Source: Hyaloraphidium curvatum | Lineage: Eukaryota > Monoblepharomycota > Hyaloraphidiomycetes > Hyaloraphidiales > Hyaloraphidiaceae | Length of the DNA stretch: 64,000 bases | Assembly: GCA_025558095.1 (NCBI GenBank) | Contig: JAIVFI010000041.1 | Location: 372,001-436,000, forward strand | Direction: 5' to 3' | Shown here: in pieces, positions 1 to 64,000 of the stretch | Layout: each line of letters begins with the position of its first letter | Position numbering within the stretch: position 1 is the stretch's first letter | The notes under the pieces: model-generated | Told to the model about the DNA's origin: nothing | Databases searched by the model: none | What the model saw: only the letters and a program-made list of their open reading frames with translations | Position numbers and translations under genes: made by a program

Positions 1-2300
1 CGGCGATTGAGCATCTGCTGCTTCATGAAGTACTCCAGGTTCTTGTGGTCCGTGAAGACGTCGACTTTATGCGGGCTACCCTCGAGGTATCGCCGCCACG
101 CCTTGAACGCGTCGACAACTGCGAGTAGCTCCTTGTCGTAGATCGGGTAGTTGATCTCCGCCGGCTGGAACTTCCGGGAATGAAACGCCACGGGATGCAT
201 AAGCCCGTCGTTGGGGGCGGGCTGCGACAGCACGGCTCCGAGGGCGAAGTCGGAAGCATCTGCCTCAACTGTGTACGGAACGGCTGGATCGGCGTTACGC
301 AGGAACGGAGCCGAAGTGAAAGCGGATTTGAGCGCATCGAAGGCTGCGCGAGCTTCCGGCGTGAAACGGAACGGATCGCCCGGCTTGAGCTTAGTGAGGT
401 CCGTGAGCGGAAGTGTGATCTGCGCGTAGTCCTTGATGAAGCAGCGGTAGAAGTTGGCAAAGCCGAGGAAGCTTTGGAGCTGGCGAAGGGTCGCAGGCTC
501 GGGCCATGAGGTGATGGACTCGACCTTGGAGGGGTCCATGATGACCTTGCCGTCGCCCACGATGAACCCGGCGTACTCGACGGTCGTAACATCGAACGAA
601 CACTTGGAGAGCTTCGCGTACAGGTGGTTGTCCCGGAGGCGCTGCAGAACCTGGCGCACATGCCCCGCGTGATCGGCTTCGTTCTCTGAGAAGATCAAGA
701 TGTCGTCGAGGTAGATCGCGACGAAGATGTCGAGTACGTCATGGAAGATGCTGTGCATGAAGCGCTGGAAGATGGCCGGCGCATTCATGAGGCCCATGGG
801 CATGACGAGGTACTCGAACTGGCCGTAGCGGGTGCGGAAAGCCGTCTTCCACTCGTCTCCTTCGCGGACGCGAATCTGACGGTAGGCTTCGCGGAGATCC
901 AGCTTGGTGAAGATCTTGGCACGGGAGAGGCGGTCCAGAAGGTCGGAAATGAGCGGGATCGGGTAGCGGTCTCGCTTCGTGATCCGGTTGAGACCGCGGT
1001 AATCCTCGCAGACGCGAAGCCCGCCGTCCTTCTTCTTTGCAAAGATGACTGGAACCCCGCTCGGAGAATCCGAAGGGCGGAGACGCCCCGATGCGGAAAG
1101 CTCTTCGATGTGCTTCCGGAGTGCCTCGGATTCGACTTCGGAGAGGCCGTGGAGACGTCCAGAAGGAGGGACTGCCCCTTCTTCGAGTTCGATTGCGCAA
1201 TCGAAACCGGGACGATGCGGCGGCAGTGACGATGCAGGCTTGTCCGGGTCGAAGACGTCCGCGAAGTCGGCGTACTGCGATGGGACCGTGGGCTCGGCGG
1301 CGGCCGCGCTTGCAGCGCGCGCGGCGGGGTCGGAGACCATGGCGACGAAGATCTGTGCGTCCTTGCGCTCGCGACGCATCTCGGCGACAAACTGGCGCGC
1401 CGAGAGATTAGCGATCTTCACCTTAGGCGGCGGAGGCGGAGGTACTTCCGGAGGCGCGCCCCGACCGGTCCCATCGGCCGGGGTTGGCCTCGGCGGTTGT
1501 TCGTCGACCCCGCGGCCCAAGGGGACGGCCTGCGGAGGTCTGCCTGCGTCGCCCGATCCCATGGAAGCCGAAAAAGAAGCCGTGTGTGGGTATTCGGACT
1601 CCGTGATGTCCTCGAGGATGGTCCGGTCGCTGGCCTGGCTGGAGGCGGGGTCAGCAGCTGGGAGACATCCACCGGCAGAGACGGATACGTCCACCGGGGC
1701 CGCCCGGCTGGCGCCTTCAGCCGGGCTTGTCTTTGGCGGTTCCTGATCCGCCGCCGGAGCCTTAGGCGCGCTCAACGGCGGGGAAACTCCCTGTGCGAAC
1801 GGGCGAGGGATCCGCAGGGATCGACGGGACCAATCGAGCGCCGCGTTCACGAACTCGAGGTACGAGAGTCCGAGAACGACCGGAATCGACGCGCTGATGA
1901 TGTTGAAGCTGACTCCGACGGTAATGCCATCGGCTGTCAGTGCGACGGGCTCCGTCTCCTGGGTGACGTCGCCCGACGAAATAGGCCGCCCGTCCACCAC
2001 GTCGAGCCCGAAAGGCGTGGAGCGCTGCAAGCACGAGTATCCAACGCAGCGCGCGAAAGCCTCGTCCATGAAGCAGGCGTCGGCGCCGGAGTCCACGAGT
2101 GCGTCCACGATCCGAAGCCGGCCGTCCGGAAGCACGATGCGCACGGGAATGACGAAGGAAGGAACCGGGTCGGACCGGAGCAGAGGAAATGGCGGCCGCC
2201 CGGAAGACGCCGCCAAGCAAGGGGCACGGGAAAACTGAAGACTTGTATTGGCATCGCCAGCGTCGGAGGTGCCCCGGAATCCGAGCTGGCGTTTCAAAAA
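1..2300 (-). CDS. Ty3-type Pol (protease, RT, RNase H), partial
   Basis: This frame is -1 relative to gag, runs from the gag stop to the window edge without a stop, and has no start codon of its own. An aspartic protease site, DSGAD, lies at 2079-2093. A Pro-rich linker follows. The reverse transcriptase shows the expected series VIFAKKKDGG, DYRGLNRIT, KLDLREAYRQIRV and the catalytic IYLDDILIF near 697-716. The connection/RNase H domain contains DASDFALGAVLSQ near 230 and FTDHKNLEYF near 40. Integrase and the 3' LTR must lie to the left of the window. Confidence 0.9.
2294..2300 (-). other. putative -1 ribosomal frameshift site at the gag stop
   Basis: On the minus strand gag ends TCT TTT TGA. 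A run of five T precedes GA. The pol frame is exactly -1 relative to gag and overlaps it with no stop, so a one-base slip of the Phe codon on the T run changes TTT-TGA into TTT-TTG and enters pol. This is a shift at the stop codon itself, not a classical X-XXY-YYZ heptamer well upstream. The frame relation is seen; the mechanism is inferred. Confidence 0.6.
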
Positions 2301-3487
2301 GACGACGATGCAGACTTGGCGGGGCAAAAGGCCTTGACGTGACCGGGCTGACCACAGTAAATGCAGAGCCCCTCGCGAAGGCGGCGCTGGCGCTCCTCCG
2401 GCGTCAGCTTGGCGCGCGACCCTGAGGACGCCGAGCCTGAAGCCCCGCCCGGCTGGCCAGATGCAGACGCGGAGCCCAGCACCATCGGCACGGGGCCGGA
2501 AGCACTTGCGGAAGGAGCTGCCGGAGAGACATGCGATCCGATGGGCACCGACTGCATCGCTCCGGGGTAGGGATACCCAGAGGTGGGCCGGTCGCGGCTC
2601 CGAGCTTTGCGCAGCGCAGCTTGCTGCTCGGAGAGGCGAACTTGAGCAGCAAATGCGATCTTCTTCGCTTCCTGGTACGTGCTGGGCTTCGAATGCTGGC
2701 CCATCTGGTTCACGATCTCCGCGGAGAGGCCAGCCAGGAACATATCCATGAACGTGGCATCACTGTAGCCCTCGACATCCGGCTTCAAGCTTTCAAATTC
2801 GACTGCGTATTCGGCCAGATGCCCGGGCTTCTGGACGAGTGCATGGAGCGCATTGACGGCGGAAGTGTGTCGAAGTGGCATCTGAAAGGTAGAGAGAAAC
2901 TCCTCGCGAAGCGAGATCCACGAGGGCGCAATCGTCCCGGAGCTGCTCTGCTGGGCAGCAAACCAGCGGAGCGCATCGCCCTTGAGAAGCAGACTGAAGA
3001 ACGCGATCTTTTGGGCGTCCGAGGCAAGCTCCGGCTTGAGCTCGAGCGCGTTGTCGACCTGCATCATGAAGTAACGGGTGCGTGCGTGATCGGTCCCGTC
3101 GAACTTGTCCGGGGTAGGCACGTTGATCGGTTTCGCGGTTGGGGCAGCAGCGGCGTGCTGGGGCAGGAACCCCATGCGCGCGACAGAGCCGACAAACGCG
3201 TCCGTGAGCGCAGCGGCGGACACCGAAATCGGAGCAGACAGAGGAGCGTGCTGCGCGACGTGGGTTGCTTGGGAAGCGCGGTAGGTGGCGACTTGGGCAC
3301 GGATCGGGAGCGCGATGAACTCGGGCTGAGCGTCGCCGAGGGCGTCCAAGAAGCTGACGAAAGCAGCACGCTCCTGCGGCTCGAGGGTATCAAGGAAAAC
3401 CCTTTCGCGCTCGATAAGGACTTCGACGGGAGTCTGGGGGTCCGGGGTCGCGGAGAGGAGATCGCGGAGAGCGTCGGCGCCAGCCAT
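2294..3487 (-). CDS. Ty3-type Gag polyprotein
   Basis: A 397-residue structural protein of the retroelement. Residues ~100-290 form a retrotransposon-gag capsid region with the typical pattern of a putative start at FDGTDHARTR, then WFAAQQSS and LREEFLSTFQ. A Ser/Pro/Gly-rich linker follows. One CCHC zinc knuckle, CIYCGQPGHVKAFC, sits at ~375-390 and would bind element RNA. The first ATG of the open frame gives a protein of normal Ty3 Gag size. The frame ends in a TGA directly after a run of T, where the pol frame takes over by a -1 shift. Confidence 0.9.
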   Translation of the reverse strand: MAGADALRDLLSATPDPQTPVEVLIERERVFLDTLEPQERAAFVSFLDALGDAQPEFIALPIRAQVATYRASQATHVAQHAPLSAPISVSAAALTDAFVGSVARMGFLPQHAAAAPTAKPINVPTPDKFDGTDHARTRYFMMQVDNALELKPELASDAQKIAFFSLLLKGDALRWFAAQQSSSGTIAPSWISLREEFLSTFQMPLRHTSAVNALHALVQKPGHLAEYAVEFESLKPDVEGYSDATFMDMFLAGLSAEIVNQMGQHSKPSTYQEAKKIAFAAQVRLSEQQAALRKARSRDRPTSGYPYPGAMQSVPIGSHVSPAAPSASASGPVPMVLGSASASGQPGGASGSASSGSRAKLTPEERQRRLREGLCIYCGQPGHVKAFCPAKSASSSF

Positions 3488-3684
3488 GCTGCACCGAGGG
3501 CGAGGTCACGGGGAACGGGAAACGTGGATTCAGGGTTGGAACGTCGTCAAACTGTCAGGACGGGGCGCGGGGGACCCGTAAAGACCTGTGTTGACGACGT
3601 TGAGGAGTCACTACACAGCACTGCGCCTAGTCTTCCCTCGCCGGGGACCACCGTCCCCCTTGCCCCGACGCCGGCGCGTTACAG
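3488..3684. other. short spacer between Gag start and membrane-gene exon
   Basis: About 200 bases that should hold the element's 5' leader and perhaps its LTR, followed by the 3' end of an intron (acceptor GTTACAG ending at 3684) of the plus-strand gene. A stretch on the minus strand beginning TGGTCCCC (around 3650) could pair with a tRNA 3' end, but it is not next to a convincing LTR terminus, so I do not call a primer-binding site. Confidence 0.4.
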
Positions 3685-3816
3685 CTGCCTGTCACCTATG
3701 GTTTGGCCAAGACGATCGCCGTGACGCTGCTGACATTGGTGGTCGGGTGCTGGAGCATCTTGCGCGGCTTCGGAGTGTACGTGACCTTGCAGACGTATTG
3801 CCCGGCGCCGGCATAG
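3685..3816 (+). CDS. last exon of a multipass membrane protein (family copy 1), rest missing
   Basis: This 43-codon exon starts right after a CAG acceptor and ends in TAG. It encodes one hydrophobic helix and the C-terminal signature of the membrane family found again at 15746-17342, 47257-48672 and 49702-51374: G-C-W-S-I-L-R, then GVYVTLQTYC and a Pro/Ala tail. No upstream exon is visible, because the Ty3 element on the opposite strand begins about 200 bases away. Either the element sits in an intron and the other exons lie left of the window, or this is the stub of a gene destroyed by the insertion. Confidence 0.7.
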   Translation: MPVTYGLAKTIAVTLLTLVVGCWSILRGFGVYVTLQTYCPAPA

Positions 3817-3901
3817 GGCGCCCTGGTGGACTGACGCAGCAGAACAGGAGCTTTGCTTTGGACTATTGAACATGGTCGAGCACCGCACGGGCAATATCGT
3901 T

Positions 3902-5793
3902 CTATCGCGTGCGAGACACCAGCGAATCCAAAGCGCATTCGATCGAGTCGGGCGTGTGGGCCAGCATCGCTGCAGGGGTTGCGACAAGGAGGTCAAAGAG
4001 TGCCTCGGGATCCTCCGCTTCGAACAGCTGTCCGGTCCCGTGCTGCGCGGTCCGCATCCAAAGAATCCTCCCGGCCGGGTACAGGCGATGCCGCGAAGGG
4101 GCGGGCCTGCGCTCAGGCCCGAATGCCGCCTCCTCCACGGCCGACCGCGTTCTGCAGAACCACGTCGCATGCTCGTCGAGCTCCGACCCGCCAGTTCCCG
4201 GCACTGACATGGCATCGTCCCGCGCAAGGGCCTCATCAGCGCACCCGAGGTCATGCACGGCGTTGATGAGCCGTTCTGCGTCCATGACGGTCGCCGCCGA
4301 AAGCCTCGAGATCAGGTCGTGGTCCGTGACGAAGCTGGTCACGGTGCCCCTCAGTTCCCCGGACACGCCGAGCGAGACCACAGCAGGTGGGCCGAAAGCC
4401 ACCACGCGGACGTCCGTGTCGATCTCGGGGGCGAGCAGGGCGCCCACGAGCGTGGCGATCGCCGCGCCGAGAGAGTGCCCTACCAGGACGATACGGAAGC
4501 CGGGGTTGGCATCCATCAGGGCCTGGAGGCCGATCATGAACGGCGACGACGGCCGCGTGACGAGCTGGGCCACGGCGAGGAAGAACCCGTGCGCGTACCC
4601 TCCTCGGAAAGGCGCGCTGTCGGCCGCAAAGTCGCACAGCAGGTCCGTGATCCCCGCGCTCCCGCGGACGACAATCGCTATGAGCTTGTTGGGCGTGTTG
4701 CGGACAAAGTAGATGCTGGGGTAGTAGGTGCCCAGGCCGAGCTGGCCGGCAATGCCGAGAACGATCAATGTGGCGGTCGACGCCATGATCCGAGAGTTGG
4801 GTCCGAGGCGGCCCTGGCTGGCGAGGAATACGTGCGAGTGGCGACGATAAAGACGCCTTGGATCGGGGAGAAAGGTATTGGCGTCCAACGTCTGCCTCGT
4901 CGTGTTGCTCGGGCGAGGCAAAGGGGGCAGAATCCCGACCGCCCGCAGCAGGAAGCCGTAGAGGCGTCCGGCCACCAAAGGCACTCTCCCATAAGTGCCC
5001 ATCGTAACGCGAGCAAGTCGACGTAGCAAATGCACTTGGAAACCGACGTCCGCGGGGTCGGTGGAGTCCAGGAGCTCGATAAAGTCGGCCGGCAGCAGCG
5101 CCGGGCACTGGGTGATTCGGAGCTCGCGAAGCGTCGGTCTGCCCCTGATCAGGAAGGGTAAACTGGCTGTTCGAGAAGTTGAGGAGCGATCAAACACCTG
5201 CGAAGCCAGTCCTCCTCGGTCCGTCTGACGATCGCCATCCACGCCCGATACCGCCTGAAGGTCCGCAGCCAGCCCGATATTCCTCGGCAGTCCTCCAGCG
5301 CGACTTCGTTCTGCAGAAAGAGCCGGATGATGTCCTCGGCGATGGCGGCGGTGTACATCTGCGCGTCGAGCTCTTGGTCGGGAGACAGCGGGAGGCAGGC
5401 GCGGGCGTCCGAGAACAGGCGCAGCAGGGCATCGAACGATCCTCGAATTGGAAATGAAAGCATTCGCTCCATAACGTCGATGGCGTGACGGAGGGCGGTG
5501 ACGCACGCGAGACCGAGCGGGAACCAGGCCAGAGCTGTCTCCCAAAGGTCGAGGCACGTCCGCCCTCCGGCGAAAGGGAGGGAAACGAATCCTAGAGCAA
5601 CCTTCTTGAAGCACAGGAGGGACACCCGTGCCGCGGAAAGGAGGGCGGAAAGCAGAGGAAGCCAGGAACCGTCCCCGCCCCTGGCCGAGGCGGCGCGGGA
5701 GCGGCGGGCGTCCTCGCGTCCCGTGTCGGTCGATTCGCGGGCGGCCCATTCAGGGAAGTCGCACTCCTCGAGTGACAATTGAGGGAGTGACAT
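3902..5793 (-). CDS. class 3 lipase, sn1-diacylglycerol-lipase-like
   Basis: Two exons joined across a 53-nt GT-AG intron (5197-5145) give a 612-residue protein, and the frame closes. The N-terminal part has hydrophobic stretches suggesting membrane attachment and a helical cap. The catalytic domain has the nucleophile elbow GHSLGAA near 4460-4483, preceded by the strand KLIAIVVRGSAG, in which Arg-Gly stands where diacylglycerol lipases have RGT/RGS. The Asp and His of the triad are probably in the SFVTDHDLISRLS stretch and further on. The family hydrolyses the sn-1 ester of diacylglycerol or related lipids. The substrate is inferred, and a general triacylglycerol lipase is the alternative. 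The ATG at 5793 is the first in the exon-1 frame. Confidence 0.8.
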
Positions 5794-6083
5794 CGTGTTC
5801 GGCCCGGTCTTCAGTTCCGTCGGAATGGGCCGATGCGTCGAGTCATGCAGTCAGGAGCGCTGAGTCACCATCGACGTCGAACGAACGAGCAAGGGCCCCG
5901 CTTGGGAAGAGATGGCAAAGATTGGATTTAACTGAACCAACAGCTGCTTATTGCCGTCGTTGAGCTCCTGGTTTGGAGCTCAAGAGCAGAAATCAGTTCA
6001 ATTAGCTGTCGCGGCGCGAGGCGCGCCCTCCCGTCGCGACCGAAACAGCACCTCACATCCCCCCACCGCCCCCGCCCGCAGCC

Positions 6084-6940
6084 ATGGCCCGCCTCGCCTC
6101 CGCCGCCGTCCTCGCCCTTTTTGCCCTTTTCTTCCTTCTGGCCGCCGCCCCGCGCGCGTCCACGCTGCCGAACGACGCCGCCGCGAAGGCCTTCTGCCGC
6201 CGCAACTTCTGGACCGACGCGGTGCGCAGGCCGCCTCTCCGAGCTCCGTGCGAGCCCGCGGTGACTTTTCCGCCTTTTTCCCAGCCGGTGGTGTTCTCGA
6301 CGACCACGCAGACATACTACACGGTGCGCCCCACCGCCCCACCTGCGCCTCTTGGTCTCACCCGGGGCCCCGCGCGCGCAGACCTGGACCTACACCGTCT
6401 ACCTGCCCGAAACGGCGACCACGACGACCGACGGCTCTGCCTCGACCCTGGAGGTTCGTTTTCGGGGCGAAGATCCGGGTGCGCCCCGCGGGCACGTGCT
6501 TACGCTGCTCCCGCCGTTCTCGCCTTTCTCCAACCCGATCTCCCGGCGGTCTGCATTTTGTGAAGCCCGTGATCACCCCCACCATGACCGCCAGCACCAT
6601 CGAGCCCTCGATCTCCGCCTCGACCGCCGAACCCTCGATCACCGCCTCCACCGTCGAGGTATCCCTAGCTGCACGCCGCCACTTTGGCACCGATCTGACC
6701 TCGAGCCTCCTTCCTTCGCAGCCCGCGCCGTGCACTGCGGGCACCGAGACCCTGGTCGTCACCTCCGTCGTCGTGTCCACCGTCGAGGTCGAGGTCACGC
6801 TAACATCGCTCGCGTACCTGGAGGTCCCGACGACGGTCTTCGTGACGGAGGTGGGCATGCACGGCGCAAAAGGAGATGGGCAGACTGACACCGTCGAATG
6901 CTGCGCACGCAGACAATCTATGGGGCCCGTTGAGGGGTGA
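6084..6940 (+). CDS. secreted Thr-rich protein, family member A
   Basis: Five exons: 6084-6221, 6285-6323, 6382-6453, 6566-6658 and 6722-6940, all internal joins in phase 0. Exon 1 encodes a signal peptide (about 28 residues, ending ...APRAST) and the family block LPND, then FCRRNFWT. Exon 2 is a 13-residue STTTQT exon, exon 3 begins TWTYTVYLP, exon 4 repeats ST(V/I)EPSI, and exon 5 begins with a Pro-Cys pair followed by Val/Thr-rich strands. Genes B and C share this order, but A stops after exon 5 and lacks their long Thr-rich 3' part, so it is a short form or a truncation. The function is unknown; a heavily O-glycosylated surface or wall protein is the obvious inference. Confidence 0.78.
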
Positions 6941-7180
6941 TCGGATGCCGTGAGCGTGATGCCGTTGGAGAGGTGGGCCTGCGCTGGGACGGCGGGCATG
7001 CGAGCTCCACGGCTAATTTCCCTTTCCCTCAGTACCCTATTCGATTTGGCTGGAGAGCGCTGGAGAGCATGGTGGATCTGGGAGGACAAGGACGACTGTA
7101 CAGTATTGCGTAGCTTAGTCAAGGATCCATACCGGGGGTAACTACTACATGGGAGCAACGACATAGATGACAGCTCGCTT

Positions 7181-8784
7181 TCAAAACCAGTGGAGGCCCG
7201 AATTCCTGCCGGGAACAGTATACCCCACCGCGCGCACACGGAGCAAGTGCCCTTCGGCTTCCCGCCGGACGGGGCAGTCCGGCTGGAGGGTGTCCAAAAG
7301 GCGCAGGAGGTGGCGCACAAAGTTCGGCACGGCAGAAGAGAAGCCCGTGGATGATGCGGAGCGGTACGCAACGACGACCTGGTGCAGAACGACCGCGGGG
7401 TTTCGAGGAGGAGAGAGGTGGCGAAGGATAGGCCCGCTCGATGGAGAGGTGGGGGGTTGCGAAGCAGCGGGTACGGCCTGTGCCCGACTCGGTGTACTCA
7501 AGGACCGCAGATAGGATCTCCTGTCGACCGGGCGCTGCGGCCGGAAGCGCGATTTCGACGGCGACTTGCCGCGCATCCTCGTCGAGGTAGAAGTCGCTAA
7601 TCGCAACCTCTCTCGGCGACGATTGCTCAGACGGCAATGTGCTCCAGATGTTCGTGATGCTCCCCTCGGTGGCTTGGGCGGGGATCCGCATGCGGAGTGT
7701 GCAGGCGGTGATCTCCTTCGCCCTGACCTTCGCGACGTCGAAGTTAATCAAGATGCTTGAGGAATCGTCCGTCACGGAGAACACGGTTGGATACCGGTCG
7801 GGGCTCGAGAGCTGCACCGTTCTGGACGCCCACGCCGTACGCCAGCAAAGTGACCGCCTTGCTCTTGCACATGGCTTTGAGCTCGCAGACGGTTTCCGTC
7901 GGCAGCTCATCGTCCGAATCCGTAAACAGGAGCACACGGTTTGCAGCGCGCCTGGTCCCCGCAGCGGTGCGGGCTCGGATCAGCCCAAGGCCGCGACGCA
8001 CCCCGCGGAGGATGTCGGTCCCGGAGCCAGTCTCGAGCGAATCAACGAGCTCGATCACGCTCGTCTTGCCCGCAGCATCCATCCGCGTGAGCCCCGAAAG
8101 CAGGTCCGCGCGGCTGTCGAAAGCGACAACTGCCAACCTGTCGTCCTCCGACAGTGTGTCCGAGACGATGTCGCGGAGGGCGTCCTTAACAAACCCCATC
8201 CGGCCGTCGGCTACCATGCTTGAGCTACGGTCCATGACGACCACAAGGTCGATTGCCCGGGCACGAACGGATTGCGGGGCACAGATTCGGGCCAGGGCCG
8301 AGACCCGAACCTCGCCCAGGGCCGACAGCGCAGAGAACTCGGCCTCCAACACTACCGGGTCCGTTGGTGGAACAGTCGTGGCAACGGCTGTCACGCCGGC
8401 CAAATCGACAGCACTATCGGCGGCGTCGAGTCCGAGCTGCTGGGGCATGCGCACCTCGCCGCCCGTCCACCAGTTGGCGCCGATCGACTCATCTTCGATA
8501 CGAGGTACGCGACGAGCCTGCGGTGTGCGAGGTGCTCGGGGGGTATCGGGCGCCGCAAGCCCTGCGGCCGGGGTGTTGCCCGACGGGCTGAGGCCGAGCC
8601 GCTGCCGGCACATCGGGCACGTGGCAAGCGCGTCACTCTCCAGCAGCCGCCCGAAGCAGCGGTAGTGCATCGCGTGCCCGCAGCCCGACTCGACTATGGC
8701 GCGTCCGCCGCGGTGCTGGAGATCCGTGAGGCAGATGGGGCACGCGTCGGGCTCCGCGACGCGGCCGGGCGCTGCGATGGGCAT
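7181..8784 (-). pseudogene. RING-H2 / von Willebrand A (WAV3-like) gene with broken frames
   Basis: From the ATG at 8784 the frame encodes a RING-H2 finger (CPIC, CGHAMHYRC, CPMC, residues ~12-58), a linker with WWTGG, and a VWA domain opening VVVMDRSSSM with a MIDAS-type DxSxS and a later TDSDDE. This RING-VWA order is that of WAV3-type ubiquitin ligases. After LLAYGVGVQNG, near 7830, the frame is lost. The expected post-VWA segment (VAVEIALPAAAP, SAVLEYTESGT) continues in a second frame, and a helical C-terminus (around VVLHQVVVAYRSAS) in a third, ending at 7181. I found no good GT-AG introns explaining either change, so it is called a probable pseudogene; sequencing indels or undetected introns are the alternative. 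Confidence 0.55.
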
Positions 8785-9020
8785 GTTGTTTCCCTCGGGG
8801 TTGAAGGGCGCGGTGGTCGGTTCAGACGGCGGGCCAGGTGTTCGCGACCGGGCGGACGAGAGATGCAACGCGTAACACACAGCATTTTCGCGGTCTAGTA
8901 GCGTGCTTTTGTGAGCCTCCGCGTCGGGGCTCGGCGGTCGGATGCCTCGTGCAGTCGCCGCTCGTGCCTCGCCACACGTTGGGCCCAAAGCCCCGACAAC
9001 CTCCGACACTCACGCGCGCG
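8560..9020. repeat. segmental duplication, copy 1 (RING 5' half plus upstream DNA)
   Basis: This stretch is nearly identical to 9898-10340 in the same orientation. The match covers the RING coding part, its start codon and about 200 bases upstream. It begins abruptly at the sequence CCCTGCGGCCGGGG and decays in the upstream noncoding part. The two copies lead into different downstream protein sequence. Confidence 0.85.
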
Positions 9021-9390
9021 CCAACAGAAGCGCGTCAGCCTGCAATTATGTCGCAATCCGGGCCGATTGAACAGATGGGGCGTGCTGGGCGATCGATGCG
9101 GAGGAGCAGCCGGCGTTCGGCGAGGTGGCGGACGGGCTTGAAGACGATCCTGGACGCGGTTTATGCTAAGGTCGTGGGATCTGTCGTTCTATAGAGGCAC
9201 TTTGCATGCGATGCAGGTGCTCTTAATGTTTCCGTTCTGCTCATTGGATTTTGATGAGGCTAGTCGCGCAACTACAGGCACGGTTGTCGATGGACTCGTA
9301 CGATCGGTCGGCGGTTGAGGCCGATCGCATGACCGCTCCGCCCCCATCCTCCTTGGGCCCTTCCGCGCTGGCCCTTGCCCCCCATTGCAG

Positions 9391-10121
9391 CTAAGCGCGA
9401 GGCTCCCCGAAACTGCCGTCATGAAAGAAAAGCACCCCTCTGTTCTCCGGGACCCTCCTTCCTTCCCTTCGCTCACCCAGAAATCGTCGCATCCGGTTGA
9501 AAACATAAGGAAATGCAAGGTAAAGTAGCACGCAGGAGATTGCAGCAAAGAAGTCCACGAAACCCCGAACTATAAGCATCGGGTTCTGAAGGATCCACTC
9601 TGGGCAGAAAATACCGAGCTTGTAGAGGATGATGACATGGAGGATGATCTTCGCTACGACGACTGTACCCTATTTCGGACGAGATGAAAAGTCAGCACGG
9701 TCGACCGCCGGCTCGAGTCGCGAAACACCCGTACTTTGTCGTCTGAGCTGGGAATAGCAAAACGGAAGAACACGGTGCCGGCCGTCTCCCACCAGTCGGC
9801 TGCCATGTAGCTCAAGTCGTCTTCGAGAATTGGCGGGGCAGCTTCCGGACGAGGATCTGCCCGAGATGCCGGCGGAGCCCGAGGTGCCGGTGGAGGCCCT
9901 GCGGCCGGGGTGTTGCCCGACGGGCTGAGCCCGAGCTGCTGCCGGCACATCGGGCATGTCGCGAGCGCGTCGCTCTCTAGCAGCCGCCCGAAGCAGCGGT
10001 AGTGCATCGCGTGCCCGCAGCCCGATTCGACTATGGCGCGTCCGCCGCGGTGCTGGAGATCCGTGAGGCAGATGGGGCACGCGTCGGGTTCCGCGACGCG
10101 GCCGGGCGCTGCGATGGGCAT
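9391..10121 (-). CDS. RING-H2 finger fused to a transmembrane segment
   Basis: Two exons (10121-9735 and 9669-9391) flank a 65-nt GTACGG...TAG intron in phase 0; the product is 221 residues and the frame closes. The first ~75 residues are nearly the same RING-H2 finger as the neighbouring WAV3-like gene. The rest differs: a segment with WWETAGTVFF, then in exon 2 two hydrophobic helices (VAKIILHVIILYKLGIF and FAAISCVLLYLAFPYVF) and a basic tail. The second half resembles the plus-strand gene at 10439-11261 in residue pattern and has an intron at the same place. The gene therefore looks like a chimera between a RING module and that membrane family. A membrane-anchored E3 ligase role is inferred. 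Confidence 0.65.
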
Positions 10122-10340
10122 GTTGTTTCCCTCGGGGTTGAAGGGCGCGGTAGTGGGCTCAGACGACGGGCCAGGTGTTCGCGACCGGCCGGACGAGAGA
10201 TGAAACGCGTAGCACACAGCTTTTTCGGTCTAGTCGCGTGCCTTTTGTGAGCGTCCGCGTCGGGGCTCGGCTGTCGGGCCTTCGGCGGTGCTTCGCCACA
10301 CGCTGTGCCCGAAGCCCCGAAAACCTCCGACGCTACGTAT
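9898..10340. repeat. segmental duplication, copy 2
   Basis: Direct repeat of 8560-9020. It supplies the RING finger and upstream region of the RING-transmembrane gene. Small indels in the upstream part and a handful of substitutions in the coding part show the copies have diverged slightly. Confidence 0.85.
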
Positions 10341-10438
10341 ACATACAGAAGGAAAGAGATGACGAGAATCCAGATTCAAAACGCGCCAAAGTATCCTCAG
10401 AGCCATATTCGGCCGTATCGACTAGAATTCATCGCAAG

Positions 10439-11261
10439 ATGGCCACCCGCGGCCACGTCTTGGCGGACGGGACGCGCCGCTCCCGCGTCGGCTTCTCCCG
10501 CGCCTTGCGCAGCTCCTCGGGGCGCTCGGGCAGAGCTAAGCCCCTTCCCTCCCCCGTGCCATGCTACGCCAATCAACCTCGGATCCAGTGTTTCTTTGAC
10601 CGCGTGCGCTTCATCGGGCAACTGCTCGTGTGGCTCTTCGAGGGGACCGTCCTCTTCCTGAGGCCAGGCCGCGGCGACAACGTAACAACCTTTGCGATGC
10701 TCGCTGCCCTATAAGGTCTGAACTGCGCGCCCCCACTAGAACGAGATCATCGTGCGCAAAGTCATCCTCATCGCCATCATCGTGTGCAAGTTGCTGTTTG
10801 TTTTCCCTGAAACCGCCATCTACCGAATCGTTTGGAGCTTCACATCGATGCCAGCGGTCGTGGCACGGAGCCCTCAAGCTCCGCCGGCCGAGGCGCGGAT
10901 CCCTCCGTCGGCTCCAGCCTCGGTCAAGCCGATGGTGTCTTTCATCCTGGTCCTGCTTTCTTTGGCAGCTTTTGTTGTTCTGCTTCTTGTAGACATCGCC
11001 AGTTTCTGCTCGGGCGTCTTCCCCGAACCACCGCTGTCGAGGTCCTGGGCGAACCTTGTCATTTCGTACGTGATACCTTTCCTAGCATGGATCAGCATGC
11101 CCGCACGGAGGCCGCAAAGACGAGCTCGGCGATCACCGGCGGCCGTCAGGTTGCGAGCAAGGAACCGGAAATGGGCGCTGCAAACCCGTAAAGTAGCGGT
11201 GCGTTGGCCGTGGCTGTTGTCGTGTTGTCGCAAGGTCGAGGTAACCGGTGGTCGCAGATGA
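10439..11261 (+). CDS. small multipass membrane protein, unrecognised
   Basis: Two exons (10439-10681 and 10740-11261) joined in phase 0 over a 58-nt intron GTAACA...CACTAG give 254 residues. The N-terminus is basic. Then come hydrophobic segments around QLLVWLFEGTVLFL, VRKVILIAIIVCKLLFVF, MVSFILVLLSLAAFVVLLLV and LVISYVIPFLAWI, and an Arg-rich tail: about four membrane spans. It resembles the C-terminal half of the minus-strand RING-transmembrane gene nearby (an EGTV/AGTV block, then the intron, then K-h-I-h-h-h-I-h-x-K-L), so the two probably share ancestry. The frame is open upstream of the chosen ATG. No family is recognised. Confidence 0.6.
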
Positions 11262-11768
11262 AAAAGAGATTGGCCAGGGACGCAGCCCAGTCGCTGAAAA
11301 ATGGAGGAAGTGAAGGTGCATTTAGACCGGCGGTTGCCAAGGAGACCATGCAAGGCGGAGGTCGAAACCACGAACAGCAGCAGCATACCCATGGATCGTT
11401 ACCGAGAGCTGAGCCATAGACGAGAGATAGATTGATTCGTTGTGCCGCAAGGAGTCTTGCCGGGCGCAATAGCGAAGGAAGTGCTCTTGCTTGGCCGGGC
11501 TTTCGCTCCGATGGTCCCGCTGCACAGCCCAGTCACATTCACAAGTCGGCCGCACTTGCCGGCCAGGGCTTTGTCGTTGGCGTGGTGGCTTTTTGTCCAA
11601 CGGATATAAGAAGACCGGAAAGCGAGAGTGATTTCGCCGCAAGCCGCTCATCATTGAGTCGTGGCGCGACGTAGCGCGAAAGGCCCCGTGGCTCGAAGGC
11701 CCCAACCTGAAGTCTCGACACTCACGCTGCCGGAGCGTCCCCGTGCCGCCACAACTGCTCCGACCACC
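11262..11768. other. intergenic region upstream of the deaminase gene
   Basis: About 500 bases between the membrane-protein stop and the chosen deaminase start. The deaminase frame is open from 11661, so a start upstream of 11769 is possible. I see no RNA gene, repeat or conserved protein here. Confidence 0.4.
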
Positions 11769-12296
11769 ATGCTTTCTGCCGAGCAGTCCTCGGACTCCCG
11801 CTGCACCGAAGCCCCAGCCTCCGGAGCCGATTTCGCGCACCTCCGCCGGGCCGTCTCCCTCTCCCTCTCGGGCATGCGTACCTCCCTCGGCGGCCCCTTC
11901 GGCGCCGTCGTCGTCTCTCCCAACGGCACCGTCCTCGCCGAGGCCTCCAACGAGGTCACCTCGAGCAACGACCCGACCGCGCACGCGGAGATCGTCGCCA
12001 TACGGCGCGCGTGCAAGGCGGCGGGGAGCTTCGAGCTGGAAGGGGCCACGGTGTACGCGAGCTGCGAGCCGTGCCCGATGTGCCTCGCCGCGTGCTACTG
12101 GGCCCGCGTCGCGAGGATAGTGTTCGCAAACACGAGGGAGGACGCTGCCGGGGCGGGGTTCTCGGATGCGGAGATTTACGAGGAGGTGGGCAAGGAACCC
12201 GACGAGAGAAAGGTCAAGGGGCTGCACGTAGAGTTGAAGGGCGCGGGGAAGGCGTTCGAGGAGTGGAAGGAGAAGGAGGACAGGGTACGCTACTGA
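11769..12296 (+). CDS. guanine deaminase / CMP-dCMP deaminase family protein
   Basis: A zinc-dependent nucleobase deaminase. The zinc and proton-shuttle motif TAHAEIVA and the second zinc motif SCEPCPMC are intact. The downstream pattern (YWARV, VFANTREDAAGAGFSD, IYEEV and a Trp near the C-terminus) matches the short bacterial-type guanine deaminases that turn guanine into xanthine. The tRNA adenosine deaminase subfamily is the main alternative but lacks the C-terminal block seen here. The start at 11769 gives 175 residues, the usual length; the frame is open to 11661. It has no intron, unlike most neighbours, and may be of bacterial origin. Confidence 0.85.
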   Translation: MLSAEQSSDSRCTEAPASGADFAHLRRAVSLSLSGMRTSLGGPFGAVVVSPNGTVLAEASNEVTSSNDPTAHAEIVAIRRACKAAGSFELEGATVYASCEPCPMCLAACYWARVARIVFANTREDAAGAGFSDAEIYEEVGKEPDERKVKGLHVELKGAGKAFEEWKEKEDRVRY

Positions 12297-12500
12297 TCGG
12301 GGTGACGTGGACGGGGAAGGCGATGGGGCGGAAATCAGGGGCCAGAACTCGGCCAGCATCTTCAAACAGTGTAGTGCAGCTCGCGATTTGACCTGACCGC
12401 CTTGAAACACTTGAAGCGGCACCTGCTGCCGCCACGTCCAGCGGTCTTGCGTGTCGGCTCCGTTCCCTTGCCCGTGCACAACCCCTCCAACGCGTCTGCG

Positions 12501-13992
12501 ATGGCGGAGCCTCCACCGCCGTTCTTCCCTCTTGCGCCGCCTGCACTCCTCGCGCTCACTCCGCCGCGCGCGTCGCCCGAGTCGTTCGAGAAGATCGTCG
12601 CGGGGCCGGGGCTCCTCGGCCTGCTGACGGGCGGCGTCTTCTCGTCGAACCCGACATTCACGCAGGCGGCGCTGAAAGACATTGCCGAACTCGACAAACG
12701 GCGCGCGGCTTTGGTGGATGCGCTGAAGGCGGCGAGGCTCGCCCGGCCCGGCCCGGACCCGCCGCCCGACGCCGACTGGGAGGGCGCCATCGGCGCCATG
12801 CTGCGCGTGCTCAAGGCGGCGGACGCCTACATCCCCATGCTCAATACTTTCGTGGACATCGTTTGCACCGAGCCGCGCCTCGTCACGAGGACTCCCAACT
12901 TTTCCTGGTCGGCAGTGCTCGCCGCCCCGCGGCACCTCCAATTATCCCTGTCGGAGGGCATCGGCTTCGTCACGCCCGAGCTGGCCGTCTCCTCCTTCCG
13001 CGGGGAGCTCTACCAGACATGCACCGCCTACGCCTGCGCCCTCGTCGACCTCGCCCGCCTCCTCGTCGCGCGGTGCCCGCCATCCCCTCCCTCTCCCGCC
13101 ACATCCCAACCCGCCTCCCCGGTCCCCAACGCCCCCACCATCCCCCCACCCCTCCTCGCCCCCTCCCTCGCCGCCGCAACGACGAACCTGCTCCGCGCCT
13201 CCTCCCTCCTCCTCCACCTCTCCCAGAACGTCCTCCCCGCGTGGCCCGACCCGCCGCCCACCCGCCCGCCGGAACTCCACCCCGGCGGCGCCCTCGCGCT
13301 CTCCAACGCCGCGCTGGCGCAGGCGCAGCACCTCGCCGCCGTGCGCACTTTGCTGACACGCCCCAACACCTCCCGCAAGTTGCTCGCCAAATTGTTCGTG
13401 AAAGCGGCGGACTGGCACCGCGCCGCGCTCGCCGCGCTGCGCGAGCTCCCCGCCGCCGCGGCGGCGGAGATGGACAGAGCGTACGAGATGTACTTTTCCG
13501 ACGCCGGGGTTCTGCCGCGGGGGTGGGCCGAGGGGGTGCTGGCAGCGGAACTCTTCGACACCGAGGGGCGCGCGGGGAGCGCGGTGGCGCTGGTTGGTAC
13601 CCGTTTTCGCCTGCGGTAGGGTGATGGAGCTGATCCAGTCCCGTCGGCAGCTCCGAGACGCCAAGACGTCGCTCGACGCGCTGGCGGGCCACCCCGCGCA
13701 CCCCCTCTCCCGCGGCGCCGCGCAGCTCCTATCCTACCTCGACCCGCTCCTCGAGAAAGCCGAGGACGCCAACGCCACCGTCGTCTTCGAGCCCGTCGAG
13801 ACCGATCCGGACGTGGTGAGGGGGTGGATCGGGGAGGGGAGGGAGCTGGCGGAACGGAAAGCGTGGGAGGGGTGGGAGGGGGAGCTGGGGTTCGGGAGGG
13901 GGAGGGGGGTGGTGTTGCCGGGCGGGGCGGGGAAGAGGAAGGGGGGTAAGGAGGACGGGGGGAAGAAGGAGGGGGTGCCGGGGGCGTTCTGA
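12501..13992 (+). CDS. BRO1-domain-like protein
   Basis: The first exon (12501 to about 13583) carries the helical pattern of a BRO1 domain: an early FSWSAVL segment, LSLSEGIGF, a Tyr/Ala-rich helix QTCTAYACALVDLA, then the late AQAQHL and LLAKLFVKAADWHRAALAAL helices. A Pro-rich loop sits near its middle. A short intron near 13584-13638 (55 nt, GTGGCG...CAG; a 46-nt version ending at 13629 also keeps frame) joins it to an exon ending at 13992 with further helix and a Gly/Lys-rich tail, about 478 residues in all. BRO1 proteins bind ESCRT-III. This one lacks an ALIX-like V domain and could be a Brox-type protein. The assignment rests on pattern only. Confidence 0.55.
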
Positions 13993-14247
13993 TTGGAAGC
14001 TCGAGAGAACTTTCCCGGTGCAGCGATCATCCAGGTCACGTCCGCCCTGGCCGTGGTCGCGTCCACCGATAGGAACTTCGCGGTCGGATCCCGATGGTGC
14101 AGGTCGGCGGGTTCAGGCGCGTGGTCGGTGGGGGCGGGTCACGTGCTCCCCCGTCAGTCAGTCAGTCGCAACGACCGACGCGGCTGTCCCCTCAATCGCG
14201 ACGGCCGCCGGCGTGCACGGTCGGACAGCGGCGACCGCGGTTCCTCG

Positions 14248-15690
14248 ATGGAGGCGGAGATGAGTGCCGCCGAGATGTTCCAGTACGAGATCGACCGCGA
14301 CACGTAGTGGGTCTTCCCCCCACGCGGCCTCCTGTGCCTCCCGTTCTCACCACCTCCTGTTGAAAAAACAGCGCGACTCAGGTCCGAACACTGCATAATA
14401 TTGGCTACACGGACGAGGTTGCCTGCATCAAGGCGCTACGGAAGAGCAATGGCAGCATCCCTGGCGCCATCGACGCGCTCCGTGCCGCTCCTCTTCCCTC
14501 GCGGACTTCGCGGATACCGGGCGGAGGCCTCAACGCCGCCGCTGCGGACCCCGTGCGGATGAGCTCTGGTGGGCTGGACAGCGGCTTACTGTCATTGTCC
14601 GACGAGTACCGCTGGTCCGAGGACGATCGCCGGCGCCACACCGAAAAGGAGGAGATGGTGCAGCGCCGACTCGCCGCCGAGCGGGCCAAAGCCGAGGCGG
14701 AGGCGCGCATCGCCGAGGCCGAGCTCCGCCAGAAGGCCGAACTGGAGCACCTTGCGGAGCTCGTGCGGCTTGAAGAGGAGAGGGAGGCGCTGGAGAAGGC
14801 GGCGCGGGCGGCGGAGGAGAAGCTGAAGGCGACGGAGAGGGAGCACAAAGCCAAGGAGGATGAGCTGCTTCGCAGGCTGGGGAGGCTGACAGCCAAGGAG
14901 CCAGTCGCCGAAGCAGCCGCTGCCCCTGCCCAAAGCAAGGCCCTGGCTCTGTACGATCAGGCCGCCGCCGCCCTCAGCGCCGCGACGGAGAAGGCAGGGC
15001 TCCTGCCCGCGCCGCAACAGGGCAGTGCCTCTGCAAGCGCTCCCCAGGAACGATGAGCCCCTGCCGCGGTTCCACTAGACCAACCAGACCAGGGCGCTGT
15101 GCGGCCGGCACCGGCGTCGGAGTCGTCGAACGGGAGCGCCACGGTGCGCGAGTCGGCGGGCTCCGACGCCGCGGCGGCACCGGAACCGCCAGCAAAGGCC
15201 GCCTCCCACCCGAGCCTGCGCTCCTCGTACGAGATCGCCCCCTCGGACATCGAGCAGGGCAAGTTCCTCGGCGCCGGCGGGTTCGGCCAGGTCTACGAGG
15301 GGACGTACCAGAAACATACCCGGGTCGCGCTCAAGATGATCGGGCCGGGCGCGAGCCCGCGGCAGCTCGAAAAGCGGAGGGCGGACTTCGAGGCGGAGAT
15401 GCTGATTTGGGGGCAGCTTCCGTACCACGCCAATGGTAGGTAGCCGTGAACAGCGCAACGTTGGTCGTCCCATTGATGACCTTCCAACTGTCGCCGCAGT
15501 TCTCCCGCTCATCGGCTGGTGCAGCGCCGAGCCGGATTACCGCCCCGCGCGGCCCGAGGGGTGCCCGAACAGCGCGTGGGAGGTCATGACGCGGTGCTGG
15601 GCGTTCGAGCCGGCGGCGAGGCCGGCGTTCGGTGAGGTGGCGGACAAGCTCAAGGCGGTGCTCAGGGAGTTGGAGGGGACCCCGGACTAG
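14248..15690 (+). CDS. UBA / coiled-coil / TKL-type kinase protein lacking the catalytic core
   Basis: Four exons (14248-14303, 14372-15024, 15079-15435, 15500-15690) close the frame to 418 residues. Order: a UBA-like domain (IGYTDEVACIKALRKSNGS), a charged coiled coil of ~130 residues, a linker, then kinase sequence. The kinase N-lobe is good (GAGGFGQVYEGTY, the lysine strand VALKMI, and ANVLPLIGWC for beta 4). It then passes directly to subdomain XI (DYRPARPEGCP, then MTRCW and RPAFGEVADKL). The hinge, HRD loop, DFG, activation segment and the subdomain IX helix are absent, a gap of roughly 150 residues. Phosphotransfer is impossible. It is either a decaying gene or a scaffold made from kinase ends. 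Confidence 0.75.
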
Positions 15691-15745
15691 AAAGCTCGCG
15701 GCGGGAGGCCGGTACTGATCGGGGCCGGTGCGTTCTACTTGTCGG

Positions 15746-17342
15746 TCAGACCGCCGGGCAAAAGACCTGCACCGTCACGAACAGTCCCAGGTCCCTGAAC
15801 ACGCTCCACAGCCCTATTGCGACGGTGAAGGCGGTCACGAGAACCGTCCGCACGAGGCCCAAGCTCACAGGGACCCCGAGGATGCGCCCGCGGTACCGCT
15901 CGATCTCGGCGAAACTTTCCAGGACGCCGTCGTGCCGCGCGAGCTGCGCCGAAAGGTCCAGGTGGCGCTCCCCGCGCCGCTCCGAAGACAATGCGGCTTC
16001 GCATGCGAGCTGCCGCAGCCGCAGCCGGGCGGCGCCGTACAACCCCGCCACGGTTTCGAGCACCCCGTTCCGCCCCGTGGTTCCGAGCACGCCGAACATG
16101 GTCCAAGAGAAGTTGCCCAGTACGGGTATCGGGAACATCCACGCGGGGAGGCACGAGCCCGTGCCGATTGTCAGGGACATGGCGGCAAGGAGCACGGGGA
16201 TCTGAACGTAGATGGAGAACCTGCCGATGTCGAAGGGATGGTCGGCCAGCATGCGCCATTGGTAGGAGAGGCGGTTGTGCAGGCGGGTGTAGAGGAAAGA
16301 GGGCGGCGTCTCCAACGAATGTGCTTCGCGGGCTTCGAGGGCGGCCTCGTAGTGCCCTACCAGCTGGCGCAGGGCGATGGTCATGGCACGGTGAAGCAGC
16401 CGCCGCTCAAGGGATAGGAAGGGTAGCATGTCGACGACGAAGGGGCGCGACGCGAAGGCGACGAAGTTGGCGGCGATGGAGAGGACTGCGGAGGTCGAGG
16501 TTCGCGGATGGTTAGCACAGCCAACACGACAACGGAGCCACCCACGTGTCAAGCATCCCAACAGGATGCCCCACCACCGCGTCCAGAGCGTTCCAGCAAA
16601 GATCACCAAGGCAGTGTAGGCTTGCAGGAAGGGCGTCGCCCAAAACAAGAGCGTGCCATACACGATGTCGAGCACAACATCCATCCGGCCCGCGACGGCA
16701 GCGAGGCGGTGCAGGCCGGGCAGGGACAGTTGCCCCCATCCCTATCGTCGTGACGAACCGGGCTCGAGGCGCACGAGGCGGAGGTACCGCACCATTCCCG
16801 CGCAGGGGTTCGAATCGAGGTAGCCCGGAACGAGGCCAAACCGCTCCGGCCGCCGGAAGAAGGGCAGGCCTCGGCGCGAGTGGGTCGCGGAGGCAACGGC
16901 AATCCAGGTGCCCGTAAGCGCGGCGTTCCACACCACCACGCCGGTCAGACCGCCGGCGACCTGGCGGGGCCCGAAAAGAAAGCGCCCCGTCGTCCCATTC
17001 GGCGACGACCACGGCGAGCGCGAGGGCGAGGAGCTGCGTTGCCGCGATGGTCTGCCAAATCAGCGTCGTGTCGAAGCCCAGCCGGCACGCGATCCAGAAG
17101 GCCGCCCCCAGGGCCCGCGACGCCGCGCCGAGCTCGCGCACCACGCCGTCGGGCGTGAGCGGGTCCGCGGAGCGCGCACCGGCGGCGGGGTCGGGCGCCG
17201 CGTCGCCATTGTCCGGGAACGCGTCGACTATTCGGGGCTCGAAGGGCAGGAGGACGAGCTAATCCAGGGCGCTGAAGTCGCTGCGCTTCTCCGACGACGA
17301 CGACGCGGCGTCGCCGTCGTCCCGGGGTGCTGCAGCCTCCAT
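15746..17342 (-). CDS. multipass membrane protein (family copy 2)
   Basis: Three exons are supported: 17258-17013, 16960-16793 and 16741-15746, joined across introns of 52 and 51 nt, the second with a TAG acceptor. The N-terminus is not settled. The nearest in-frame ATG, at 17342, is followed by an in-frame TAG at 17261-17259 that I could not remove with a good intron. Shared family features are the TRWWGILL block, LLHRAMTIALRQLVGHYE, CLPAWMFPIPVLG, and the C-terminal GLWSVFRDLGLF...FCPAV. Roughly seven hydrophobic segments are present. Function unknown; a chemoreceptor-like or transporter-like role would be speculation. Confidence 0.65.
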
Positions 17343-17544
17343 TTCGACGTTCCTGGGAAAGTTCTTCGCGGACCTCGGCCGCCGCTCGGACGGCTTCCGC
17401 CAACACCCCGCCTTTCATCGCCCATCGCCAGTAGCGGGACGGACGCCAGGCAGTGCTGAGTTGGAAAGAGGGCATATCTTCCCTGCGGCTCGTGCGTGGG
17501 TTTCCTGATCCACGTCTCGAAGCTCCACATCCGCGTCGACCCGG

Positions 17545-19368
17545 TCAGTTGCCCGTGGGGACCATCGGCGATCCCTCCGCCCTCGCCGTTACTACGTCCC
17601 AAAAGTAGGGCGCCTCCTCCTCCCCCCCATCCACGCCCGGTGAAGGTGAGGGCTGCTCCGAATGCCGGCTGCGGCTGCGCTTCCGCCGCACTTTCTTCCT
17701 CGAAGGCGACGGGGAAGGCGTCGGCGAGGGCGGGACGATGGCGTCCCATTCCGGCACCTCGGAATGGTCCGGGGTGATGGTCAGATCGGGGGTGATGTAC
17801 AGGTCCGGGGTGCCGTCGGGGAGGGTGGGGGGCGGGAGGGCGGGGTAGACGACGCCGGGGGCGCCGATCTGTGGGAGGGAGGCGGAGGGGTTGTACGGCG
17901 AAGGAGGTGCGAGAAGGGAAGCCGAGGGGGGGAGGGATTGGGAGAACTGTCCGGAAGGGGAGGACGTGGCGGGGATGTAGGCGCCGGGTTGGAGGGAGGC
18001 GGACGGGGAGTAAGGGGAGGGTGGTGCTGAGGCGGAAGGCAGGTACGGGGAGGGCTGGAGAGATGCAGATGCCTGCGGGGATGTTGCCGGGATGTAGCCC
18101 GACGGCGCGTACGGCGTCGGTTGGAGCGAGGCCGCTGCGGCAACTGGGTAGGCCGACTGTGCGGCAGGCGAGGCAGGAGGAGCGGCGTACGCCTGGGCGG
18201 CCGGAGGAGGCGCCGCCGCGTACCCTTGCGTCCCCGCGTAGGGCTGCCCGTTGGCGTACGGCTGCCCGTTCTGCGCCTGCACGACGGCCGCACTCGCTGC
18301 GCCCGCAGCAACGCCCACTGCCACAGGCGCGACGGGAAACCCCGGCTGGGGCTGTGGCTGCGGCGCCGCCTGCTGCATCTCCACGCCCTTCCCCTTGTAC
18401 CCCTTCCGCGGCTGTTCCTGCGGCTCGTACCGCGGCTTGTATCCCCCGCACCCGCAGCATCCGCAACCCCCCTTGTCCGGGCGCCAAGGGATCCCCCTGA
18501 ACAGGCCGTACTGGAACAAAATGGAGACGAGCATCATGGAGAGGCAGCCGGCCACCATGCCAATGAGCGCGGGGGTCCAGACCCAGCCGGAAAAGTCGGG
18601 GAGCTGGGGTTTGAAGAGGGAGAGGAGGGCGGTGGAGAAGCCGGAGCGGACGAAGGTGTCTTTCGGCAGGCGGGCGGTGAGCGGCCTTCGCGGGAAGAAT
18701 GGCGGGCACATACCAAGGCCCCAGAAGAACAAGAGCGACCCCGCGACCGCCGAGCACACGCGAATGATCGGCGCCCCCAGGAGCCAAATTGCGATGCCCC
18801 CAGCGACCGCCATGATGACGACCACGGCGATGGCCCAGCCCGGCGGAATGCTCGCAGACGCAAACCCCACGATCACCAACCCCGCCGCCAGCCCGCCGCC
18901 CAGCCCGAGTGCGACGAGGCCGACCTGCCACAACCAGCACAGGAAGATGCCCCCCAGCAGCGCGGCGCCGAAGGTCGTCCCGATGTAAATGGCCAACCTG
19001 TTGTCGCCGTACCCGACCCCGTTGGCCGGTTCGCACGCGTATAGGATCGTGTACGCGATGAATCCCGACACGGCGGCACCGGCGAGGAACAGCGTGGCGC
19101 GGAACACGCGGATGCCGCCGAACGCGAGCAGGAGGCCGACGCCCATGGAGACGACGGCCATGCCGATGGGGCCGGCGGCGAGGTCGCTGCCGGGCGGCAA
19201 GGTGAAAGGTGGGGGCAGTTTCTGCGCGGAAGCAGGGGGCAGCAGGAGGAAGAGGGGGAGGAAGGGGAGCAGGTCGGCCGCCGAAATGGGCACGCGACCG
19301 AACTGTGGCTGGGGCCGTGTCCGGGGCCAGGGGCGGCCCGGTATTGTCCGTGGCCACCTTAGGCCCAT
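17545..19368 (-). CDS. TMEM198/TM7SF3-like (DUF4203) membrane protein with a Pro/Ser-rich tail
   Basis: A single open frame of 607 residues. An N-terminal signal-like segment (LLPFLPLFLLLPPASAQ) comes first. About seven hydrophobic spans rich in Gly follow, in the DUF4203 pattern (GVGLLLAFGGIRVFRATLFL, then GAAVSGFIAY and so on). A Cys cluster, GGCGCCGCGG, follows the last span. The C-terminal ~270 residues are a disordered, repeated ASLQPxxYxPSAS type sequence with a basic stretch near the end. In animals the TMEM198 relatives act at membranes in Wnt signalling; a role in fungi is unknown. The gene shares upstream sequence with the next gene, the signal-peptide kinase. Confidence 0.75.
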   Translation of the reverse strand: MGLRWPRTIPGRPWPRTRPQPQFGRVPISAADLLPFLPLFLLLPPASAQKLPPPFTLPPGSDLAAGPIGMAVVSMGVGLLLAFGGIRVFRATLFLAGAAVSGFIAYTILYACEPANGVGYGDNRLAIYIGTTFGAALLGGIFLCWLWQVGLVALGLGGGLAAGLVIVGFASASIPPGWAIAVVVIMAVAGGIAIWLLGAPIIRVCSAVAGSLLFFWGLGMCPPFFPRRPLTARLPKDTFVRSGFSTALLSLFKPQLPDFSGWVWTPALIGMVAGCLSMMLVSILFQYGLFRGIPWRPDKGGCGCCGCGGYKPRYEPQEQPRKGYKGKGVEMQQAAPQPQPQPGFPVAPVAVGVAAGAASAAVVQAQNGQPYANGQPYAGTQGYAAAPPPAAQAYAAPPASPAAQSAYPVAAAASLQPTPYAPSGYIPATSPQASASLQPSPYLPSASAPPSPYSPSASLQPGAYIPATSSPSGQFSQSLPPSASLLAPPSPYNPSASLPQIGAPGVVYPALPPPTLPDGTPDLYITPDLTITPDHSEVPEWDAIVPPSPTPSPSPSRKKVRRKRSRSRHSEQPSPSPGVDGGEEEAPYFWDVVTARAEGSPMVPTGN

Positions 19369-19791
19369 GATTCTGGGCCCGAATGAGGCCCGGCGGGCCC
19401 GGGCAGGGTCGCCGCGGATCCCGAGGTCCCGCCCAAGCCCTTGTCCACCGATGCGGCCGAAGCGAGCGAGACCGGCTTTGCACTGACATCATCTCTCTCC
19501 ACTCTCTTTGTTTGATTCTTGATCTATGTTAGGGTATTTCTCTCCGCTCTATGTTCGAAGTCAGTCCCACCCATCGTCTCTACATAGAGAGTGACTATGG
19601 GCCCAAACACCAACGGTGCCCGCGGCACGTCCCCGCCGGCCCCCGGATTCCAACTCCCTTTTGCGGTACTTGCCGCTGAGCCTTCGCACCAGCCTTCGCA
19701 CCACGGCCTGCTATTTCTTCGAACACGGACCGGTCTAGGTACACCTGCTTTCGAATGCGCCATTTCCCAATAACCCTTCACGGAAGATGCA
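19369..19791. other. intergenic region with shared upstream element and a short tandem repeat
   Basis: This region separates the TMEM198-like start from the kinase stop, both genes on the minus strand. It contains the ACCCTAA-bearing upstream element described separately, and a perfect 12-base tandem repeat of AGCCTTCGCACC near 19680-19703. No coding sequence is seen. Confidence 0.5.
19455..19545 (-). promoter_or_regulatory. upstream element shared with the kinase gene, copy 1
   Basis: About 90 bases upstream of the TMEM198-like start resemble 22331-22423, which lies at a similar distance upstream of the kinase start. Shared blocks on the plus strand are CCGAAGCGAGC, ATCTCTCTCC, a T-rich stretch and TTAGGGTAT. 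Read in gene direction the last is ATACCCTAA, which contains a telo-box-like ACCCTAA. The likeness is seen; promoter function is inferred. Confidence 0.5.
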
Positions 19792-22209
19792 TCACTGGTC
19801 GCTGCCAAACAGATCCGGAGCCTGCCACTCGTCGCCATCGTTGGTCACTTTGACCGGCTCGTCGTCGTCCGCGCCGCCCCTGCCGCCGGTGCCCCGCCCG
19901 CCCGTGCGCGACGAACCGATGTTGACGCGGCTGCCGCCCCGGGAAGGCCCCGCGTTAGCGCGGTTTCTCCCCGTGCCGCTGCCGGAGCTACCGGGCCTGC
20001 CGTTGCCGTTGTCGCCGGGCTCGTCGTCCCCGGGTCCGCCCTCTTCCTCGTCGCCGCTGGGCTCGGAGCCCCCGTCGGCCCCGGCGTCGTCCTTGATGAA
20101 CATCTGGAGCAGGTTGTACAGCTCCGGGGCGAGCTCCTCGACCTCGGGTTCGACGGTGTACTTCCTCTCCTCCTCCGGCTCCTTGTCCTTCCGCGGCCGC
20201 GTGTCGCCCTCCAGGAGAAGCTCCGCGAGCGGGCCCGTGGCCTTGGCGTCGATCTGCTGGATCACCGTGTCCTCCAGGTCGTCCTGCAGGGTCTCTTGGA
20301 ACGAGCTGAGCATCTGCTGCGGGGGCAGCGGCGCCGAGTCGCCGAGCTTGAGCGGCCGGGGGGGGACGACGGTGATGCCCTGGTTCTCGCGCTGGTCGTT
20401 GGCCGCGGCGGCGATCCCGTCGGCGATCGCCGAGTCGACGGTGATGCTGCGGCGGGCGGCGCGGGCGGGTCAGCGGGGTGCGGACCGGCGCGGGCCGGCG
20501 GCGGGCTTACCCCATCTTGGCAAAGAACGGGTGGGCCAGGATCCGGAGGGGGTCCGAAAGCCGGGAGGCGGCATCCACGTGGAGCATCTTGGTCAGCAGG
20601 TCCGCGAGGTCCGCGATGCCCTCGTCGTCAGGGCTGTAGCCGTTCAGGTCGGCGACCTCCTGCCTCCACTGCCGCAGGTTCATGGGCTTGCTGAAGTCGG
20701 GGTCGTACCCCATGCTTGCGATGGCGCGCTTGTTGGGCCACGGTCCGGAGAGCCTGCTCTGGCAGAGGAACCCGGAGAAGACGTCGTACAGCGTCATGCC
20801 GAGGGTGAACCAGTCGGAGGGAGCCCCGTAGGTGAGCTTGGGCTTCAGGGGGCCGCTCAGGGTCTTTCGCCACTCGGTCGAGTACTGCTGCGCAATCGGC
20901 AGGAACTGCTTCTTGACCGCGTCGATCTCCGGTTGGTCCAGGGCCACGTTGTCGTACACGGGCTTGCCCTTGAAGGGGTTTCGGCTCCTCGCGAGCTTGT
21001 TGAACTTCCTCCGGCGCTCGGCCCTCAGCATGTCGGCAAAGATCCTGGTCAGGTCGTTTGACCGGATATCCTGCACCGCCTCGATCAGCATGACCTCGGG
21101 CGCGCGGTAGGACGGGTTCTCCAGGAGGATGTTGCTCTTTATGCCGTCCGCCACCTTAAAGCCGACCTGTTTGCCGAGCCCAGAATGCGAGGCGATCACG
21201 CTGTTGCCTATCACGAGCCGCTGCACGCGGTCCAGCACGTCCTTGTGCACGGCCTCGGGGCGGTTCCGGATCGCCGTGTTGAAGTCCGCCAGACGCAGGT
21301 GCCCGTCGCGGCCCACCAGGAACTGCTGCGCCTTGAGGTCTCGGTGGAGGAAGCCCCTGGAGTGCAGGACGGCGACCGACGCGACCATCTGCGCCGCGAT
21401 CCTGCGCGCCGCCTTGGAGAAGATGGGCAGCGAGCCGCCGAAGGCGCTGTTGACGTAGTCCTCTAGGGTGCCCCGGCCGGCGAGGTTCATGAAGGTGTGC
21501 ACGACCTGGGCCTGCTTGTCGACGATCGAGCCGAGGTACCGGACCATCTGGGGCGGCCGATCGACGGTCAGTGAACACCCGGGATGCGGCGGGCGGGGCC
21601 GACTCACAAAAGGGGCCCCGTTGACGGCCTCCATGACCGCGATCTCGTACTCGGCCAGGTCGAACTCGACTGGATCCTGGGGCCTCTGCACCTGGACTCG
21701 GGCAACCAGAGTCAGAACCGGGACCGCAGAGGCGCCCGGCTCCCCACCTTGACGACGAACTCCCCAGGCCCGGGGATCGCCGTGCCCCTGAACACCTGTG
21801 ACATGCCGCCGGCGGCGAGCAGCGTCATCTTGAACGCCGCGTTCTTGGTCGGGTCCCCGCGCAGGAACTCGGGCTTGAGCACGCGGACCTGGCCCGGCGC
21901 GAGCAGGTCGGTGCCGCCCACGGTCGCCAGGGTGGCGGCGAAATCGGCGCCGCCGCCGTTGCGGTTCCCGCCCTTCCTGCCGCCTTTGCCGCCCGTGGTC
22001 CGGCCGGTGCCGCCCTGAGTGCCGCCGTTGCGGCCGGTGCCCCGCGTGCCTGTGTGGGCCCCCGATCCGCCGGTCCCGGCGTTCGCGGGCACCTGCTTGC
22101 GCCCCGTCCGCCCCGTGCCGCGTTGCCGGCCGCCCTCCGACGCGGACCCGGCGGCGAAAAGCGCGAGGACGAGCAGGGCGGCGAGGATCCAAGCGGCGCG
22201 GCGGGCCAT
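19792..22209 (-). CDS. protein kinase with signal peptide and DFN in place of DFG
   Basis: Four exons (22209-21748, 21691-21608, 21547-20511, 20446-19792) with introns of 56, 60 and 64 nt close to 745 residues. A clear signal peptide (ILAALLVLALFAAGSAS) is followed by a Gly/Arg/Thr-rich stretch, then a kinase domain. It has a weak glycine loop (LLAAGGMSQVFRG), the lysine strand FVVKV, the catalytic loop FLHRDLKAQQFLV and then LADFNTAI, with Asn for the usual Gly. APEVML, DWFTLGMTLYDVF and the end ILAHPFF are in place. The C-terminal exon is acidic and Gly-rich. The protein should enter the secretory pathway, so its substrates are probably lumenal or extracellular. Activity is likely, since the Lys, HRD and metal-binding Asp are kept. 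Confidence 0.8.
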
Positions 22210-22330
22210 CGCGATGAGCGGCCTCGGTTGGTTGCGGCGGGCAGGCGGTGAACCCAGAAAGGATCCGCCGGCCAGCCGGTGCCCTTGCCACGCGCGACCG
22301 CCGCGGTTTTGCGCATCGAATCATCGAGCA

Positions 22331-22423
22331 GACCGAAGCGAGCTGGAAACGATTCGCACCCGATCTCATCTCTCTCCTCTCGCTTGGTCGATCCTCATTC
22401 TACATTAGGGTATCCCGCCCCGC
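22331..22423 (-). promoter_or_regulatory. upstream element shared with the TMEM198-like gene, copy 2
   Basis: Second copy of the element at 19455-19545, about 120 bases upstream of the kinase ATG. The order of blocks is the same (CCGAAGCGAGC, TCATCTCTCTCC, TTAGGGTAT on the plus strand), with roughly 70% identity by eye. It could be a duplicated promoter that puts the two adjacent genes under common control. Confidence 0.5.
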
Positions 22424-22506
22424 TCCCAGTTGGTCTAGCCGATCCGTGTCCAAAGGTGCTCTACAGCCAACGGCCCGTGCGCAAGTTACTCGCCTCGATA
22501 ATCGGA

Positions 22507-25500
22507 TCACGGTGTAAGGGTCTGCACGAGAACACAGATCACGCACGACGCTCCGCGAAACTCAGCCGAGGGCGCACCTCGAGGGCGTCGGGGGCAATTC
22601 TGAGGGTCGCCGTGGCCTGCTCTCCAGGGCCCGTTCCGGTAGCGGCAGTTATGATTAATGCGAATGTGGATCCAGAAATCCCGTCGGTGGTGCTGGTGGA
22701 TGGCCCAGCCTCGGTCGTTTCGGTCGACCCCTCAGAGGTCTGGAAGGCAACGGTGACGATCGTCGCGGTCGTGAGCTCGGTGGTCGTCAGAGGCACGAAC
22801 TCCGAGGTTGACGAAGTTATCGTGGGCTCCGTCATCTGGTGCCGGGGTCGAAGGCAGCCAAAGTCAGATCCAGCGCGTCCGAGCTGAGGCAAACCCACGG
22901 TCCAGCTCGGCGGCAGAACGCTCCGTTCGGTGGTCGACGCGGTGCTTGTCGCGAACGTCCAGAAGGGGGACGTGCTGGTCGAAGTCTCGGCGGTGCTCGC
23001 AATCCCGGCTCCGAAAGTCGTGGAGAACACCGTGGTCGAGGTCTAGAAGGAAGTCGCGTCAGCGATCGCCCTCCCGGAACTGAAATGCCAAGGCACCCAC
23101 GGTCGACAGTGAGGGCTCGGAGGTGGTCACGGGCTCGGTCGTCGTGCTCCGCTCCTGCGAGGCGGTCGAGGCGCTAGTCAGGCTGGTGATCGGGGCCTTG
23201 GTTGTGGTCGTGTGCGGCGCTGCTTCCGAGGTCGTGGCGGGCGGCCGGTCGGTCTGCCAGGAGTCTATGGTCAGCAAAAGGCATGCTGCTTTCTCCAGCA
23301 CGATCTCACCGTCTCCGTGCTCGTTGCCGCGGTCGTGGACGCTAGCGCCTGCGTTTCCGTCGTGACGGCGGCGATCTCGGAAGTGGTGGCGAAGGTGAGG
23401 GCCGTCGTGGTCACCCCGGGCTCCAATGTCGACATCGAAGTCACGGGAAGCTCGGCCTGTGGAGGAGACATACAGAGCGCGAGCGCGACCGTCGATACAG
23501 TGGACCCACGGTCGAGATCTGCTCCTCGGTGGTGGCAGCCTGCGTCGTGCTCGCCTCAGGCGCGGTGATCGAAAGCGTCGGGATCGCGACGGTGCTGATG
23601 TCGAGGGTGGTGCTGCCGATGCCGGGTGCCGAGGTCGTGATCGCGGAAGTCGAGGTCTGAAAAGATCACGATCAGCCACGATACCGCGAACCCGGACACC
23701 GGATGCCCACAATCGGCGCTCTAGACTCCTCCGTGGTCGCCACATCCGTTGAGGGCACGATCGCGATGCTGCGCGTCGGGATCGGGGTCTCGATTGGGAG
23801 CGTCGCGCTCGGCGCCTCGGAGGTGGTCTCGGGCATGGTCAGGGTCGCAAAGGTGGGGATCTGGAAGGGTGACTACATCAGAAGTAGGCCGATATGAAGT
23901 TCCAGAGACACCCACAATAGATGCAGAAGGCTCCGAAATAGTGCCGACCTCCGTCGGGATCGAATCCGTGCTGACGCCCGCCGACAACGACGTCGTGATC
24001 ACCGCGCTGGAGGGGAAAGATTCCGAGCTGATCGTGCCACTGGCCTGGATGGTTGAGCTTGTCTCGATCGCGATGTCCGAAGTCGGGGTCAACGTGGCCG
24101 CGGGCGGGCTCTGCGGCAAGAAGAGCAGATCAAAGATGTCAGCGAGGGCAGCGCCGGGGGATCCGGGGGATCTCGGCGCGGCACGGGGCGACGTGCGCTC
24201 GGGGGGTCTGGAGTGGCTCGCGTCGGGAACGTCTGATTGTACCGACCAACGGTGGGTAGTCTATTCGAGGGACAGGCATCCTTATATCCTGCTTTGCCAC
24301 TGTGCGTCCTGCTCCGCCACGATGACGTCCCAATGACTCCTGAGTGTACCCGGTTCCCAACCCATCCCAGCAATCGGAGCAAGGGCGTATCCGTAACACC
24401 CCCCCTCGGCCGCAGCTCCGTCAAAGCTTGAGACGAACAACGCCGAGTGCACGACGGGCCACATCCATGCGGGCTCCGGGGAGCGCCTTGGTGAGGATAT
24501 CGGCCGCGTTCTGCGCCGTAGGGACGTAGACCAGCTTGATCGCGTCGCGCTCGATCGCGTCGCGAAGGAAGAAGGACTTGATCGCCACGTGCTTGGTCGA
24601 GTCCTTCGAGGTAGGGGCCGCGGCCAGCGCGATCGCGCCGCGGTTGTCGCAGTAGATCACGGTGGGCTCCGTGACGGGCATGCCGATGGTGTCCAACTTG
24701 TTCCGCCACGACAGGCCCTCCTTCGCCGCCATCACCACCCCGTGCAGCTCCGCCTCCGTCGAGCTCAGCGCGACCGTCTGCATCTTGCGCGAGATCCAGC
24801 TGATGGCTGCTCCGTTGTTGAAGAAGGCCAGGCCCGTCACCGACTTCCTGTCGTTGACGTCCGAGGCCCAGTCGGCGTCGGAGTACCCGTAGATCTGCCC
24901 CTTCCCTTGCGTGTACTTGATGCCGAAGTCGACCGTGCCGGCAAGGTAGCGCAGCAGCCGCTTGAGTGCTGCCCAGTGCTCCTGCCCGGGGTTGGTCATG
25001 AACGCAGCCAGGTTGTGTACCGTGGAGACGATATCGGGGCGCGTCCCCTCCGCGAGGTACATGGCGAGCCCGACGCCCCTGGCGTACGGCTTATCGGCCA
25101 TCGCGGCGCGCGCCTCCGGGGTCTGGGGGCACATGTCGAACGTGAGCACGCCCGAGTCCATGGGCGAGTTGACGGGCCGACAGTCCGTCATCCCGAACTC
25201 CTCGAGCAGGTTGCGCGTGTATGTCGACTGGTCGATCGACGCCCACCCGTCCCCGCGGCGGATCCGCATCCCGACGATGAACTCGGGTTCGCCCTTGTCG
25301 GTGATGGTGAAGATCGACTTGAACTGGTTCTTCGCCTCGTCGAGGTACGCCCTGTCATTCGAGACCCAGAGCACGTCGTCGACGTAGATGGCTGCGAGGA
25401 TCCACTTCCCGTCATCCGAATGACGGAAGTAGAGACAAGGATCTGCCGGCGAGTTCTCGAAGCCCATGCCCTGGAGGGTTCTGGCGGCCTCCTTCCTCGT

Positions 25501-28500
25501 CCTCAGCATGGCCTCCTCCTCCTGAGTCCCGTCGCCGCGCAGGGTGGCGTCCAGCTTGCGGTTCCACTCGTAGCCTGCCTGCCGGAGCCCGTAGAGCGGC
25601 CGAAGGAGGCGGAGCACGCCCCCCCTACCCGCAGCAGCCAAGAGCTCCTCGGTTTTGGCTTTCGTCGCGGCGTCAAGGTCGGGCTCCTTCAACACGAGCT
25701 CCAGGACCTGTGCGTAGCCTTCCGGCTCCCGCATGAACAGCAGTTCCTTCAGTTCGCCGAAGAGGTACGCCAGCTTCACGTCAGTGTGAGCGGCGTGGAG
25801 ACTGGGATCGGCGAGGAGGGAAATGAGGAAGCGGATGGTGCTGAGCTTGGCCGTCGGAGCGAAGACCTCCTTGAAGTCGATGCCCTCCTTCTGCGTGAAG
25901 CCCTGCGCCACCAGCCGCGCCTTCTTCTTCTCCTCCGAGCCGTCCGAGTTGTACTTGGTCTTATTGGCCCATTTGCAGCCAATCGCGCGGCGTCCGGGCG
26001 GCAGCGTCGCCGCCTCGATGGTGTCGCGCTCAATGATGCCCCGGAGCTCGGCCACGAAAGCCTTCAGCCATGCCTCCCGGTGCGGGCCGGCCAGGGCTTC
26101 CTTGAAGGTGGGTTCCGGGTTCCCGATCTCGTCGACGTTCGCCACTCCGGCGAGCTCGACCGCGCGCTGCGCGGCGGAGGAGAGGAGGGCCGCCAGCCCG
26201 AGGTGGCTGGCCGCGAGGTGATCGTCCGGATCCACGTCTCCGTCCTCGTCGTCCTCCTTGATCGCCGAATGCTGGCGGTGAAGCTCCTCCCACTCGTCAA
26301 GCATGGATGATCCGTCGTTGATACGGCGCTGTCCGGCGCCGGCGCGGATGGAACGACGTGTTCCCCCCCTCGCCTCCTGGGGGTGGTCGTCTTGCGCCCC
26401 AGCATCCTGCCGATCATCCCCCCCCGACCCCGAGGATTGCGCCCCAGCGGCGTCCGCGGGCGGAGAGGAGGGGGTCTCGTTGGCAGGGGCCGGGTTGTTG
26501 TCGCCGAAGACGACGCGCGGGCGCAGCGCCGGGTGCCCCTGCGTCGGCAGCGCGGGGAGGCGTACCGGCGGGATCACGCCCTCGTCGAAGACAGCAGTCT
26601 GGAAGTCCTTGTACGCCCCCGTCTTCGGGTCCGCAATCCGGAAGCCCTTCGTCCCCGGGGGAAAACCAACGAAGACGCCGGCGAAGCCGTGGGGGTCGAG
26701 CTTGTGCGGGAGCGTGCTGACCGGGATCCGCCCGACGGCGGGGCAGCCGAAGGCGGGGAGCTTGCCAAGCTTCGGCTTCTGGCCGTAGCGGGCTTCGTAG
26801 GGGGAGATGCCGCCGAGCGCGGCGTGGGGGGAGCGGTTTCCGAGCCAGTTGGCGTGGCGAACGGCGTGCGGCCAGAGGCGCTTCGGCAAGTTCGCATCCG
26901 TGAGCATGGTAAGCGCGCACTCCACGATGGTGCGGTTGTAGCGCTCGGCGATGCCATTCTGTGCCGAGGTGTTCGGTGCGGGAGTCTCCAGGCGTGCCCC
27001 CTTGTCCTCCAGATAGCGTCCCAGCTCCTCGTACTCACCGCCGCGATCGACGCGCGCAGCCTTGAGATTCCGCTCGCTTTCCGTCGCCCACTGCTTCGTC
27101 ATCTTCTCGAAAGCCTTCGATGCGCCCGCCTTGCTGTAGTGCGTGATCAGATCCGCCCAGCGCGTGGCGTCGTCGATCGCCGTCGTGAAAACCTTGGAAC
27201 GATCGTGTCCCTCAACGCTCATGTCGCAGACATCCGAATGCACGAGATCCAAGAAGTCCCGCTCCTGTTTCTCCGCCGGCGGCATCGGCGCCTGCGTCAG
27301 TTTCCCTTGTGCGCAAGCGTAGCAGAAGCCGAGTTGCTGGCGGGTCCAGCCCGACGTGTCGACGTCAGCGAGGCCGTTCTTCCGCGCGATGTCATGCATC
27401 CGGCCCTGGCTCATGTGCCCTAGACGGCGGTGCCACAGCTGGAATTCCTCGTGCTCGTCGAGCTTGACTGCGGGCAAAGCCTCCCCGGCCTCTGCCGAGG
27501 GTTTCGCGATGTAAGCCAGGATGGCGAACGACTTGCCGGGGGTTGAAAAGACAGCGCGCGGCTTCTTGTCGTCCTCGCGGCGGTAGATCTCACAGTACGT
27601 GTGCTTGAAGGTGATCTTCTGGCCCTTCCTCGTCGCAAACTTGATGCTGAGTAGGTTGTACGCCAACTCGGGGACCACGAGGGTGTCGGGGAGCAGGCAC
27701 GGAACCCATCCGTCCTTCGATCTCGCCCAGATCACTGCGTCGCCGATCGCCGTGGCGGCAACCTGCGTCTTGTTGCCGAGGAAGACCTTCGATTCGATGG
27801 GGCGCAGCGTTCCAGGCACGAAGCAATCCGTCCTGGGGGTCATGTGCGCCGTCGCTCCCGAATCGAGCTTCCAAACGTGCGCTCCGTTCCGAGAACTCTC
27901 CTCGAGATCGTCGGCCACGAGCGCGGTGTTGTCGGCCGTACCAGCCTCAGTAGGCGGCGCCCCTGCCGTCGGGCCCTCGCGCTTCGCCGCCTCCTCGGCG
28001 GGGAAACCCTGCTTGGGCACGATCGGGGCTCGTCCCGTCTTCACCTTCCCGCGCACGATCTCGGTCTCGTCCTCCGAGTCCGAGTCGATGTCCTCCAGAG
28101 GCGGCATCTCATTGTCCGCGACGGGGGCCGGGGAGGGGGTACTCTGGGCGCCATTGTCGGTCGACGCGGTCGATTCCCGTCCAACCGACGCGTCCGAATC
28201 GTACAGGTGCTCATCGTCGGAGCTCCAGTTCTTGGCGTCGGAGGAATCAAGCGCGTCCTGAACCACGAACATGTCGGCCAGGGGATCGGCGTGAGCGGCG
28301 AGGAGCTCTTCCAGCTCGTCGTCATCGCCGGCGTCGTGCACGGCGATCAGGGAGAGTTGCTCTTCGTCGCTGCCACCGCCGGGCTGCGGAGGGGAGGGGC
28401 AGTTCTTCTTGATGTGCCCTGCGCCGCCGCAGTTGTAGCAGCGGACGGCGGCGGCGGGGCCCTGCCGCGGCGGCTTGCCGACGGTAGCCTTGCCCTTGTC

Positions 28501-31053
28501 GCCGTTCGCGGTCTGCTTCGGGGTTCCAGCGCCCTTGCCAGCTCCGTCGTTCTTGCGAGACGAAAGCTGCCGCTGGAGGGTGGTGACGAGCGCCTGGAGC
28601 TCGTCGTCCTTGAGATTCTTCGCATCCACGTCGCCGGTCGTCAGCTTCGCTGCTTCCTTCTTGGCGGCGGTGCCCGCGGGGGCCGGTCCAGCCTCAACGC
28701 GCGGGCGATCGCCTTGGGAAGCCTCCTCGTGACGGATGGCGAGCACAGCCCGGTCCATGGTGACCGGGATGCCTTGCGCGGCCGAAGTGCGGAGCATCTT
28801 GACCACCACGTCGTACTTCTTCTCCATCCCGCGCAGGAACAGCCTCAACTGCTCGTGATCGGGGCCGTAGCCGGGGTTGATGAGGCGCAGCGACTCGGCG
28901 CTTTCGCGGATCCGATCGGCGAAAACCTCGATGCCCTCCCGCGGCTTCGGGGTCATGTTGGCGAAGTCCTGTAGCCAGATGTTCGCGTATTGCTGCGCCG
29001 TTGTGATGGCGTCCGCGGTGACGGCGTTGAACACCGCCTCGCATGCCATCATCCCGTCAAGGCGCATACGGATCGCATGGGTGTTGTCGACCGAGCGCCG
29101 GGCGATGCCCAGCGCCTTGCTGACGACTTTCTCGCGCTTCTCGAGCCTCAAGTCGAAAGACTCCCAGGCCTTCTGGATGGCGCTGATCTCGTTGGTCGAC
29201 GACAGCCTTATCGACATGCCTTCGCGCTCATCAGGGCTGATCACCGTAAACGTCTCCACGTTCATCACTTCGCGGTACGCTCGGATCATCTGCGGGGTGG
29301 CGACGGCGATATCGACGCCGTCGCCTGCGGCGAGCTCCCGCAGGGCTTCGAGCCAGGTGTCCCGCATGTACGCGGGCTCGCGGGTGTAATCAGGCATGTT
29401 GAGCACGTATAGTCCCGGCCTCTCGAGCGGGGTTGGGATCGGAGCGGGCGTCCGCCGGTGGGCGTCAGCGACTTCGTTCACGCTCAGCGCATTGGTGAGG
29501 CTGCGGAGCCAGGCAGGATAGTTCTTGCCGTCGTAACGGGCTCCGGTGTACGTGAAGGTGGTCGCCGATGCCATGATGATGCGGGGGGCGAGCTTCGATG
29601 CGGGGCGCGGAAACTGCGGGTTGCGCGCTCGAGCGGGCAGGCGGTTCTCTCACGGGGAACTCGGCCGGACCGGTTGGAAGGGGCTCCGAAGACGCTTCGG
29701 AGCCGAGTGAGTTCGAGTCAGACGACCAGTCGTCGAGCCGTGGGCTTGGGCTCGTGACCTGTCAGCGAGGGCAGCGCCGGGGGATCCGGGGGATCTCGGC
29801 GCGGCACGGGGCGACGTGCGCTCGGGGGGTCTGGAGTGGCTCGCGTCGGGAACGTCTGATTGTACCGACCAACGGTGGGTAGTCTATTCGAGGGACAGGC
29901 ATCCTTATATCCTGCTTTGCCACTGTGCGTCCTGCTCCGCCACGATGACGTCCCAATGACTCCTGAGTGTACCCGGTTCCCAACCCATCCCAGCAATCGG
30001 AGCAAGGGCGTATCCGTAACAAAAGATCGGTCGACACACGGAGGCAGTCCGAAATCACCGTCGGCGCAGGAGTCTGCTCGATGCTCGTGGTCTCTGTGGT
30101 CTCCGACGGCTCCAGCAAGGTCACTGCGGTGGCCTGCGAGGTGGCCGGAGGCGCTTCCGGTGCGGTCTCAGTCTCCAAAGTGCCGGTGGGCTTGGGCTTG
30201 ACGACCATGGTCTGCAGAGCGGTCAATGAGCTGAAAGTTTCCAGCATCCAAAGGATATAGAGCTCACCTGCGTGGTGGTCGACGGGACGGAAGTGGTTTC
30301 AGAAGGAGTCGTGAAGGAAATGCCAGGCGAGTCGGTCGAGGTCGAGATCTCGGTGGGGCAGACGGACACGACGGTTACAAAGTGCGAGAAGACGACGGTG
30401 CTGAAGTTGAACGTGATGGTCGCCGGGCAGGGGTCGAGCTGCGAGGAGAGGTGGTCAGGGCGTGCGAATGCAGGGCGGGCTGCGAGATCGCGCACCGTGC
30501 TGGGTTCGACGGTCCAAAGCGAGGTGATCGAGGGCTCGACGGTGCTCTGCGAAGCAAAAGGAGGTAAGAAATGCCGAGATAATGGAAAGATCGGAGCAAG
30601 GAAGGCGATAGAAAGGGCATCAGTGACGTTGGTCCCGCGCTGCCCAGCAGAGTGAGAACGCCGACCTTCGTGGCGCCACTGGGCTCCCCAGTCGTCGTGC
30701 TAGGCGCAGTAGTGGCATTGCTGAGCATCGGGAGGTACACGGTGTAGGTCCAGGTCTGCGGACAAAGGCACTTCAGAAGGGGCGCTCGCAAGTCACCGGT
30801 CGAGCTTTACCGTGAGCACAGTCTGCGTGGTCGTCGAGACAACGTGGGGCTGCAACGATAAAGGGAGAATGCTGAGCACACGTCCGCGCGTGCTGCTTCT
30901 GGGCCGTCTTCGCACCGCTTCGGTCCAGAAGTTGCGGCGGCAGAAGGCGCGCGCGGCGGCGTCGTTCGGCAGCGCGGACGCGCGCGGGACCGCGGCGAGC
31001 GCGAAGACGGTCACAAGGAGCGCGGCACTGGCGGCAGAGGCGACGCGGGCCAT
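22507..31053 (-). CDS. secreted Thr-rich protein, family member C, split by a copia element
   Basis: Fourteen exons, all joined in phase 0: 31053-30916, 30849-30811, 30755-30666, 30546-30496, 30438-30268, 30211-30059, [copia], 24110-23916, 23860-23711, 23656-23510, 23456-23310, 23253-23101, 23042-22899, 22835-22578, 22521-22507. Every internal exon length is a multiple of three and the predicted protein has 616 residues. Exon 1 has the signal peptide and FCRRNFWT block, exon 3 starts TWTYTVYLP, exon 5 has the Pro-Cys pair. The rest is Thr/Ser/Val/Glu-rich with repeated TTSE and STT themes, and the last exon encodes only TLTP. Intron 6 is 5948 nt because it holds the retrotransposon. A mucin-like wall or surface protein is inferred. 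Confidence 0.75.
24132..24136. repeat. target site duplication, left
   Basis: AAAGA immediately outside the left LTR, matched by the same five bases at 30022-30026. Confidence 0.9.
24137..24398 (-). repeat. 3' LTR of the copia element
   Basis: 262 bp, same sequence by eye as 29760-30021. It contains GGATATAAGG in element orientation, a TATA-like box. The terminal dinucleotides are TG and CA. Confidence 0.95.
24399..24407 (-). other. polypurine tract of the copia element
   Basis: GAGGGGGGG in element orientation lies directly against the TG of the 3' LTR and about 14 bases after the gag-pol stop, exactly where the plus-strand DNA primer is expected. Confidence 0.85.
24421..29574 (-). CDS. 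copia Gag-Pol polyprotein
   Basis: One 1717-residue frame with no internal stop. Domains in order: capsid-like Gag (1 to ~370), CCHC knuckle CYNCGGAGHIKKNC (~380), aspartic protease site LDSGATAHM (~568), GAG-pre-integrase HRRLGHMSQ (~716), integrase core with HSDVC and AIDDATRW (~785 on), reverse transcriptase with KWANKTKYN and the active site YVDDVLW (~1396), and RNase H with SSTEAELHGV and DNRGAIALA (~1600-1650). Protease, integrase, RT, RNase H is the copia order. All catalytic motifs are intact. Gag and Pol are in a single frame, so their ratio must be set after translation or by RNA processing. Confidence 0.96.
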   Translation of the reverse strand: MASATTFTYTGARYDGKNYPAWLRSLTNALSVNEVADAHRRTPAPIPTPLERPGLYVLNMPDYTREPAYMRDTWLEALRELAAGDGVDIAVATPQMIRAYREVMNVETFTVISPDEREGMSIRLSSTNEISAIQKAWESFDLRLEKREKVVSKALGIARRSVDNTHAIRMRLDGMMACEAVFNAVTADAITTAQQYANIWLQDFANMTPKPREGIEVFADRIRESAESLRLINPGYGPDHEQLRLFLRGMEKKYDVVVKMLRTSAAQGIPVTMDRAVLAIRHEEASQGDRPRVEAGPAPAGTAAKKEAAKLTTGDVDAKNLKDDELQALVTTLQRQLSSRKNDGAGKGAGTPKQTANGDKGKATVGKPPRQGPAAAVRCYNCGGAGHIKKNCPSPPQPGGGSDEEQLSLIAVHDAGDDDELEELLAAHADPLADMFVVQDALDSSDAKNWSSDDEHLYDSDASVGRESTASTDNGAQSTPSPAPVADNEMPPLEDIDSDSEDETEIVRGKVKTGRAPIVPKQGFPAEEAAKREGPTAGAPPTEAGTADNTALVADDLEESSRNGAHVWKLDSGATAHMTPRTDCFVPGTLRPIESKVFLGNKTQVAATAIGDAVIWARSKDGWVPCLLPDTLVVPELAYNLLSIKFATRKGQKITFKHTYCEIYRREDDKKPRAVFSTPGKSFAILAYIAKPSAEAGEALPAVKLDEHEEFQLWHRRLGHMSQGRMHDIARKNGLADVDTSGWTRQQLGFCYACAQGKLTQAPMPPAEKQERDFLDLVHSDVCDMSVEGHDRSKVFTTAIDDATRWADLITHYSKAGASKAFEKMTKQWATESERNLKAARVDRGGEYEELGRYLEDKGARLETPAPNTSAQNGIAERYNRTIVECALTMLTDANLPKRLWPHAVRHANWLGNRSPHAALGGISPYEARYGQKPKLGKLPAFGCPAVGRIPVSTLPHKLDPHGFAGVFVGFPPGTKGFRIADPKTGAYKDFQTAVFDEGVIPPVRLPALPTQGHPALRPRVVFGDNNPAPANETPSSPPADAAGAQSSGSGGDDRQDAGAQDDHPQEARGGTRRSIRAGAGQRRINDGSSMLDEWEELHRQHSAIKEDDEDGDVDPDDHLAASHLGLAALLSSAAQRAVELAGVANVDEIGNPEPTFKEALAGPHREAWLKAFVAELRGIIERDTIEAATLPPGRRAIGCKWANKTKYNSDGSEEKKKARLVAQGFTQKEGIDFKEVFAPTAKLSTIRFLISLLADPSLHAAHTDVKLAYLFGELKELLFMREPEGYAQVLELVLKEPDLDAATKAKTEELLAAAGRGGVLRLLRPLYGLRQAGYEWNRKLDATLRGDGTQEEEAMLRTRKEAARTLQGMGFENSPADPCLYFRHSDDGKWILAAIYVDDVLWVSNDRAYLDEAKNQFKSIFTITDKGEPEFIVGMRIRRGDGWASIDQSTYTRNLLEEFGMTDCRPVNSPMDSGVLTFDMCPQTPEARAAMADKPYARGVGLAMYLAEGTRPDIVSTVHNLAAFMTNPGQEHWAALKRLLRYLAGTVDFGIKYTQGKGQIYGYSDADWASDVNDRKSVTGLAFFNNGAAISWISRKMQTVALSSTEAELHGVVMAAKEGLSWRNKLDTIGMPVTEPTVIYCDNRGAIALAAAPTSKDSTKHVAIKSFFLRDAIERDAIKLVYVPTAQNAADILTKALPGARMDVARRALGVVRLKL
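29760..30021 (-). repeat. 5' LTR of the copia element
   Basis: 262 bp, promoter-bearing LTR upstream of the gag-pol frame. The TATA-like GGATATAAGG would drive genomic RNA. The inner boundary is followed in element direction by GGTCACGAGCCC; no clear tRNA primer-binding match was recognised. Confidence 0.95.
30022..30026. repeat. target site duplication, right
   Basis: AAAGA immediately outside the right LTR; partner of 24132-24136. Removing the element and one copy restores a 58-nt GT-AG intron. Confidence 0.9.
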
Positions 31054-31145
31054 GGCTGCGGGCGGGAGCGAGGTCCAGAGAGAGGGTGGAAGGGACGGCC
31101 GGCCCGACTGACCGACTGACCGACTTCTCGACCGCCACGCCAGCG

Positions 31146-31703
31146 ATGTCAATTCTCTGGCGCCGACTCGACACCGAGGGGCACGACAGCGCGCGTCTCA
31201 TTTCACTCGGAGATTCGTGGCGAATCGTCGGGACAGCCGTGTTTCTCGGCGACGGCGGGGAGCCGTGCCGGATGGACTACGAGGTCGACGCGTCTCCCAC
31301 TTTCGAAACGCGCCGCGCCGCCGTGCGAGGCTGGGTCGGGGAGACGCCCGTCGAGCACATTATCTCGGTCGACTCGGAGAGGAAGTGGACGCTGGACGGG
31401 ACCGCGGTGCCCAAGTGCGACAACTGCGTGGACGTGGACCTCTCCTTCACCCCCGCCACCAACCTGCTCCCTCTGCGCCGCCTCGCTCTCCAGCAAGACC
31501 AAAACGTTTCTGTTACGGCAGCGTGGCTGACGTTCCCCGAGTTCGGTCTGGAGACCCTCAATCAGTCGTACCTGAACCGTGGCGGGGGCAAGTTTGCGTA
31601 CGAGGCCCCGGACCTGGACTTCAAAGCAGAGCTGGCTGTGCGCGAGGACGGGTTCGTGAGCAGCTACGAGGGGCTCTGGAAGGAGGTGGTGAAGGGAGAT
31701 TGA
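31146..31703 (+). CDS. putative glycolipid-binding protein (DUF1089 type)
   Basis: An intronless 185-residue protein covering the whole family fold. Seen are WRRLDTEGHDSARL at the start, a middle strand DYEVDASPTFETRRAAV, the hallmark region DVDLSFTPATNLLPLRRL, and a C-terminal EAPDLDFKAELAV followed by GFVSSYEGLW. Family members are small cytosolic beta-barrel proteins of bacteria and some fungi, linked only loosely to glycolipid binding. The start lies 92 bases from the divergent start of Thr-rich gene C, so both may share a promoter; that spacer contains a CCGACTGA tandem. A bacterial source is possible. Confidence 0.82.
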   Translation: MSILWRRLDTEGHDSARLISLGDSWRIVGTAVFLGDGGEPCRMDYEVDASPTFETRRAAVRGWVGETPVEHIISVDSERKWTLDGTAVPKCDNCVDVDLSFTPATNLLPLRRLALQQDQNVSVTAAWLTFPEFGLETLNQSYLNRGGGKFAYEAPDLDFKAELAVREDGFVSSYEGLWKEVVKGD

Positions 31704-31730
31704 CGTCTTGAACGACCCGGATTGAACAGC

Positions 31731-32796
31731 TCAGCGGTTCCACTTCTTGATGAACGCCACGGCCTCCTTGTTGACCTCCTTCGGGTGGCTCGCGCTCAGG
31801 AAGTGCTGCCCCTTCTCAACCACGATCACCTTGGCCTCGGGCGAGTTGGTGAACAGCTTGATCTCCTCCTGGGCGTTGGCGACGGAGTAGACTACGTCCG
31901 CCGTGCCGTGCATCCACAGAACGGGGCAGCGGATGTCGCCTAGGCGGAGTTGGAGGCCATCGCGCGACGAGAGGTTGATGGCTGGCAAGCGGGCGCCGGA
32001 TTAGCCAACCAAACCCAAAACACGGTGCCGAAGGACCCACCGCTGACCCAAATCCTCCTCCGCCCGTCATCGCCAGTGTAGTTCTTCGAGTAGGCATCGA
32101 TCCAGAACTTCTTAAGCTCCGGGTCCACGTCCGCGCCGAGCCCGGCCCCTGGACCGAAATCAGCGAAGCACCGCAACCCAACAGCCGGGCACCCCACCGA
32201 CGACCATCTCGCTAAAGTCCAGCGGCACCACCCAGTCGTCCCCCACGGGCTTCGAGTACGCCTCGATGACGGGCGCGCAGAACCCGACGCCGTCCCAGCA
32301 GCCGAGCTGCCTGCTCCGCTCCGACTCGTAGTCCATCGACGTGCCCAGCGGGATGATGCCCTGCACCACGTCCGGCGCCAGGAGGGCCATGCGTGCGGCG
32401 ATCCAGCCGCCCTGGGAGGTGCCGAGGACAAAGGCCTTCTTGATGCCGAGGGCCTCGAGGACCTGGAGGGCGGCGATGGCGGTATCCCAGTAGGTGAACT
32501 GGATCGTCGGGTCGGGACCGCGTCAGAAGGCGAATCGGAACGCGTGCGGGCCTGCCCACGTGAGGAACGTCGGTCCGCGTCTTCCCGTGCCCGAACGGCT
32601 CGACCGCCAGCAGGTTGGCCGTCGCCGACAGCTCGGCATCCTCGAACTGCGGGTGGTACAGGTCGCTGGACGTCGTGAACGAGTTGGCCATGACCAGCGT
32701 GGGCTTGCTGGGGTCGTAGGAGGGCATCTGGTAGCCGACCGTCGCGTTCAGGTGCGCGACCTTGACGGTCTTCACGTTGGCGTTGGGGGCGGGCAT
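31731..32796 (-). CDS. alpha/beta hydrolase
   Basis: Four exons (32796-32569, 32498-32193, 32149-32041, 31981-31731) close to 297 residues. The fold runs as expected: PTLVMANSFTTSSDLY (oxyanion region), a NLLAVEPFGHGKT strand, the nucleophile elbow LGTSQGGW (Ser in GxSxG), a cap with CWDGVGF, the acid strand CPVLWMHGTADVV and the C-terminal His in GQHFLSASHP. All triad residues can be seen. The substrate cannot be told from sequence. It has the size and arrangement of fungal esterase or epoxide-hydrolase-like proteins. No targeting signal is obvious. Confidence 0.82.
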
Positions 32797-33016
32797 CGCG
32801 GTGCAAAGGGCTCTCCGACGACCTCGGGAGGAGCGAGGACGCGAATGGACGCGGTCTGGTAGGAAGCTGGCCACCGGAAACGCGCGGAAAAGGATCGTTT
32901 TGTCTCCCGACGGAAGGGCCCTTGCGGCCCGATCGGATCGGCGGCATCGCGGGCGACGACTTCCCCCGATCCAACAAGAATGGCAAAGCGTCAACGATTC
33001 TCGAAGCACGTATATG

Positions 33017-34599
33017 CTAATCCACCTTGCCGACGACGAGGGTCGCGTTTCCCCCGCCGAAGCCGAAGGAGTTGCTCATCGCGAAACGGATGTCCGCATC
33101 GGCCTTCTCGGGCCCGTCCATCACGTGGAGGATATCGCGGGTGCCGACAGGAACAGACGGAGTGGCTATGGGGTTCTTCAGGTTGCGCGTGTGGGGAATC
33201 GTTTGCTGTCACGGGCGAGGCGACGAAAGATTAGAAGTCGAAAGCCCAATCTCTCCGAGTCCCAAAAACTCACCGTCCGCAACGCCCAGAGCGTGAGAAT
33301 GAGCTCGCCGGCTCCCGCGGCACCCATCATGTGGCCAAGAGAGGGCTTGCACGACGAAACCCGCAGCGGGCCGCGGGTGCCGGCAAAAGCGCGGGCGATT
33401 GCCAGCAGCTCCGCCTCGTCCCCGGCCAGGGTCGCGGTGGCGTGGGCGTTCACGTAGCCCACATCTGTGGCGACGTCGGCTGTTGTCCGGTCGCCCAAGG
33501 TGCGCGCGGCGTCCTCCAGCGCCCTGGTCATGCTGAACATGGCCCCCGTCCCCTCGGGATCGGGCCGCACGGGGTGGAAAGCGTCCGCGGCGCTGCCGTA
33601 GCCCAAGATCTCGCCCAGCACGGGCACTCCCCGTGCGCGGGCGTGATCCATGTCCTCGAGGACGACGAGGGCGGCACCTTCCCCGACGAGAAGTCCGCAG
33701 CGGTCGACGTCGAACGGCCGGCACAGCATCCTCGGGTCCCCGTCCGACGGGCTCCCAAACTTGGGCAGCGCGCGGAGCTTGGCGAAGCCCGCCAGTCCCA
33801 AAGGCGCCACAGTGGCATCAGCGCCCCCAGCAATGGTCACATCGGCATATCCGTGCCGGACCAGCCTGAACGCTTCGCCAATGGCCACGGTACCGGTCGT
33901 GCAGGCCGTTGTCGGGCAGGAAATGGGGCCGCGGAAGCCGTACTCGGCCGCAACGGCCCCGGCGGGGATGTTGGCGAGGGATCGGGGGAGGAACATGGGG
34001 GAGAAGCCGCGGTACGAGGCCGAAGCGAGCGTCGCCGCGTGGTCGAACCAGTCCTGCAGGCTGCCCACCGATGAACCGATAACGACGGCCTGAAAGCGTG
34101 CGGCTAGGTTACAATCTCGTGGCGAGGGAATCGCGGTGCCTCACAGTTGTGTCGCGATCCCCGCGTGACTCGGGCGGCCACTTCGCCTGCGAGAGCGCCT
34201 CGTGGGCCGCAGCGAGGGCCATCTTGACCACCTTCGGCGTCCGCTTCTCATCCTGGACATAGCAATATGTCAACAGGTGCTCATGATCGTTCAAAACGCG
34301 TCACGGACCCCGTTCCTGCCGACCCATTTGTCTCCCCGGATAACGTCGAAGTCCACGCGCGCTCCAACCCGGCATGGGAATCCGTCGTAGTCCTTCTCCG
34401 GCAGAAACACGGCACCAGAATCCCCAGCCAAAAGGCGCGACCAGGTCTCGGGGAAGCTGAGCCCGAGGGAAGAGACGAGGCCGACGCCCGTCACTGCGAC
34501 GCGTCTCTCCCGCGGCCGCGAGCTGTTCCGCGTCCCGAAATCACGGGAGCGGAAGACACGTTTCGTTGCCGAAAGAGGATATCGGAGCGCAGACGACAT
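33017..34599 (-). CDS. 3-oxoacyl-ACP synthase, FabF/mitochondrial type
   Basis: Four exons (34599-34324, 34252-34145, 34089-33274, 33205-33017; introns 71, 55 and 68 nt) close to 462 residues. It performs the Claisen condensation of acyl and malonyl-ACP in type II fatty acid synthesis. The N-terminus is Arg/Ser-rich without acidic residues up to RRVAVTGVGLVSSLG, which fits a mitochondrial presequence, as for yeast Cem1. The active Cys is in CPTTACTTGT. The first His lies in NAHATATLAGDEAE, where the usual Gly after His is Ala. The second is in KPSLGHMMGAAGAGE. The end motif is SFGFGGGNATLVV, with Gly for the common Thr. It could feed lipoate synthesis in mitochondria. Confidence 0.88.
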
Positions 34600-34722
34600 C
34601 GCATCGCGACAGCTCGCGCGTCTGCGAAATGTGTTGACCGTTTACACGTACAGGCGCAATCAGCGGACTTTTGTCGTTGACTTCTGCGATCATGCTTTCC
34701 TTCTCAATATACGTAGCTCGTT

Positions 34723-35394
34723 TCATCCGAAGCTGATCCCACAGCAGGTACCGTCGAGGTCGGTGTACAGGTTCGTGCGCTCCGCGTCGTAGTCCGCCGG
34801 CTTGTCCCGGATCAGCATGATGGCAGTGATCACGCGGGTCTTCGCCGCGAACTCGCTCTGGAGGGCGTACGTTCCTTCCTTGGGCCGTCCCCCGGGGAGT
34901 TTGTCCAGCTCCTGCTTCATGGGCGGCTTGTCGAAGACGATGAGCTTGCCCAGGTACTTCTCAGCCGCACCCTCCCGCCGCGCGTCCGCGGATGAGCCGG
35001 ACGGGGGTTCAACGTCCGCAGGCAATGCCTCGGCATCGCCAGACGCGTCCTTGGGTTCCTTGACGCCCCTTTCCTTGGCCTTCTTCTCCAGGTCCTCCCA
35101 CTCCCGGAGCGCGTCCTCGGCCGGCCCAATCGCGTTCTCCTGGAACCCGCCCATTTCATTCCGCAGTCTGCCGAACTCCTTCGTGTCGCCCTTTGCCCGC
35201 GCTTCCTCGGATGCCTTCTTCATCCCCTCGTATTCCGCACTGAGCTCGGCCAGCTTCTTCCGGGCCGCTTCCGCGTTCTTGGGCGCGTTGCGGAGGGAAT
35301 CAGCCTCCGCCTTGGCGCGGGACGCGTCGGAGGCGAGTTTCTGATACTGCGCATGGTGCGCGAGGAGCGCGGCGTGGTACGCTTTTTCGTCCAT
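34723..35394 (-). CDS. coiled-coil protein of unknown function
   Basis: Intronless, 223 residues. The first ~125 residues are almost all helix-forming Ala/Glu/Lys/Arg heptads (LASDASRAKAEADSL, KKLAELSAEYEGMKKA), a likely coiled coil. An acidic, Pro/Ser linker follows. The last ~70 residues form a small domain, YLGKLIVFDKPPMKQEL then ALQSEFAAKTRVITAIMLI and a final TCCGISFG. I do not recognise the family. It lies head to head with nothing; its stop is about 120 bases from the ketoacyl synthase start. Confidence 0.6.
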   Translation of the reverse strand: MDEKAYHAALLAHHAQYQKLASDASRAKAEADSLRNAPKNAEAARKKLAELSAEYEGMKKASEEARAKGDTKEFGRLRNEMGGFQENAIGPAEDALREWEDLEKKAKERGVKEPKDASGDAEALPADVEPPSGSSADARREGAAEKYLGKLIVFDKPPMKQELDKLPGGRPKEGTYALQSEFAAKTRVITAIMLIRDKPADYDAERTNLYTDLDGTCCGISFG

Positions 35395-35516
35395 CGTTCG
35401 GGTGTGTTCGGCTTTGCTGGACCCTGAGGAGGCGCGGGTGCGGGAGTGCCTCCCGCGGCCGAGTCCCTGCGCACGACTCGAATATCGATCACCTGGATCA
35501 GATTCCAATCTGTTGT

Positions 35517-36505
35517 CTACAGCTTCGCCTTGTTCCACCAGTTGAGCCACGTCGGCGCGTCCTTCACCTTCCCCTTGAAAGCCGGGCTCCTCTTCTCCTT
35601 GAAGCTGTCCAGCCCCTCGGACACGTCGACGTTCTTCCCGACCACGAAGTGGTGCAGCGCACGCGAGTCAAGGAGGTGCTGCTCCTTCGACGACCCGGCC
35701 GCGTGCACGACGAGGGCCTTGGTCGCCGCGTTGGCCGGCACGCTGCATTCCTTTGCGATCTCCCTCGCGATCTCGAGCGCGCACGGCATCACGTCCTCCG
35801 GCTTGTCGACCAGCTCGAAGAACAGCGGCGCGACGGCGGGGTGCGAGGCCGACATGATGCGGCCGGTGAGGAAGAGGCCGAGGGCGCGGGACTGCCCCAG
35901 GAGGCGGGGGAGGTGGTAGGTCGACATGGACTCGGGGACGATGCCGCGGCGGGTGAAGACCCAGCCGATCTTGTTGTCCTTGAAGGTGATCCGGATGTCC
36001 ATCGGTAGGATCATGGTAGCGCCGATCCCGACGGTGACGCCGTTCAGTGCTGCGATGGTCTTTCGGCGCGACATCGAAGGTTCAGAGAGATGTGCCATGA
36101 AGCGGAAACAGATGAAGACGCACCACTTTCTTGCAGTCCTCGAAGGCGAACGCCAGGGGTCCCCCCGGGTCCCTGTGCTCCTCCTCCTTGACGGGGTCCT
36201 TGACCCGCACGCCGTACCGGTTGTCGGGATTCGACAGCGTCGCGCCGGCGGAGAAGGCGCGGCCGGAGCCGGTCACGATGATGACCTTGCACGCGTCGTC
36301 GGCTTCGAGCTGGTGGACGGCCGCGTTGACCTCGGAGAGGTCGATGGCGCCCACGGCATTGAGCTCTGACGCGAGAATGAGTCGCCGAAAGGGGCGGAGA
36401 AGTGCGGAGGTGGCCACCTTTCGGCCTATCGAAGGTAATGATTCCGACACCGGTGTCCTCGACCGCGACCTTTATTGTCTTGTAGTGGGAGTAGGCGGAC
36501 GCCAT
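35517..36505 (-). CDS. enoyl-CoA hydratase/isomerase (crotonase) family protein
   Basis: Three exons (36505-36418, 36365-36127, 36059-35517; introns 52 and 67 nt) close to 289 residues. The crotonase fold is complete: GVGIITFDRP, NAVGAIDLSEVN, CKVIIVTGSGRAFSAGATLS (first oxyanion-hole loop), TIAALNGVTVGIGATMILPMDIRI (second oxyanion hole) and FTRRGIVPESMST. The Glu in GIVPES is in the place of the second catalytic acid, whereas the position of the first is Met-Ile-Leu-Pro, so it may be a hydratase-like isomerase. No peroxisomal SKL ending (it ends NKAKL). Probable role: fatty acid or amino acid breakdown. Confidence 0.85.
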
Positions 36506-37167
36506 TGGAGCCCCAGCGACCGAAGCACAAGAGCGGCGGCGAATAGACGAAGGTGTGCGACGCGTCGAAGCGGGTTGCGGTAGGTCCACGGAGTTGAATC
36601 GGCCCGGGAGACGCGGAGTTTCCGGAGATGAAGCGGTCCCTCCCTAGTCCGCCCGGCCGCCGCCCGACCGCCCGCCGACCACCCTACCACCCGAGGAACA
36701 CGCAGAAAGAGGTGAATCCAAAAAAGAACTGGTCAATCGAAGGTCCCGGAAGCGATGTTGCTGGCATCCGCCTTCCGGTGAAGTCTTTCGGACTCGATCC
36801 GCCACTGATGCCCCTGAAGGGCTTGGCGTTGAAGGACAGACCCGGCCAGGGGAAGCTAGTACGAAGATGGATGTTCAAAACTGGTCATCGTACACGGCGT
36901 CCGAGAGATCCGCAGCGGATTGCTCGGATTCGAACGGCTGGCTCGCCCGAGGCGGTTGCTTGGCAGAAATGATTCACTCCCGAGGGCGTCGACGTGCTGG
37001 ATCCTGCGACATCTGCCATTCCCGAGGACACGCGAGAGGTTTACGATGGTGAGCTCGAGGAGATAGAGAAATTCTGCTTAGAGCTCGCACCTACGAATTC
37101 CCCGCGGGGCATCCGTCCCCGGACCTCTCATCACTCCCAACTCCCCCCACCGCCCCCGACCGCAGCC
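36506..37167. other. intergenic region upstream of Thr-rich gene B
   Basis: About 660 bases between the crotonase start (minus) and the Thr-rich gene B start (plus), so a divergent promoter region. The last ~35 bases before the ATG (CCCCCCACCGCCCCCG then CCGCAGCC) match those before gene A, suggesting a conserved leader. No gene or RNA is recognised. Confidence 0.5.
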
Positions 37168-38441
37168 ATGGCCCGTCTCGCCTCCGCCGCCGTTGCCGCG
37201 CTCCTTGTGTCCGTCTTTGCGCTCGCCACCGCCCCGCGCGCGTCCGCGCTGCCCAACGACGCCGCCGCGAAGGCCTTCTGCCGCCGCAACTTCTGGACCG
37301 TCGCGGTGCGCAGGCGCTCCTCCGCCCGCCGCGCGAGCTCGCCCTGACTTCTTTCGTCCTTTTCGCAGCCGGAGGTTGTCTCGACGACCACGCAGACGGT
37401 CTATACGGTGCGCCCCACCGCTGACTCGCGCGGAGCGAACCTTACCCTGGGCCGTCCGCGCGCAGACCTGGACCTACACCGCGTACCTCCCGATGCCGGG
37501 CATGACCTCCGAGACGCCGTTGGCCACCACCGAGATCCCCAGCACGACGGAGCAGGTGGAGATTCGCACGCGGCTGGCGGTGTCGGGACCGCCGTCACTA
37601 ATTGACTTCTCTCCGCCCTGCGTGCTCCGATCTTTTTCCTTCCATCCTCTTCTCGTTGCAGACTGCTTCGCTGAGCACCGTTGAGCCATCGATCACGCCG
37701 CTGTCGACCGCGGAGCCGACGACGGTCAGCGATCTGCGTGTCTCCGCTTCGGACCGCGCTGACCTTCTTTTCCTTCGCAGCTCTACCCGTGCACCGCCAC
37801 TGTCTCGTACAACTACACTACGGTCATCGTCTCGCTGATCGAGAGCCCCGTGACAACCTTCGTTACCGAAACCTCGTTCTCTTCGGTTACCGTCGCGGTC
37901 ACCTCGTTTATCACCCAAATCGAGACGCAGCAGGTCAACTTCACGACCACGATGGAAATCCCCACGACCGTAACCGTCACATCGGTGCGTTTGCTTTGGC
38001 GACTTGGGCTCTAGCATGCATCTGACGTCGCGATCGCGCATGAAGACCCTCTTCGTCCTTCCCAAGACCACCTCGGCCGCCAAGGAGACCAGCAGCGGCA
38101 CGGCTCCCGCTTCTGCGACCATCGCTGCGTCCACCGAGGAGCCCGCCATCTCGACTGCGAGTGGCCGACTTCGTCCGCGTGCCTATCGGCCTCGCTCACT
38201 TCCGCCCCTCGCAGACCGCCGCCCCGATCGTTTCGACCACCGACGCGGGACTCGTCACTAGCTCTGCTCCCGGACCGGCTTCCACCGCCGCCGTCGAAGG
38301 CCCGACCTCCAGCTTCGCCGGGCCCGGCGCGTCCCTCACGGCTTCCCGCACGACCCAGGTGAGACGGCCACGACTCCTCATCACCCGTTCGTCTCACCTT
38401 TCCCTGCCTCGCAGACTCTCGTTGCTCCCGCCAACTTCTAA
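37168..38441 (+). CDS. secreted Thr-rich protein, family member B
   Basis: Eight exons, all phase 0: 37168-37305, 37369-37407, 37466-37555, 37662-37724, 37781-37984, 38067-38156, 38215-38358, 38415-38441. The product is 264 residues. Exons 1 and 2 have exactly the same lengths (138 and 39) as in genes A and C, with the same signal peptide, FCRRNFWT and STTTQT blocks. Exon 3 starts TWTYTAYLP; exon 5 has YPCTATVSYNYTTV and Thr/Val repeats; exon 7 is Ser/Thr/Ala/Pro-rich; the last exon encodes TLVAPANF. The intron after exon 6 keeps phase 0 only if it starts with GC (GCGAGT), a non-canonical GC-AG intron. An O-glycosylated surface protein is inferred. Confidence 0.77.
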
Positions 38442-38542
38442 AGGGTGATCGATCGTTAGGGAGAGGACATGGATACCCGGTATTCATCGCGAGTATAGAG
38501 CATGTAGAATCCATTGATTCCCAACGAGTTGTGGCGTTCGAT

Positions 38543-39212
38543 CTACTCTTCCTTCACGTCTTCCTTCTTTGCCTTCTGCTTCTTCCGAGTCGGAGCCTTT
38601 CCGGCGTCGCCTTCCTCCGCCGAAGCAGCCTTGCCGCGCTTCCCCCTCTTCGGAGCAGGCAGCTCCTGTGCGTCCTCCTCCGGCATCGGAACACCTCCAC
38701 CGGCACGGCGCGCAGCTCGCTCTGCCCTCGACGTGGCCGTCCCGGTCAGAGGAGCCAGATGGCTTGCTCCCCGCGGGAAGACCAGCTCGTCTTCGGGCAC
38801 TTCCGCGACCTTGCCCGTCGGCAGCACCCTCGTCCCGTCGCGGCGCTTCCAAAACTTGTGCTGGATGATAATGTCGATCTTGCTCGCTATCCCCTGTTCG
38901 CGGGCGGGGGCGGACGTCGGTCGGTGACTCCGCGGTCCCGGCGGGGCTTCCCACCTTCCCGACGCCGTCCATGACCTCCGCCGCCTTCTTGCCGTCCGTC
39001 ACCGGCACGCCCATGTACCGCACGTTCTTCGCGAACCGGGAAAGCGCGCGGCCGGCCCAGTCATCGCCCTCGGCGAGCAGCGCGGTGGCGAGCTGTCCGA
39101 TGACGTCCGAGAGGAGCAGGTTCGGGTTCTCGTAGGGACCCCAAGGGGTTGGCCACGTCGGGGGAGGGGGTCTAGCCTCTTTGGAGCCGGAGGAGGTTGG
39201 CGGGGATGACAT
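38543..39212 (-). CDS. small helix-hairpin-helix protein, basic C-terminus
   Basis: Two exons (39212-38955 and 38878-38543) across a 76-nt intron, phase 0. Residues ~25-90 read LLLSDVIGQLATALL, RALSRFAKNVRYMGVPVTDG, AAEVMDGVGKIDIIIQ. This is the pattern of the N-terminal helix-hairpin-helix of DNA polymerase beta, Mus81 and similar proteins (helix bundle ending in an L-x-G-V/I-G-K hairpin). The C-terminal part is Ala/Glu/Lys-rich and ends in a strongly basic then acidic run (RKKQKAKKEDVKEE), like a nuclear localisation signal. A DNA-binding nuclear protein is likely; no nuclease or polymerase domain follows. Confidence 0.55.
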
Positions 39213-39413
39213 TGGTGTAGGGGTGTGGTTCGTGCGGGACACAGTCGAATCCAAGAGCGGTCACACGAGCAGCTCGACGCCAGAAAATGGAACCGAATCG
39301 ACAAAGACCAAACATTGTTCCATTTGTCAACATGCTGCTTTCTGTTTCCATGATTGAACTCCATCCACCAGGCACTGGCACAGGACCACCCTGACCGTGC
39401 CCCGCAGCGATTG

Positions 39414-39744
39414 CTAGAACTCCCTCGCGGCTCCCGCATCTGGCGCCTCCCAGTCGGCCGTTTTCATGCGCAGCAGCCCCAGCCTGTGGAATCCACAGGT
39501 CGCTTTGATGTCCGCAAAGTGGTCCGGCGAACGAAGGTCGAGAATCGGAGCTTGAAGCGCGGTCCCGGCGATCCATGTTGGGACTCCCAAAACGGTGATC
39601 GCAGAGGTGCGCTAAGTCCGCGCCCTCGATCACTAATTGACGGACCGACGAGAGGCCACACAGCTGGTGCCAAAGGTCAGCTGGCATCAGAGACGATGAG
39701 GTGTCGATCGCGAGGTAGAGCTTGACGAGGTGACGGCAGAGATT
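39414..39744 (-). pseudogene. remnant of a leucine-rich-repeat-like gene
   Basis: Two open pieces in different frames look coding. The first contains LVKLYLAI, then LWHQLCGLSSVRQLVIEGADLAHL, which has leucine-rich-repeat spacing. The second contains WIAGTALQAPILDLRSPDHF and ends at a TAG at 39414. Neither has a start, the change of frame near 39595 has no evident intron, and the S66 peptidase stop is directly upstream. The best reading is the 3' remnant of an F-box/LRR-type gene. Confidence 0.4.
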
Positions 39745-40818
39745 TCACGCGGGATCACAAGCCGGTTCCAAAAGCGCCAGCGAAGGCCCTGTGGGATCGA
39801 GCTCAGCCAGAATTCCCAGCGGCAGAATCAGCTGGGGATCCGTGTGCCCAAAGTCCATGTTGGCGACGATGGGCAGGTCCGAGCGCCCAAACTCGCCGGC
39901 GACGATCTTGACTATCCGCTCCTCCAGCTCACGCTTTTGCGACGCAGTGTAGCCGCGCGCCCGGCCAAACAGGATTCCGGATACCCGGTCGAAGATGCCC
40001 TGCATGCCGTAGTTCCGCAGGAACCAGCTGACCTGAGTCGGTGTGGGCACGTCCTCCGAGGTTTCGAAGAAGAGGATGCGGTCGTCCCAGAAGGACGTTG
40101 GAGGCCAGAATGCAGTACCTTTGAGGAACTCGAGCACCTCGATGCACCCGCCGAATAGCCTGCCCCGCACCGGCAATGCTCCTTGGAGCACCCGCCATCC
40201 GTCAGGATCCGGCTGTAGGGGCTCGATGAGGCCGGTATTGGCCGGTTCTACCCATTCCGGATACCGCTCACTGTAAACTCCGTACGGCCTGTACCTGTAC
40301 GTCGACGGGGCGCCGAAGAGGATTTCGCGGAGGTGGTTGGCGAAAGCGGGGGGCAAGGCCCGCAACTGGGAGATGCCCGCCATCACCGACGGGCCGTTGA
40401 AGGCCACAAGACCAAGCTGGTTGACGAAGGTGAGGACGGCGGTCGTGTCCGAGAATCCCATGAGAATCTTCGGGTTCGCGGCGATGACCTCCCGGTCCAG
40501 GTACGGCAGGATCCGAACCGAATCTTCGCCGCCGATGGACGTGACGACGGCGGCAATGTCCCGGTTGGCAAACGCGGCGTTGATGTCGGCAGCGCGCGCC
40601 CGCGGATCCGCACTGAGCTGCGCGGGCGTCCACCGCGCCGTCGGCATCTCGAGAACGCGCAGGCCGAGGTCTTCTCGCAGAACGGCAAGTCCCTGCTCGT
40701 AAATATGCGGAAACACGGCAGGGCCGCCCCAAGAGGGTGAGAGCACCGCGACTGTGTCGCCCCGCCGCAGGTGGCGCGGTCGGCGCGGAGCGGCAGGCAT
40801 TGCGTCCGAGGATTCCAT
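39745..40818 (-). CDS. S66-family serine carboxypeptidase (LD-carboxypeptidase / MccF-like)
   Basis: Intronless, 357 residues, full length for the family. Seen: GDTVAVLSPSWGG at the N-terminus, RAADINAAFANRDIAAVVTSIGGEDS, the nucleophile LMGFSDTTAVL (Ser), GRLFGGCIEVL, the Glu of the triad in FFETSEDVP, and the His in NMDFGHTDPQ. Residues after the second domain continue to LPLGILAELDP. S66 enzymes cut after a basic or D-amino acid in murein peptides or aminoacyl-nucleotide antibiotics such as microcin C. A fungus has no murein, so it may detoxify antibiotic peptides or process bacterial food. The lack of introns fits gene transfer from bacteria. Confidence 0.9.
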   Translation of the reverse strand: MESSDAMPAAPRRPRHLRRGDTVAVLSPSWGGPAVFPHIYEQGLAVLREDLGLRVLEMPTARWTPAQLSADPRARAADINAAFANRDIAAVVTSIGGEDSVRILPYLDREVIAANPKILMGFSDTTAVLTFVNQLGLVAFNGPSVMAGISQLRALPPAFANHLREILFGAPSTYRYRPYGVYSERYPEWVEPANTGLIEPLQPDPDGWRVLQGALPVRGRLFGGCIEVLEFLKGTAFWPPTSFWDDRILFFETSEDVPTPTQVSWFLRNYGMQGIFDRVSGILFGRARGYTASQKRELEERIVKIVAGEFGRSDLPIVANMDFGHTDPQLILPLGILAELDPTGPSLALLEPACDPA

Positions 40819-41191
40819 TCTGTTGTCAATCTTGAATGCGGAGGGCGTTCTGCGCGTTTTCGAGGGGATCCAGTACCCGCCGACAGAAGATTGGGAGGCA
40901 GACCCCGCGAAGCTTTGGGGATGTGGAGATGTTGCGACGCCGTTCGTGGAGAAGCCGGTCGGCCTGGGCCGCGCTGCTCCGAATCGAGGTCTAGAGACAC
41001 GTTTGAAGTAAGATGTAGTTATGCAAGTGCTGGACATCCGGTTCTTGATCTGTCCGATCGAGCGGATTATTGCTTGTTTGTCCGCCGGCCGGAGTCGAGT
41101 CATCGACGACGCGCAAGCAGCTAAAGCACGAGCTCAGAGACGGCTCTGACAGACTCTACCCTCACTAGATTAAAGGCAGCAGCGAGGAGAG
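40819..41191. other. divergent intergenic region
   Basis: About 370 bases between the S66 peptidase start (minus) and the methyltransferase start (plus). It must hold both promoters. The peptidase frame is open further upstream but without conserved sequence. No other feature is recognised. Confidence 0.4.
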
Positions 41192-41806
41192 ATGCTCAAA
41201 GCTTTCTTCATGCCCTTCTTCGGACAGCCGTCGGGCCTCGCCGGCCGGATCGGCGGCTACATCATGGCCCGTTCCAACGCCGCGCAAGACTCCAAAGCAA
41301 CCGCCCTCCTTCCCCTCGAACCTTCCGGAGAGCACAGGATCCTCGAGATTGGTTTTGGCCCGGGAACTCTGGTTGCCCACCTGCTCGATGCCTTCCCGCG
41401 GGCCACGGTTTGCGGGATCGACCCAAGCGCGGAGATGGTCGGGATGGCCAAGCAGCGCGTCGGCGACAAACCCCGGGCCGTGCTCGAGATCGGATCGGCG
41501 TCGAAGCTCCCGCATGAGGACGCCAAGTTCGACGCGGTGCTGGCCGTGAACACGTACCACCTCTGGCCCGACCCGACGGCTGGGACGCGCGAGGCCTTGC
41601 GGGTGCTCAAGCCTGGCGGACATCTGCTGTTCGTGATCCGGGTGCAAGGGCAGGGAGTGGCCTCTTCCGGGGGCGTCCCGCGAGAGGAGACCCAGGCGAG
41701 GCTGAAATCTGACCTGGACGAAGCCGGGGCGCGGATCGCAGACGAAAGGCTCGAGACCGGCGGCTGGGTCAGCGACCAGTGGTGGGTGCTGGCGAAGAAG
41801 GAGTGA
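41192..41806 (+). CDS. class I SAM-dependent methyltransferase
   Basis: Intronless, 204 residues. The Rossmann motif I is HRILEIGFGPGTLVAHLL; motif II is ATVCGIDPSAEMVGMAK with the acidic residue for the SAM ribose; motif III is ASKLPHEDAKFDAVLAVNTYHLWPD; the post-motif is ALRVLKPGGHL. This is the small UbiE/Methyltransf_11 type. The N-terminal ~25 residues (FGQPSGLAGRIGGYIMAR) are typical of bacterial relatives. The substrate is unknown. Like its divergent neighbour, the S66 peptidase, it has no intron and could be of bacterial descent. Confidence 0.88.
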   Translation: MLKAFFMPFFGQPSGLAGRIGGYIMARSNAAQDSKATALLPLEPSGEHRILEIGFGPGTLVAHLLDAFPRATVCGIDPSAEMVGMAKQRVGDKPRAVLEIGSASKLPHEDAKFDAVLAVNTYHLWPDPTAGTREALRVLKPGGHLLFVIRVQGQGVASSGGVPREETQARLKSDLDEAGARIADERLETGGWVSDQWWVLAKKE

Positions 41807-41899
41807 TCTCGAGGGCAAAGTTCCGTCCATCCAAGACTTGTACAAACAGATCAATCTGTGATTGAAGCGTCCCTTCCCCAAGTCTGCCGGCCCCCCTCT

Positions 41900-42869
41900 T
41901 CAGTCCTCGATGTCGGGCTCGAAGAACACAAACCGGACGGCTGGGAACCTTTCCTTGATCGCCTTTTCGCACGCGTTGATGTTCATGGAGAGCTCCTTGA
42001 CCGAAGGAACCTCCCGCATCGTCGCCTTGACGGCGACGATAACGTCCTCGCCGTTCTGCAGCGTGATGCAATTGAGCAGCGACGTGACATTCGGTTGGGC
42101 TGAGATGAAGTCGTTGATCGCCTTCCGGTCCTCCACCTCGACGGAGGTTCCAAGCAGCAGATGATAAACTTGGTAAGCCGTCATGCAGGCCACGATAACC
42201 AGCAACGCGCCAATGGCAATGCTCCCCGCGGCGTCGATCTTGGTGTTGCCCGTAGCGGTTGCGACCGAAACAGCGATGAGCGCCAGCGTCAGGCCGCAGA
42301 TGGCCGCCGAATCCTCCCCGAGGACGACGATGAGCTCCGAGCTCCTCGTTTCACGGTACCACTTCCAAAGCGGCTTGTCGCCGCGCGCCTTGTTGATCTC
42401 CCGCACACACCCCCAGAGCGAGATGCCCTCGGCGAGGATCGAAAAGAGCAGCACGCCGATGGCCACCCACGGCGACGACAGCTCTTCCTGGTGCGTCGTG
42501 AGCTTTTCCACGCCCTCGTAGATGGAGAACATGCCGCCGATCGTGAACAGGAGGATCGCCACCAAGAAGCTCCAGAAGAAGAGGTCGCGGCCGTAGCCGA
42601 GAGGGTGGTTCTCGTCCGGTTTCCGCTTGGCGAGTCGGCGGCCGAGCAGGAGGAGCAACTGGTTCGCGCAGTCCGCAAACGAATCTGCGAGGACGTCAGG
42701 AATCAGCTCGCCAGAAACGGTCCGAACACCCACGAATTGCCTCGGCCAGCATCGACGCCGAGCTCGTGATGAAGAAAGCGACGAGCTTGGCTATGGCTAT
42801 GGCCAGGTTTGCGGCCAGCGCAAAGAGAATCGTCCTGATAGGGTTGGCCTCCCCTTCGCCGTGCCCCAT
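41900..42869 (-). CDS. cation diffusion facilitator, SLC30A9/ZNT9-like
   Basis: Two exons (42869-42734 and 42684-41900; 49-nt intron) close to 306 residues. The exon join recreates the TM2 motif AEAIHSFADCANQ, the HxxxD metal site. It continues with RRLAKRKPDENHPLGYGRD, six predicted membrane spans, and the TM5 segment VVLGEDSAAICGLTLALIAV, in which the usual second HxxxD is replaced as in SLC30A9. A C-terminal cytoplasmic domain (ITLQNGEDVIVAVKATM) follows. SLC30A9 exports zinc from mitochondria in animals. The exon-1 frame is open to 43238 and the upstream part is Arg-rich, so a longer form with a mitochondrial presequence is possible. Confidence 0.83.
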
Positions 42870-43426
42870 TTTCGGCCGGTTTCGTGGGCAATCGGGTGTC
42901 CGGGAAGGCACGAAATGAAGCGGCGACGCGGACGGCGGCTGCGTCCGTTCTCGACGGAAAGGCCCGGCCGACCGGGTGCCGAGGGCTCCCCGAGGACTAC
43001 GGTACTCCAAGAAGCGGTTCCCTCCGCAGGAGGCACGCTCGATGGGCAGGAGCGCAGCGAACGGGTTGACGGGGGCGGGGGTCTTCAGGGACCTGGCCAC
43101 GCGAGCCTCACCAGCCCCTCTCCCCGGGTCGGTTCTTGCGCAGTCGGATCGGATCGGAGCACACCGCCGAAAGAAACAGATTCCTCCTCCTGGTATTTCG
43201 GTATCCAGACACATGCTCAGTGTACAGTTGACGGGCAATGTGCCCCGTTTCCACAGCAGACCATCGAATCAGAGAAACCATACCGAACGAATCGATCCCC
43301 TCCAAGTAACCAAACCGTGAACAGTCCAACGTGAACCAGCTCCATGCACCCATGTAGAAGTCCGGGTCCCAGCCCGCCAGAGAATGGAAGGTAACCCCGC
43401 GCGTCCGAAAGCGGTGGCCGCCTCGA
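42870..43426. other. intergenic region or 5' extension of the zinc carrier
   Basis: About 550 bases between the carrier's chosen start and the J-domain stop. The carrier frame stays open to 43238 with Arg/Pro/Ser-rich translation; this may be leader or a targeting presequence. Nothing else is recognised. Confidence 0.35.
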
Positions 43427-44341
43427 TCACCCCCACGCCTGCGGCTTGAACGCCTTGGCCTTGGCCAGCTTCTCCTCCTTCTCCTTCCTCAGCCGCTCCG
43501 CGCGCTCCTCCTCCTTCCTGCGCTTCTCCCTCTCCTTCTCCTCGACCATGGCCTTGTACCGCGGGTCGCGCCTCCGCACCGAGGCGGCGAGCCTGCGCAC
43601 GGCCTCGGAGAACTCGACCTTCTCCCTGTGGCGGGCCGATTCTGAAGGGTTGCGGATCGAGAAGAAGGCAAAGAGGGATTCGAGCGGGTCTGGGCCGCGG
43701 AAGTCCTTGGCGGTCGAGAAGACCGAGAGCCTGACGTACAGGTCCGCGGGGTACGGGGATGAGGCGTCGCCGAACTCAAGCACCTCGTCGTGCTCGTCGT
43801 CGTCGCGTTTGCTGCGCCCCTTGCGGCCCTTCTTGCCCCTCGGCCGGCCCTCGAACTCCTCCCGCTCGCGCTGCTCGGCCCTGGCCTCGATCTCCTCCTC
43901 CTGCAGCGCGGCAAAGAGCTTCCCGTAGACGTCGTAGAAGGATCCCGGGCCCTCAAATCCCTTGTAGCAGGTTGGGGAGAACCAGCGGTACAGGTCGTGG
44001 ACGTCGATCCAGGCTGACCCGGCGCCCCATCCTCCCTCAGAAGAGCCCGGGCTCCGCCTCCCCGACAGGATCTCCTCGCGGTGCAGATCGTACCACCTCT
44101 TCTCCGCCGGGTCCGAGAGCACCTCGTACGCCTCCTGCACCCTTTTGAACCTCTCCGTAGCCGCCGTCCCGGCGTCGCCGTCCGCGGAGCCCGAGTGCCG
44201 GTCGGGGTGCCACAGCAGCGCCTGCCGCTTGTACGCGGCCCGGATCTCGTCGGCGCCCGCGGAGTGGTCGAGCCCGAGCACGGCGTAGTGGCATTCGGGC
44301 GCGTCCGAGGGAGGCGTCTCCGGGCGGATGGGCGGGACCAT
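43427..44341 (-). CDS. J-domain protein, JJJ1/DNAJC21-like
   Basis: Intronless, 304 residues. The J domain (residues ~17-90) is complete, with YAVLGLDHSAGADEIRAAYK, the HPDRH loop that activates Hsp70, and the FKRVQEAYEVLSDP helix. The continuation RWYDLHREEIL, then a conserved WFSPTCYKGF and SFYDVYGKLFAALQEEE, is the JJJ1/DNAJC21 pattern, as is VRRLAASVRRRDPRYKAM and the Lys/Glu-rich C-terminal helix. Those proteins help release 60S ribosome export factors. The C2H2 zinc fingers found at the end of JJJ1 are missing: the protein stops after FKPQAWG, so it is a short form or a downstream exon was not found. Confidence 0.8.
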   Translation of the reverse strand: MVPPIRPETPPSDAPECHYAVLGLDHSAGADEIRAAYKRQALLWHPDRHSGSADGDAGTAATERFKRVQEAYEVLSDPAEKRWYDLHREEILSGRRSPGSSEGGWGAGSAWIDVHDLYRWFSPTCYKGFEGPGSFYDVYGKLFAALQEEEIEARAEQREREEFEGRPRGKKGRKGRSKRDDDEHDEVLEFGDASSPYPADLYVRLSVFSTAKDFRGPDPLESLFAFFSIRNPSESARHREKVEFSEAVRRLAASVRRRDPRYKAMVEEKEREKRRKEEERAERLRKEKEEKLAKAKAFKPQAWG

Positions 44342-44771
44342 GGCGGCGCCGCGCGGGGGACCGGGCCGCGGAGGGCAGGGAGAGGGGTGGAATGCGCAAC
44401 TGGAAGAGAGGAGACGGCGCAGAGAGACGCGGAGGGGCGGCTGCCGGGGTCGAGAAAACGGGAGAACGGGTTCTCAGAAGACGGTCGAGCCCGGGTTGAT
44501 TAGCGAAACGCCGAACCAACGAAGGGAAGGCACAGGCGCTGCAGCAATCTAGGCGGGACATGCTTAACATCATAGATGTAACTCTGGCCTGGTGGTACCG
44601 CGGCTCTGCCGGTGGTCCACGAAACCGATCCGCCGAGATCGCCTCAAATCTGGAAGCTCCTCGAGGAACTTCGCGGCAAGAAATCAGGTCCTCCTCCGGC
44701 GGTAATCTATGGCAAGGTCCGCCCTCCCTCTTTCGCGACCTTCTGGGAGATCCAAAAGGCACCCCTCCCGT
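44342..44771. other. intergenic region
   Basis: About 430 bases between the stop of the Zn2Cys6 factor and the start of the J-domain gene, both on the minus strand. No coding or repeat signal is seen. Confidence 0.4.
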
Positions 44772-46749
44772 TCAGGCGCCTTCTCCGCCGTCGGCCCGGC
44801 CATCCTCCTCGGAATTCTTGCGGGTCAGGATCTTGGCCAGCAGCCGGTCCGACACCATCATCGTCTCGGCAAACGCCCTCGTCAAATCGTCTACGTCCGT
44901 GTCCGATGGCGAGGCGGCCGGCTGGGGGCTCGGAGTGAGGTCGACTGCGAGCTGGACCCCCGAATCCGCGAGGAGCGCGACGATGCTGTCCATGAACGTG
45001 ACCGCTAGGTGGCACAGGGGGTGAGGGTGAGGCACGGCAAAGATGCGAGCGATGCGGCGGCGACCCACCCGCGGGGAGCACCTCGGCAAAGGCCGCCATG
45101 TACTTGAGGCCGGTACGGATGTCGCGCAGCACCATCGACGCGCCGCCGGCCCTGGCCACGGCCGCCTGGAGGGTGACCGACCTCAGGGCGCCCATGTACG
45201 ACGTCAGGTGGCAGTGCCTGAGCATGGGTTCCCGGGCGAGCAGCGCCTCCATGAGCCGGGTTGCGACGATGCCGGCTTCCAGGGCAGCGGCTAGCGGCCG
45301 CGACGAGAAGAAGGCCCCCGTAGCGGTCGCGGGGTTCCCCGCCACCCACGCAGAAACAGGGAGGGATTGGAAAGCGAGGAGCAGGGAGACCACGGATTCC
45401 GCGGCCGCCGTGCTGCCCAGGTACTCGTCCGCGCGTGCAAAAAGCGGTTCCGGGTCTCCGGCAGCGAGCGCAGATCCGATCGGCTCCGGCATCGCCCGGT
45501 GGAGCTCGGCGACGAGACGGCCCGGCAGCTCCGTGCGCCAGCGGTGGTCCGCATCGGAGGGGGAATCCAAGGCGGGATCCTGCGCGGCCAGGGCGAGGAG
45601 GTCCACCCCGTCCCGGGCGGCCCGGTCCCGGGCGCGGGCTTGGAGGCCGGTGAAGAGGTCGAAGAGGTAGATGAAGACGTATCTGCTGGCCCGCAGGCTA
45701 AAGACGGCGCCGACCAGCTTGTGGACAAGCCGCGTGCACGAGTCAAAGTCCGGATCGGCGGCGAGGAAAGGGGACGGATCCGCGACGACGCGTTCGCCCT
45801 GCGAGGCGGCGAAGAGGGCGAATGCGTGTTCCGCCGACGGCATGTCGAAGAAAATATCGTGGCAGGGCATCAGCACACGGCCGGAAAAGTAGGAGAACGG
45901 CTCCCTCTCGGCTGGCGTCGTCGAGACTGCGACAGTGTTCGCATCGGTGTGCCCCACGTCGATGGCGCAACGTATGGCCATTTCCGACGACAGCCACTCG
46001 ACGACGTCCCGCGGGGCGAAAACGCCGCCAAAGGGGATGCCGTCCGGGCCGGTGACTGGGCGGAAGATCCGGTCCAGCAGGTCTCTGGCCCTCGTGCGCA
46101 CGGCAGGGAGCTCGGTCGTGAGCCCGTACCCGATGTGGTAGCGCATGAGGAATGTCAACACCTGAACGGCCTCGAGGATCGTCATGGTCGGCGCTCCCGG
46201 CCCGTCGAATCCGTCCCGGAACAGCTGCATCGCTTGCTGGAAGTACCCCTCGACAATCTTCCACCGCTGCTCCTTCGAGATTCCCGGAGCGCTGAGAAAC
46301 GAGCCTCCGCAGGCAGCCACGACGCACATGAGCGCAGCGGGCTTGTGCGGCCCGTAGACGCGGGAGGGCGGCCTGAGGAACGCGGCCTCGAACGTCTCTC
46401 GGTGCACCGCGCCGCCGGGGGCGTGGGTGGTCTCCCAGTGTAGAGAGATGCACGCGAAAAGAAAATCTGGCTGAGCCAGGATGCCTTCGGGCCCGGGGGA
46501 CGCGTCGGAAGCCGCACGGCCCGGGCCGGCCGGACCCGGATTCCCGCGGGGCCCATCCGCGCCCGCCCGCTCCTCGCAGGGCTGCCCCAACCGAGCACAC
46601 CTGTCGCAGGGCGCCGATGGGTCGTCGGGCCACGTGCAACGTTTCTTCCTGAGCCGGCAGGTTCGGCAGGCGGGCCGGACCGGTGTCCGCGACGTCGACT
46701 GCTCCGGTCCCGCGGAATCCCGCAGAGGCGCGCCGGGCGGCGCTGCCAT
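44772..46749 (-). CDS. Zn2Cys6 transcription factor
   Basis: Two exons (46749-45069 and 45004-44772; 64-nt intron) close to 637 residues. The binuclear zinc cluster is ACRTCRLRKKRCTWPDDP, then CDRCARLGQPC, close to the N-terminus, with the usual basic residues between Cys 2 and 3. A Gly/Pro linker precedes a long helical region starting LHWETTHAPGGAVHRETFEAAFL, which is the start of a fungal-specific factor homology domain. The C-terminal exon has MDSIVALLADSG and ends acidic. It binds CGG-type DNA sites, presumably as a dimer. The partial factor at the right edge has a very similar HRxSFEAAF segment, so the two are paralogues. Targets are unknown. Confidence 0.9.
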
Positions 46750-47256
46750 CGTGTCTGGAGACCCTTGGCACGGGACGGACAACACCGAGAGCGGCAGAGA
46801 GAGTCCGGGCCCTATCACTGACGAAGCATTGTGTTTGGTTCGAGCTGGGTTGCCACTGCGGGCTTCTTCCGGGCGACGAATACTCCGCTACTCCGCCGAG
46901 TCCCCTGCGCAGCTTGATGCTTTGCTTGGCAACGAAGAACGCATATGGAGGAGAACAGGGGCTATTGAAGCTTTGTCGCTGCGCAACGGGGAGAGTCCTT
47001 CTACATCAGCACCGTTACCATCTCTGTCCAGCATCCAGTCTCCATTGCGTTCCATTGAAGCCGTGGCGGGGATTGATTGCGGACACTTTGGGGCCAAATC
47101 GGTCTCCGTTTCGCCCGAACGGAATCTGGCCGACGTGGCCCGGTTCAGGCGCGGACCGAGACTCCTCCACCGACCCCACCGACCTACGTTCCGACCAAGC
47201 AACCCTGGACACAGCCATGGCTTCGTGAACTCCGTCGACAGGCTTGGTCTTCCCAA
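46750..47256. other. intergenic region
   Basis: About 500 bases upstream of the Zn2Cys6 factor and downstream of the multipass membrane gene (both minus). No conserved protein, RNA or repeat is seen. Confidence 0.4.
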
Positions 47257-48672
47257 TCACCCGGCGCACACCGTCTCGACCGTAAAGTACACCCCCGCCG
47301 CCCTGAGCACCGTCCAGAGCCCGAACGAGAGCGTCACGCACGTCACCGCCAGCGTCCTCACCACCGCCGCGTCCACCGTGAACCCCATGTACTTCTGGCG
47401 CGCCCCCTCCGTCTGCGCAAACAGCGCCAGCAGGGCGTCGTGGTCCGCCAGCGACCTCTCCACGCGGTCCGACGGCCGCCTCGAGCGGAGCACCAGCACG
47501 TCGGCGCGGGTGCGGCGGTACAGGGCCGCGACGTCCTCGATGCGGAGGTTGGCGGCGGCGATCGCCAGCAGCGAGGTGAAGTAGATCGCGAGCACGTCCA
47601 GGAAGATGAGCGGCATCCACAGCGGCACGCACCCCGCGGCCACTGCGTTCAGGAGCAGGCCGACGATGAGCGTGGAGAGGGCGCCGAGGAACTGCGCGCG
47701 CCCCTGGGAGATGTAGGCCAGCTGGGAGGGCCAGGATTCCGCGAGGCGGAAGTGCAGCTCCACGTAGGGCTCGTCGGCGGCGGCGACGGGGACGAGGTCC
47801 TCGGCCGCGGCGCGGCGGTGCCGGTCGACCATGTCCGAGAGGAGGACCACCATGGCACGGTGCTGCAGGCGGCCCGAAAGACCCAGGATGCGGACGCTCG
47901 GGGTGTTGTACGAGAAGGTGAAGTGCGACGGCAGGGTGTGCAGGAGCAGCAACGCCGCGTAGACGGCAAAGAGGAGGATGCTCCACCAGGTCGACCACAT
48001 CAGGGGGGCGAACGTCACGCACAGCGTCCAAACAGACAGGGCGTGTCCGCCGAGGAGCACTGCGCTCTGCATCGCGGCGTCGATCGGGTACATGATCCAG
48101 GAGGAGCGGACGACGGAGCTGCAGTCCCCGCACGGGCAAAGCCGGTCCGCGGGGTCGTGCCGAACGAGCGGCAACACCTGGCTTCCCTTGTCCGAGAGCA
48201 GGTCCCGCCACCGGACGAGCTGCGCAAAGGGGTTCGCGTCCAGGGACGGCACGGCGGCGACGAACTTGTGGCTCGTCCAGACACCGAGCGCGCCCAGCCA
48301 GAACACGGCCAGGAAAAAGACGGTGATGGCGACCGAAGCCGCGGCGATTTGCTTGGTGCCGAAGGCGCCCAGCCTCGCGTTGAAGACGAGGAGGGGCACC
48401 AGCATAAGGTACCACGACAACACCGAGGCCGCGAGGCGCGCACCCGAGTTCCGGGCCAGGAGCGCGAAACAGTGCGACACGTAGATGCGCGAGAACGCCA
48501 GGGGGATGGGCAGGCCGCGGAGGCCGGCCAGCAGCGAAGCTTCGTCGAGCGGCGCGGAAGCGCCGGCGTAGTCGCCGTCCTCGGGCAGCAGCGCGCGGCG
48601 CTCGGCGGGGCACAGGGACAGCGGCGGCAGAGGCTGCTTGGCGCCCGCCGCCGGCGCGCCGTCGTCCGCCAT
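47257..48672 (-). CDS. multipass membrane protein (family copy 3)
   Basis: A single exon of 471 residues from the ATG at 48672, the simplest copy of the family. About seven hydrophobic spans. Conserved with copy 4: VRHDPADRLCPCGDC after the third span, WSTWWSILLFAVY, LQHRAMVVLLSDMVDRHR in the large loop, the AESWPSQLAYISQGR stretch, a Cys-Val-Pro before a span, and the C-terminal FGLWTVLRAAGVYFTVETVC. The loop is long and the end short, with a presumed cytoplasmic N-terminus of ~70 residues. Topology resembles seven-helix chemoreceptor-like proteins, but no known family motif could be confirmed, so no function is assigned. Confidence 0.75.
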   Translation of the reverse strand: MADDGAPAAGAKQPLPPLSLCPAERRALLPEDGDYAGASAPLDEASLLAGLRGLPIPLAFSRIYVSHCFALLARNSGARLAASVLSWYLMLVPLLVFNARLGAFGTKQIAAASVAITVFFLAVFWLGALGVWTSHKFVAAVPSLDANPFAQLVRWRDLLSDKGSQVLPLVRHDPADRLCPCGDCSSVVRSSWIMYPIDAAMQSAVLLGGHALSVWTLCVTFAPLMWSTWWSILLFAVYAALLLLHTLPSHFTFSYNTPSVRILGLSGRLQHRAMVVLLSDMVDRHRRAAAEDLVPVAAADEPYVELHFRLAESWPSQLAYISQGRAQFLGALSTLIVGLLLNAVAAGCVPLWMPLIFLDVLAIYFTSLLAIAAANLRIEDVAALYRRTRADVLVLRSRRPSDRVERSLADHDALLALFAQTEGARQKYMGFTVDAAVVRTLAVTCVTLSFGLWTVLRAAGVYFTVETVCAG

Positions 48673-48923
48673 CCGGGCGTGTGTTCTGGGGGAAGGTTTG
48701 TCTCCGGGCGAGATCTGCGCTTGGCTCAAGGCTTGGCTACTGTCTCCCGCCCAGTGGACCTTGCCAAGATCAATGCCATTCGATCTCCCTCGTCGCAAGT
48801 GCACCGGGTCAAGTGAAGGCACCGCACGTCCAACGCCGGCGGAAGCGTCAGGCCACGACCCAGACCAGATCGACCGGAGACCTGTCGCCCGCCCCGTGCC
48901 TCAATCCCCTCCCACCACACACA

Positions 48924-49609
48924 TCACCGCCTTTCCTCGTCCCCGATGTAGTACGGCACCACATCTTCCGCAGCGATCCCGAACCTCCCGTCGTCTACCA
49001 AGTGCGAATTGGTCGCCTCGGGCACGACGGGCGGGGCCTTGCCCGCGTGCTCGGCCTCGCGCCACCGCAAGGCGCAGAGGCACCACCTGTCGCCGGGCTT
49101 GAGGCCGGGGAAGCGGAAGTCCGGGCGGGGGGTGATGAGCTGTTTCCGGGAAGGTTTCGGGTGGCCGATCCGAGGTCGTCGGGGGTAGGCAGCAAGCGCA
49201 ACGCCGCGGGCAGGACGGGACTACGAGTCAGGGCCGGCAGGGCAGTAGCATCGCGGGCATGCAAACACGCACGTCGTTGCCGCGGGATCGCGTGAACTCG
49301 AGGAACTCCTTGGTCACCTCGGCGCAGACTGCTCGCCGGCGGGATGGCAGAACGGGGTCAGCTTGCCACGCTTCCCATGGGGGCCCGCGTCCGAGACCGA
49401 CCGACATGAGTACCGGAATCCTCGGGACCCGTCACGCACCGCCCGTCGCGGTAGAACCCGGTCAGCGGTGCGAGCGAGCAGATCTCCAGCGGGCGGCCGA
49501 GCAGGTTGCGGGGGGACGCCTGCGCGGGCATCGCGGGGAGCAGCAGCAGCAGCGCCGCGAGGAGGGCGGTGAGGGCGGAAAGAACAGAAGGCGGGGGCGG
49601 GCGGGGCAT
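48924..49609 (-). CDS. DUF2237 protein with a signal peptide
   Basis: Three exons (49609-49402, 49328-49273, 49139-48924; introns 73 and 133 nt) close to 159 residues. The N-terminus is a signal peptide (VLSALTALLAALLLLLPAMPAQA). The domain then matches DUF2237 throughout: NLLGRPLEICSLAPLTGFYRDG, CVTGPEDSGTHVVCAEVTKEF, LEFTRSRGND, RPDFRFPGLKPGDRWCLCAL, RWREAE, PPVVPEATN. The family is mostly bacterial, cytosolic and of unknown function, with several conserved Cys. The signal peptide is unusual and suggests a lumenal or secreted form. It sits between two members of the multipass membrane family. Confidence 0.85.
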
Positions 49610-49701
49610 GGGGGCCGCGGTGAGGCCTTCCCGCGGTGTGCGGAGGATCGATCGGAGCGCGGTGGCTGCGGGCTGCGGGCGGGGGAATCAGCTTGCATCC
49701 C

Positions 49702-51374
49702 ATGGAGCCGCCCACGGAGCCGGCCTCCGCCGCGCCCCCGCCGGCGCTGCTGACGCGCGAAGAATGGCTGGCGTGTTTTCCGGCCGCGGCGCCGGCGACC
49801 GGCGGGCTCGGCACCCTCCCGGGTCCCCCCGACCCGGCCGCGGCACTGCGGGACGCGGCCCCGCTCACGCAGTCGTCGATGCTGCGTGCCCTCGCCCCTT
49901 GGCCTTCGATGCGTGCCGTGCTATCCGCCCAGTTCGCGACGGGCGCGCTGCACTTCGCGATAATGCCGGCACAGCTGTTGACGCATTTCTTCAACCTGGC
50001 CATAATGGGCGCCATGTTCTGGTTTCTGGAGCAGGCAAATTTCGCTGGCTTCGGCCGCTCCAATGCCGTGGTGGGCGTCACCGCCGGGGTCGTCGTCAAC
50101 GCGTCAGGGTTGCTGTCCTATCTCGTTTTCCTGGTCTCGCGCGAAGCCAGAATGGAGTATCTGAGCTGGTTTGAAGTGAAATCGCTCGATTACAACTATT
50201 GCGCCCAGGCTGTGAGGTGGAGCGAACTCTGCTCGGGCGTTTTGAAGCATGGGGAAATGGAGGACGGTGGCTGCCTGGGCTCCTTCTCCAAAGGCCGCCT
50301 GGTGGCTCACGACCCCGACGACAAGCTTTGCCCGTGCCCGGACGAACGTTGCGCCGGTCAGCTCCTTTGGCAGGCCGCTGTGGCGGCCGCGTCGACGGCC
50401 CTTGTCGTCACGACGGCGGCCGTTACCTCGATGGGGGTGTGCATGGTTTGGACTCCTTTCGTGACCCTGCGCTTGCAGTTTTGGTCGACCTGGTGGAGCG
50501 TTCTTTTGGCCGTCGTCTTTCGTGAGCTCCTGTGTAGCCGCGCTCCTTCCGCCGCACCCCCACTCATGAAGCCCCACGCAGTAGTGTCCATGGTCACCTA
50601 CTTTGTGACGTCCTTAGCGCACAACCACATAACGCTGCCCCTGCTCCGCCTCACCCTCCGGATCCACCACCGGGCGATGCACCTGGCGCTGTCGGACCTC
50701 GTCGACGGCTACCGCGCCGTGCTGGAGGACTCCGCCGCGGTCCATCGCGGTTGCCTGGAGACCGCATCCGCGTACGCTTCCCTCTATGCTCGCATAAAGA
50801 TCGAATGGCAGACCCGCCTCAGGGAGCTCCTCCGCGGTCGGGGGTTCGCGGCGACCGCGGCGGCGTCCCTGGTCGCAGCAGGAGCCATCAACATCGTGAG
50901 CGCGCGCCAACCCACGGCAGGCGATCGCCCCTTTCTGACCGCCCGATGACACCGCAGATCGGCGGCTCCTGCCTCCCCGCGTACATCCCCATCTGGCTCC
51001 TCCTCGGCTTCGTGTACGTCTTCGCCACAGACATGGCCGGCGTAGCCGTCAGCAACGCCCAGATCTCGGACATCACCGCGCTCTTCCGCGACGCCCGCGC
51101 GGCGCTGGGCGAGCTCTCCATGCTCGCCACGCTCCCCGGCACCTCCCCCGCCCCGCAGGCCGCAATCATAACCTCGATCGGCGAACACCAACGGCTGCTG
51201 GGCTCGTTCGCGGACGCGGACAGGTACAAGGTCCGTCTTTTCGGCTTCGCGATTGACTATTCGGGGGTCAGGGCGGTGCTGGCGACGCTCCTGACGATCG
51301 CGCTGGGGTTGTGGACCGTCCTTAGGAGCGCGGGGGTGTTTCTGACCCTGGAGACGGTGTGCCCGTCTCCATGA
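49702..51374 (+). CDS. multipass membrane protein (family copy 4)
   Basis: Two exons (49702-50895 and 50958-51374) with a 62-nt intron, phase 0. Closely comparable to copy 3: an N-terminal Pro/Ala region, a HDPDDKLCPCPDERC block, WSTWWSVLLAVVF, LRIHHRAMHLALSDLVDGYR, a following RIKIEWQTRLRELLRGR stretch, GGSCLPAYIPIW at the start of exon 2 and the C-terminal LGLWTVLRSAGVFLTLETVC. About seven spans. It is transcribed away from copy 3, with the DUF2237 gene between them, so the pair could come from an inverted duplication. Function unknown. Confidence 0.75.
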
Positions 51375-51489
51375 ACGATCCCCGAGGCTGCATCCGACGA
51401 CATGCGAGCGCAGACGACTGAGCAAACCAATCAAATCAGAGCAAATCAATACAATCACATTGGGGCGCACTGGCCTCCGAAACCCCGCA

Positions 51490-53525
51490 TCACCCCTCCC
51501 CGTCCACCATCGTCCAGCTCCCCTCCATGTCCGCCAGCGACCCCACCGTGCTGCTCGACAGCGTCCGCCCCCTGATCCTCCCCTCCTCGAGCGCCTCGGC
51601 GAGCGTGGGCGCGAACTCGGGGCTCCCGGGGAGCGACGCCACCGACGCCGCGAGGTCCCGCTCCGGGGGGCCGAACGACGAGAGGAGGCGGGAGAGGAGC
51701 GCGCCCATCCTCGACGTCCGCGGGGCGGGAACCTCCGCCGTCGGGAGCGGCAGCTGTCCTGCGTCCTCGTCGCCCGTGTCCACGGGGGCGAACGCGGGGG
51801 GCAGCTCCAGCCCGTCCTCCATGGCCTCGAGCACCTCCCCCGCCACCCTCTCGAGCTCCTCCACCCCCGGCTCCCCCTCCCCCTCCGCAGCCGGAACGCG
51901 CATCTCCGGCCTGGGCGCCGGGCTGACCAGCACCCCCTCCCCCTCGTCCTCCTCCAGCCCCACGGCCTTCCTTCGTGCCACAGTGGCCGCCAGCGCCTCC
52001 CCGGCCCTCTCCAGTATAAAGTCCGCCGCCCGCTCCGCCCCGCCTTCCTCCCCCATCCGCCGACCCATTTCCCTGCACCGCCCGGCCATGCCCCCGTCGG
52101 CCAAGCACGCTCTCACGGCCTCGAGCAGCTCCCTGCCCCCCGCCCTCCGGACCCATTTGCCCACCCCCCTGGCCTCGCACTCGCGCGCCCACAGGTACTG
52201 GTCCCCGAAGAACGGCACCACGACCGAAGGTACCCCCGCGAGCAGCGCGGCCGACAGCGTGCCGGAACCGCCGTGGTGCACGGCGCACGAGAGGTGCGGG
52301 AACAGCGCGCCGTGCGGCACCGAGGGGACCACGTGGAACGCCGGGGGCAGGGAGAGCAGCGGGTCCGCGGGGGCGGGGGGGTACGCCGCGCCCGGGGGGG
52401 AGCCCGGGGGTGGTGGTGTGGGGGTCGGGTGGGCCCAGCCTCGGGCGAGGACGACGCGCCAGTTGCCCGCCTGGGCGGCGTCGACGACCGCGCGGAGGAG
52501 GGCGGGGGGGTCGGGGGGCACGATGGAGCCGAAGCCGACGTAGATGATGGGATTTGAAGGGGTGGCGGGGGGTTGGAGGAAGGCGAGGAGGTCGGGGGGG
52601 AGGGAGTCGGTGGATGGGGCGGAGGGGATGGTGAAGGCGCCGCTGCGGGGAAACGTGGAGGAGGGACGATCAGATAAACGGAAACAATGAGCACGCCTGA
52701 CAGGCCCCACCACACATCGATCTCGTCGCCCCAGTCGGGCGGCTTGGGCAGCAGGCTCGGCGAGTAGCCGTAAACGGTGGGGATCCCCTTGGCCGGGTAG
52801 CGCCACCCTGCCCCCCTCGCGACCTCCCTCCCCATCGCCCGCTGCTCCCTCGCGTGCATCGAGTTCGTCGGCAGCCCCCTCGCCCTCCTGAAGGCCGAGA
52901 TCAGCGCGCGGGCGCCGAACTGCAGCGCCTCCTCGGCGGCCACGTGGCTAGCGAGGTTGTACGCGCGGCCGAGGTCCCGCGGGGGCACGAGGAACGGGTG
53001 CGGCACGTGAGCTGTGCGGTGCCACGGCATGAAGAAGGCGTGGGCGAGGGGCAGCCTCATTGCGTCGGCCAGATGGGTGGAGCACAGCAGCGAGGGCGCG
53101 GCGACCAGCAGGTCCGGTGCGGCCGCCAGCGCCGCGGCATGTGCCGAGTCGAACAGCTCGGCGAGAAAGGCGAGCAGCGCGGGCGCGGCGGCGGGGAGGT
53201 GCAGCAGCCCGCGGGACAGCGTGGCCATCAGCGCGTGCGGCGAGCCCGAGAGGGGGAGGAAGGCGACGCCGTGCGCCTCGACGAAGGCGCGGTGGGCTTC
53301 GTGGCTCGCCAAAATCACTTGATATGTGGTCGACGGGTCCTTAAATCGGTCGTCCGGGGAGGCCCCCGCAGCGGACGCCGGAGACGGCTGCCCGGCAGTC
53401 CGGCCCCTCTCCGCGAACGCCAGCGCCAGCGCCACGAACGGCTGCACGTCGCCGCGCGACCCGATCGTCAGCAGCAGCACCCGCACCGCTCGGCCGCCGC
53501 CCGGGGGGGCTGGGGGCGGGGCCAT
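51490..53525 (-). CDS. UDP-sugar glycosyltransferase, sterol glucosyltransferase-like (GT28/GT1)
   Basis: Two exons (53525-52702 and 52642-51490; 59-nt intron) close to 658 residues. The N-terminal acceptor domain has the signature LLLTIGSRGDVQPFVALALAF. The C-terminal nucleotide-sugar domain has PIIYVGFGSIVPPDP, then HVVPSVPHGALF, the donor motif CAVHHGGSGTLSAALLAGVPSVVVPFFGDQYLW. This is the ATG26/UGT80 type, which adds glucose to membrane sterols. The PH and GRAM domains of yeast Atg26 are absent. The tail after ~residue 480 is acidic and low-complexity and includes a predicted disordered region. Sterol is the likely but unproven acceptor. Confidence 0.87.
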
Positions 53526-53659
53526 CGTGGTGGCGGGTCGCGCGTCACGCGCCACGGAAGGGGATGTCGGACATCGGGGGCCCCATTATCAGACGGACGG
53601 GGGATCGGACGCTAACAATGGGACTGGGGAGATGCAAGATGGGAATATTGGCAGACGGA

Positions 53660-54823
53660 TCACAGCTTGGTGGTCTTGGCGGTCAGGAACCGGTTGGGCG
53701 AGTGGCCCATGACGGTCGACGCGCCGCCGTCCACGACGACCTCCACCCCCGTCCTGGAACGAAACCCGTCAGCACTCTCTGCAACCACACGGGTCAGCGG
53801 CAGCTCCCCACATGTAGGAGCTCTCGACCGACGCCAGGAACAGCACCGCCTGCGCGATCTCCTCGGGCTCGCCCCACCTGCCCATGGGGGAGCCCTCGGC
53901 GGCGCGGCCGAGGAACTTGTCGACGCTGGAGCGGGGCAGCGAGGGGTTGGCGAGGATGTAGTCGTGGATGTCGGTGGGGAAGAAGCCGGGCTGCGCAAAC
54001 GGGGGAAACGGAGGGGTCAGAAGACCGGACCGCCATCGCGTGTCGCACCCCGGCAACTCCCACGTACGTGAATGGAGTTGCAGCGTATGTTGCGATGCGC
54101 CAGGTACGCCGCCGCGTGCTTGGTCATGCCCCTCACCGCCCACTTGGCCGCGTTGTACCCGAACCCGGACCCGGCCCCCTGCAGCGCCGCCGCCGACGAC
54201 ACGTTGACGATGCTCTTGCCCTCGGCGGCGGCGTTGCGCACCATCGACGCCGACCCCTCGCGGATGCCAAAGTACACGCCGTCCTGGTTGATGGCGAGCT
54301 GCTTGCGCCAGTCGGACGTGGGGTGCTTGTAGATGCCGTGCTGCGCGGGGTCGTGCGCCGAGGCGTAGCCAAAGTACTGGGAACGTGGGAGGGGAGCAAA
54401 GAAGAGGCGTCCGGAGGGTGAACGCAGGTCGGCCGACGACACGGGTGAGCACGCGTCGGACCGTGCCGGCCCCGGGGACAGACGCACCTCCTGCGCGTAC
54501 CCCGCGTTGTTCACCAGCACGTCCAGCGGCCCGTACGTCCTCTCCGCGAACGCCACGGCGTCCTTCCACCCGCCCTCGCTGGTCACGTCCAGCGGGAACC
54601 ACTCCGCCTCGCCGCCGTCCCTGCGGATCTCCTCGACGACCTCGCGGCCCGTGGCGGCCTGCGAGGGCAGGTCCGTGACGACCACGCGGGCGCCGTGCCG
54701 CGCGAGGAGGACGGCCGAGGTGCGCCCGAAGCCGCGCTTGGAGCCGGCGCCGGTGATGAGGACCACCCTCCCGAGCCCGGTGGAGGGGTTCAGCATGCGC
54801 TTGGCGGGGGGCGGGTACTGCAT
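53660..54823 (-). CDS. short-chain dehydrogenase/reductase
   Basis: Four exons (54823-54488, 54376-54068, 53990-53812, 53753-53660) close to 305 residues. The NAD(P)-binding motif is VVLITGAGSKRGFGR. The Asp-Leu after beta 2 (VVVTDLPS) favours NAD. VLVNNAGYA, the catalytic Ser in SIVNVSSAAALQG and YNAAKWAV (YxxxK) are present. The last intron join restores SSYMTGVEVVVDGGA, the usual family ending. An insert with GYASAHDPAQHGIYKHPTSDW between beta 4 and alpha 5 is longer than normal. Substrate unknown; classical SDR of about 300 residues, probably cytosolic. Confidence 0.88.
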
Positions 54824-55315
54824 CGCGGCGGGGGAGTCGGAAGCGGACGCACGCCGGGACGGGGCGCGGACGGATGTGTGTGGGCGAGGTGTCTCCCGCG
54901 GGTGGCAAGGGAGTTCGCGGCGCCGCCATCGCCTCCACGGCCACTATCCGGCCCGCGGTGCATCTTCGCGAGGGTTGGGGTTCGCGAGCCGGAGAAGCAG
55001 GGTGAAGGGAACGTGCGAGGGGCCCGATGCGGGGGGACGGCAAGAGGGGAGAGGGAGATGCTGAGCCGCCTCGGAGCGATCCGACTTTGAGGCGCCGCCC
55101 CGCGAGGCCGGTTTCCATCCGGGCATAGCTCAGCGCTCTGAGATCCTCTCGCATTGCGATGCGGGGGACGGCCCTGATCCGTTTGCCGGGTGTGGGTCCC
55201 GATGACCTGCGGGCGGCTGAAGTCAAGCGGCGCAAAGCCGGGCGGATAGCCGGGCGGCCGGGCGGTCTCCGTGCGTTTTCCCCGGCCCGCCTTCCCACCC
55301 CCCCAATCCCGCCAG
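54824..55315. other. divergent intergenic region
   Basis: About 490 bases between the dehydrogenase start (minus) and the unknown secreted gene (plus). Probable bidirectional promoter. No gene or repeat is recognised. Confidence 0.4.
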
Positions 55316-56328
55316 ATGGCCGCGCCACGCGCCGCCCCTCTCCGCCTCCGCGCCGCGCTCCTCGCCGAGCTCCTCGCCCTCCTCCTCGCGGTGGCGCTGG
55401 CCGCCCCCGCCGCCGGCTCCGACTGGGACAAGCTCGAGATGGTCAACCGGCACTCGGTGGCCTGCAAGGTCCACGGCGACGCAGGCCACGACGTCCGCTG
55501 CGCAAGTGGAACTACGCGTTCCGGTACAAGCTCGCCCTGCACAAGGGCCCGATCGGCGCCGTGGGGACCAAGCCGGGCGAGAAGGAGGACGAGTATTCGG
55601 CAAAGGTGGCCGTGTACGGCGGCAGCATCTGCCACCTCCCCGGGGTCCCCATCCATGACCAAGGACCGTGAGTGGCGGGCGGCGCAGCCTGCGGGCATTG
55701 TCGCTCACGGAACACGGCTCGCTCCCCCAGAACATCAAGGAGGGCTGGCAAATCATCCGCACCGAGTCGTCCCCGATGTTGTTCGGCGTGCGCCCCCTCG
55801 AGGTGTTCATAAGCCAGTGCCAGGGCAGAAGGGTGGGCGGCGGGATACAGCGAAGCAGGCTGCCGATTGTCCGGTTCTCGATGTTGCGTGCGTCTTCGCG
55901 GAAGCCCAGGCGTAGGTAGTTTACCGAGATTGTCTTCCCCAGATTGCGGTGCTTTGCACTCGTGCGCAGGAGAAGCTAGGGAAGCTTGCCGCGGAGGCCG
56001 ACATCAAGTTCGTGCAGCGGCACGCGGACGACAAGGCCAAGGACGAGATGGCAGAGCTGCTCGGGGAGCCAGGCTATGCCGAGCATCCCGTGCTGCTCGC
56101 GCACCTGGCGCAGTACTGGCAGGCGCTCGCAAAGAAGCGGATCAAGGCCTAGGGGCGCAAGCGCCCCGAGAAGAAGGAACCGGGCGGGTCGGGGAGGAAG
56201 GATGTTTACTTCTGCAGCAAGTGCGGGTTCTGCTGGAGCGTGCTTGTGAGCAGGGAGAAGTTCGCCGCGCACCCGTGCGGCACGGCCTTCATGGAGTTCA
56301 AGGACCGGAGGGGAACGAGTCAAAAGTA
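55316..56328 (+). CDS. unknown secreted protein with two possible C-termini
   Basis: The ATG at 55316 starts a signal peptide (ALLAELLALLLAVALAAPAAG) followed by SDWDKLEMVNRHS. Further exons are KWNYAFRYKLALHKGPIGAV to about 55670, NIKEGWQIIRTESSPMLFGV to about 55830, and a helical exon from 55943 (RAQEKLGKLAAEAD). Joins between the first three exons are only partly resolved. The last exon has a stop at 56153-56155. In the same frame it continues, after the stop, with a basic stretch and a small Cys/His module (CSKCGFCW, HPCG) ending at 56326-56328. A 63-nt GT...TAG segment ending on that stop could be an optional intron. No family is recognised. Confidence 0.45.
56093..56155 (+). other. possible retained or optional intron ending on the stop codon
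   Basis: The segment begins GTGCTG, ends in the in-frame TAG and is 63 bases long, a multiple of three. Kept in the mRNA, it encodes a helical end and stops translation. Removed, it joins EHP to a downstream Cys/His module in the same frame. Splicing is inferred from signals only. Confidence 0.35.
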
Positions 56329-56372
56329 GCGTGTCGTCTGTTTTTATCGACTCATCTATCTTGCCGCCGGTT

Positions 56373-57415
56373 TCAGATCTTCGCCTTCTCGGCGCCCTTC
56401 CCCCTCTTCATAGCCCCCATGGGTATCGGCCTCGCGAGCGCGACCTGCCTCCCCACCGCCACCACCTCCCCGTTCTCTCCCCACGCCGCAACCTCGTACT
56501 CCGTCGTCGTTCCCCTCCGCAGCGTCATGTGCTGTCTGATCCGGAGCCACTCCCCCCGCGGTGGCGCGAAGAAGTGCACCGAGAACGAGATGGTGCTGTG
56601 AGGCGCCGCGTGGCCCGCGGGGACGTCGCTGCCCCCGACCATGAACCGGATCCCGTAGTTGAGCGAGCCCAGAAAGTCCGTCACGGCCGCGACGCCGGCG
56701 CAGTCCCACGGGCGGCCGTCGCGCGTGCGGATCCAGACCTCGCCGTCCTCGCCCAGCGACAACCTCCGCGGGTCGCCGGAAGGCAGGGATCGAGCGGCCA
56801 CGACGGCGGCGCCGAGGCGGTCCAGGTCCGCGTGCGAGATCACCAGCTCGTAGTTGTCGGCGAACGGCGGCGAGGGCTTGCTCCAGCCGGCGAGGTTGAA
56901 GAGCTCGCGGGCATCGCAGGCGTCTTGGCCCGGAGGAGGCACGGAAGGAAGCCGGGAATAGTAGGGAAGAGCTTCCGACGGGCCCGCATAGGGAAGTCGG
57001 CCGAAAGTGGCCTGAGTGGAGGCAAAGGGTGCCGATGATCCCGACTTGGGGTCGACCTGGGAGAGAATGCAGATCGCCGTTGCTGACAGGCCGTGACAAA
57101 GGAACGTCAGCGCTTGAAACTGGAATTGGGCAGCCCTTGAAACCCACCGAAGCTCTTGCCCGTCTTCAGGACGCGGACCTCGGCCTCGACCGTGCTGTCC
57201 GCCGGCGGCGCGCCGAAAAATTCGGTGCCCGCGCTGAACACGTCCGGGTGTGACTCTCCAAGCACGGTGGCGATGGCCTTCAGCGCGATGGCCGCCGTGA
57301 AGCCGCCGAACGGCGCGACGGCAGGGCCGCCCCACCCCGGCGACAGGCGCAGCGAGAAGCGGCCCTTTGAAACGGGCACGAGGGCCGTTGCGCGGTCGAA
57401 GGCGTAGGAAGCCAT
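56373..57415 (-). CDS. acyl-CoA thioesterase, TesB-like double hotdog
   Basis: Two exons (57415-57148 and 57082-56373; 65-nt intron) close to 325 residues. The join gives VRVLKTGKSFATAICILSQ, the strand expected in TesB-type thioesterases. The N-terminal hotdog has GWGGPAVAPFGGFTAAIALKAI, with a Gly-Gly before the central helix; the C-terminal one has LGSLNYGIRFMVGGSDVPAG and HFFAPPRGEWLRIRQHM and ends GEVVAVGRQVALARPI. The family hydrolyses acyl-CoA to free acid and CoA. The catalytic Asp/Thr/Gln triad of TesB cannot be assigned with certainty. No signal peptide. Confidence 0.8.
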
Positions 57416-57813
57416 GAATAGGGCAAAAGAGGGAAAAGAGCGGCGATTCCGAGAGCGGCGGCCAACCGGTGGATTTCGAGAGAGGGAGCCGGCGGGCCGA
57501 CTACTATGCCGCTGATGCAATTACTGCACTTCGCGCCCTACACGTCACGACCGACCCGCTAACGATGTGGCCTGCGAGTGAGGGAAGCTGAGGTCCTGAA
57601 AAGTGTGCGCCAACCGGCCCCGATCGTGTCCGTAATCGGGGCCGGCGCGCACCCGGCTCCTGAAGCCGGGGTCTCTAGCTCTACGTCTAAGTCCGAACGC
57701 AAGGTCTCCAAAGCCAGAGCGTCGCCCGCTCATAGGGTCCCCAAAGTCCCGCCGCCAAAATCCGAGGACGCCCCTCGGCTCACCCCACGCCACGCCGCCA
57801 GCCGCGGGGACCC
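57416..57813. other. intergenic region
   Basis: About 400 bases between the large orphan gene stop and the thioesterase start, both on the minus strand. Nothing is recognised in it. Confidence 0.4.
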
Positions 57814-60800
57814 CTACCCGATCCCCTCGGCATCGTCGTCATCGTCATCCGGATCCGAGTCATCCCCCCCTGCGAGGTGGTGCGGGAACGGCTGTGGATC
57901 CCCAGGCCAGGCCCCGGGCGGTGCGGGTCCGATGCCCCACCGCCGCGCGCCCGGGGTCAGCTGAAAGTACGGGATGGCCCCGCGGTTGAAGCAGTGGAAA
58001 ATGGCCCTGTAACCGGTGTTGCCGCCGCCGATCGTGTCCCGCTCGAAGAAGAAGCGCCGCATGTTGCCGGCGTGGCCGGCGGGCGGGTCGACAAGGTGCT
58101 CGTGGCCAGGGCCGGCGGGCCGATCGCACCTCTTGAGCCGGTGGGTCTTGTGGTTGTGGTCTGCGCGATCGACCTCGTGAGCGGGAATCGAGGCCGCGCA
58201 GAGAGGAAGCACCCACCGACGTCGCGATCCGGGCACTCCGAAGCCCACCGGTTCGAGGTCAGGCAGAAGTTGCGGTGCCGGTGGTGCCCCTTGACCCGCC
58301 GCCGCTCCCACCTGTCGCGAGACGGCCACGATGAGCTCACGACAAGAAAGAACGAGAGCGCAGCAAACTCACACGTGGTCCCGCGGGCACTTGGTCTTCG
58401 AAACCGTGGTCGCGCGCAGCCGGTGCCCGTGACCCCCGGTCCGGATGTTGTCCAGGAGGCAGGCGTTCGAGGTGCGCTGGTCCGGCACGAATCCCACCGT
58501 CGCGCCCTGGCACGCCATCCACCGCACGATACTCTGCGGCGACGGAGACGGTTAACGAGGGCGGTGTCGGCTCTCGTTCAAGTGCGACCCACGAATTGGC
58601 CTGTCTGGGCGACGGGCCCGTTCCACATCCACCGAGGGAGGTCAAAGACGTGCAGCGCGGCCCTGAACGGGCTGATCGGGCGCCGATACTCGGGATAGCG
58701 GGTGTCGGCGGGGCCCCGCTTTGTTGGGTCGAACTGCTGCGAGACCAGCCGGAACTTTTGCCGCCGCAGCTTTGGAACGGAGCGGAGGTGGAAGAGCTCG
58801 GGCTCGTCGAGCTCGCGGGGCTCGCCGATGTTGTCCCGGGCCGCGCGGTAAGTGTTGGGGTACTGCAGAGGGGCGGTAGTGAGAGACTGCGGAGGCAGCG
58901 AGGGAGCTGCTGGAACCCACCATCACTCCCCTCTTCCACAGCGCCGTGAGCTGCGCCGCGCGGCCCTTGTTGACCTTGAGCTCGTACACGAGCTGCATGT
59001 GGAGCTTCGAGTAGAAAAAGTCGCGGATGCTGGCAAGGCGCGGCGGTGAGCCGCGTTGGGGAGGGGCGGCGAAAGGCGGTCGAAACCCACGAGGCCTGCA
59101 CCCTGTACTTGATGGTCTGGTAGAAAAACATCTCCCGCGGGTCGGGCTGCTGGAGGAACTGGCGCTTGAGGCCCTTCAGCATCTCAATCGCCTCTGCGCG
59201 ATCGCGAAGATGGTCAGCGGGGCAAAGGAGCAGCAACGAGGTCGGAAAACCCACGGCTGACGGGAAGCTGGCCGGGGGGCGGGTCGTGCGCCGCCCGAGC
59301 GACCTTGTTCTCGAGGTGGTTGAATCGCGCCTGGCCTGTGAGGTGGCTGGGAAGGAGGAAGTCGAAGTCAGCTCCAGTGCCGAACCGAGAGCGTCGTCGG
59401 GATCCTCACTACATGAGACGGCCCGGGAGCGTGCGGATGTAAGAGTCTCGCTGCCGCTTGGCGTTCCTGACGGCGACGACGTTGGTTGGGTCGACGGGCG
59501 CGGGCTGCTGCCGGTAGAACAAGTCCATGTCGACCTCCTGGATCGAATTTTTCTCCCCTGGAAAGGTCCGTCAGAGCACTCTCGTCCCGTCCAACGGAGC
59601 ACACCCACCAAAGTCGTTGCCGAGGATCTTGCAGTCCAGGCCGAGCACCCACGTCGCCGCCGGCGTTCCAGGACAGCTGTAAAAGTTGATCATCTGCCCC
59701 TCGGTGGCCTGCGCCGGCGGCGTCGGCCACGGGTACAGCGGCTTGCGCCGCTTCTTGTAGAACTCGGCCATGGTGTACGCGAAGCGGCCTTCGAAGTGGG
59801 GCGTCAGCATGGCCTTCCTCGGCCCAATCAACGACCAGGCTCACGTCGGTAGTGAGGATCCGTCTTCTTGAGCACATTCTTGGTCCGCAGGAAGGCCATG
59901 ATCTGCGAGTGCTTGCTGTCGGTACTGAACCGCCAAAAGGTCACCGCAATTGGACGACCTGGTCGATGTGCGCGTGAGCAGACTTCGAGCTCGCCAGAAC
60001 CACCGCGGCGCTCACCTCCGCGGGCCTCGTTGCCCTTGTTGTAGGTCATGACCATCGGCTTGCGGATGCACTGCGCGAGAGTGAACTGCGGCTCGTCGCG
60101 CACCTCGATGCGCACGGCGCGGCTGCGTTTGGCGGAGAAGAGGAGGTCGAGAAGGCGGTTCTCCATCATCTTGTGCTGGGCGGCGTTGCCGGCGTTGAAG
60201 ATTTCCGAGTCGGAAAACTGCGTACGCGCCGCGTGGCGATCGACATAGCGGGGCACGAGCGGGGAGAGGAAGCCGACCGGCAAAATAGGGTTGTTGGCGT
60301 CGTCGTCCTGGAGGTCGGTGCGGTTCAGATGGACCAGGATCCGGGCAGCGATCTTGCCGTCAAATTTGACTTCGTCTGCTCGGCGCATTGAGCGGGAAGG
60401 AGCAGAACGACGGCGACGCTCAACACCTACACGGCTCCCGCTTGGCGGAAAGGTTGAGCAGACGAAGCGGCGCCTTGGGCTTGACCCATTGCGGGTGATT
60501 GGCCGACTCGTACTCGACGGGAACGATGTACGACATGAAGCTGGGCACGTCGTCGATCGTGAGCCGCCAAAACGCCGACGTGGGCAGAGGAGACCTACTT
60601 GACGAGCGTGCGAAGCTTCGACGCCGCCTCGGGGAACTTGCGGATCACGTAGCTCCAGTCGCCAGCCGTCCGCCAGTCCTCGAGCGTCTCCACGGTCGGC
60701 TCCACCGCCGAGTCCCACGGCGCGACGGTGGTGCCCTCCAAGACGAAGCTAAGGTAGTAGCGAAAACGGCTGCAAGGCAGCAAAGGGATCAGCGCCTTCA

Positions 60801-62271
60801 GTCGACCATGTGCGGCCAGCGGAGAGACCCACAGAAACCAGCCGGCGATGCGGCGGCGGACGTTGGGGAAACCGGGGCCGTCCGCATTGACGGTCACGCC
60901 GTCAAAGTAAAGCCTCCACATGGCGGGGCAGACGAAGACGAACTGCTTTCCCTTGACGGCCCTGGGCTTGTTCCCGAGGGTCAGCCGTTCGGCTGGCGAA
61001 ACGGGCAGGGATCGGTGAGCCGCCGCTGGAACGAGACGACGAGCGAGGCGTACCCATACGAATCCGCTGCGCCAGGGGAATGTGCGTGGTGTCGGCGCTG
61101 TCCTTGAGCAGCGCAAAAAAGCACCTATACATCCATGATTCAAAGTTGGCGGCGTAGTCGTTGCGGGCGTCTGCGGCGGCACAGTCAGGGCCAACAAGGC
61201 TCGCAACGGCTCCGCAGCAGCCCACCCTTGGCCATCTCCACCGACATGGGCCTGTAGACCTCCTTGGACGGAAGGAAGGGAAACTTCTGCTCCGCAACGG
61301 GCAACGGGTCCGTCCACTCCGGCCGCATCTGGCCGTCGGCGCCGGCCCTGCCCTCCATGAGCACCGTCGGCGCGGGGTCCGGGAATTGTTGGTTGGCCGG
61401 CCACGCTGAGGAGAAGTAGGGATAAGCGACGCGAGATACCGACGTTGAAGAGCCCACATGGATTGACACAAGCACCAGGGACCCAGATGCGCTGGTAGTA
61501 GCGCTCCAGAGGCCGGATCCACGGTGCTCGCCATCCGGGAGCAGAACGTCCGACGCCTGTCTCGACCGGGACCCCTGCGCATGTTGTCAGCAGTGAAGGA
61601 TCGCGGGCGAGGTCAGCACCCACTTGGCGCGCCTCGGTGGCACATCATGAGCGCCTCGAAAAACATCTCCCCGTGGTCGAGCACGCGGAAGGAGCTGCCG
61701 ACGTTGACGTGGTGCGGCGGCTTGAGCGGGTCGTCGACTGTGAAACATGCAATTAGGCAGAGGAACGACGACGGAACGCCGGAAAACCGACCGGTCGCGG
61801 CGAGGATGTTGTAGTCCGTGTTCCAATCCAACATGGCTGTCGGATCGTTCATCAAGACGTTGTACGCCCAGGTGTCGATGGGCGTCGCGGGGCGCTCGTC
61901 GGGCAGGCCTGTGAAGGCCGTCCAGTCTGTGCGGGGGGCGGAAAGGAGGAGAGATCAGCAACGTAGTACGACAAGAGCGGAGGGAGAACGAACCCCGAGG
62001 TACGTAGGCTTGGCCGTCCCACCGTAGAAGCCCAAACTCGGGCAGCGCGGCGAGCCGGTTCGTCTCGTACCGGAAGAAGGAATACAGCAGATCCATCGCC
62101 CGCATCCGGGCGTCCGAGGTGACATGGACGAGCATGCCGCACACGCCGGAGACGGCGCGCCGGTCTTGCCGCCGGGGGCCGAAGGTCTCGCGGTTGAGGT
62201 TGCTGGTAATGTCCCCCAGCGGGTGGCCCGCCGCGTAGCCCCAGGACCCGCGGTTCTTGTTTGGTGTCGAC
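57814..62271 (-). CDS. large multi-exon protein, unrecognised
   Basis: The start is at 62271 (MSTPNKNRGSWGYAAGHP) and the end, after an acidic DDSDPDDDDDD tail, at 57814. Coding blocks fall in successive frames separated by short GT-AG introns, at least a dozen exons. They include LLYSFFRYETNRLAALPEFG, HHVNVGSSFRVLDHGEMFF, RYYQRIWVPGACVNPCGLFN, KGKQFVFVCPAMWRLYFDG, ADEVKFDGKIAARILVHLN, DEPQFTLAQCIRKPMVM, HSQIMAFLRTKNVLKK, EGQMINFYSCPGTP, WMAWQGATVGFVPDQRTSNA and NMRRFFFERDTIGGGNTG. The composition is Trp/Phe/Tyr/Pro-rich with scattered Cys and looks globular, not membrane. I recognise no family. Individual exon limits are not all fixed, and two adjacent genes cannot be fully excluded. Confidence 0.5.
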
Positions 62272-63085
62272 ATGTCAAAGCTGCCTAGAGGTCCGTGGCC
62301 AAGCCGCCCACGACCGACGTGGCAGGGGGCGGCGGAGCGAGGAGGTGTCGGCCGGGGCTGCGCCCCAGCAGTGATGCCGAGCTCGACGCCTGCGAATGAT
62401 GGGCCGCGTTAGCGTTGAGTACCGTGGAGGAAGAAGGGCGCTCTCGCGCCGGAGCCGGCGGACGACGCGCCGACCGACTGCGCGGGCGGAACGGTGAAAC
62501 CGCGCGTCCGAGCGCGTCGCGGGCGCGGAGTAACGGCGGCGACAGTGGTTCCGCCGCCGCAAGGCGCCCACGGCGCGTACTCACGGCCGATGTTCACGGC
62601 TAGAGATGGGGGGAGACGAACGGGGTGTTCGGATTCCGCGCGTAGACCAGCGGCTGGCGCGGGAAGCCTCGAAGTTGCCACCCGGAATCCCCCTTTACGG
62701 TCCTGAGCAGATAAAGAAACGGACATAAAAGAAAGCGAAGTTATCATCTTCCATCTGCACTTTTGTTTTCCGTTACTGCTTTGGTAACATCCTGCCTAGT
62801 TGCCGAAGGGAAGAGGAGTCCGAACTGCTTCCTCCGGGACGGCCACCACCGGGCTGAAGACATGGTACTTTGTTGATGGATCTACTCCGAAAGCTCTGGT
62901 TCCGTCGTCGCTGACCGTCCTCCGGGACCGTTTCGGCGAAATGGATTTAGGGGACCGCCCAAGGCCCAGGCCCCGCCCGGCCGACAGCCCCGCTGCCTTC
63001 CCACCTGACCGAAAGTGCCCCTCGCCGCCAGCGAGTGAGGTGTCATCGACGGGCGTGCCTGCGGGCAACGGAGCGACCTGCAGGC
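62272..63085. other. divergent intergenic region
   Basis: About 810 bases between the large unrecognised gene (minus) and the Zn2Cys6 factor (plus). It includes an A/T-richer stretch near 62700-62790 that could hold promoter elements. No gene or RNA is recognised. Confidence 0.45.
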
Positions 63086-64000
63086 ATGGCGCCGTGGGAC
63101 CCCGGCGGCGGGGACGCGGTGGTTCGGGCGTCGCATGACGAGGACCACGAACCGGGTCCCGAACACGAGAACTGGTGCGTCGGACCTGTTTCTACCGGGA
63201 ACAGGCTCAAGCTCACTCTCCCTTTTGCAGCGGGCCGTGTTTCAAGGACAAAAAGCGCTGCTCGTTCTCGGCACCACCTCCTTCGGCCTGCGACCGTTGC
63301 AGAAGGGCCGGCCGCGCGTGCACCGAACGGGACAAATCCGTTTCGCGCCGGGCGCTGGAGAGGATCAAGAAGCAGAATCGCCACCGGACTGGACCGCCCG
63401 AGGGCCGCGTGGTCCGCAGGAAACCGAACTTCAAGCCCCTGCCACTGCCGCCGCTGCCGCCCCCGTCACCGCCACGGCAGTGGCCTCCCGTGGCTTCTTG
63501 CCCCCTCTCGCCTGTACGCACTAATGGCGTGTCGCCACCGGCAATCCTACCGGGCCGGCCGTCCCCCCCTTATGTCGGCCCATCGCCGTCTCGGGGCATC
63601 GGTTCGCCGGCTTCCACCTCTCTTCCCATGGAGCCAGGTGAGCACGCGCTGCCTCCGGATCTTGGTCTGCTACTCACATACTCCACAGACTACCTAGTGT
63701 TACCCTGCGTTGCCCACTTTTGGTCGGACTACCACAAGCTCTTCCCGGTCATCCACCGCGCCTCCTTCGAGGCCGCGTTTGCGCCAAACACCAATTCTGA
63801 ACTCTATGGACCGAACCCCCCTCTTTCCCTCCTCTTTGCCTTGGCGGCAACCGGTGCCCGGACGTTGGAACTTGGCCTTTCCGACATGGACAAGGCGAGG
63901 CTCGGCCGCGCCTACTGCGAGAGGTCGCGGGACTTGCTCCTGGCGGGCTACTTCGGCGCGGACCCGACTCGCAGGCCGATCGGCGATCTCGAAGCCCTGC
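63086..64000 (+). CDS. Zn2Cys6 transcription factor, partial at window edge
   Basis: Three exons seen: 63086-63174, 63231-63637 and 63689 to the edge. The first intron splits the first Cys codon of the zinc cluster. After joining, the cluster is CGPCFKDKKRCSFSAPPPSA then CDRCRRAGRAC, with spacing 2, 6, 9, 2, 6, a correct binuclear cluster. A Pro-rich linker follows. The third exon begins the fungal-specific factor domain (AHFWSDYHKLFPVIHRASFEAAF, then LFALAATGART). The same segment in the factor at 44772-46749 is alike, so these are paralogues about 17 kb apart. Regulated genes are unknown. Confidence 0.88.

Follow-up and report, generated by a model that had tools for sequence, protein, structure and literature searches.

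A complete Ty1/copia retrotransposon in a 58-nt intron of a predicted secreted-protein gene of Hyaloraphidium curvatum

The stretch of DNA analysed here (the window; 64,000 nt, C41:372001-436000 of the 31.9-Mb, 55-contig genome) carries a retrotransposon within intron 6 of a predicted gene, which raises the question of what the element inserted into and what becomes of the transcripts of the gene that now surrounds it. We give a probability of roughly 0.8 to the account developed below, in which a copia element inserted by chance into a 58-nt intron and mostly truncates the host product. Feature coordinates, which refer to the window unless another contig is named, are collected in Table 1.

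The initial annotation described a complete copia element flanked by a 5-bp duplication, and the interval is indeed a complete, young Ty1/copia (Pseudoviridae) element. Its two 262-bp LTRs, reported as identical, match at 262/262 bases and have the TG start and CA end of Ty1/copia; the duplication AAAGA is found on both sides, and a polypurine tract and a tRNA primer-binding site, also typical of Ty1/copia, are present. The single gag-pol frame contains a zinc knuckle, a DSG protease motif, pre-integrase, integrase SH3, RVT_2 with YVDD, and RNase H. Based on Pfam, the integrase lies ahead of RVT_2 (gag_pre-integrs 732-783, SH3_retrovirus 955-1025, RVT_2 at 1212), which is the copia order; a DDE-like integrase stretch, read by eye, lies between gag_pre-integrs and SH3_retrovirus. 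The element and the host gene have the same orientation.

Table 1. Positions of the element, the host gene and related features
Feature	Position	Strand	Evidence or remark
Full-length Ty1/copia LTR retrotransposon, 5,885 bp	24137..30021	-	LTR pair, target-site duplication, open gag-pol frame, Pfam domains
5' LTR, 262 bp	29760..30021	-	TGTTAC...CTGACA in sense; TATAA at sense offset 112
3' LTR, 262 bp	24137..24398	-	same sequence as 5' LTR
Target-site duplication AAAGA, copy 1	30022..30026
Target-site duplication AAAGA, copy 2	24132..24136
Primer-binding site GGTCACGAGCCC	29748..29759	-	two mismatches to initiator tRNA-Met anticodon region (GGGCTCATAACC)
Polypurine tract GAGGGGGGG	24399..24407	-	adjoins 3' LTR
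Single gag-pol ORF, 1,717 aa	24421..29574	-	ATG at 29574, stop at 24421
Host exon 1, 138 nt, MARVASAASAALLVTVFALAAVPRASALPNDAAARAFCRRNFWTEA	30916..31053	-	signal-peptide-like start; same length in both paralogues
Host exon 2, 39 nt	30811..30849	-	same length in both paralogues
Host exon 3	30666..30755	-	gene model
Host exon 4	30496..30546	-	gene model
Host exon 5	30268..30438	-	gene model
Host exon 6, 153 nt, phase 0	30059..30211	-	last before element
Host intron 6, 5' part	30027..30058	-	donor GTGATT at 30058
Host intron 6, 3' part	24111..24131	-	acceptor TTGCCGCAG ending at 24111
Host exon 7, 195 nt, phase 0	23916..24110	-	first after element
Host exon 8	23860-23711	-	gene model
Host exon 9	23656-23510	-	gene model
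Host exon 10	23456-23310	-	gene model
Host exon 11	23253-23101	-	gene model
Host exon 12	23042-22899	-	gene model
Host exon 13	22835-22578	-	gene model
Host exon 14	22521-22507	-	gene model; ends TLTP-stop
Paralogue 2 (inverted neighbour)	37168..38441	+	ends TLVAPANF-stop
Paralogue 2 probable intron 6, 58 nt, phase 0	38157-38214	+	GC-AG (GCGAGT...CGCAG)
Paralogue 3, exons 1-5 of 138, 39, 72, 93 and 129 nt	6084..6850	+	phase-0 introns
Sister copy of element	G000:C11 about 754660-760518

The insertion had also been called recent, and the lack of any LTR difference (0/262; K < 0.011 at 95%) agrees with this, although it bounds the age only loosely, at less than 0.6-5.7 million years under assumed rates of 1e-8 to 1e-9. 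In the whole genome, the LTR sequence occurs at two loci only, one in the window and one on contig C11, and no solo LTRs of the element were found. A handful of changes separates the two copies over the approximately 5.2 kb compared, and in the C11 copy the pol frame is broken. This copy is intergenic: one minus-strand gene ends on one side of it and another starts on the other, and it lies in front of a gene that appears oxidoreductase-like when read by eye. Its outer LTR ends are trimmed by 22 and about 10 bp, and its flank carries a 29-bp duplication with a further tandem copy, unlike the normal 5-bp target duplication.

The primer-binding site of the C11 copy (GGTTATGAGCCC; C11 760256-760273) has exact complementarity to the anticodon region of a tRNA-Met whose gene is present in the same genome, and which we take, from its TGATCGAAAC arm, to be the initiator. 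Two of the few differences between the copies fall inside the 12-nt primer-binding site of the window copy, where they sit opposite A35 and A37 of tRNA-iMet. A search for a second primer tRNA with CTCGTGACC found no tRNA gene in the ten loci examined of 13 matches. Since complementarity is to an internal segment of the tRNA and not to its 3' end, as in Hemivirus-like elements, the site is, as judged from base pairing, of the half-tRNA kind by which the genus Hemivirus is defined (PMC8515867).

Several other elements were observed in the window and the genome. A Ty3-type gag ORF (Retrotrans_gag, Ty3_capsid) lies on the minus strand of the window at 2297-3505. A Zn2Cys6-type domain match that fell just under the Pfam cut-off points, along with the short introns, to a fungal genome. 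Two other copia families, with copy numbers of about 9 and 12, are mostly present as one copy per contig, at internal positions, and may mark centromeres. A head-to-tail copia array was seen in G000:C36:174001-184000 (at 2317-2990 and 8004-8677 of that interval), with two directly abutting LTRs, a 336-bp step and a 5,687-bp period.

Turning to the target site, the initial annotation proposed that a minus-strand donor and acceptor flank the element and that 58 nt, the usual intron length, remain once the element and one duplication are removed. When recomputed in this way, the empty site is a GT-AG stretch of exactly 58 nt, with the donor and acceptor at the positions listed in Table 1. We scored it with a splice model that combines codon usage, donor, branch, acceptor and length, with introns capped at 160 nt; the model was trained on 100 kb made up of ten 10-kb stretches of other contigs, with the empty site outside the training set, and earlier runs that over-called introns or were trained on the window itself were dropped. 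The 89 confident introns in these 100 kb have a median length of 59 nt (quartiles, 55-64 nt; 5-95%, 50-94 nt), which bears out the claim about length. The empty site scored 5.3 for the donor, 6.8 for the acceptor and 4.2 for the branch, and its total of 5.4 falls at the 73rd percentile of the 89 introns. The donor hexamer GTGATT is uncommon and departs from GTGRGY (GTGGGT, GTGAGT and GTGAGC are common in the training introns); nonetheless, the whole intron scores well, with GT, branch and AG in order, a length usual for the genome and phase 0 on both sides. An alternative donor within the empty intron, GTGTGT, was rejected, as it is in the wrong phase and would leave a 39-nt intron.

How often such a stretch arises by chance was assessed by counting positions that lie within an intron-like stretch of 50-66 nt with a score equal to or higher than that of the empty site. 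On the sense strand of genes, 1.9% of positions qualified, as against 0/62,965 antisense positions and 0/269,625 positions in codon-shuffled coding sequence; these two nulls were used in place of a coverage test on called exons, which is circular. In the host exons, the sense frame and one of the antisense frames are indistinguishable by codon statistics. The reading frames also require removal of the stretch: because 58 = 3x19+1, the flanking frames differ by one base if the intron is left in, and both reach a TGA, which lies 13 codons into the empty intron for the exon-6 frame and at the intron start for the exon-7 frame when this is followed backwards. Taken together, the splice-model score, the nulls, the frame logic and a corresponding intron in paralogue 2 indicate that the insertion target was almost certainly an intron.

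The host gene model spans the element and comprises 14 exons and 13 introns on the minus strand, from the ATG at 31053 to the stop at 22507. All of the introns are in phase 0, as had been stated for the two exons next to the element; those of exons 8-14 (22507..23860) are 53-63 nt long. The long exons encode a product rich in Thr, Ser, Ala and Pro (27% T and 15% S in exons 6-13), and a Pfam scan of parts of the protein found no family. Read by eye, the N-terminus is signal-peptide-like, which is consistent with the earlier description of a secreted-protein gene, as a prediction. Pairwise similarity among exons 6-13 is not above that of shuffled sequence, leaving recent exon duplication unsupported.

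The window holds a local cluster of three Thr/Ser-rich secreted-type paralogues, at 6084, 31053 and 37168; every modelled intron of their shared exons is in phase 0. All three genes begin with exons of 138 and 39 nt and continue with one that starts TWTYT(V/A)YLP, and the introns of the shared exons occur at the same places and in the same phase. In paralogue 2, the exon that corresponds to host exon 6, as judged from the intron before it, is followed by a probable 58-nt intron in phase 0 that matches host intron 6, although this counterpart requires a GC donor; the last exons of the two genes also resemble each other. These observations bear on the possibility that two genes or pseudogene fragments merely abut the element and that the 58-nt "intron" is coincidental. 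The exon junctions do rest on predicted models, the protein is of low complexity and lacks a Pfam family, and high G+C produces long open frames in all frames; however, the independent splice model and its nulls, a phase-0 exon series that continues across the site, and paralogues that share the 5' end and the style of the 3' end make this very improbable. The two paralogues, together with the splice model and the frame logic, instead add to the support for the initial proposal that a single short intron was hit.

That the element family targets introns or splice signals seems extremely improbable. The window copy is intronic and sits next to the branch region, and the C11 copy is flanked by donor-like sequence (GTGAGT); however, the latter is situated between two minus-strand genes and not in an intron, and there are only two copies in the genome. 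With introns accounting for approximately 9% of the 100 kb sampled, it is unremarkable that one of two insertions is intronic. Intron targeting was rejected because the only other copy is intergenic, and the reading that we prefer is integration by chance.

Both splice sites survive on opposite sides of the element, the donor on its 5' side and the acceptor, together with the pyrimidine tract and branch region, on its 3' side, so that they delimit a potential intron of 5,948 nt. Fungal splicing proceeds mainly by intron definition (PMC2397502), and the most poorly spliced introns of Cryptococcus neoformans include those >500 nt, even in the wild type (PMC11913375); splicing over 5.9 kb would for these reasons be inefficient, with the proviso that such inferences are carried over from Cryptococcus and from cross-kingdom results and may not describe the host's behaviour. 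Read-through from exon 6 is open to 29762. No good cryptic acceptor was found within 160 nt, where the best candidate scores -2.5 (the 5th percentile of the training introns is -0.16), and a cryptic short splice into the 5' LTR was rejected on this score.

We also considered whether efficient splicing removes the element together with the surrounding intron as one 5.9-kb intron, leaving the host gene essentially unaffected. The intact donor and acceptor would allow this, no strong short-range cryptic acceptor competes with the resident one, and the terminal CTGACA of the 3' LTR supplies a branch-site-like CTGAC upstream of the resident acceptor, raising the best branch score there from 4.2 to 5.4. 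Against this, the called introns of the genome are mostly 50-94 nt long (5-95%, in a model capped at 160 nt), a short-intron basidiomycete splices long introns poorly (PMC11913375), and the sense LTR has a promoter motif and must presumably carry the element's RNA-processing signals; efficient splicing is accordingly unlikely. A related scenario, in which the 5.9-kb intron is removed at a useful rate with the LTR CTGACA as a new branch site and both the host protein and the intact element are expressed from the one locus, we regard as distinctly improbable.

In the account that we favour, a Ty1/copia element integrated, with a 5-bp duplication, between the donor and acceptor of the 58-nt phase-0 intron 6, and the insertion may have been tolerated because it missed coding sequence and two paralogues lie close by. 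Recognition of the short intron would now mostly fail at the occupied site, and transcripts from the host promoter would mostly retain intron sequence or end in the LTR, while the element would be transcribed from its own LTR. Given the sense orientation, the element's own LTR promoter and the recognition of short fungal introns by intron definition, truncated or chimaeric transcripts are the likelier outcome. Reading of unspliced RNA would continue into the 5' LTR, and on this analysis the likeliest product is a protein that stops about 98 residues past exon 6; most messages of the host gene are probably shortened. Rare joining of exon 6 to exon 7 over 5.9 kb is possible because both splice sites survive, and the CTGAC motif may aid it. 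If the suggestion of continued splicing over 5.9 kb holds for the host gene at all, it probably holds only in part.

Compared with known systems, the element resembles Hemivirus-like members of Ty1/copia (Pseudoviridae) such as Drosophila copia in its order LTR-gag-PR-INT-RT-RH-LTR within a single gag-pol frame, and in its 5-bp duplication, polypurine tract and primer-binding site on the initiator tRNA-Met anticodon region; it differs in that the window copy has two primer-binding-site mismatches relative to both the tRNA and the sister copy. Intronic transposable elements that can alter host transcripts have been described at Arabidopsis RPP7 and in rice (PMC7145194), and the locus therefore represents a known kind of insertion. 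The open-access papers searched contained no close precedent for fungal intronic copia insertions, a result that does not show that none exists. The locus shares with the Arabidopsis RPP7 and rice cases a transposable element in a host intron, which lengthens that intron and can affect splicing or transcript ending; unlike in those cases, the target intron was only 58 nt long, in a compact fungal genome with intron-definition splicing. The insertion is an ordinary kind of mutation and a clean example of it. With splice sites and open frames undamaged, and with an exact reconstruction of the original 58-nt intron, it provides a clean natural test case. It could show how an intron-definition spliceosome handles an intron lengthened a hundredfold, and whether a host gene is truncated by a young insertion in sense.
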